Shown here: in pieces, positions 1 through 41,706 of the stretch
Layout of the letters: each line of letters starts with the position of its first letter
Numbering within the stretch: position 1 is the first letter of the stretch
Assembly: GCA_902530715.1 (NCBI GenBank)
Contig: CACABD010000004.1
Coordinates: 1-41,706, forward strand
DNA from: an uncultured Pelagibacteraceae bacterium
GTDB taxonomy: Bacteria > Pseudomonadota > Alphaproteobacteria > Pelagibacterales > Pelagibacteraceae
DNA length: 41,706 bases
Direction of reading: 5' to 3'
Position numbers and translations under genes: made by a program
The notes under the pieces: model-generated
Seen by the model: the letters and a program-made list of their open reading frames with translations, nothing else
The model's database searches: none
Told to the model about the DNA's origin: nothing

Positions 1-2
1 GA

Positions 3-824
3 GATAATGATTTCTTAATTATTTGTTTATTCTTGATACTAAGCTTAGGTATTTCTCATGGAGCACTTGATCACTTTAAAGGTAAAAAGCTTTTAAAAAT
101 TTATAAATATAGATCTATGCCGTTATTCTATATTTCATATATTTTTGTTGGATTATCCATAATTTTGTTATGGCTTTTATTTCCAAAAGTAATACTGCTT
201 TTATTTTTGATAGTTGCTAGCTTTCATTTTGGCAAGGAAGATTCCGAATTCATAAATAGCTCAAGTAATTCAGAATTGATATATTTTTTAAAAGGGTGTG
301 TAATAATTATAGCTCCATTACTTTTTCATAGGTCTGAGACTTTAGCTATTTTTGAGTATTTAAATTTTGAAATTTCTGAGAGCATTTTTATAAAAAATGC
401 CTTTCTTTGGTCAGTCTTAATTTTAAGTTTTGTCGCAAATACTTTAATTTCATTAAACAAAAATTTTGAAATCAAGGGTCTTCTACTTATGGACTATTTT
501 TCAATTTTAATTTTAAATTATTTTTTAGATCCTATATTTGCGTTTACCATTTATTTTTGTTTTTTACATTCTGCTAGACATTTATTTAAACTATCAAATG
601 AACTTAACAAAAAATCATTATTTGATGGTTTCAAGGAATTCTTGCTAAAAGCAATGCCATTAACAATTATAACTGCTCTTTTATTCATTATATCATTAGT
701 TGTTTTAAAAAATTATTATGTATTGGATAACGCAGCATCAAAAGTTATATTTATTGGTTTGGCGTCTTTAACCTTTCCGCATATATTACTTGAATATTTT
801 TTAGAAAAAAATGAAAAAAAATGA
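3..824 (+). CDS. blh: Brp/Blh-family beta-carotene 15,15'-dioxygenase, 5'-truncated by window edge
   Basis: Frame stays open to the window start (DNDFLIICLFLILSLGISHGALDHFKGKK); SHGALDH motif, multi-TM, C-terminal FCFLHSARH, typical of Brp/Blh. The ORF-track start at 33 is a TTG and probably not the true start. Confidence 0.82.
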   Translation, partial: DNDFLIICLFLILSLGISHGALDHFKGKKLLKIYKYRSMPLFYISYIFVGLSIILLWLLFPKVILLLFLIVASFHFGKEDSEFINSSSNSELIYFLKGCVIIIAPLLFHRSETLAIFEYLNFEISESIFIKNAFLWSVLILSFVANTLISLNKNFEIKGLLLMDYFSILILNYFLDPIFAFTIYFCFLHSARHLFKLSNELNKKSLFDGFKEFLLKAMPLTIITALLFIISLVVLKNYYVLDNAASKVIFIGLASLTFPHILLEYFLEKNEKK

Positions 825-1755
825 ATTAAAAATTTATTTAGCTGCACCCAGAGGTTTTTGTGCTGGGGTTGATAGAGCAATCGAAATTGTAAAAAAAAGT
901 ATAAAAAAATATGGTTCTCCAGTTTATGTAAGACATGAAATTGTTCATAATAAACACGTTGTAGAAAATTTAAAAAAAATTGGTGCAATTTTTGTTGAGG
1001 AGCTTAGTGAAATAGAGGATAAGTCTCGACCAGTAATATTTTCTGCTCATGGAGTACCTAAAGAAGTTCCTAAGGAAGCCGAGAAACTAAATATGGAATA
1101 TATAGATGCAACTTGTCCATTAGTCTCAAAAGTCCATAGAGAGGCTGAAAATATGCACAAAAATGGTTATCACATTATTTTAATTGGTCACAAGGGTCAT
1201 CCAGAGGTAATTGGAACTATGGGACAGATCCCGTTAAACTGTATAAACTTGATAGAAACAGTCGAAGATGCAAAAAATTTTAAAAATACAAATGGTAAAA
1301 AACTTGCATTTATAACTCAAACAACTCTGTCAGTTGATGACACAAAAGAAATTATAGATTGTTTGAAAGATAATTACCCTGAAATACACGAACCAAAAAA
1401 AGAGGATATTTGTTATGCTACTACCAATAGGCAGGCTGCTGTAAAAAAGATTGCAAAACTTTGTGACATGTTTTTCGTTATAGGAAGTAGAAATTCATCA
1501 AATTCTAAGAGATTAGTTGAGGTTGCGAATAAAGCTGGATGTAATCACTCCAAGTTAATACACTCAGAAAGCAAAGTTCCTATGGATCAAATAGGTAAAT
1601 GTAAGACAATTGGTATTTCATCTGGTGCATCGGCTCCTGAGTCTATAGTGCAAGATTTTATAAAAAGTATTAAAGAAAAGTACAATGTTAAAATCGAAGA
1701 AGTAGAAATTGTTGAAGAAGATGTAGTGTTTAAGATTCCTGGCAAGCTAAACTAG
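811..1755 (+). CDS. ispH: 4-hydroxy-3-methylbut-2-enyl diphosphate reductase
   Basis: AAPRGFCAGVDRAIEIV N-terminus, ATCPLVSKVH, SGASAPE motifs. Confidence 0.97.
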   Translation: MKKNELKIYLAAPRGFCAGVDRAIEIVKKSIKKYGSPVYVRHEIVHNKHVVENLKKIGAIFVEELSEIEDKSRPVIFSAHGVPKEVPKEAEKLNMEYIDATCPLVSKVHREAENMHKNGYHIILIGHKGHPEVIGTMGQIPLNCINLIETVEDAKNFKNTNGKKLAFITQTTLSVDDTKEIIDCLKDNYPEIHEPKKEDICYATTNRQAAVKKIAKLCDMFFVIGSRNSSNSKRLVEVANKAGCNHSKLIHSESKVPMDQIGKCKTIGISSGASAPESIVQDFIKSIKEKYNVKIEEVEIVEEDVVFKIPGKLN

Positions 1756-2727
1756 ATGGCTGTATATACCAAAATTGAAAAAAAAGATTTAAACTATATT
1801 CAAAATTTTTTTAAAACGGAAAAGATTTTAAATTATGTTGGTATAAAAAAAGGAATAGAAAATACAAACTATCTTATTTTTACAAAAAAACAAAAATACA
1901 TCCTTACTATTTTTGAAAAAAGGGTACAACAAATAGAGCTTCCATACTTTATGAATTTAATGAGCCAATTATCCAAACATAAGATTAATTGTCCAAGACC
2001 ACTTCAAAATCCCAGAGGAAGACACTTATTTAAAATCAAAAATAAAAAAGCCTGTGTTGTTACTTTTTTAAAGGGTAAAGACAAAACAAAACTGATAACC
2101 AAAGATTTATATTCAATTGGTAAAAATATAGCTAGAATGCACAGAGTTTCTAAAAAAATAAAATTATATAGAAAAAATACGTTTTCACCCTTAAAACTAA
2201 ATCCAATATTAAATAGAATAAATAAAAAAAAAATTGATAAATTATCAAAAAATTTAGTTTCAGAAATGAGAGTGACATTAAAAGAAATTAAAAAAAATTG
2301 GCCAAAATCATTGCCAAAAAATATAATACATGGCGATTTATTTATAGATAACATATTTTTTTATAAGAAAAAATTTTATGGATTTATTGACTTTTATTTT
2401 TCCTCTAATGACTTCGAGGCTTATGAATTAGCTACTTGTATAAATGCATTATGCTTTAATCAAATTAAGAAAAAGTTCTTTTATGATAAAAATAAGACTT
2501 TACAACTATTAAAGGGTTATGAATCTATTAGGAAATTAAATAAAAAAGAAAAAAAAAGTCTCAATATTCTTTGCAAAGGGTCTGCTCTTAGATATCTTGT
2601 GACAAGAGCTTACGATTATATAAATACACCAAAATCAGCAATTATAAAAAAAAAGGATCCAAGAGAATATATTCAAAAATTAGCTTTTCATAAAAAAATT
2701 AGTTCTTTCAGCTCTTATGTTAAATAA
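1756..2727 (+). CDS. thrB: Homoserine kinase, aminoglycoside phosphotransferase-fold type
   Basis: GIENTNYLIFT, IHGDLFIDNIFF and IDFYFS motifs; abuts ispH and rnhA. Confidence 0.87.
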   Translation: MAVYTKIEKKDLNYIQNFFKTEKILNYVGIKKGIENTNYLIFTKKQKYILTIFEKRVQQIELPYFMNLMSQLSKHKINCPRPLQNPRGRHLFKIKNKKACVVTFLKGKDKTKLITKDLYSIGKNIARMHRVSKKIKLYRKNTFSPLKLNPILNRINKKKIDKLSKNLVSEMRVTLKEIKKNWPKSLPKNIIHGDLFIDNIFFYKKKFYGFIDFYFSSNDFEAYELATCINALCFNQIKKKFFYDKNKTLQLLKGYESIRKLNKKEKKSLNILCKGSALRYLVTRAYDYINTPKSAIIKKKDPREYIQKLAFHKKISSFSSYVK

Positions 2728-3149
2728 TGATTAAAATTTATACAGACGGTTCATGTATTGGAAATCCTGGGAAAGGTGGTTGGGCTGCAATAATTTTCAA
2801 GAAAAATGAAAAAAAAATTTTAAAAGGCTCAAAGGATATAACAACAAATAATCAAATGGAACTCACGGCTACTATAAAAGCATTAGAACATATTAGCACA
2901 AAAGATAAAATTCAAATTTATACAGACTCTAAATATGTAAAGCAGGGAATAACTGACTGGATAACAAAGTGGAAGATTAATGGATGGAAAACATCAAAAA
3001 AAGGGGAGGTTAAAAATAAAGATTTGTGGCTTGAATTAGATAATTTAACTTCTAAGAATTCTATAGAATGGGTTTGGGTTAAAGCTCACTCAGATAATGA
3101 ATTAAATAATGAAGTTGATTTATTAGCTAGAAAAGAAGCTGGTCTATAA
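2727..3149 (+). CDS. rnhA: Ribonuclease HI
   Basis: IYTDGSCIGNPGKGGWAAI, MELTATIKALE, YTDSKYV, WVKAHSDNELN. Confidence 0.96.
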   Translation: MIKIYTDGSCIGNPGKGGWAAIIFKKNEKKILKGSKDITTNNQMELTATIKALEHISTKDKIQIYTDSKYVKQGITDWITKWKINGWKTSKKGEVKNKDLWLELDNLTSKNSIEWVWVKAHSDNELNNEVDLLARKEAGL

Positions 3150-3629
3150 TAGTTTGAAAAAATTCTCAGCACTTGAGATGTCACAAACTCCAGTCTCTTT
3201 TTCTTCTTGAATTTTTAAAACATTTAAATTGTCAATTAGCATAGTATATCTATTTGACCTTAAGCCAAGTCCCCTCCCCGACTTGTCAACTTCTGCGCCT
3301 ATTGACTTTGTAAAATTTAAAAAAGGATCGGCTAACATAATAATATTGTTTTCAACCTTATTTATTTTACCCCATGCATTCATTACAAATGGATCATTTG
3401 CTGCAATACAAAAAATTTGATCAACTCCTTTCTCATAAAATTTTTTTGAAAAGTTAATAAAACTTGGTAAATGTTTTGCAGAACAAACTGAAGTAAACGC
3501 TCCCGGCATTCCTAATAAAATAATCTTTTTTTTTGAAAATAAGCTGGAAATTTTAATCTTTACTGGTTCCTCATTTATGAGCTGAAAGACTTCACTATCT
3601 TGAAGTTTTTCGTTAATTTTTATTTTCAT
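3144..3629 (-). CDS. Peroxiredoxin (Prx5/AhpC-TSA-like)
   Basis: GMPGAFTSVCSAKHLPSF peroxidatic Cys motif. Confidence 0.9.
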   Translation of the reverse strand: MKIKINEKLQDSEVFQLINEEPVKIKISSLFSKKKIILLGMPGAFTSVCSAKHLPSFINFSKKFYEKGVDQIFCIAANDPFVMNAWGKINKVENNIIMLADPFLNFTKSIGAEVDKSGRGLGLRSNRYTMLIDNLNVLKIQEEKETGVCDISSAENFFKLL

Positions 3630-5001
3630 CTATCTTTTTTGAAATATAATTTTTTACCTGATCTAAGCTATTTTCTAAAATCTCAAATTTTTCTTTTTCT
3701 TTTAATACATTTCTTAATTCTGGAGGAAGTTCTTCATTTTTCCCTAGTGCATTTTCAATAGCATCTGGAAATTTACTAGGATGTGCAGTCGATAAAATTA
3801 CACAGCTATTATCTTGTTTAAGTTTTTTTGCAACTCCATAACCTATAGCTGTATGTGGATCTAAAACTATACTATGATTATTAAATACTTCCTTTATTTC
3901 ATTTATTGTTTCATCCTCGCTGAGTTTTTCAGATAAAAAATCTTTATTAATTTTATTTAAAGAAGTTTCATCTAATTTGTAATTATTCTCTTTTACCTTA
4001 GCCATTATATTTTTTGTTTTGTCCGAATTACATCCTTGTATCTCAAATATAAGTCTCTCAAAATTACTAGCAAGTTGTATATCCATGCTAGGTGAAAAAG
4101 TTTCAGAAACTTTTCTTGATTTGTAATCACCTTTAGAAATAGCTCTATGCAATATATCGTTCTGATTTGTTGCAACAATTAATTTATCTATCGGTAGACC
4201 CATTTTTTTTGCAAGATATCCCGCATAAATATCCCCAAAGTTTCCTGTAGGAACAGAAAAATTTAATTTTTTGGATTTTAATAAAAAGAAACAAAAAAAA
4301 TAATAAACCGTCTGTGCTACTATCCTGGCCCAATTTATTGAATTAACACCAGACATATTAATTTTATTTGAAAAATTTTTGTCAACAAACATAGCTTTAA
4401 CTAGGTTTTGACAATCATCAAAATTACCTTTTATGGCTATATTAAAAACATTTTTTTCTTTAACCGTACACATTATTCTTCTTTGAACTGATGAAATTCT
4501 ATTATGAGGATGAAGAACAAAAATATTAAGATTTTTTTTTCCTTTTATTGCGTCTATTGCAGCTGCTCCAGTGTCGCCAGATGTTGCAACTATTATATTT
4601 ATAAATTTTTCGTTTTTTGAAAGATAATATTCATAAAAATTACCAATTAATTGCATTGCGATATCTTTAAAGGCTAATGTTGGACCGTGAAATAATTCTA
4701 ATATATAAAACTTTCCAACTTTTCTTAACTTAACAACATCTTCTGATCGAAAAGATGAGTAAGATTTTTTAACTAGTTCGTATAACTTATCTTTTTCAAT
4801 GAAATCTCCAGTAAATTTGTGTACAATTTCAGTAGCAAGCTCATAATAACTCATGCTTTGTAGTTTTGAAAAATCTTTTTCATCAAATTTGTAATCTGCC
4901 TCTGGTAAAAAAAGGCCACCATCATCAGCAAGGCCTTTAATAAAGATTCTTTCAAAAGGCAAACTTTCAGATTTACTTCTTGTGCTTATATATTTCATCA
5001 A
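3613..5001 (-). CDS. thrC: Threonine synthase
   Basis: MKYISTRS start, HGPTLAFKDIAMQ PLP lysine motif, ATSGDTGAAAI. Confidence 0.96.
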   Translation of the reverse strand: MMKYISTRSKSESLPFERIFIKGLADDGGLFLPEADYKFDEKDFSKLQSMSYYELATEIVHKFTGDFIEKDKLYELVKKSYSSFRSEDVVKLRKVGKFYILELFHGPTLAFKDIAMQLIGNFYEYYLSKNEKFINIIVATSGDTGAAAIDAIKGKKNLNIFVLHPHNRISSVQRRIMCTVKEKNVFNIAIKGNFDDCQNLVKAMFVDKNFSNKINMSGVNSINWARIVAQTVYYFFCFFLLKSKKLNFSVPTGNFGDIYAGYLAKKMGLPIDKLIVATNQNDILHRAISKGDYKSRKVSETFSPSMDIQLASNFERLIFEIQGCNSDKTKNIMAKVKENNYKLDETSLNKINKDFLSEKLSEDETINEIKEVFNNHSIVLDPHTAIGYGVAKKLKQDNSCVILSTAHPSKFPDAIENALGKNEELPPELRNVLKEKEKFEILENSLDQVKNYISKKIDENKN

Positions 5002-5654
5002 TAATTTTTTTTCCTAAAATACAAATATATTAAAAAAATCGAAATCGCTAATGAAAACCATGTCAGCGCGTATTTTAGATGATTATTGGAAATATTTGCT
5101 GTTATATTTTTTTGTAGAGGGTAATTTTTATCGTTAACTCTATTGTTTAAAAAAATTATATAATTAGAAAAAGTTTTTCCTGTAAATTTATTTAAATCTT
5201 CGTCATCTAGTGTAAACCAATAATTATTTTCTAAATCATTTTCAGGCTTAAAATAATTAAATTTAGATTTTTCTTTTAATATTGCTGTAAAATTTTCTTC
5301 ATTTAATTCGAATTTTTTACCTTTTTGATTTCTAGGTATCCATCCACGGTTAACCAAAAATAATTTATTGTTTATTATTATCGGGTTGATTAAATCAAAA
5401 CCTGGAGCTCCTTTTTCATTTAAACTGTAAAGATAAATCTGATTATCATAGTCAATTTTACCTATAAATTTTATATTTCTAAAATTTTTTAAATTTGTGC
5501 CATTAAATTCAGATGGTTCGCTAACTAACGAATGATTAATTTGTTTTATTAATGTTAACTTCCAATCAAGTCTTATTATTTGCCAAACACCCAATGATAA
5601 AAATACTAATATAAAAAAATATACGAATAATGAAAATGCTAATTTATTTTTCAA
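4998..5654 (-). CDS. SURF1 family cytochrome oxidase assembly protein
   Basis: LGVWQIIRLDWKLTLI, FLVNRGWIP, two terminal TM helices; downstream of coxC. Confidence 0.88.
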   Translation of the reverse strand: MKNKLAFSLFVYFFILVFLSLGVWQIIRLDWKLTLIKQINHSLVSEPSEFNGTNLKNFRNIKFIGKIDYDNQIYLYSLNEKGAPGFDLINPIIINNKLFLVNRGWIPRNQKGKKFELNEENFTAILKEKSKFNYFKPENDLENNYWFTLDDEDLNKFTGKTFSNYIIFLNNRVNDKNYPLQKNITANISNNHLKYALTWFSLAISIFLIYLYFRKKNY

Positions 5655-5660
5655 TATTAA

Positions 5661-6452
5661 TTAACTGCCCCAAATATATATTGCTGCAAATAAAAATAAC
5701 CAAACTACATCAACAAAATGCCAGTACCATGCTGCGGCTTCAAATCCGAAATGATGATCTTTGTTAAAATGTCCAAGTTTACCTCTCCATAAACATACTG
5801 CTAAAAATATAGTTCCAACTAAAACATGGAAACCATGAAACCCCGTTGCCATATAAAATGTTGCACCATATATATGACCAGAGAAATTGAAGCTTGCATG
5901 CTGATACTCATAAATTTGCAAAGCAGTGAAACAAGCACCTAATATAACTGTTAGCCATAAACCTTGAATAAAACTTTTTCTATCATCTTCAAGTAAAGCA
6001 TGGTGGGACCATGTTACTGTTGTACCTGACAGCAATAAAACTAAAGTGTTAATTAAAGGAATATCCCAAGGATCAAAAGTTTCAATATCTTTTGGAGGCC
6101 AAACATTGCCAACAAATTCTCCTGGAAAAAGACTTGCATCGAAATAAGCCCAAAACCATGCAACAAAAAACATCACTTCAGATGCAATGAATAATGTCAT
6201 TCCATACCTATGATGAATTTGAACCACTGGAGTATGATGTCCTTGATGTTCTGCTTCGTTAACAACATCTCTGAACCACATGAAAGCACCATAAATTAAA
6301 AGAGCAAAACCAAAAAGCATAGCCCACATAACTTTTGAGTGAAAATAATAAACCGTACCAATAGCAGTTATTAACGTGGCGAAAGAAGTATATATTGGCC
6401 AAGGACTTGGGTCTACTAAATGATAATCGTGTTTTTGATCTTTTGCAGACAT
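5661..6452 (-). CDS. coxC: Cytochrome c oxidase subunit III
   Basis: HDYHLVDPSPWPI, EVMFFVAWFWAYFDASLFP, ATGFHGFHVLVGT, WYWHFVDVVWLFLF. Confidence 0.97.
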   Translation of the reverse strand: MSAKDQKHDYHLVDPSPWPIYTSFATLITAIGTVYYFHSKVMWAMLFGFALLIYGAFMWFRDVVNEAEHQGHHTPVVQIHHRYGMTLFIASEVMFFVAWFWAYFDASLFPGEFVGNVWPPKDIETFDPWDIPLINTLVLLLSGTTVTWSHHALLEDDRKSFIQGLWLTVILGACFTALQIYEYQHASFNFSGHIYGATFYMATGFHGFHVLVGTIFLAVCLWRGKLGHFNKDHHFGFEAAAWYWHFVDVVWLFLFAAIYIWGS

Positions 6453-7001
6453 TTATTTTATTACCTTGGTTTGTTTATAAAAATCTGATGAGAAGAAAGT
6501 ATATGACAAAGTAACATCGCTTACATTCTTTGTTTTTGGATCATTTACTACCTCTGGATCGAGATAAAAAGTCATGAAATAACTTTTTTTTTCTCCAGGA
6601 TTTAAAGTTTGTTTTTCAAAACAAAAGCACCCTAATTTATTAAAGTATGGTCCAAATGAAGATGGCGAAACGTTGTAACTTGCAACACCACTAGTAGGAT
6701 CTTTACTAAAGTTCTCTACTACGAAGTTTACTTTGTAAACTTTGCCTGGTTTAACATCAACTAAATTTCTTTCAGTTTTAAAATTCCAAGATAAATCAGT
6801 TTGAACATTGGTATCCAGTCTTACAGTTACGGGCTTATCTATTACGATTTTTGGTATATCCTTTGAAATTTGTGTTGTACCTCCAAAACCAGTAACACGA
6901 CAAAAAAGGTCATATAACGGGACAGCAGCAAATGACATACCCAGCATTAGCAAAAATATTAAAGATAGTAACAAAGGGGTTAATTTTTTTTTTGAAATCA
7001 T
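6453..7001 (-). CDS. ctaG: Cytochrome c oxidase assembly protein CtaG/Cox11
   Basis: AAVPLYDLFCRVTGFGGTTQ, CFCFEKQTL copper-binding motif. Confidence 0.95.
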   Translation of the reverse strand: MISKKKLTPLLLSLIFLLMLGMSFAAVPLYDLFCRVTGFGGTTQISKDIPKIVIDKPVTVRLDTNVQTDLSWNFKTERNLVDVKPGKVYKVNFVVENFSKDPTSGVASYNVSPSSFGPYFNKLGCFCFEKQTLNPGEKKSYFMTFYLDPEVVNDPKTKNVSDVTLSYTFFSSDFYKQTKVIK

Positions 7002-7123
7002 ATCACCCTCTCAAATACACCAACATTATACAATGTAAAAATAAACAATAAGATTATGAAAACAACAAGTCCAATTCCTGTTAAAATATTTTTCTTTTTT
7101 ACTTTTTTATCAATTTCCATCAT
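6998..7123 (-). CDS. Small (41 aa) membrane protein, CoxF-like, between ctaB and ctaG
   Basis: Manual translation: MMEIDKKVKKKNILTGIGLVVFIILLFIFTLYNVGVFERVI*. Overlaps the ctaB stop at the 5' end and the ctaG start at the 3' end (ATGA-type overlaps); one TM helix; below the ORF-track cutoff. Confidence 0.8.
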   Translation of the reverse strand: MMEIDKKVKKKNILTGIGLVVFIILLFIFTLYNVGVFERVI

Positions 7124-8031
7124 ACGAAATTATTAACTAAAAATAATACAAAAATTGCAAACAAATAGATTATTGAATAACTAAAAACCTTTTTAGCTTT
7201 TAAAATGTTAAATTTGTGTTTTTCGTCTTTGTAAAGATCAAAACAAATATAGTTATAATATATTGTTAAAGGTAAGCAAAGTATTGCAAAAAAGTTTCCT
7301 ACAAAACCAATATGGTATGGTAAATATAATACTGGTAACATAAGTAGCGAATAAACAAGTATGTTTATTTTGGTATTTTGTACTCCACTTATAACTGGTA
7401 ACATAGGTATTTTTGCCAATCTATAATCTTCTGCTTTGTAGAGACTTAGGGCCCAAAAATGTGAGGGTGTCCAGAAAAATATAATTAGGAAAAATGAAAT
7501 TGCTTCTAATGATAAATTGCCTGTAACAATTGTCCAGCCTATTACTGGAGGTAATGCACCCGCTGCTCCACCTATTACGATATTTTGAGACGTTCGTCTC
7601 TTTAACCAAACTGTATAAACAACAACATAAAAGAAAATGGTAAAAAAAAGTATAAAAGCTGATAAAAGATTTGAAAAATAATATAATCCATAAATTGAGA
7701 TTAGGGATAAAATTAATCCGAAAATTAAAGCTTGTGACTTATTCACCTTTCCAGTCGGTATTGGTCTTAAACATGTTCTAGACATTAATTTATCAAGATC
7801 TGCCTCATACCACATATTCAAAGCACCAGCTGCACCAGCACCTAATGTAACAAAGCCTATGCTTATAATTGCATCAAACATTGGTATTTGAATTGGAGCA
7901 GTAAGTAATCCCACTGCACATGTAAAAATTACCAAAGACATTACTCTTGGTTTCATAAGATCAATTAAACCATTAAATAGTTTAATCTCTCCAAGTAAAT
8001 TTCTTTTTAATAATGAGTTTAGGGCGTTCAT
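7120..8031 (-). CDS. ctaB: Protoheme IX farnesyltransferase
   Basis: DLMKPRVMSLVIFTC, NMWYEADLDKLMSRTCLRPIP, FWTPSHFWALSLYKAEDY. Confidence 0.96.
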   Translation of the reverse strand: MNALNSLLKRNLLGEIKLFNGLIDLMKPRVMSLVIFTCAVGLLTAPIQIPMFDAIISIGFVTLGAGAAGALNMWYEADLDKLMSRTCLRPIPTGKVNKSQALIFGLILSLISIYGLYYFSNLLSAFILFFTIFFYVVVYTVWLKRRTSQNIVIGGAAGALPPVIGWTIVTGNLSLEAISFFLIIFFWTPSHFWALSLYKAEDYRLAKIPMLPVISGVQNTKINILVYSLLMLPVLYLPYHIGFVGNFFAILCLPLTIYYNYICFDLYKDEKHKFNILKAKKVFSYSIIYLFAIFVLFLVNNFV

Positions 8032-8045
8032 TTAATTAATTTTAA

Positions 8046-10500
<2,455 letters not shown>

Positions 10501-10559
10501 CTTTAAATCTATATAAAGTGATTTTGTAGAAATTACACTTAAGATTTCGCGACAATTTA

Positions 10560-11267
10560 TCAATTTAATTCATAACTAACTATAGATATTGCTGATATTG
10601 CTGCTGTTTCAGCCCTCAATATATTTTCACCTAAACTCAACTTATAAATACTCTTAAATTTACCAATTTCAACTCTTTCAAACTCTGAGAAATCTCCTTC
10701 TGGGCCAATAATTATACAATTAGATTTTGTTAATAATTTATTCTTATCTAGATTTGTAGTTTTTGAGTTTAAATCTGTAAAAATTAAATTAACATTTTCT
10801 TGATTTTTATTTAGAAATTTTTTTAATGTTGTTGGTTCTTCAATATTAGGAATATCTATCCGATTGGACTGTTCGCTTGCTTCCACAACTATTTTTCTTA
10901 ACCTATCTAAATTTATTTTACGAACGATTGTTCTATCAAAAATGATTGGTATAAAATTTGTTACACCTAACTCTGTGGATTTTTGTATCATGAAATTAAA
11001 AAAGTTTGATTTAATTGGAGAAAAAGCAAGCCATAATTCATTTTTATGTTCTTTTGATCTTATTTGTCTTCCAAGTTTAAAATTTATCAATCCTGATTTA
11101 ATACTTTCAAAGAGAGCAACCCATTCTCCATTTTCATTGAATAAATTAAAGTTATCACCTTTTTTTATTCTCATAACTTTTAACAAATAATGAGATTGAT
11201 CTTTATTTAATTTACCAGTTAAATTATTAGATAAACTTTCTTTGAAAAATAATCTAATATTGTTCAT
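10560..11267 (-). CDS. rsmE: 16S rRNA m3U1498 methyltransferase
   Basis: HYLLKVMRIKKGD, IIGPEGDFSEFE, LSLGENILRAETAAI. Confidence 0.94.
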   Translation of the reverse strand: MNNIRLFFKESLSNNLTGKLNKDQSHYLLKVMRIKKGDNFNLFNENGEWVALFESIKSGLINFKLGRQIRSKEHKNELWLAFSPIKSNFFNFMIQKSTELGVTNFIPIIFDRTIVRKINLDRLRKIVVEASEQSNRIDIPNIEEPTTLKKFLNKNQENVNLIFTDLNSKTTNLDKNKLLTKSNCIIIGPEGDFSEFERVEIGKFKSIYKLSLGENILRAETAAISAISIVSYELN

Positions 11268-11287
11268 AATATGATACTAAACTTTTT

Positions 11288-11950
11288 ATGAAAAAAATTA
11301 AGGTAATAATTTTTGACGCTTATGGTACTCTTTTTGATGTAAATTCTGCAGCAGAAAAATGTAAAGATAAAATTGGTAATAAATGGGAGAGCTTTGCTAA
11401 TTATTGGAGAACCACTCAGTTAGAGTATACTTGGTTAAGAAGTCTCATGAAAAGACATAAAGATTTTTGGCAAGTTACAGAAGATAGTTTAGATAAATCT
11501 TTGTTAGCATTTAAAATTGATCCTAATATGAGATCAGATTTGTTAAATCTTTATAAAATTTTAAATACTTTTCCAGAAGTAAATGAAGTATTAAAAAATC
11601 TTAAAAAAAAAAAATATAAAATTTCAATACTCTCAAATGGCACTCCTGACCTCTTAGATGAGTTGGTAAAAAGTAATAATCTAGAAAAAATGTTTGATGA
11701 TATATTTTCAATTGAAGAAGTTGGAATATATAAGCCAGACAAAAAAGTGTATGATATGCCTATCAAAAAGTATAAAGTTGAAAAAAATGAAGTTGTATTT
11801 CTAAGTGCTAACACTTGGGATGTTTCTGGTGCAGGAAATTTTGGTTTTAATTCTATTTGGGTCAATAGAAACAAAAATATTTTTGACAAATTGGATTATA
11901 TTCCTCATAATGAAATAAATAATCTTAATGGATTATTAAAACTAATTTAA
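11288..11950 (+). CDS. Haloacid dehalogenase type II, HAD superfamily
   Basis: IFDAYGTLFDVNSA, ILSNGTPDLL, YKPDKKVYD, SANTWDVSGAGNFGFNSIWVNR. Confidence 0.9.
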   Translation: MKKIKVIIFDAYGTLFDVNSAAEKCKDKIGNKWESFANYWRTTQLEYTWLRSLMKRHKDFWQVTEDSLDKSLLAFKIDPNMRSDLLNLYKILNTFPEVNEVLKNLKKKKYKISILSNGTPDLLDELVKSNNLEKMFDDIFSIEEVGIYKPDKKVYDMPIKKYKVEKNEVVFLSANTWDVSGAGNFGFNSIWVNRNKNIFDKLDYIPHNEINNLNGLLKLI

Positions 11951-11953
11951 ACA

Positions 11954-12190
11954 ATGAACAAACCTATTAGAGCAGGAAACAGCGCAATCGCTTTAGAAGT
12001 TGAAGAAGGAAAATCTTATTTTTGGTGTAGCTGTGGAAAAAGTTTAAAACAACCACTGTGTGATGGCTCACATAAAGAAACAGAACTTAAACCAATAGCT
12101 TTTAAAGCAGATGTAACAACAAAATTATTTTTTTGTGCTTGTAAACAAACTAAAAATCAGCCATTTTGCAATGGATCTCATAACAAATAA
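11954..12190 (+). CDS. CDGSH iron-sulfur domain protein with two motifs
   Basis: CSCGKSLKQPLCDGSH and CACKQTKNQPFCNGSH. Confidence 0.92.
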   Translation: MNKPIRAGNSAIALEVEEGKSYFWCSCGKSLKQPLCDGSHKETELKPIAFKADVTTKLFFCACKQTKNQPFCNGSHNK

Positions 12191-12580
12191 ATGATGGAAA
12201 ACTTATTTAGCAAATTAAACTTAATCGCACCTTGGTTTTTAAGACTGGGTTTAGGTGTAGCATTTATTATACATGGATATTTTAAGTTTCCTTTGCCACC
12301 AGCTGGATTAATAGAATACTTTGGTTTATCACCACTTTTGTCATCTGTTGTTGCAATATCAGAAGTTGGATCTGGAATATTATTAATTGTAAGTGGATTT
12401 ATAAAAGGACCAGTTGGAAATTTTCTTACAAGATTAAGTGCTTTTACTATTACAATTATAATGATCAATGTGTTTGCTATTGGTCATCCAGATTGGTTTT
12501 TTACAACAAAACTTTTTACTAGTGAGCAAATATTTCTCTTTCTGATAAGTTTATATTTTGTTATTAAGGGAAACAATTAA
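12191..12580 (+). CDS. DoxX family membrane protein
   Basis: LRLGLGVAFIIHGYFKF, EVGSGILLIVSGFI, four TM segments. Confidence 0.85.
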   Translation: MMENLFSKLNLIAPWFLRLGLGVAFIIHGYFKFPLPPAGLIEYFGLSPLLSSVVAISEVGSGILLIVSGFIKGPVGNFLTRLSAFTITIIMINVFAIGHPDWFFTTKLFTSEQIFLFLISLYFVIKGNN

Positions 12581-12584
12581 TCTT

Positions 12585-13415
12585 ATGATTGAAGTAAGCA
12601 AAATTATAAATCCAACTAATGCATCAGATGGTGCTGGTGTGAAGCTAAAAAGAAGTATCGGTGTTGAGCCAAATTATTATGATCCATTCTTAATGTTAGA
12701 TGAATTTGGTTCTGAAAATAGTGATGATTATGTTGCAGGATTCCCCCCACATCCACACAGAGGAATTGAAACTGTTACATATATGCTAAATGGGGATTTT
12801 GAGCACGAGGATAGCACTGGCGGTAAAGGAAAAATGACAGCTGGTGATGTTCAGTGGATGAAAACTGGGAGTGGTATTATACATTCTGAAATGCCAGCCA
12901 TGAAGGAGGGAAAACTTCATGGATTTCAATTATGGATAAATATGCCAGCCAAATTAAAAAAGAGTAAGCCTGAATATATTTATATTAAGGCAGATAAAAT
13001 GAGTATCCATAAAGACCAAGACAAAGAAGTAAAAACTATAGCTGGAAAATTTGAAAAAGCAGAAGGTCCGGTAAAGGGTCATAATGTAGAGCCTATTTAT
13101 TTTGATGTAGAGCTTAAAAAAGATAAAGAGTTTAATTTTGATATTCCTGAGACACACAATACCTTTATATATTTAATCAATGGAGAAATAAAAATTGGAA
13201 GCAAAGTTCACGATAAAGTTAAAGATAGTACATTGATACTACTTGATAATGGAAAAGACTTAAAAGTAAAAGCATCTTCAAACTCTAAATTTTTACTCGT
13301 ATCTGGTAAACCATTAAATGAAGAAATAGCAAGAGGTGGTCCCTTTGTAATGAACACTAAAAAGGAGATACTAGATGCTGTTAATGATTATCATAACGGA
13401 ACATTTGTTAAATAA
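12585..13415 (+). CDS. Pirin family protein
   Basis: DPFLMLDEFGSE, GFPPHPHRGIETVTYMLNGDFEHEDSTGGKG, GDVQWMKTGSGIIHSEMP; ATG start at 12585 preferred over the track start. Confidence 0.95.
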   Translation: MIEVSKIINPTNASDGAGVKLKRSIGVEPNYYDPFLMLDEFGSENSDDYVAGFPPHPHRGIETVTYMLNGDFEHEDSTGGKGKMTAGDVQWMKTGSGIIHSEMPAMKEGKLHGFQLWINMPAKLKKSKPEYIYIKADKMSIHKDQDKEVKTIAGKFEKAEGPVKGHNVEPIYFDVELKKDKEFNFDIPETHNTFIYLINGEIKIGSKVHDKVKDSTLILLDNGKDLKVKASSNSKFLLVSGKPLNEEIARGGPFVMNTKKEILDAVNDYHNGTFVK

Positions 13416-14386
13416 TGCGTAGTGTATCTTTCTCAAAAACTGGTGGCCCTGAAGTTCTTGAATATAAAGAGTTAAAACTTGAAGATCCAAAGAGTGGTGA
13501 AGTGCTAATTAAACACTCTGCAATAGGATTAAATTTCATAGATACTTACCATCGATCAGGTTTGTATCCTGTACCACTACCTTCAGGAATTGGTTTAGAA
13601 GGTGCAGGAATTATTGAAAAAGTTGGACCAGATATTTCAAATTTTAAAGAGGGTGATAAAGTTGCCTATGCTGCTGCACCATTAGGCTCCTACTCTTCTC
13701 ACAGAATATATCCAACAAAAAATTTGGTCAAAGTTCCAGAAGAAATTGATCTTAATACAGTTGCATGTTTAATGACAAAAGGTTTAACAACCTTTTATTT
13801 GTTGCACAAAACTTATGAGGTTAAAAAAGGTCAAACGATATTATTTCATGCTGCGGCAGGGGGTGTTGGTCAAATATTTTGTCAGTGGGCAAAAAGTTTA
13901 GGATGTAAAGTTATTGGAACTGTAGGATCTGATGAAAAAATAGAATTAGCCAAAAAATACGGTTGTGATGAAGTAATAAATTATTCGAAGGAAAATTTTA
14001 AAGACAGGGTTATGGAAATTACTAATAACGAAGGTTTGCCAGTTGTATATGATGGGGTAGGAAAAGTAACACTAGAAAATTCTTTAGGCTGTTTAAAAAT
14101 GCGAGGAATGATGGTTTCTTTTGGTAATGCATCCGGAAAACTTGATCCTGTCGACGTTGGTAAATTTATTGCTCCAAAAGGTTTATATTTAACTAGGCCA
14201 AGTATTGCTCATTACACTGCTACTAGAGAAGAACTAGACGAAGCATCTGATAAACTATTTCAAATGGTAAAAAATGGGAATGTAAAAGTTGAAATATTTA
14301 AAAAATATAACCTCAAAGATGCGATACAAGCACATAAAGATCTTGAGGGACGTAAAATATTAGGACCGGCAATAATTACTCCTTAA
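13415..14386 (+). CDS. Quinone oxidoreductase, MDR/zinc-type dehydrogenase superfamily
   Basis: IGLNFIDTYHRSGLYP, AAAGGVGQIFCQWAKSLG, VYDGVGK. Confidence 0.93.
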   Translation: MRSVSFSKTGGPEVLEYKELKLEDPKSGEVLIKHSAIGLNFIDTYHRSGLYPVPLPSGIGLEGAGIIEKVGPDISNFKEGDKVAYAAAPLGSYSSHRIYPTKNLVKVPEEIDLNTVACLMTKGLTTFYLLHKTYEVKKGQTILFHAAAGGVGQIFCQWAKSLGCKVIGTVGSDEKIELAKKYGCDEVINYSKENFKDRVMEITNNEGLPVVYDGVGKVTLENSLGCLKMRGMMVSFGNASGKLDPVDVGKFIAPKGLYLTRPSIAHYTATREELDEASDKLFQMVKNGNVKVEIFKKYNLKDAIQAHKDLEGRKILGPAIITP

Positions 14387-14783
14387 ATTGTACATCCATA
14401 TCAGAAATATGAAGCTTTAAGGCTTTGGTTGAAATTTGAATTTCTCTTATAAAAAAAATAATTGATATCATCATAGATAAACAGCATGAACCAAAAATTA
14501 TTCTAGCAACAAATATTTTTTCTAAGTATAACGCAAAGACTGTTAGCATATTGAACAAAAATCCAAATGCAGAAAACATAATTGTATATTTTAAAACATT
14601 TATTCTATTATTTAAGTTTATAAGTTGATCTCTCCACTCGGGTGGGGTGTGTTTTTCAAATACATGTTCGTCGTGTATTTTTCTAATTAAATTACTTAAA
14701 GTGTGAAACCTATTGCTATAAACACCCATAATTAGTGGAATTGCCGGAAACATTAAAGCAGTGACTGTGTAATCAATATCCAT
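14376..14783 (-). CDS. DUF2721-like membrane protein
   Basis: ALMFPAIPLIMGVYSNRFHTLSNLIRKIH and three hydrophobic helices. Confidence 0.75.
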   Translation of the reverse strand: MDIDYTVTALMFPAIPLIMGVYSNRFHTLSNLIRKIHDEHVFEKHTPPEWRDQLINLNNRINVLKYTIMFSAFGFLFNMLTVFALYLEKIFVARIIFGSCCLSMMISIIFFIREIQISTKALKLHISDMDVQFKE

Positions 14784-14835
14784 ACGAATCAGTTTGATTA
14801 TGAATCGATGCTTTGTTATTTACAAGTAAATTATA

Positions 14836-15705
14836 ATGAAAGATTTTATACTTTTTCTTGATTTAATAAGATTGAAGAAACCGATTGGTGTAATGCTGTT
14901 GTTTTGGCCATGCCTATGGGGTCTAACTTTGGCAAACGATTTCACAAGTAATAATTTACAGTACATAATTTATTTTGTTTATTTTTTTTTAGGATCAGTT
15001 CTTATGAGGTCTGCTGGATGTATTGTTAATGATATATTGGACAGGAAGTACGATATTTTAGTAGAAAGAACTAAACAACGACCAATCGCTTCTGGAAAAA
15101 TATCTGTAAAATTGAGTTTGATTTACGTAATTATTTTATGTTCGTTTGCTTTTTTAATTTTAATCCAATTTAATTTTACGACTATTTTTTTGGGTCTAGC
15201 ATCTATGCCTTTTGCATTTAGTTATCCTTTAATGAAAAGATATACTTACTGGCCTCAATTATTTTTGGGATTTACTTTTAATTATGGACTTATAATGGCT
15301 TGGTTTTCTATAAAACCTGAATTTAGTTATATTCCAATAATATTTTATGTAGGAGCCATATTTTGGACATTAGCTTACGACACAATATATGGGTTTCAAG
15401 ACATTAAAGACGATGAAATAATAGGAGTGAAATCAACATCAATTAAATTTAAAAAAAATCCTAAGTTACTAATTTTTATATGCTATTTGGTTTTTATCTT
15501 AATGCAAATTATATCGGGACTTTTGATGGAATTTAATTATTACTATTATATAGGTATTGTGATCATTGCTGTACACTTATTGTTTTATCAGACAAAAAAT
15601 TTGGATATTTCAAACCCCAAAATATGTTTGGAAAAATTTAAAGCTAATAATTTTTTAGGTCTAATTATTTTTGTGAATATATTAACAAATAAAATTTATC
15701 TATAA
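14836..15705 (+). CDS. ubiA: 4-hydroxybenzoate polyprenyltransferase
   Basis: RLKKPIGVMLLFWPCLWGL, NDILDRKYDILVERTKQRPIASG, AYDTIYGFQDIKDD. Confidence 0.95.
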   Translation: MKDFILFLDLIRLKKPIGVMLLFWPCLWGLTLANDFTSNNLQYIIYFVYFFLGSVLMRSAGCIVNDILDRKYDILVERTKQRPIASGKISVKLSLIYVIILCSFAFLILIQFNFTTIFLGLASMPFAFSYPLMKRYTYWPQLFLGFTFNYGLIMAWFSIKPEFSYIPIIFYVGAIFWTLAYDTIYGFQDIKDDEIIGVKSTSIKFKKNPKLLIFICYLVFILMQIISGLLMEFNYYYYIGIVIIAVHLLFYQTKNLDISNPKICLEKFKANNFLGLIIFVNILTNKIYL

Positions 15706-17444
15706 TGACTAATTTACAAATTTTAAAAAGATTATTTAATGAGTATACGAAAAAATATTTACCACAAATTTTTTTAGCGTTAATTTTTTCATTAATATTA
15801 GCTGCAAGCACTTCTGCAATTGCGTGGTTATTAGATCCAGCCGTTGAAAAACTTTTTATTCAAAAAAATCAGAACTTAATGTTAATTATCCCTTTGGGTA
15901 TTATTATGGCTTTTGCCACAAAAGGTTCTTCTTTGTATCTTGCCAAAGCAATAATGATAAGTGTCGGCGAAGAGGTGAGAAAAGCCATACAAGTAGATAT
16001 GATGAAAAATTTAATTAAAGCAGATACTGAGACAATTGAAAAAAAGCACTCTGGTAAAATAATTACAAATTTAATAAATGATGTTAATTTTATGACTGGT
16101 CTTGTTAGCGTTGGAATATTAAATTTATTTAAAGACTCACTCACATTAATCGGATTATTAGGAGTTATGTTTTATCAAAATTGGAAATTATCATTAATCG
16201 CGATCGTAATGATACCTCTTGCCAGCTACTTTGCTAGATTTTTAGGTAACAGAATTAGTAAGGTCACAACTCAAGCTATGGATACGGCAGGAGTTTTAAA
16301 TTCTTACCTTATGGAGATTTTTAGAAATCACAAATTAATAAAGGTTTTTCAAAAAGAAACTTACGAAGCGTCAAGGGCAAATGATGCGTTGGATCAACTA
16401 AAAAATAGGGGAAAAAAGTTAGCTATCATTTATGCTAGATCATCACCAATTATGGAATTTTTGACAGGAATTATGATTGCAATTCTCATTTATTTCTCCG
16501 GTAATTTGATTATGAGCGATGAATTAGCTATAAATAATTTTTTTTCGTTCCTAGCAGCAATGATGTTGGCTTATCAACCTGTTAGATCTCTTGCGACATT
16601 AAATCTTACAATAAATCAAGGATTGGCCGCAGCAAAAAGGATCCTTCCTATAGTCGATCAAAAACATAATATCGTCGAAAATGAGAAATTAGACAGATTA
16701 AAAGTTTTGAGTGGGACTATCATTTTTGAAAAAGTAAATTTTAATTATAATTCTAATTCTAGATCAATTTTAAAAAACATTAATTTAAATATATCTGGAG
16801 GTGAAATGACCTCGCTTGTAGGGCATAGTGGAGCTGGTAAATCTACTATACTAAATTTAATACCTCGTTTTTATGATTGTTCTGAGGGAGATATTAAAAT
16901 TGACAATCAATCGATTAAAAGTAGACGATTGTCTTCATTAAGAGAGAATGTATCTTTGGTAAGCCAAGAGACTACTTTATTTGATGATACAATTCTAAAT
17001 AATATCAAATATGCAAATCTAAATGCGACTGATGAACAGATAAAAGAAGCGGCAAAACTCTCTTTTTCAGATGAATTTATAAACTTACTTCCAAATAAAT
17101 ATAATACTATGATTGGAGAAAACGGTATTAGACTTTCGGGTGGTGAAAAACAAAGATTATCTATCGCAAGAGCGTTTTTAAAAAAAAGCAAAATTATATT
17201 ACTAGATGAAGCTACTTCGTCTCTAGACACAGAAACTGAAAAAAAGATTCAAGATGCTTTAAGTTTTTTAACAAAAGGAAAAACAACTCTTGTAATAGCA
17301 CATAGATTGTCAACAGTATTAAACTCCAATAAAATTTATGTTATAGACAATGGTGAAGTTGTTGCTGAAGGAAATCACTCTGAGCTATTAAATAATTCAT
17401 TAATATATAAAAATTTCTACCATAAACAGATCCAAAAAGATTGA
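15705..17444 (+). CDS. msbA: ABC transporter ATP-binding/permease, MsbA-like lipid flippase
   Basis: Walker A GHSGAGKST, LSGGEKQRLSIARAF, LLDEATSSLD; directly upstream of waaA/lpxK. Confidence 0.87.
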   Translation: MTNLQILKRLFNEYTKKYLPQIFLALIFSLILAASTSAIAWLLDPAVEKLFIQKNQNLMLIIPLGIIMAFATKGSSLYLAKAIMISVGEEVRKAIQVDMMKNLIKADTETIEKKHSGKIITNLINDVNFMTGLVSVGILNLFKDSLTLIGLLGVMFYQNWKLSLIAIVMIPLASYFARFLGNRISKVTTQAMDTAGVLNSYLMEIFRNHKLIKVFQKETYEASRANDALDQLKNRGKKLAIIYARSSPIMEFLTGIMIAILIYFSGNLIMSDELAINNFFSFLAAMMLAYQPVRSLATLNLTINQGLAAAKRILPIVDQKHNIVENEKLDRLKVLSGTIIFEKVNFNYNSNSRSILKNINLNISGGEMTSLVGHSGAGKSTILNLIPRFYDCSEGDIKIDNQSIKSRRLSSLRENVSLVSQETTLFDDTILNNIKYANLNATDEQIKEAAKLSFSDEFINLLPNKYNTMIGENGIRLSGGEKQRLSIARAFLKKSKIILLDEATSSLDTETEKKIQDALSFLTKGKTTLVIAHRLSTVLNSNKIYVIDNGEVVAEGNHSELLNNSLIYKNFYHKQIQKD

Positions 17445-18679
17445 TGAGAATATTATATAATCTACTAATGGTTATTATTATTATTTTATCACCGATAATA
17501 TTATTTTACAGAATGGTGAAAAAAAAAGAAAATCCTGGGAGATTTTTAGAGAAATTTGGTTTTTTACAAAAAAAAAGGGTAAATGGTAAATTAATATGGT
17601 TTCATTGTTCAAGCGTTGGGGAGCTTTTAAGTATTACCCCACTTATAGAGAAATTTGAAAAAGATATAGATATAAAAAGTATTTTAATATCTACTTCTAC
17701 ATTAAGCTCATCAAAAATATTTGAAAAATTTAAATACAAAAAAACAATTCATCAATTTTATCCAATAGACAATCCTTTAATAGTAAATAAATTTTTATGT
17801 TATTGGAAACCAGCTGCAGTTTTTTTTGTTGAATCAGAAATTTGGCCTGAAATGTTGAGAAGTTTAAAAAGAAAGAAAATCAAAACCTATCTTTTGAATG
17901 CCAGAATAAGTAAAAATTCTTTTTACAGATGGAAATATTTTAAAGATTTTGGTATTAGTGTATTTGGCATTTTTGATTACATTTTTCCTCAAAATAAAGA
18001 AACATTTAATTATTTAAAACATTTCAAAGTAAAAAAAATGAAAATATTGGGTAATTTAAAATTTTCTGAGCCAAAAAAAATTAATAATAATAAATCTATC
18101 AAGATAAATTTTTTAAAAAGAAAAATTTTGTGTGCAGCAAGTACTCACAGTAATGAGGAAGAATTGATTTCAAGGATACATTTAGATTTAAAAAATAAAA
18201 TTGATAAATTGCTCACAGTCATAATTCCAAGACATATTGAAAGATCTAAGGAAATTAAAGAAACTTTAAAATCAAAAAACCTTAAATATGTTTGTCATAG
18301 TGAAAGTAAAAAAATAAAAAAGGATACTGACGTGTATTTGGTCGACACATATGGTGAAAGTAAATCATTTTATTCTTTAAGTAAGGTTGTTTTTTTAGGT
18401 GGCTCTTTTGTGCCAAGAGGTGGGCAGAACCCATTGGAACCAATTAGGTATGGATGTTATATAACTCATGGTAAACATACTTTTAATTTTACTGAAATAT
18501 ACAATTTACTAAAAAAAAAAAAATTGTCATTTGAAGCTAAAAATTTTTTCCAGCTAAAAAAAATAATTTTAAAATTATTTATGAGAAAATTTGAAAATAA
18601 AAGAGAATTAAATAAATTTAAAAAAGTTGGAAATAACATTCTTAATAAATATTTTACAACTTTAAAAATTTTAATATAA
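17444..18679 (+). CDS. waaA: 3-deoxy-D-manno-octulosonic acid transferase
   Basis: WFHCSSVGELLSITPLIE, FVESEIWPEML, LNARIS, GGSFVPRGGQNPLEP; ATG at 17444 overlaps the msbA stop. Confidence 0.93.
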   Translation: MRILYNLLMVIIIILSPIILFYRMVKKKENPGRFLEKFGFLQKKRVNGKLIWFHCSSVGELLSITPLIEKFEKDIDIKSILISTSTLSSSKIFEKFKYKKTIHQFYPIDNPLIVNKFLCYWKPAAVFFVESEIWPEMLRSLKRKKIKTYLLNARISKNSFYRWKYFKDFGISVFGIFDYIFPQNKETFNYLKHFKVKKMKILGNLKFSEPKKINNNKSIKINFLKRKILCAASTHSNEEELISRIHLDLKNKIDKLLTVIIPRHIERSKEIKETLKSKNLKYVCHSESKKIKKDTDVYLVDTYGESKSFYSLSKVVFLGGSFVPRGGQNPLEPIRYGCYITHGKHTFNFTEIYNLLKKKKLSFEAKNFFQLKKIILKLFMRKFENKRELNKFKKVGNNILNKYFTTLKILI

Positions 18680-19609
18680 ATGAAATTAATTAAACCAAAA
18701 TTTTGGGACAAAAATTATTTAACATTTCAGTCATTATTGCTTTATCCACTAACTTTTATTATTGACCTTATAAGTTTAATGACTTTTTTTAAAAAACCAA
18801 AAAAGTACACCCAAATAAAAACTATATGTGTCGGTAATATTTATCTAGGGGGTACTGGAAAAACACCATTAGTTATTTTTCTAGCAAAAAAATTAAAAAA
18901 TAAATTTAAAACAATAATTATTAAAAAAAAATATCAAAGTCATTTGGACGAGAAAAAATTGCTAGAAAATTATAATAAAGTTTTATTTGATAATGATAGA
19001 GTATTATCTTTGTCAAAAGCAATAGAGAAAAAATTTGAGTTAGCAATTTTTGATGATGGTTTACAAGATAAGAAAATTGAATATGATTTAAAAATAGCAT
19101 GTTTTAATTCTATTTCGCTTGCTGGAAATGAGCTAAGATTACCCTCAGGTCCATTAAGGGAAAGCTTAAATAATTTAAGGAGATACGATGCTGTATTTAT
19201 CTCAGGACAACCAGACAATAAAATTTTTTTAAGAAAAATAAAGAAAATTAATCCAAAAATGCCTGTTTTTATTTGTGAATATGTGCCTACGAATTTTAAA
19301 AAATTTAAAAATAAAAGTTATGTGACTTTTAGCGGAATAGGTAATCCTTTAGGATTTTTACGAACCTTAAACAAATATGGTATTAAACGTGAATCAAATC
19401 TTATATACCCAGATCACTATGAGTATTCTAGAACAGAAATTAACAAAATAAAAAAATTAGCAAATGAAAAAAATTTGAAAATATTAACTACAGAAAAGGA
19501 TTTTTATAGAATCCCTATCGAATTAAGAAAAAACATAAGTTTTTTAAAAATTGAAATAAGAATAAACAATTTAAAGAAATTTAACAGGTTTCTATCAAAA
19601 TATTTATGA
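18680..19609 (+). CDS. lpxK: Tetraacyldisaccharide 4'-kinase
   Basis: CVGNIYLGGTGKTPLVIFLA, DDGLQDKKIEYDLKI, LPSGPLRE, TTEKDFYRIP. Confidence 0.94.
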   Translation: MKLIKPKFWDKNYLTFQSLLLYPLTFIIDLISLMTFFKKPKKYTQIKTICVGNIYLGGTGKTPLVIFLAKKLKNKFKTIIIKKKYQSHLDEKKLLENYNKVLFDNDRVLSLSKAIEKKFELAIFDDGLQDKKIEYDLKIACFNSISLAGNELRLPSGPLRESLNNLRRYDAVFISGQPDNKIFLRKIKKINPKMPVFICEYVPTNFKKFKNKSYVTFSGIGNPLGFLRTLNKYGIKRESNLIYPDHYEYSRTEINKIKKLANEKNLKILTTEKDFYRIPIELRKNISFLKIEIRINNLKKFNRFLSKYL

Positions 19610-20469
19610 AAAAAATTAAATATTTTTTTGAATTTTTAATAATTTTTATATTTCTATTAATTTTTAAAATTGCTGGATATAGAATTGCCTCTAATCTAGG
19701 AAATTCAATTGGAAAGATTATTGGTCCTAGATTTAGATCTAAGAAAGTTATTATAGATAATATTAAAAAATTCAAACCAGAAATTAAAGAAGATGAAATT
19801 AATCACATTGTTGAAAAAATGTGGGGTAACTTTGGTAGAATTTTAGCTGAATACGTTTACATTCCTGAATTTAGAAAAAGAAGATTAGATAATTACATAA
19901 AAATTGAAGGATTAGAAAATTTAAAAAAAATCAAAAATAGTGGAAAACCAACTGTATTTATATCTGGTCATTTTAATAATTTTGAATTGATGGCCATGGT
20001 TATAGAAAGAGAGGGGGTAGAGCTTTCTGCGGTCTATAGACCTTTGAACAACAAATTTTTAAATATTTTAATGGAATACCTAAGAAAAAATTATATTTGT
20101 AAAAATCAAATAAAAAAAGGTTTGAAAGGTGTGAGAGAAGCTCTGAAGTATTTCAAAAGTGGAAAAAGTTTAGCTATCATGATTGATCAAAGAGTATCAG
20201 AAGGAATTAATTCTAAGTTATTTGGAAAAAATGCTCTAACAACAACAATACCAGCTCAATTTGTTAAAAAATTTGATTGTGTTATTCAGCCAGTATACAT
20301 CCAAAGAAATGAAGGAATTTACTTTGAGGTATTTTTTGATGAACATTTAAGTTTTGATAAAAATGAAAGTATTGAAAATATTACAAATAAATTAAATCAT
20401 TGGTTAGAAGAAAAGATCGCAAAAAATCCAACTCAATGGATATGGTCACATAATCGGTGGAAACTATAA
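19606..20469 (+). CDS. Lipid A biosynthesis lauroyl acyltransferase (LpxL/HtrB-like)
   Basis: ISGHFNNFELM acyltransferase motif, IMIDQRVSEG, NPTQWIWSHNRWK. Confidence 0.9.
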   Translation: MKKIKYFFEFLIIFIFLLIFKIAGYRIASNLGNSIGKIIGPRFRSKKVIIDNIKKFKPEIKEDEINHIVEKMWGNFGRILAEYVYIPEFRKRRLDNYIKIEGLENLKKIKNSGKPTVFISGHFNNFELMAMVIEREGVELSAVYRPLNNKFLNILMEYLRKNYICKNQIKKGLKGVREALKYFKSGKSLAIMIDQRVSEGINSKLFGKNALTTTIPAQFVKKFDCVIQPVYIQRNEGIYFEVFFDEHLSFDKNESIENITNKLNHWLEEKIAKNPTQWIWSHNRWKL

Positions 20470-20661
20470 TTTTTTAAGTTTTTCTCTTTTTGATTGAGCT
20501 TCGACAAAAGAAAAATAAGCCTCTTGAAGTTCTACATTCCAATAATTTAGATCTTTTAACATTATTTTTTTATTTGATACTGCACAAACAACATGGTCAC
20601 CTGGCTCTATAATTTCAAAGTTATTAGGTAGATATTTTAATTTAGCTAATTTATTTTTCAT
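20464..20661 (-). CDS. DUF2093-like small protein
   Basis: LKYLPNNFEIIEPGDHVVCAVSNKKIMLKDLNYWNVELQEAY, the pattern of a small conserved alphaproteobacterial family. Confidence 0.8.
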   Translation of the reverse strand: MKNKLAKLKYLPNNFEIIEPGDHVVCAVSNKKIMLKDLNYWNVELQEAYFSFVEAQSKREKLKKL

Positions 20662-20684
20662 TTTTGAGTTATAAGTTAATATAA

Positions 20685-21944
20685 ATGATTGTTGGAATTA
20701 TTGGAAGTGGTGGCAGAGAACATGCTATTTGCTCTAAAATTAAAGAGTCAGCAAAAATAAGTAAAATATACTGTATTCCTGGAAATGCCGGCACAAGTAA
20801 AATTGCCAGTAATGTAGAAATAAAAATTGAAGATTTTAAATCTATTAAGAATTTTTGTTTAGAAAATAAAATTGAACTTTTAATTGTTGGGCCAGAAAAG
20901 CCTTTAGTGAATGGAATAGTCGATTATTTTATAGATACAAAAATAAAAGTTTTCGGACCAAATAAGATAGCTTCTCAATTAGAAGGTTCAAAAATATTTA
21001 CAAAAAAAATTTGCTCTAAATATAAAATTCCCACTTCAAATTTTAAAATATTCGAAAATATAAATGATACAAAAAAATTTTTAAGTTCCGCAAAATTTCC
21101 TTTAGTTATCAAATCAGATGGTTTAGCTGCTGGTAAGGGAGTTTATATATGTAAAAATATTGAGGAAGGAATAACTGCGGCAAATGAAATATTTAGAGGT
21201 AAGTTTGGAGTTGCAGAAAATTTGCTAGTAGAAGATTTTCTCGAGGGCGAGGAAATGAGTTATTTTGTGATATGTGATGGTGAAAATTATCAATTCATCG
21301 GGACTGCACAGGACCACAAACGAGTTGGCGAAGGTGATAAAGGAAAAAATACAGGAGGTATGGGTTGCTATTCACCATCAAGACTTTTTAATTCACAGTT
21401 AGCTAAAAAAATTAATTCGGAAATTATTCACCCAACATTAAGTGCAATTAAAGATTTAGGAACCACCTACAGAGGATTTTTATATGTCGGACTAATGATT
21501 AAGGATAATAACCCTTATCTTGTAGAATTTAATGTAAGGATGGGAGATCCAGAATGTCAAACTATACTTCCTTTATTAGAAGATGATCTAATAGAAATTT
21601 TTGTAAATTGTTGTTTGGGTAAACTAAAAAACAAAATAAGATTGAGACATAAAAAAAGTATTTGTATTGTTCTTTGTTCAAAAGGTTATCCAGATGAGTA
21701 TAAAAAAAATATTCCTATTTTAGGTTTAGATACTATATCTCTTAAAGAAGATGAACATATTTTTCACGCAGGAACAAAATTAGAAAATAATGAAATATTA
21801 TCTTCTGGAGGAAGAGTTTTAAATTTTGTTTCTGTCTCGGAAAATATTTATAATTCTAGAGAGGATATAATTAAGCTAATTGATAAATTAAATTGGAAAA
21901 ATGGTTTTTTTAGAAAAGATATTGGATATAAAGTTATAGATTAA
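20685..21944 (+). CDS. purD: Phosphoribosylamine-glycine ligase
   Basis: GSGGREHAI, GPEKPLVNG, KSDGLAAGKGV, AQDHKRVGEGDKGKNTGGMG. Confidence 0.98.
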   Translation: MIVGIIGSGGREHAICSKIKESAKISKIYCIPGNAGTSKIASNVEIKIEDFKSIKNFCLENKIELLIVGPEKPLVNGIVDYFIDTKIKVFGPNKIASQLEGSKIFTKKICSKYKIPTSNFKIFENINDTKKFLSSAKFPLVIKSDGLAAGKGVYICKNIEEGITAANEIFRGKFGVAENLLVEDFLEGEEMSYFVICDGENYQFIGTAQDHKRVGEGDKGKNTGGMGCYSPSRLFNSQLAKKINSEIIHPTLSAIKDLGTTYRGFLYVGLMIKDNNPYLVEFNVRMGDPECQTILPLLEDDLIEIFVNCCLGKLKNKIRLRHKKSICIVLCSKGYPDEYKKNIPILGLDTISLKEDEHIFHAGTKLENNEILSSGGRVLNFVSVSENIYNSREDIIKLIDKLNWKNGFFRKDIGYKVID

Positions 21945-22507
21945 TGAGAATTATTGCAGGAGATTTAAGAGGAAAAAAATTATTAATTCCTTCTGACAAT
22001 TTTACGAGACCTCTAAAGGACAATGTAAAAGAATCTATATTTAATATATTGCAACATTCAAAGCTATTAAATTTTGATTTATTAAATTCAAATGTCTTAG
22101 ATCTTTTTTCTGGTGTTGGGACATTTGGTCTAGAATGTATTTCTAGAAAATCAAAGCATGTAACTTTTTTTGAAAATCATTGGCCTGCTATAAAGATGTT
22201 AAAGAAAAATATCCAAAATTTAAATTGTTGGTCAAAAACTAAAATTATTGAGAAGGATGTTTTTAGTTTAGAAAAGTTAGAATATAATCTAAAAAATTAC
22301 GAGTTTATTTTTTTAGACCCTCCTTTTAAGGAAATCAGAATAAAATTCTTACTTAACATACTTAAACATAAAAAAGTTTTTAAGAAGGAAAGTATTATAC
22401 TAATTCACAGAGACAATAAGACTGTTGACCGGTTGCCAGAAGATTTTAAGGTAATAATTGACAAAAAATATGGTAGATCAAGAATCTTATTTGGTAAATT
22501 TTATTAA
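21944..22507 (+). CDS. rsmD: 16S rRNA m2G966 methyltransferase
   Basis: MRIIAGDLRGKKL, TRPLKDNVKESIFNIL, LDLFSGVGTFGLE, FLDPPF. Confidence 0.95.
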   Translation: MRIIAGDLRGKKLLIPSDNFTRPLKDNVKESIFNILQHSKLLNFDLLNSNVLDLFSGVGTFGLECISRKSKHVTFFENHWPAIKMLKKNIQNLNCWSKTKIIEKDVFSLEKLEYNLKNYEFIFLDPPFKEIRIKFLLNILKHKKVFKKESIILIHRDNKTVDRLPEDFKVIIDKKYGRSRILFGKFY

Positions 22508-23667
22508 ATTAATATTTTTTTTGTCTCTTTTTTTATTAACTCTACGGACGGTTGATCAAATGGATTTAGTTTCATCATCTTCCCTAACAAAATAGTCTCT
22601 ATCATAAAGAAGGTAAATAATTCGCCTAATGACTCTTCATTTTTTTTTAAGATTTCAAAACTTCTAAAAGGAATATTTTTAATTTCAAAAACCTTTTTAG
22701 TTGCTTGTTTTTGTGCTTGTTTAATTGATTGTAAACTATGTCTTTTTAAATAATTGTAATTTGAAAATATTTTTTTTTTATTAATCTTTGTATTTGTTTG
22801 GGTCCTAACATCAAAAAAGGTAAAAAAACAATTCTTGTTTCCATCAAGATAAAGCTGCATTAAGCTGTGATTATCTTTTGGTAAATTGGAAATAAATGGC
22901 AGTACTCCTTTTGAATTTTTTCCCAGACTTTCTGCAACTAATTGTTGGTACCATTTAAATAGACTATTAGAACTCTCGTCATAATTAAGAATAATTGAAT
23001 TAGTTTTTTTCCTCTTTATCAAATGATATAGGGTTTCTACATTGGTAAGTAAGTTGTTAACAAAATATTTGTTAGAAATTAATTTATTAAATCTTTTAAA
23101 CTTTTTAGTATTCAGGCCCATTAACTCCGCCGGAAGCATACCAACTTCAGATAACACAGAATATCTGCCACCAATAAAGTTCTTATGTTCTATAATGTCA
23201 GATTTTAATTTTAAAGCTAGATTTCTTAAATAATTATTTCTTTTTTCAGTTATATATAGTTTATTATTAGATGAGTAAATATTCTCATTAACAATCGTCT
23301 CTAGAGTATTGCCAGACTTTGATATAATAATATTTAAAGTTTTCTTCTTTGTTTTAATTATTTGATTTTGTTCGTCAAGATTATCAAAAAAATAAAACCT
23401 TTTTTTTATATTAATCTTTAAAAAATCGTAGATGGCTTGAGCGCCTAAAGATGAACCGCCCATACCATAAATTTGGAAAATTTTATTTCTTTTAAGTTTA
23501 ATTAATAAATTTTTATTAAAAGAATAATGAAAATTGTTAGTAAAACTATGTATGAGATTTTCTTTTTTTAAGCTGTTATAAACTAAAACTTTAAAGAAGA
23601 ATTTTAATTTTGTATGAATTTTTTTTTTTTTTTTAAAATTACTAAATTTAATATTTTTTGTTAACAT
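22504..23667 (-). CDS. pgi: Glucose-6-phosphate isomerase, short divergent form
   Basis: GMGGSSLGAQAI, ISKSGNTLET, GGRYSVLSEVGMLPAELMGL. Confidence 0.85.
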   Translation of the reverse strand: MLTKNIKFSNFKKKKKIHTKLKFFFKVLVYNSLKKENLIHSFTNNFHYSFNKNLLIKLKRNKIFQIYGMGGSSLGAQAIYDFLKINIKKRFYFFDNLDEQNQIIKTKKKTLNIIISKSGNTLETIVNENIYSSNNKLYITEKRNNYLRNLALKLKSDIIEHKNFIGGRYSVLSEVGMLPAELMGLNTKKFKRFNKLISNKYFVNNLLTNVETLYHLIKRKKTNSIILNYDESSNSLFKWYQQLVAESLGKNSKGVLPFISNLPKDNHSLMQLYLDGNKNCFFTFFDVRTQTNTKINKKKIFSNYNYLKRHSLQSIKQAQKQATKKVFEIKNIPFRSFEILKKNEESLGELFTFFMIETILLGKMMKLNPFDQPSVELIKKETKKILI

Positions 23668-23671
23668 TGAT

Positions 23672-23995
23672 CTAATTTTTTATTTGATCTATAACAAAAT
23701 CTTCAGTGGATGAGCTATTTGATGAAGTTATATCTTCACTGATATCAGCGTCTTCTGATTTTATCGATGATAAAACTTCATCAATTTCTAATTCGATGGT
23801 TTCTTCTCTCGACATTTTTACTGGATCCTGAGGCTCTGGAAGAGTATTAAAGTCAGGTGGCAAAACTAGTGGGTTTTTTTTAATGACTAAAAATTCATCA
23901 CTAGACTCGTATTTTTTTCCTGTCAAACCGTCTTTGATGGATTGACAAGAATAAAGAGAAATAAATATAATTAATAAAAATATATTTCTAATCAT
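23672..23995 (-). CDS. DUF3035-like lipoprotein
   Basis: [17 protein letters not shown] lipobox, [22 protein letters not shown]; start set at 23995. Confidence 0.8.
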
Positions 23996-24476
23996 TTTTT
24001 TTACTTTTAATAAAAAATTCATCTAAAATAAGGCAAATAACCCCAATTGAAATAAATATATCAGCGGGGTTAAAAATAAACCAATGAAAATCACCTATGT
24101 GGAAATCGATAAAGTCTGGCACTGCATTGTAGACAAATCTATCAAATAAATTTCCTAATGAACCCCCTAGTATTATCAAAAAAAAATATTTTCTAACATC
24201 ATCTAGTTTAAATAATATATAGATTATTAAAATATTAATTAATACAATTAAAAAAGTTATAATGTTATAAATCGTTAGACTTTCGAATGAAAGTAAACCA
24301 AACGCAATTCCTTCATTCCATATTAAATAAACATTTAAAAAAGATGTTAAAAATATTTGTTGATTACTAATATTTTCGTAAAGATTTATTACATATATTT
24401 TGCATAATCTATCTATTAAAAAAATAATAGTTACAATAAACAAATTTAGTAAAAATATTTTATTCTTTTTTTCCAT
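23988..24476 (-). CDS. lspA: Lipoprotein signal peptidase (signal peptidase II)
   Basis: [42 protein letters not shown]; start placed at 24476 (MEKKNKIF), not the track's 24545. Confidence 0.95.
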
Positions 24477-27207
24477 CAAAACTACAATTATGTCTTTCAC
24501 ATTTTTTTTGAAAAATTTTCCAACAAATAGGACATTTTTCACCAATAGCTTTTTTTGTAATTACATTCGTGTTTGCTTTAATATCTTGATTTAATTTTAA
24601 TTCTGCTTTTGAGGTAATACAAATTTCAGCAAAATCATAGTCTTTTAAAAGATCATATTTTTCTTTATTGAGTTCAATTATTATTTGAGCTTCTAAGCTA
24701 GAACCAATCAGTTTGTCAGCTCTTTTTAATTCTATGCTTGAATTAGCAATTTCTCTTACATTTAATATTTCTTTCCATTTTTTAGCAAGATTTTCGTTTT
24801 TCCAATTCTCTGGGATTGTTACAAACTTTTCTAAATGAATACTTTCATTTGATTTTTTATTTATCAATTTGAAAATCTCTTCAGTGGTGAAAGATAGAAT
24901 AGGAGCAAACCATTTGAGAAGGCAATCGAGAAGTATATTTAGTATTTGTAGACAGTCTTTTCTTCTCTTTGATTTTAAATCATCACAATACAAAGAGTCT
25001 TTTCTTATATCAAAATAAAAGGATGATAAGTCGACTGTACAAAAATTTAATAAATCTTTATAAAGTAAATGAAAATTATAAGATTTAAAATTTTTTTGGT
25101 AAGTATCGTTTAACAAATAAATCTTATGCAACATCAACTTATCTAGTTCACTCAGTTCATCATAATTTATCTTGTTAAAATCATTTTCTGAAAATTCGTC
25201 TTTTAAATTTCCAAGAATATATCTAAAAGTGTTTCTTATCTTTCTGTATGCGTCTGCATGCTGCTCCAAAATTGTATAATCTATTCTTAAATCCTCTGAA
25301 TAATTAGACGCTGCAACCCAAACTCTTAGAATATCAGCACCATATTTTTTTAAGATATCATCAGGTGAAATAACGTTACCTAATGACTTGGACATTTTAA
25401 GTCCTTTTCCATCTACAACAAATCCATGTGATAAAATTGTTTCAAATGGGGCCTCTCCTCTAGTTCCACAAGATTGTAGTAGTGAGGAATGAAACCAACC
25501 ACGATGTTGATCTGAGCCTTCTAAATACATAGAAGCAGGCCATTTTAAATCTTTTCTAGTTTCTAGAACAAAAGAGTGTGTAGAACCACTATCAAACCAT
25601 ACCTCTACAATGTCTGACAGTTTAGTAAAATTTTCTGCTTTGTATTTTTTTCCCAGAAATTTTTGAGCATCGTCTTTAAACCAACAGTCTGAACCTTCTT
25701 TCTCATAAATATTTGCTATATTTTCAAAAACTTCATCATCAACTAAAACCTTTCCATCTTTTTTACTTATAAATATTGGTAGAGGGACACCCCAAACTCT
25801 TTGTCTTGAAACACACCAATCTGGTCTGGTCTCGATCATAGACCTTAATCTCTCTTTTCCTTTCTCAGGATAAAAAACTGTTTTATTTATTGCTTTAAGC
25901 GCTTTATCTCTCAAACCATGACTCTCCATCGAGATAAACCATTGAGGGGTTGCTCTATGAACTAGTGGAGCTTTTGATCTCCACGAGTGAGGGTATGAAT
26001 GATTTAATCTACCATTGAATACTAATTTTTTTTCTTTTTTCAGTTTTTCTATGACTATGGAATTTGCTTTAAAAATGTGTATACCCTCAAATAATGGAAT
26101 ATTGTTGGTATACTTACCATCGTCATCAACAGTCTCTAGAGCTTTAATACCATTATTTAAACATAGATTAAAATCGTCTGGGCCGTGACTTGGTGCACAA
26201 TGAACAATACCTGTTCCTTGCTCAATTGTAACAAATCTTGCTTCTAACATTGGAACATTATAATCATAACCAAGATTATGAAATGGATGTGAACAGATTG
26301 TTCCATCAAAATCATTTCCTAAAAATTCAGAAATTATTTGGAATTTTTCTATTTTACACTCATCTACGAATGAGTTTAATAAATCTTTCGCAACTATTAC
26401 TTTTTTATTTTTAAAATCAGAATCACTAGTTACCTCAATAATTAAATATTTAAGACTTTTATTATAAGCCAAAGCTTTGTTTGCAGGAATTGTCCAAGGT
26501 GTTGTAGTCCAAATAATTACTTCACAATCTAATAGATCTTTATTTTTTGAATTTTTTACTGGAAAAGAGGTATATATGGTATCCGATGTATGATCTAAAT
26601 ATTCAACTTCTGCATCTGCTAATGCTGTTTTTTCCACTGTTGACCATAGAACTGGTTTATAGCCTCTGTATAAACTTCCTTCTTTTAAGAACTTACCTAA
26701 TTCTCTAACTATTTGGGCTTCTGCATCAAAGCTCATTGTTGAATAATAATTATTCCAATCACCAATTACCCCTAATCTTTGAAATTGATCTTTATGTATT
26801 TCAATCCATTTTTCTGCAAACTCTCTGCATTCTTTTCTAAATTCAACTATAGGAACATCGTTTTTATTTTTTTTATTTTTTTTATATTGCTCCTCAATTT
26901 TCCATTCTATTGGCAAGCCATGGCAATCCCATCCTGGCACATAAACTGAGTCTTGACCACTCATTTGATGAAATTTTGTAACAATATCTTTCAAAATTTT
27001 ATTGAGAGCTGTCCCCATATGAATATTTCCATTAGCGTAAGGTGGGCCATCATGTAGAACAAATTTTTCTTGACCTTTGCTTTTATCTCTTAATTGCTTG
27101 TAAAGGTTAATATTTGTCCAATACTTAATTAAATCCGGTTCTTTAACTGGAAGGTTTGCCTTCATTGAGAAAGCTGTTTTAGGTAAGTTTATTTGCTCTT
27201 TGCTCAT
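24460..27207 (-). CDS. ileS: Isoleucyl-tRNA synthetase
   Basis: [60 protein letters not shown]. Confidence 0.98.
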
Positions 27208-28139
27208 TAATTGATTTTTTTTGCTTTTTTTATATCAAGTTTTATTTGTTTTTTTAAATTCTTTATATTTTCAAATTTTTTTTCACCTCTAATAAATTTT
27301 ACAAACTCAACTCTAATTCTTTTACCATAAATTTTTTTATTAAAGTTGAATATATTTACCTCTAAAAGTATTTTTTTTTGATTAAAGGTTGGTCTAATAC
27401 CTAAGTTAGCAATTCCCTTATAAATCTTCTTGTCTGACAATAAGTTAACCTTAACGGCGTAGACGCCTAGTTTTGATATAACGTAATTTTGCATTTCGAT
27501 ATTACATGTGGGAAATCCAATTGTTTTTCCTAACTGTCTTCCTTTTTTAACAACTCCCTCAACAGTCCATAATCTGTCTAGATATTTATTAGCAGTATTT
27601 AAATTTCCATCTTGTAACAACTTTCTTATTAATGACGATGAAATCACTTTATTTTTTATTTTAAGTGGCGAAGGTTTTATAACTTTATAATTGTATTTTT
27701 TTTGATATTTTTTTAATAATTTTACATCACCTTCCCTTTTATTACCAAATTTAAAGTTGTTGCTCACATATATATATTTCATTCCAATTTTTTTAATTAA
27801 GATGTTTTTGATAAAATCATTACACTTTATTCTTGAAAATTTTTTATTAAAATTTTGGTTAATAACAAAGTCCACATTAAAATTTTTTAATATTTTAATT
27901 TTTTCATTGAGATTAGAAATTCTGTAATTTATTAAACCTTTAGAAAAAAACATTTTTGGAATTGGATCAAAAGTAAAAACACCAATTTTTAGTTTTGTTT
28001 TATATTTTAATTTTTTTGCTCTTTCAAAAAGTTTTCTATGTCCTAAATGTAATCCATCGAAACTTCCAATTAAGATAATTGAGCCTTTGTCTTTATTTTT
28101 GATATTAAAATTTTTGTATAAATTAATTTTTTTTACCAT
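27207..28139 (-). CDS. ribF: Riboflavin kinase/FAD synthetase
   Basis: GSFDGLHLGHRKLF, SSSLIRKLLQDGN, KTIGFPTCNI. Confidence 0.95.
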   Translation of the reverse strand: MVKKINLYKNFNIKNKDKGSIILIGSFDGLHLGHRKLFERAKKLKYKTKLKIGVFTFDPIPKMFFSKGLINYRISNLNEKIKILKNFNVDFVINQNFNKKFSRIKCNDFIKNILIKKIGMKYIYVSNNFKFGNKREGDVKLLKKYQKKYNYKVIKPSPLKIKNKVISSSLIRKLLQDGNLNTANKYLDRLWTVEGVVKKGRQLGKTIGFPTCNIEMQNYVISKLGVYAVKVNLLSDKKIYKGIANLGIRPTFNQKKILLEVNIFNFNKKIYGKRIRVEFVKFIRGEKKFENIKNLKKQIKLDIKKAKKIN

Positions 28140-28942
28140 ACTAAATTTTTTTGTGTGTAATCTATATTTACATGATATTTTGTTTTTAACTCATTAATAT
28201 TATTTTCATTGTTATGGATACCACTCATTATAAATAGTGATTTAAAATTTTGGACATTGGCTCCCTTAATATCTGTGTTCAAATTGTCCCCAATGCAAAG
28301 AATCCTTTTATTTTTAATGTCTGTTGATTGCGTATAAATTAGTGGATAAGGTTTACCAAAATATTCTACTTCACCCCCAAGATCCTCAAAAATTTTAGCT
28401 ACAGATCCAGCACAAAATTCTCTATTACTCCCTCTGTCAACAACTAGATCTGGATTAGTGCAAACCATTTTTTTATCTAATTTATTTTTAAGTAAATTTT
28501 TATAATAGTCTAAATTTTTTGAAAAATTATCATATAATCCTGTGCAAATAATAAAATCAGACTCATCTAAGTTATTTACTTTAAATTCTTCAAAAGACTT
28601 AAATAAATCAAAGTCACGTGGAGGTCCAACATGAAAGAATTTTAAACCTTTATATTTAGACTTCAAAAATTTCAAAGCCGCTTCTCCAGATGTAAATACT
28701 TTTTTGCATTTACTTTCGTCTAATCCCATATTCTTTAGAAAGTTTATTACAGTGATATTTGGTCTTGGTGCATTTGTTAGCAAAATATATTCTTTTTTGA
28801 ACTGCTCAAGTTGATCAAGCACATTGAGAGACTCTTTATATAATTTAATTCCATTATGCAGCACGCCCCAAATATCAATAAATAATAAGTCAATATCACT
28901 TATTATTGATTTAAGACCTGTTTTATCTAAATTTACGGTCAT
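28133..28942 (-). CDS. HAD superfamily class IIA hydrolase
   Basis: LLFIDIWGVLHNG, LLTNAPRP, CTNPDLVVDRG, YFGKPYPLIY, CIGDNLNTDIKGA. Confidence 0.88.
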   Translation of the reverse strand: MTVNLDKTGLKSIISDIDLLFIDIWGVLHNGIKLYKESLNVLDQLEQFKKEYILLTNAPRPNITVINFLKNMGLDESKCKKVFTSGEAALKFLKSKYKGLKFFHVGPPRDFDLFKSFEEFKVNNLDESDFIICTGLYDNFSKNLDYYKNLLKNKLDKKMVCTNPDLVVDRGSNREFCAGSVAKIFEDLGGEVEYFGKPYPLIYTQSTDIKNKRILCIGDNLNTDIKGANVQNFKSLFIMSGIHNNENNINELKTKYHVNIDYTQKNLVW

Positions 28943-29009
28943 GAATGAGATATAGCTTAAAAATCTCTTAATTTCTTTGGTTTTTTTACCATATATTTTT
29001 TTCCAGCAC

Positions 29010-29038
29010 CTTGAAAAATTAGAGCTTTAAGACTATAT
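29010..29038 (+). promoter_or_regulatory. Candidate sigma32-type heat-shock promoter upstream of groES
   Basis: CTTGAA - 17 nt - CTATAT, 26 nt before the groES ATG; no CIRCE-type inverted repeat seen. Confidence 0.5.
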
Positions 29039-29064
29039 GACCTCAATATTTAAAGGAGTAATTT

Positions 29065-29358
29065 ATGAAATTTAAACCTTTGCATGATAGAGTTCTTATC
29101 GAAGTGCTTGATAGCAGTGAAAAAACTGCTGGAGGAATAATTATACCTGACTCAGCTCAAGAGAAACCTCAAGAGGGAAAAGTAGTTGCTGTTGGTGGTG
29201 GTTCTAAAACTGAAGATGGCAAAATTATACCAATGGATGTAAAAGTCGGAGACAAAGTTTTATTTGGTAAGTGGTCTGGAACTGAAGTGAAAATAGATGG
29301 AAAAGAATACAGCATAATGAAAGAGTCTGACATTATGGGTATTTCAACATCAAAATAA
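29065..29358 (+). CDS. groES: Co-chaperonin GroES
   Basis: [57 protein letters not shown]. Confidence 0.99.
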
Positions 29359-29375
29359 TATTTATGAAGGAGTAA

Positions 29376-31126
<1,751 letters not shown>

Positions 31127-31142
31127 GTTTTAAAAAGTTTTG

Positions 31143-31460
31143 TTATTTTTGTTTTGGGAAAATCAAGTAAATTTGAAACAATTGTCCAACTATAGGAATT
31201 AAAATAATAAGAAAAAACAATCTTTTCATCCCAATAGAGTTAATTCTTTGTATAGAATTAAATATTGAAATAACAATAGTAATCAAAAGGTACAAAGGTA
31301 AAAACTGATTGAGTTGAAAGTTTTGTATTTGTCCGCCAATAATTACAAAAACGAATAAACTTATTATAAGTGTTAGTTGAACACAAAAGTAATCCAATCT
31401 TCCTGCTTTATCCTTTAAATTAAATAAATTTTTTATTCTATAAATTATACATTTAGTCAT
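31143..31460 (-). CDS. DUF805-like membrane protein
   Basis: N-terminal GRLDYF, IQRINSIGMKRLFFLIILIPIVGQLFQIYLIFP (DUF805-type RL-x-DIG...LIP-GWI pattern). Confidence 0.65.
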   Translation of the reverse strand: MTKCIIYRIKNLFNLKDKAGRLDYFCVQLTLIISLFVFVIIGGQIQNFQLNQFLPLYLLITIVISIFNSIQRINSIGMKRLFFLIILIPIVGQLFQIYLIFPKQK

Positions 31461-31472
31461 GATGATATTCCC

Positions 31473-31802
31473 TTATAATGTCAGCACCATATAAATCAAC
31501 CATAACTGGTTTAAGACTGCTACACCCATAAGTATTTTCACTAAAATACCCCAATTAAAACCTGGTAAATTTTTTTCTTTTTTGTTTAAACTGTAATTAG
31601 TTGCGCTGTTCCAAGTTCCAATAACAGTTGCTAGTAGATACAATGCTTGAAGAATAATAATAATTAAACCGGCATTATTATCTGGATAAGCGATATTTTC
31701 TTTAGGTAATAAATCAATTACTATTTTCAACGCTACGTTTGTTCCAAAATATATGAACCAAAATGAAAATGCTAAAGATAATTCTCCTCTAAAAAATCTC
31801 AT
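31473..31802 (-). CDS. Hypothetical membrane protein (three to four TM)
   Basis: 109-aa ORF between co-oriented genes with short spacers; hydrophobic segments. Confidence 0.65.
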   Translation of the reverse strand: MRFFRGELSLAFSFWFIYFGTNVALKIVIDLLPKENIAYPDNNAGLIIIILQALYLLATVIGTWNSATNYSLNKKEKNLPGFNWGILVKILMGVAVLNQLWLIYMVLTL

Positions 31803-31832
31803 AAAGTAAAATTAACACAATATTCAATAAAG

Positions 31833-32516
31833 TCATCTTCTAAGTATAACCGCTCTAAGTAAAAACCAAACATTTCTTAAGTTTAATATACTTGTTAGCG
31901 ATCCTATTACATATGTAAAGGCACAAACTCTTAAAATAGATTTACATGATGAATGATATTCAACTGGAATTTTCTTTTCTAATATTGGCATTGCCCTTTT
32001 AAAACTAGCATCTAATTCAACATCTAAAGTAATTAGGTGTGAAATCATTGTGATTAATATTGATGCAAAAATTATTAATACACAAACTCTTATAAAAGGA
32101 AGTGCCCCAGTCGCTAGGATTGCGGGGATACCAGCATATAGTAATAAACTTGATATTTTATTTAACCATGCTGTTTTTGAAATAATTTTTTGCCTTCTCA
32201 TAAGAGGTGGATAATTTTCCTTATCCTGAATTGCATGACCTATTTCATGGCACATGACCGTGATACTTGTAATACTTTTTTTATCTAGTCTATCTGGTTT
32301 AACTCTTACAGTTTTTGAGTTTGGATCATAATGATCTCCAATTTTAGTATCTTCAATTTTAACATTTTCTAAATCTTGTTCCTTTAACAAATTCAAACCA
32401 AATTCTTTTGCCGTAAAAGGCATATTTGGAAGGATATCGTCGTGTTTATTTAATGTATAATTTACCCACAATCCTGGTACGACATAAATAAAAATTCCAA
32501 AAAGATAAAAAATCAT
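31833..32516 (-). CDS. Neutral zinc metallopeptidase, YugP/Zn_peptidase_2-like
   Basis: DHYDPNSKTVRVKPDRLDKKSITSITVMCHEIGHAIQDKENY (HExxH), TM helices, LDVELDASFKRA. Confidence 0.87.
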   Translation of the reverse strand: MIFYLFGIFIYVVPGLWVNYTLNKHDDILPNMPFTAKEFGLNLLKEQDLENVKIEDTKIGDHYDPNSKTVRVKPDRLDKKSITSITVMCHEIGHAIQDKENYPPLMRRQKIISKTAWLNKISSLLLYAGIPAILATGALPFIRVCVLIIFASILITMISHLITLDVELDASFKRAMPILEKKIPVEYHSSCKSILRVCAFTYVIGSLTSILNLRNVWFLLRAVILRR

Positions 32517-32541
32517 ATTATAATTTTACCCCACCTCCCTC

Positions 32542-32573
32542 AATGAAGTCATCTTTTAACTTGCTTTTAAATT
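32542..32573. repeat. Leader repeat copy A, 5' of the zinc peptidase gene
   Basis: AATGAAGTCATCTTTTAACTTGCTTTTAAATT; 29/32 identical to 34238..34269, exact for the first 16 nt. Confidence 0.88.
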
Positions 32574-32584
32574 AGAGGGTTTTC

Positions 32585-32608
32585 TCAATGAAGTTTTCAA
32601 TGAAGTTC
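32585..32608. repeat. 12-nt tandem repeat x2
   Basis: TCAATGAAGTTT|TCAATGAAGTTC. Confidence 0.85.
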
Positions 32609-32639
32609 TTTAATAAGTAAGTATTAGCGTACTAAAAAT

Positions 32640-32659
32640 GCGAATGTAGGCGAATGTAA
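32640..32659. repeat. 10-nt tandem repeat x2
   Basis: GCGAATGTAG|GCGAATGTAA. Confidence 0.85.
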
Positions 32660-32686
32660 TCCCCATTAATCTCAAACAAAAAATTC

Positions 32687-32718
32687 AAAAAGGGCAGTTT
32701 TTACTGCCCTTTTTTTTT
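32687..32718. terminator. Symmetric, probably bidirectional terminator T2
   Basis: AAAAAGGGCAGT-TTTT-ACTGCCCTTTTTTTTT; perfect inverted repeat with A tract on one side and T tract on the other. Confidence 0.88.
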
Positions 32719-32739
32719 ATTTATCCGAAAATCGGTGGT

Positions 32740-32781
32740 GATGAATATAGTGATGAATGTATGATGAATGTATGATGAAGG
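32740..32781. repeat. 11-nt degenerate tandem repeat, about 3.7 copies
   Basis: GATGAATATAGT|GATGAATGTAT|GATGAATGTAT|GATGAAGG. Confidence 0.85.
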
Positions 32782-32792
32782 ATTTAGTTTTT

Positions 32793-33521
32793 TTAAATAA
32801 GCGTCAGAGACGCTTTAAACAAATTTGTATTAGTAGGGTCTTTTGAAATCATTTTTTTTTCAGGTGTTGGAAAAAAGAAAATATTATAGTACCAACCAGG
32901 ATAGTCTAAACCATTTTTTTTATCATCTATTTTAGATTTTTTTCTTATTTTTAGATCTTTATTAAATACAACTTCTAAAAGTTTTTTATCCCAAATATAT
33001 TTATTATTTAGATTAACCAAGTTAATAAATGAATATTTTTCGTTATTTTTAAATCTATTTTTTAAAATATTTAAAAGAATTTTTGGTAGTTCCTTTATTT
33101 TTTTTTTATCAAGTTTTTTGAATATTTTTATAGGTTCAGGTTCATCCCAACTATGTCCATCCCCATGATAAAAAGAACTTGTAATCAAAAAACTGATGTT
33201 ACTTTTTTTACTACTTAAATACCCAAACTCTTGTTTTCTAATCCAAACTCCTTCTGGATTATTATCAATAGTTTGAATTAAAGGTATATATTCAAATAAT
33301 TTACTTAAACTATTAAAACTTTTTTTTGGATTTTCGAAATGACTATAGTTTGGATTTACCCAATCTCTTCCTTCAGTTAAGTTTTCATAACCATCATAAC
33401 CAAATCCTCTTGATAAAGCATAATCAAAAAGCATATGTGGTCTCGAAATTATGTATTCAGGTAAATTTGATTTTGAAAACACTTGGAAGAAAATTTCAAT
33501 GTTGAATTTTGGTTTTTTCAT
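32793..33521 (-). CDS. Hypothetical protein, no recognised family
   Basis: 242-aa ORF, SD-range spacing (9 nt) behind the upstream ORF; W/Y-rich motifs DYPGWYYNIFFFPTPE, YHGDGHSWDEPEP. Confidence 0.75.
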   Translation of the reverse strand: MKKPKFNIEIFFQVFSKSNLPEYIISRPHMLFDYALSRGFGYDGYENLTEGRDWVNPNYSHFENPKKSFNSLSKLFEYIPLIQTIDNNPEGVWIRKQEFGYLSSKKSNISFLITSSFYHGDGHSWDEPEPIKIFKKLDKKKIKELPKILLNILKNRFKNNEKYSFINLVNLNNKYIWDKKLLEVVFNKDLKIRKKSKIDDKKNGLDYPGWYYNIFFFPTPEKKMISKDPTNTNLFKASLTLI

Positions 33522-33530
33522 TATCTAAAT

Positions 33531-34220
33531 TTAATCTTTTATCAATTTTTTAAATTCTATTCCAATTTTGTCAGTTTTATATAGTTGATTAATCACTAAT
33601 TGAGCAAATCCTACCACTTCTCTTTTATCAAACTTAATTGTTGTTTTTTTCGAATTATCTTCAACAAATTTAAGTAATCTTTTGGGATCTAATAAATTTT
33701 CAAGAGTGAGCAACCAATCTTTTCTGTTTCTTTTAAAATCTTTAAGTTTCAATTCATCAATAAAATCATCACCTGTTTTACTAGGTTTTTTATTTGCTTT
33801 AATATTTGTGGAAATCCCTCTCAAGCAATAAGATTTAATTCTTTCAATAAACTCTTTGTTAAAACGCTTTTCTTTTTTTAAAACTATTGCTTTATGATTG
33901 TGTAAATTTGATAGTTCATCTATCTCCCAAACACTATAATTTACTCTGCTAGAAGTAGATTTAATTAGTTCATCAAGATATTTAAGCGACTCATCAATTT
34001 TTCCAATTTCTTGAAGATATTTTGCTTTTCTAACTAAATCTTGAAGAGTGAGTAATTTATCAAAATCAGTATATTCCTCATCTTCTTCCATTTCATATGA
34101 CGGAGGTTCATAAATTCCATTTTTATATGCCTCATCTAAAACCTTTATTGCTTCCTCAACTTTATTCTCTTTTTTAAGTTTGGTTGCTTTTTTAAGAAGA
34201 TCACTTACTTTCATACTCAA
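33531..34220 (-). CDS. Hypothetical TPR-like helical protein
   Basis: Two helical repeats DLLKKATKLKKENKVEEAIKVLDEAYKNG / DLVRKAKYLQEIGKIDESLKYLDELIKS; ATG at 34214 is an alternative start. Confidence 0.75.
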   Translation of the reverse strand: MSMKVSDLLKKATKLKKENKVEEAIKVLDEAYKNGIYEPPSYEMEEDEEYTDFDKLLTLQDLVRKAKYLQEIGKIDESLKYLDELIKSTSSRVNYSVWEIDELSNLHNHKAIVLKKEKRFNKEFIERIKSYCLRGISTNIKANKKPSKTGDDFIDELKLKDFKRNRKDWLLTLENLLDPKRLLKFVEDNSKKTTIKFDKREVVGFAQLVINQLYKTDKIGIEFKKLIKD

Positions 34221-34237
34221 ACCTAACCCAACTCTAA

Positions 34238-34269
34238 AATGAAGTCATCTTTTGAATTGCTTTTGAATT
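34238..34269. repeat. Leader repeat copy B, 5' of the TPR-like gene
   Basis: AATGAAGTCATCTTTTGAATTGCTTTTGAATT; matches 32542..32573. Confidence 0.88.
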
Positions 34270-34347
34270 GCGTTTGAAAAGTGATGAATGATGATGAATG
34301 TATCTTCAATAAGTCAGTAAATAGTAGTATTTTTGAAACCAGTATGA

Positions 34348-34436
34348 GAATGTAATACGTTTCCACCTAAAGAACGGTCAAAAAACATACTAAACAAAAT
34401 TACAACCCCTGGAATGAAAGTTTCAGGGGTTTTTTT
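34348..34436 (+). repeat. Direct repeat copy 2: orphan groEL 3' end + terminator, no groEL CDS upstream
   Basis: GAATGTAATACGTTTCCA...CATACTAAACAAAATTACAACCCCTGGAATGAAAGTTTCAGGGGTTTTTTT. Confidence 0.93.
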
Positions 34437-34438
34437 TT
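34404..34438 (+). terminator. Rho-independent terminator T3 (paralog of T1)
   Basis: AACCCCTGGAAT-GAAA-GTTTCAGGGGTT + T tract. Confidence 0.92.
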
Positions 34439-34444
34439 GAAATA

Positions 34445-35338
34445 TTAAATTTTTCGTCCGACTACTTTTAGTTGATCTCCATTTATTAAATCTAACAGAT
34501 TAAGAGAAAACTCAATTACACGTGTGAATATATTTTTGAATTCAAATTTAATTATATCTTTTAAAAATAAAAAAGGTAATTTAAAAAAATTTCGTATTAA
34601 TCTTCTATACTCTACAAAAGAAAAATCTTCTATCTCGACTATATCAAAACCTGCTTTATTAAGCATTATTTTTGTAGATTCTTTTGAAAAAAAATGAAGA
34701 TGAGATAATGGAACTACCATTGACCATTTTTCTTTTAGGATTTTAGATTTGAAAGACTCTGAATGCGGGAATGTTAAAAATATTTGACCATTTTTTTTCA
34801 TTTTTTTGTTTATTTTTTTTAAAGTTTGGATTGGATTTCCAACATGTTCTAATACATCAAATGCGGAAACAATATCGTTATTGTTTCTAATTTGATAAAA
34901 GTTTTTTTTAATTCCTTTTAATTTAACAAAAGATCTTGGTTCTAGTCCTTGGCAAGTCCATCCTTTTAATAAAAAAGTTTTGTAAAGTCTGCATAATCCT
35001 GGACCAATTTCAAAAAATTTACCTTTGTCAATATTCACATATTTAAAAATCCAATGATCATTTTGAGTCATAATGTTTTTGAAGCCGTACGTTATAAATT
35101 TTTTTTTTTGGTCTAATTCATAATCTGTTCCGCCAAAAACTAAAGGTGAGTCTGTTTTGTAAAGATTATTTAGCATAGTTTGACTTGGAAATTTTGAAAT
35201 AAATCTATGTAAACAATTTTGACATTTCATTAAATCAAACTTGCTGTTAATTTCTTTTAGATGATTTTTAATAGTCGCTAATTTTTTTATATTTCTGTTT
35301 TGACAAATTGGACATTTATTAATTTTTCTTAATTTCAT
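34445..35338 (-). CDS. Class I SAM-dependent methyltransferase with N-terminal Cys4 zinc-ribbon-like motif
   Basis: CPICQNRN...KCQNC; FFEIGPGLCRLYKTFLLKGW; SAFDVLEHVGNPIQTLKKI. Confidence 0.85.
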   Translation of the reverse strand: MKLRKINKCPICQNRNIKKLATIKNHLKEINSKFDLMKCQNCLHRFISKFPSQTMLNNLYKTDSPLVFGGTDYELDQKKKFITYGFKNIMTQNDHWIFKYVNIDKGKFFEIGPGLCRLYKTFLLKGWTCQGLEPRSFVKLKGIKKNFYQIRNNNDIVSAFDVLEHVGNPIQTLKKINKKMKKNGQIFLTFPHSESFKSKILKEKWSMVVPLSHLHFFSKESTKIMLNKAGFDIVEIEDFSFVEYRRLIRNFFKLPFLFLKDIIKFEFKNIFTRVIEFSLNLLDLINGDQLKVVGRKI

Positions 35339-35459
35339 ATTTTCATTTTTAAAAATTTATCCTGTCATGGGGGTCTAAAGGTTGTTCTTACAAATTTATG
35401 TAGTCTTTTTCTGATTAACCACATAATATAATTTTATTAAATAGCTGGGTTGTATTCAA

Positions 35460-35837
35460 TTATTTTCTTTTTTTTGATAAGCCTAGTTTATCGCTGTGTC
35501 TTAGTCTTAATACAACTATAGCAATAGCTATAAATACAATTGCTAAAGACTCGTATAATAGTTGTGAGGCGTCCATCTCTTTTCCTTGTAGAATTATAAA
35601 TCTTGATAAAGCAGTTATTGCAATCAAAAGTGGTAAAGTAATACTAATTGATTGCTCGTCCCAAAAAACACGTACCATTGCTAAAACTTCTAGGTATAAA
35701 AACATAAGTAGTAAGTCTGCTAATGTAACAGTTTGATTCATAAACATGTTTCGTATTTCCAACAAGACGGCAAGAACTGTACATATAAGTATAACTGCAA
35801 GTAAAATTAGCTGAATATTTTTAACTAAATCTTTCAC
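35460..35837 (-). CDS. PsiE-like phosphate-starvation-inducible family membrane protein
   Basis: LADLLLMFLYLEVLAMVRVFW, ITLPLLIAITALSRFIIL. Confidence 0.75.
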   Translation of the reverse strand: MKDLVKNIQLILLAVILICTVLAVLLEIRNMFMNQTVTLADLLLMFLYLEVLAMVRVFWDEQSISITLPLLIAITALSRFIILQGKEMDASQLLYESLAIVFIAIAIVVLRLRHSDKLGLSKKRK

Positions 35838-35873
35838 AAATATAATTTAATTGATTCTCTACAAAATAAGAAG

Positions 35874-36359
35874 CTATTTATTCTTGTCCTTTTGAGTGAA
35901 CGGTAACCATTTTTCAAAAGCTGATTTATCAGGTCCATCATACTTTATTTCGTATGAGTTTGTTCTGGTTAAAACTTCTATACCCTTGGAAAATATGAAT
36001 ATAAACATTAAAATAAATATTAATGACATAATTTTAAAAGGATTAAAATTTTTAGTCTTAAAAACACTTACCGATTGTGCTTCAGCGTTATGAAATTGTT
36101 TAAAAGTATAATAAACAGCAAAAATTATACCAGCATGAGCTAAAAAAACTCCAGCCCATCCAAATATAAAAGTTGTGTATGAAAATATATACAAGCTAAA
36201 TACTACCGACCAAATAAAACTTAGAACTAACAGAATTTGTAATCTAACTGTTTTTGGTAGTGCTCTTAAATCATTTTTACTATCATCAAATAGTATGTTT
36301 GCAGAATCAATCATGAATCTCTTAAAGGACATACTACTATTTAAATATTTTAAACACAA
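35874..36359 (-). CDS. Hypothetical membrane protein
   Basis: ORF with 3 TM segments, between co-oriented genes; start may be internal (MSFKRFMIDS). Confidence 0.6.
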   Translation of the reverse strand: MCLKYLNSSMSFKRFMIDSANILFDDSKNDLRALPKTVRLQILLVLSFIWSVVFSLYIFSYTTFIFGWAGVFLAHAGIIFAVYYTFKQFHNAEAQSVSVFKTKNFNPFKIMSLIFILMFIFIFSKGIEVLTRTNSYEIKYDGPDKSAFEKWLPFTQKDKNK

Positions 36360-36362
36360 AAA

Positions 36363-37010
36363 TCAATTAAAGAATTTTCCTGCTAAATATAATCCTAAAG
36401 CTACAGCAGGACCTATGCCAAAAGCAAAGAGCAATGTACCGATTCCTACAGTGCCTCCTAAATACCATCCGATTGATACAACCAAAATTTCTAAAAACGC
36501 TCTTACAGATGCTATTGGAAAATTCGTTTTTCTTTGTAGGCCTGTCATAAGACCGTCTCTTGGTCCAGGTCCTAAGTTAGCAATTAAATAAAAACCAGTG
36601 CCTATTCCTACTAATAAAACCGATGCTATGGCTAATAATAGTTTATTAAAATAAATTTCTGGAGTAGGAACAAAAATTATACATACATCAATCATGGTGG
36701 CTATAATTAAAATATTAAATAATGTTCCAAGACCAGGTTTTTGTCTAAGAAAAATCCATAAAGACAAAACAGAAACACTCACCATGAAAGTAACTATTCC
36801 TACAGAAATATCTGTATTAAGAGATATTCCTTGAGCTAATACACTCCATGGAGATGCACCTGTAAACGAAACTATGAGCAAACCTTCACCTGCACCAAAT
36901 AAAGTTAATCCAAAAACTAAGAAAAATATGGTTATTAACTTTGGTCTTAAGTTAAATGGGTTTTTAGAGCTCCATGATTTTTTTGGAATTTTTTTTATAG
37001 TTAAAAACAT
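36363..37010 (-). CDS. YczE/YitT-like integral membrane protein
   Basis: LTLFGAGEGLLIVSFTGASPWSVLAQGIS, LIANLGPGPRDGLMTGLQRKTNFPIASVR. Confidence 0.8.
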   Translation of the reverse strand: MFLTIKKIPKKSWSSKNPFNLRPKLITIFFLVFGLTLFGAGEGLLIVSFTGASPWSVLAQGISLNTDISVGIVTFMVSVSVLSLWIFLRQKPGLGTLFNILIIATMIDVCIIFVPTPEIYFNKLLLAIASVLLVGIGTGFYLIANLGPGPRDGLMTGLQRKTNFPIASVRAFLEILVVSIGWYLGGTVGIGTLLFAFGIGPAVALGLYLAGKFFN

Positions 37011-37043
37011 AATTAATTATTAGAATACAATTTTAATCTTAAA

Positions 37044-37745
37044 ATGAAAATAATTTCTAAAACATTAATTCTAACCATAATAATAATATTTTTCCCCCAC
37101 AAATCATTTGCACATGTAGAACACTACAAAAAAGTTGAGAAATTTCTGATGGAAATTTTTAAAGATGGAAAAAAAATTGGTTTTAACAATTATACTTTTA
37201 GTAGGAATGATCAAAATTTAGAAATAGATAATAGGACAGAATTTAATGTTTCTATATTAGGATTGAACGCTTTTTCAATTAAAGGAGTTAGCAAAGAGGT
37301 TTATAAAAACAACAATCTTGTTAGTTTTAAATCAGATACTATTCAAAATAAAAAAAAGAAATTCGTTGATTTATACTTAGATGAAAACAAAGAAAGTTAT
37401 TTTATCAAAGGATCCTCTTATACTGGCAAGATTGACTTAGATATAGTAATCGGTAGCTGGTGGAATCATAAAATAATCCAAAGTGAAAAAAACATAAGCC
37501 CAATTTCTGGAAGTATAAACAAGCAAACTATAAATTTTATAAAAAAGGAAAAAATAAACTTGTATGGTAAGGTTTACGATACCAGCCATTTTGTAATTTT
37601 ATCAAAAAGACTCAATAAAGAAGACAGTGAGGAACGCAGATATGACGTGTGGTTAGATATAAATACTAATCATATTTTAAAAATGACATACTCAAAGTAT
37701 GGTTTATGGGAATATAAATTAAAACAAGTTATTTATTCAAAATAA
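37044..37745 (+). CDS. DUF6134-like secreted protein
   Basis: Signal peptide; YKKVEKFLMEIFKDGKKIGFNNYTF, GSWWNHKIIQ, YDVWLDINTNHILKMTY. Confidence 0.65.
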   Translation: MKIISKTLILTIIIIFFPHKSFAHVEHYKKVEKFLMEIFKDGKKIGFNNYTFSRNDQNLEIDNRTEFNVSILGLNAFSIKGVSKEVYKNNNLVSFKSDTIQNKKKKFVDLYLDENKESYFIKGSSYTGKIDLDIVIGSWWNHKIIQSEKNISPISGSINKQTINFIKKEKINLYGKVYDTSHFVILSKRLNKEDSEERRYDVWLDINTNHILKMTYSKYGLWEYKLKQVIYSK

Positions 37746-37749
37746 TTAT

Positions 37750-38889
37750 TTAATTTGTCTTGCTTCTTTCTCTAGAAATCAAATGAGTTAATGAGTCTAC
37801 CATTAAGTCTGATGCGGTAAATATATCTGTCGACTTAAATTCGTGGGAATGATTTTTCTCTGGATTACTTTTATCCTCTATAACTATATCACCACTTAGG
37901 GAATTATCTTTAATGTATATTAAAATTAACCACTCCTCATCTTTCGAGTCATCTTTTTTAATAAAAATTTCACCTGTTTCAAATCTTCTATCTATGCATC
38001 TAAAAATAGACATTTCTCTTGTTAGATGTCTTTTATTTAATTGAAAAACTAAACTGCTTGCGCTCCTGTAAAAACTTTCTAAAGAATTTTCAATTTTTTG
38101 TCTGGAGACTATATAATCATGCTCTTTCTTTAAAAGTGCACCTCTATCATCTTTATCAGAAGTTTTTATACCTAACGCTTCTACCCTCTCTCTAATTTTC
38201 TGGTCTCTAATTAATCTATATTTTTCTTTGAGTTTATCGATCCTGTCTTGCAAGCCAGCATAATCTTCTCTTTGCTCTTTAAGTGAAATTTTTTCTAGTT
38301 TCTCTAATTCTTTTATTTCTCTAACTCTAAATTTCTCAATCTGTTTTTGTAACCTTATTTCCTCTAAAAATTTTCTTTGCCTTTCCGATTGTTCTTGTCT
38401 AAGAATTGCTTGTTCTTTTCTAAGGAAATTTTTTAAATCTTTAGATCTTTGCTTTTCAAGCAAAATTTCATCTTTTAATTGCTTTTGTTTAAACCTTAAT
38501 TGTAAATCTACAGTTTCTAGTTCCTTTTGTTTTTCTTTTTGTTTGATTTTTTGCTCTTTCTCATATGCCTCTATTTTTAATCTCTGCTTTTCTTCTTTTA
38601 TTAATGATTTGTATTGTTCGATTTTATTGTCAATAAAATCAAAGAAACTTTTTATTTTTTCCTCTAGATTAATCTTGAAACTATCTTTTATATTTATTTT
38701 TATATTTTCTTGAAGTCTCAATAAATTTATAAGAAAGTGGTTTTTTTTTGTAATTTTTTTACCTACATTTTTTTTTTTACTTGAGGATTTTCTTTTTCTT
38801 TTTTTCTTAAATACTTTTCTTTTGACAGTACTCTTTTTTAATTTTTTCTTTTTAATTTTCTTAACTTTTTTTTTCTTTTTTTTTTTCAT
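37750..38889 (-). CDS. Protein with extremely lysine-rich N-terminus and long coiled coil, unknown function
   Basis: MKKKKKKKVKKIKKKKLKK...; Q/E/K/R heptad-rich centre; non-repetitive C-terminal domain. Confidence 0.8.
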   Translation of the reverse strand: MKKKKKKKVKKIKKKKLKKSTVKRKVFKKKRKRKSSSKKKNVGKKITKKNHFLINLLRLQENIKINIKDSFKINLEEKIKSFFDFIDNKIEQYKSLIKEEKQRLKIEAYEKEQKIKQKEKQKELETVDLQLRFKQKQLKDEILLEKQRSKDLKNFLRKEQAILRQEQSERQRKFLEEIRLQKQIEKFRVREIKELEKLEKISLKEQREDYAGLQDRIDKLKEKYRLIRDQKIRERVEALGIKTSDKDDRGALLKKEHDYIVSRQKIENSLESFYRSASSLVFQLNKRHLTREMSIFRCIDRRFETGEIFIKKDDSKDEEWLILIYIKDNSLSGDIVIEDKSNPEKNHSHEFKSTDIFTASDLMVDSLTHLISRERSKTN

Positions 38890-39028
38890 TGGTTAGATAT
38901 GTTGATTTATCAGCAAATAACTAATAAATATAGTAACTTGTAATTGAAAATTTTTTTATTCTATTAATTATAATTAAAATAAAAGCTTATAATTAATCGA
39001 TTATATACTTTCACAACCTGAAAGATAC

Positions 39029-39913
39029 TTAGGCCGCAACATTTTTTTTAGCTGGAAAATCTAATGCTTTAAGTTTGTTGAATAGTATCTTTTCGTCTTT
39101 GGAATCTAACAATGACAGAGTGGGTAAAATATTAGCGTACTCACTATCTTTTTCCTTCAAAAAAGAATGTAAACCAGAAATTAGATTGAATTGATCAAAC
39201 GTTTTTCTTACCTCACATAATTTATTGTTTGCAGTTTGTGTAACATTATTAAAAAAATCGTTATAAACTTTTCTAGATAATTCTGCGGTCACATTGCAAG
39301 TTGCCGTTATAATTCCAGAACATCCAATTTCTAAGCCAGATAATAGTTTTAGCTCTGATCCTGGAAGAATTGAAAAATCTTTAATTTTAAGATCTTGATA
39401 TAAATTATATGAACTATCTTTGACCCCAATAATATTTTTTGGAAAAATTTTAGCTAATTCTTCTACACATTTTGTAGAAAATTTGTATCCACATAATTTT
39501 TCAAAATTATATAATATTATTTTTGACTCAGGTACTGAGTTAACTAATTTCGTATAGTATTTAATAACTTCTTTGTCACCATACTTGTAATATGCAGGGG
39601 GCATTACCAAAAATTTCTTAAAGCCTAAGTTAACCGAAACCTTCATTAGGTTTATTGTATCCAACAAGGAATTTAATCCACAACCTATGATAAAGTTATC
39701 TTTATTTTTGTTTTTGCTCAAATATGTAACCATTTGAATTTTTTCAGCTAGGGAAATTAGTTGAGCTTGGCCTGTGCTTCCAAATATAACTACACCATGA
39801 CAACCATCTTTAATAATTTTTTCACAATGATTTGCAGTTTTTTTAATATTTAACGACATATCATCATTAAGTACTGAAACTGATGCCGCATAAATGCCTT
39901 TAATTTCAACCAT
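39029..39913 (-). CDS. Dihydrodipicolinate synthase/N-acetylneuraminate lyase-family aldolase
   Basis: GVVIFGSTGQAQLISLAEK, ILYNFEKLCGYKFS, GVKDSS Schiff-base lysine. Confidence 0.9.
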   Translation of the reverse strand: MVEIKGIYAASVSVLNDDMSLNIKKTANHCEKIIKDGCHGVVIFGSTGQAQLISLAEKIQMVTYLSKNKNKDNFIIGCGLNSLLDTINLMKVSVNLGFKKFLVMPPAYYKYGDKEVIKYYTKLVNSVPESKIILYNFEKLCGYKFSTKCVEELAKIFPKNIIGVKDSSYNLYQDLKIKDFSILPGSELKLLSGLEIGCSGIITATCNVTAELSRKVYNDFFNNVTQTANNKLCEVRKTFDQFNLISGLHSFLKEKDSEYANILPTLSLLDSKDEKILFNKLKALDFPAKKNVAA

Positions 39914-39963
39914 AAAATAAGCTTATCTCTAAAGAAAAATTTAGTAAAGATATTAGTTAATTA

Positions 39964-40920
39964 ATGAAAATATTAATTTTACAAAACAGAATGGGAATAG
40001 GAGACATGATAATGTTTCTTCCATTTATTGAGGCTATTTCCAAAAAATTCAAAACGCCTGTAACTATTTTAGCAAAAAAAAATACTAAAGTGGAAATGTA
40101 TTTTAATAATAAAGAAATTGTTGAGGAAATTATGTATCTTGAAAGAGAAGATAATAAGAAACACTCTGGCGTTAAGGGATTTTTTAAATTAATAAATGAA
40201 TTAAAATTAAAAAAATTTAATAAAGTTTTCATATTTAATTCATCCTTAAGATATTTCCTAATTTCAAAATTTTCAGGTATAAAAGAAGTCTTTCACTACC
40301 CTTTATTTAAAAAAAAAAATCAAGAAATTATTGAAGCAGCAAAAGAATTTACTCTTAAATCAATTGGAGAGGATGTTGAAAGTATACCAAAGTTATTTTT
40401 AAAAGAGCAAGATATTCTAAAAGCTAGAAAGGACCATTCTATTGATCAAAGTATTACTAATGTAATACTTGGTATAGGTGGTTCAGGTAAAACTAAGAGA
40501 GTACCAGCTTCAATATTTAAAAGTTTTATGAGCAGGGTACTAAAAAGATCTGATTGTAGATTTTTTTTAATGACAGGTAATAACATCGACGAATTAAAAA
40601 TTATGAATGAAATCATAGATAGCGAGTACAAAGAATATTGCACCCCACTAAACAATTTTACCATTAAAGAAATTTTGCCAATTATTCCTAATTGTCAAAT
40701 AGCAATTTGTAATGATTCAAGTTTTAGTCATTTATCTGCTGGACTTGGTATAAAGACGATTGTGTTGATGGTAGACACGCCTTTAATATATGGAAGCTAT
40801 AATAAAAATATGTATCCAATTCTTCCAGAGGGAGAAACGAACGTAACTCATGATACTTTGGGGAAAGATAAAATTAATCCTGAAGAAATTTATAATAAAT
40901 TTCAAAAATTATTAGGATAA
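39964..40920 (+). CDS. Glycosyltransferase family 9 (heptosyltransferase-like)
   Basis: ILILQNRMGIGDMIMFLPFIEAI, ILGIGGSGKTKRVPAS, CNDSSFSHLSAGLGIKTIVLM. Confidence 0.85.
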   Translation: MKILILQNRMGIGDMIMFLPFIEAISKKFKTPVTILAKKNTKVEMYFNNKEIVEEIMYLEREDNKKHSGVKGFFKLINELKLKKFNKVFIFNSSLRYFLISKFSGIKEVFHYPLFKKKNQEIIEAAKEFTLKSIGEDVESIPKLFLKEQDILKARKDHSIDQSITNVILGIGGSGKTKRVPASIFKSFMSRVLKRSDCRFFLMTGNNIDELKIMNEIIDSEYKEYCTPLNNFTIKEILPIIPNCQIAICNDSSFSHLSAGLGIKTIVLMVDTPLIYGSYNKNMYPILPEGETNVTHDTLGKDKINPEEIYNKFQKLLG

Positions 40921-41418
40921 ATTTTTTAAAACGGTATCCTTTGCTTCATTTACTATGGATGCAAGTCTATTTAATTCTGGGCTTATATCTGGGTGTATTT
41001 TTTTCATTATTTTTTTGTATGATTTTTGTACATCTTCTTTTGTATATTCTTTCTTAGGATCTAAATTTAAAATTCTATATGCCTCATCTAAGGGTATACT
41101 TTTTGAACCAGGCTGTTGAAATGTATTAAAATTAAATCGACCTGAGTTTTTTAGAACTCTTAACAAGCCCCAAATTCTAAAGAGTTGTATCAATGAAAGT
41201 CCTGCTTTTGTTTTAATGATGGGTAAAATCATCAACAAAAATGGTAAAGAAAAAATAAACCTTCCAGCAAAGATCATTAATAAAGCAAGACCTATAGAGC
41301 CAAAAATAATAAACTTTCTAATTAAATCGGATATTTTTTTACTCGAGGTTTTGGTAAACCAGTTTAATGACAAATACAGGATGACAAAAATAACTACTGA
41401 TATTAAAAAAAAATTCAT
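40912..41418 (-). CDS. J-domain membrane protein, TIM14/DnaJ-like C-terminus
   Basis: N-terminal TMs; LDEAYRILNLDPKKEYTKEDVQKSYKKIMKKIHPDISPE (HPD motif). Confidence 0.9.
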   Translation of the reverse strand: MNFFLISVVIFVILYLSLNWFTKTSSKKISDLIRKFIIFGSIGLALLMIFAGRFIFSLPFLLMILPIIKTKAGLSLIQLFRIWGLLRVLKNSGRFNFNTFQQPGSKSIPLDEAYRILNLDPKKEYTKEDVQKSYKKIMKKIHPDISPELNRLASIVNEAKDTVLKNLS

Positions 41419-41431
41419 GTATTAGATCCGA

Positions 41432-41706
41432 ATGAAAATACCACAATTAAGAAAAAAACTGGAGGTTAAATCTTGCCACAATATCAGTTGGGAGGATAAT
41501 TACAGTTGGGTTCACCAAGAAAATATTCTTGAAGTCCTTAAAGATGGAAGCAAACTTCTCCCTGAAGTTAGAGAATATTTAAATGAAGAGAATAAATATA
41601 CTGACTTTCAATTGAAAGACACCTCTGAAATCAAGAAAACATTATTTAAAGAAATAAAAGGTAGAATAAAATTAGAGGATGAATCTTTAAAATACAAAGA
41701 TAAAGC
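41432..41706 (+). CDS. ptrB: Oligopeptidase B/S9 prolyl oligopeptidase family, N-terminus only (cut by window edge)
   Basis: Manual translation MKIPQLRKKLEVKSCHNISWEDNYSWVHQENILEVLKDGSKLLPEVREYLNEENKYTDFQLKDTSEIKKTLFKEIKGRIKLEDESLKYKDK; DNY-W, YLNEEN, GRIK..D.S pattern; absent from the ORF track. Confidence 0.75.
   Translation, partial: MKIPQLRKKLEVKSCHNISWEDNYSWVHQENILEVLKDGSKLLPEVREYLNEENKYTDFQLKDTSEIKKTLFKEIKGRIKLEDESLKYKDK

Follow-up and report, generated by a model that had tools for sequence, protein, structure and literature searches.

Small gene cassettes of SAR11 bacteria that probably integrate site-specifically at the 3′ end of groEL

Genomic islands are known at the 3′ ends of conserved genes such as tRNA genes and ssrA, and some staphylococcal islands insert at groEL. 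The tycheposons of streamlined aquatic bacteria are elements of 4–200 kb which are bordered by tRNA and carry a tyrosine recombinase (PMC10872708). For SAR11, exchange of the hypervariable region HVR2 via homologous recombination at rRNA genes has been proposed, and no attC was found in SAR11 hypervariable regions by Wilhelm et al. (PMC2217521); further, SAR11 was earlier reported to be without restriction-modification (R-M) systems (PMC9516812). Here, a 32-mer is described which very probably marks the right (distal) end of small gene cassettes integrating site-specifically at the 3′ end of the essential gene groEL in SAR11, presumably served by an integrase acting in trans.

The 32-mer was noticed in an uncultured Pelagibacteraceae bacterium, in a stretch of 41,706 nt referred to here as the window. 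An initial annotation had reported two copies upstream of unrelated minus-strand genes, with weaker similarity extending outward, and had offered three guesses: an operator or promoter, a leader peptide, or a recombination arm for the addition of cassettes. Both copies are real (32542–32573 and 34238–34269); they fit the proposed consensus exactly, are identical at 29 of 32 positions, and lie 25 nt from the ATG of the Zn-peptidase gene (32516) and 17–23 nt from the start of the TPR-like gene (34220 or 34214), respectively. No further copies occur in the window or elsewhere in the genome, which is 52% complete; the two are on the plus strand, with 0.00 expected in shuffled sequence, and each contains CTTTTGAATTG twice, 11 bp apart. 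The outward similarity was also borne out: the homologous segment is about 118 bp long (32542–32659 and 34238–34355) and runs from the 32-mer to the octamer GAATGTAA, about 110 bp beyond each copy. The 32-mer and this core are common to both segments; the sequence between differs and defines classes A and B. What the annotation did not contain is that groESL lies immediately upstream of the array and that both segments have a duplicate of the groEL stop region at their end, followed by a groEL-type 3′UTR and a plus-strand terminator (32687–32714; 34404–34431). The window thus reads groEL, cassette 1 (31044–32659), cassette 2 (32660–34355), a displaced old 3′UTR and a flanking methyltransferase gene, with the following features:

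29065–29358, plus strand: groES (Pfam Cpn10, E 1e-38)
29382–31043, plus strand: groEL, whose 3′ end is the insertion target (Pfam Cpn60_TCP1, E 2e-82); it reads ...GGAATGGGAATGTAA
31036–31043, plus strand: core copy 1, GAATGTAA, the last codons and stop of groEL (from sequence)
31044–32659: cassette 1, 1616 bp, adjoining groEL, bounded by two GAATGTAA cores
31044–31123, plus strand: left end of cassette 1, groEL-type 3′UTR of the TACGTTTCC class, terminator at 31092–31123
31143–31460, minus strand: cargo of cassette 1, DUF805 membrane protein (Pfam PF05656, E 1.9e-8)
31473–31802, minus strand: cargo of cassette 1, 109-aa protein, family unknown, without Pfam or PHROG match
31833–32516, minus strand: cargo of cassette 1, Zn_peptidase_2 metallopeptidase (Pfam PF04298, E 6.4e-46)
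32542–32659, plus strand: right end of cassette 1, class A, with the 32-mer (32542–32573), a RATGAA pair (32587 and 32599) and core 2 (32652–32659)
32660–34355: cassette 2, 1696 bp, bounded by cores 2 and 3
32660–32785, plus strand: left end of cassette 2, groEL-type 3′UTR of the CCCC/GGGCAG class, terminator at 32687–32714; 93% identity to the native groEL 3′UTR of genome G297 (locus L072)
32740, 32752, 32763 and 32774, plus strand: four RATGAA repeats in the left end of cassette 2
32793–33521, minus strand: cargo of cassette 2, 242-aa protein, family unknown, without Pfam or PHROG match
33531–34220, minus strand: cargo of cassette 2, TPR/ARM-like protein of 229 aa (weak Pfam ARM_TT21 match, E 0.0037, under the curated cut-off)
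34238–34355, plus strand: right end of cassette 2, class B, with the 32-mer (34238–34269), a RATGAA pair (34283 and 34293) and core 3 (34348–34355)
34356–34431, plus strand: displaced older groEL 3′UTR beyond the array, terminator at 34404–34431; 85% identity to this genome's own groEL 3′UTR
34445–35338, minus strand: flanking SAM methyltransferase gene (Pfam Methyltransf_23)

No tRNA was found in the window. A plus-strand sRNA between the terminators was considered and rejected: the terminators are of the groEL type, and no Rfam structured RNA scored above its gathering threshold, the sub-threshold matches both lying over the terminators.

Comparison of relatives with empty and occupied sites gave clean insertions of 160–1862 bp at the octamer GAATGTAA; each alignment continues past the groEL stop, is interrupted, and is taken up again at this octamer. 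In G176 versus G168 (L016 versus L076) the alignment extends to position 64 and resumes at 1914 against 52, an insertion of 1862 bp beyond which 9.5 kb of flank align at 93%; G297 versus G168 (L072 versus L076) gave an insertion of 1479 bp, and G003 versus G162 (L100 versus L084) one of 160 bp, an end-to-end cassette without a detected gene. The window itself has such a counterpart: in the sister genome G093 (L037), whose GroEL is ~100% identical to that of the window genome, the methyltransferase flank directly follows the groEL 3′UTR, and the 3.3 kb with cassettes 1 and 2 are absent. At the boundaries examined, the short identical core was present at both ends of insertions in all classes, and displaced 3′UTRs match native groEL 3′UTRs of other genomes at up to 98%. 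The right ends of class C, the commonest class (31 loci), are 98–100% conserved from −80 to the core and about 50% right after it; the search pattern included the core itself but not the flanks farther out, which show the sharp junction. In class C cassettes the left and right ends match each other. A palindromic core was discarded because the inverted repeat surrounding it is weak. The empty/occupied pairs and the placement together demonstrate that insertion is precise, uses a single chromosomal site and leaves the gene end intact, and, as far as can be read from sequence, the junction pattern is the signature of site-specific recombination. The sequences show that insertion at GAATGTAA keeps the groEL coding sequence, brings in a new 3′UTR and terminator with the cassette, and displaces the previous 3′UTR outward. 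In L153/L042 (G299) a left arm is apparently fused straight to a right arm with no cargo between, that is, an empty cassette.

The arrangement is widespread. With up to 3 mismatches, the 32-mer was found in 8 of 297 genomes of the family, the window genome included; groEL is present on six of the other seven contigs, always with the 32-mer downstream of it (6/6), the seventh being a 4-kb contig without groEL. With related ends included, about 60 other SAR11 loci are known, among them an array of about six cassettes in G264. Displaced groEL-type 3′UTRs were seen in roughly a quarter of the about 86 genomes whose groEL-downstream DNA was compared. A scan of an 84,980-genome collection with the 18-bp core of classes B and C returned 54 loci, 51 from Pelagibacterales and three chance matches in other taxa. 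In about 44 of the 51, groEL precedes the copy on the same strand at a distance of 0.13–12.9 kb; six are on contigs without groEL and one is inverted. Nearly every placeable copy thus lies downstream of groEL on its strand, bar the inverted one. The latter (L171), a right end 1.6 kb from the groEL 3′ end and near a contig end, is possibly a chimera of single-cell amplification. The two refuting outcomes named by the initial annotation did not materialize: the element is present in many genomes, with groEL as the recurring neighbour, and a single segmental duplication does not fit the unrelated cargo between the copies.

Cassette ends carry RATGAA repeats spaced by 10–12 bp, like integrase arm sites. 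A pair spaced by 10 bp is present in 50 of 51 right ends, and repeats spaced by 11–12 bp were present after the groEL terminator in 9 of 23 cassette-bearing genomes versus 0 of 63 without a cassette (p = 1.8e-6, a value that overstates independence as the genomes are related). Direct-repeat arms at helical spacing flanking a core, a feature of lambda-type attP, are thus present at the sequence level; some left ends, that of cassette 1 of the window included, have no arm repeats. The RATGAA repeats are putative integrase arm sites, and the CTTTTGAATTG tandem in the 32-mer is possibly a site for an excisionase or a further arm site. L072 and L080 have another class of right end, in which ACATTGAATATCAATTATTCAATGT, a palindrome, and CAATGT motifs in place of CAATGAA are found about 130 bp ahead of the core.

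No integrase or recombinase was detected in the cassettes examined, nor any recombinase in about 86 groEL-downstream regions; a search of viral contigs (IMG/VR) with patterns for both cassette ends gave nothing relevant, and no relative was found in phage records. Because neither cassettes nor viral contigs yielded a recombinase, we infer a tyrosine integrase that acts in trans. Supplied by a phage or helper element, it would bind the core half-sites around GAATGTAA and the direct-repeat arms at both ends and link the circular form of a cassette to groEL; successive insertions would give an array in which the cassette beside groEL is the youngest, by this model cassette 1 in the window. A single native tyrosine recombinase of about 310–325 aa is found in most genomes of the genus and is still a conceivable cassette enzyme; the cassette-bearing G176, a draft genome, has no PF00589 match at all. 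Chromosome dimer resolution in SAR11 may rely on one Xer-like enzyme. Other lambda-type integrases of the genus lie near tRNAs where they can be placed, and none was found near groEL.

The cargo of the 51 loci comprises 142 ORFs in 80 families, accessory genes such as those for signal-peptide proteins, HNH nucleases and R-M systems. Viewed over at most 8 kb, at least 13 of the 51 loci carry R-M genes: type I systems (HsdM/HsdS/HsdR), a C5 methylase with HaeII, an AlwI-like enzyme with methylase, HindIII-like and CfrBI-like nucleases with N6/N4 methylases, and others. Not all SAR11 R-M genes are at groEL; across 89 genomes, the strong N6_Mtase matches include two at groEL (G288, G252), one at ssrA (G238) and two, at unplaced sites, next to a 110-aa protein (G232, G236), the rest being elsewhere. 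The cassettes thus often carry R-M genes which SAR11, the ocean's most abundant bacteria, was thought to lack; the right-end sequence can serve as a probe for new defence genes of SAR11, and with a defined site, recognisable ends and a cargo list, gene exchange and phage defence in SAR11 become searchable and testable.

The 110-aa protein (MQQLELFDFRRD...FTWNSD), conserved and functionally uncharacterized, is encoded next to the right end in 11 loci of class C (L152 628–960, L071 6537–6869, L064 and others), where its sequences share ~90% identity or more, and lies beside R-M cargo. It has no Pfam or PHROG match, and its predicted structure was uninformative (pLDDT 53); it could be a directionality or control factor. 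The protein recurs just downstream of ssrA (tmRNA) in G238 (L192 6009–7067), accompanied by an R-M-type gene pair, and in G297 (L193 6256–7315); the ssrA end there has similar repeats, ATTGAAGT/CAATGAAGT, and this element is likely a sister system at a second site. In G063 (L125 4961–9140) a distant homolog (35%) is located about 3 kb from a lambda-type integrase which adjoins the 3′ half of a tRNA-Met-like sequence, with a C5-type methylase in the same region; it is possible that this region is an autonomous relative of the cassettes.

Other explanations account for parts of these data. The repeated GAATGTAA might be the 8-bp target duplication of a target-specific transposon (Tn7-like or IS-like) at the groEL end, as one copy flanks each side of every insertion and non-autonomous transposons encode no recombinase either; however, the ends are not mutual inverted repeats by inspection (left TCCCCATT or TACGTTTCC, right ACCAGTATGA), no transposase was detected among the cargo scanned with Pfam, and the homology of the left ends to native groEL 3′UTR and terminator fits an integrase element with its att at a gene 3′ end instead, so that a transposon is improbable. 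That homologous recombination or a segmental duplication of the groEL flanks alone gave rise to the arrays is hardly credible, even though shared ends would allow RecA to shuffle cassettes between arrays: identity at the crossover is just 8–12 bp, the insertions are exact, the cargo is unrelated, and the same junction recurs beside many different 3′UTRs. Homologous recombination is thus contradicted as the origin of the insertions but could contribute to their spread.

The two regulatory guesses of the initial annotation fare little better, and a role of the 32-mer chiefly as shared promoter, operator or leader of minus-strand genes is very unlikely. Its position in the window, 17–26 nt ahead of the first cargo gene, and the orientation of 105 of the 142 cargo ORFs, which run away from the right end, would suit a promoter, and a secondary role of this kind is possible; but 37 ORFs face the opposite way (e.g., in L139, L149 and L152), the conservation extends to the groEL-like core, and an element placed at groEL before cargo without common function marks a cassette end rather than a regulon. 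The leader peptide was rejected: class C lacks the MTS.. mini-ORF, and its ATG in some cassettes of class A leads in frame into a cargo gene for a signal-peptide protein. Both readings are weak. The recombination arm, by comparison, is the best supported of the three guesses, given the placement at groEL, the empty and occupied sites, the sharp junction and the arm-like repeats.

The insertion hotspot and the cassette family are real and general, and apparently undescribed; no account of the groEL site was found in the literature searched, subscription papers and preprints lying outside its scope, and priority is therefore uncertain. With islands at gene 3′ ends the cassettes share the conserved target with its gene end preserved, the duplicated att, a 3′ flank that comes from the element, direct repeats resembling arms and sequential stacking; they differ in being small (often 1–3 genes), in lacking a detectable integrase and in forming arrays of unrelated cargoes. 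Tycheposons likewise combine a gene-3′-end target in streamlined aquatic bacteria with diverse cargo, whereas the SAR11 cassettes are at groEL, mostly measure 0.16–7.4 kb, have no recombinase found and, in the window, no tRNA. The terminal inverted repeats and transposase of Tn7-like transposons were not seen. Defence cargo of phage satellites and hotspots also consists of R-M modules on mobile elements at a fixed core-gene site, but no phage-related or packaging genes were found in the SAR11 cargo scanned. Like integron cassettes, those of SAR11 form arrays of short units with one recombination site each beside a fixed platform; in contrast, no IntI was found beside the arrays (about 86 groEL-downstream regions), the crossover is the groEL stop region with 3′UTR and arms, the cargo often faces the platform, and the junction, judged by its sequence, is GAATGTAA in all classes and not the attC R″ box (GTTRRRY). 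A broader reading is tentative and rather doubtful, namely that SAR11 has an integron-like system at the groEL 3′ end, in which a recombinase not encoded by the cassettes captures and stacks circles of one or few genes, many with R-M genes, and so provides these streamlined cells with defences that can be exchanged, a sister system being located at ssrA. By the features tested, the cassette family is neither integron nor tycheposon; it behaves as an integrative element of gene 3′ ends with integron-like stacking.
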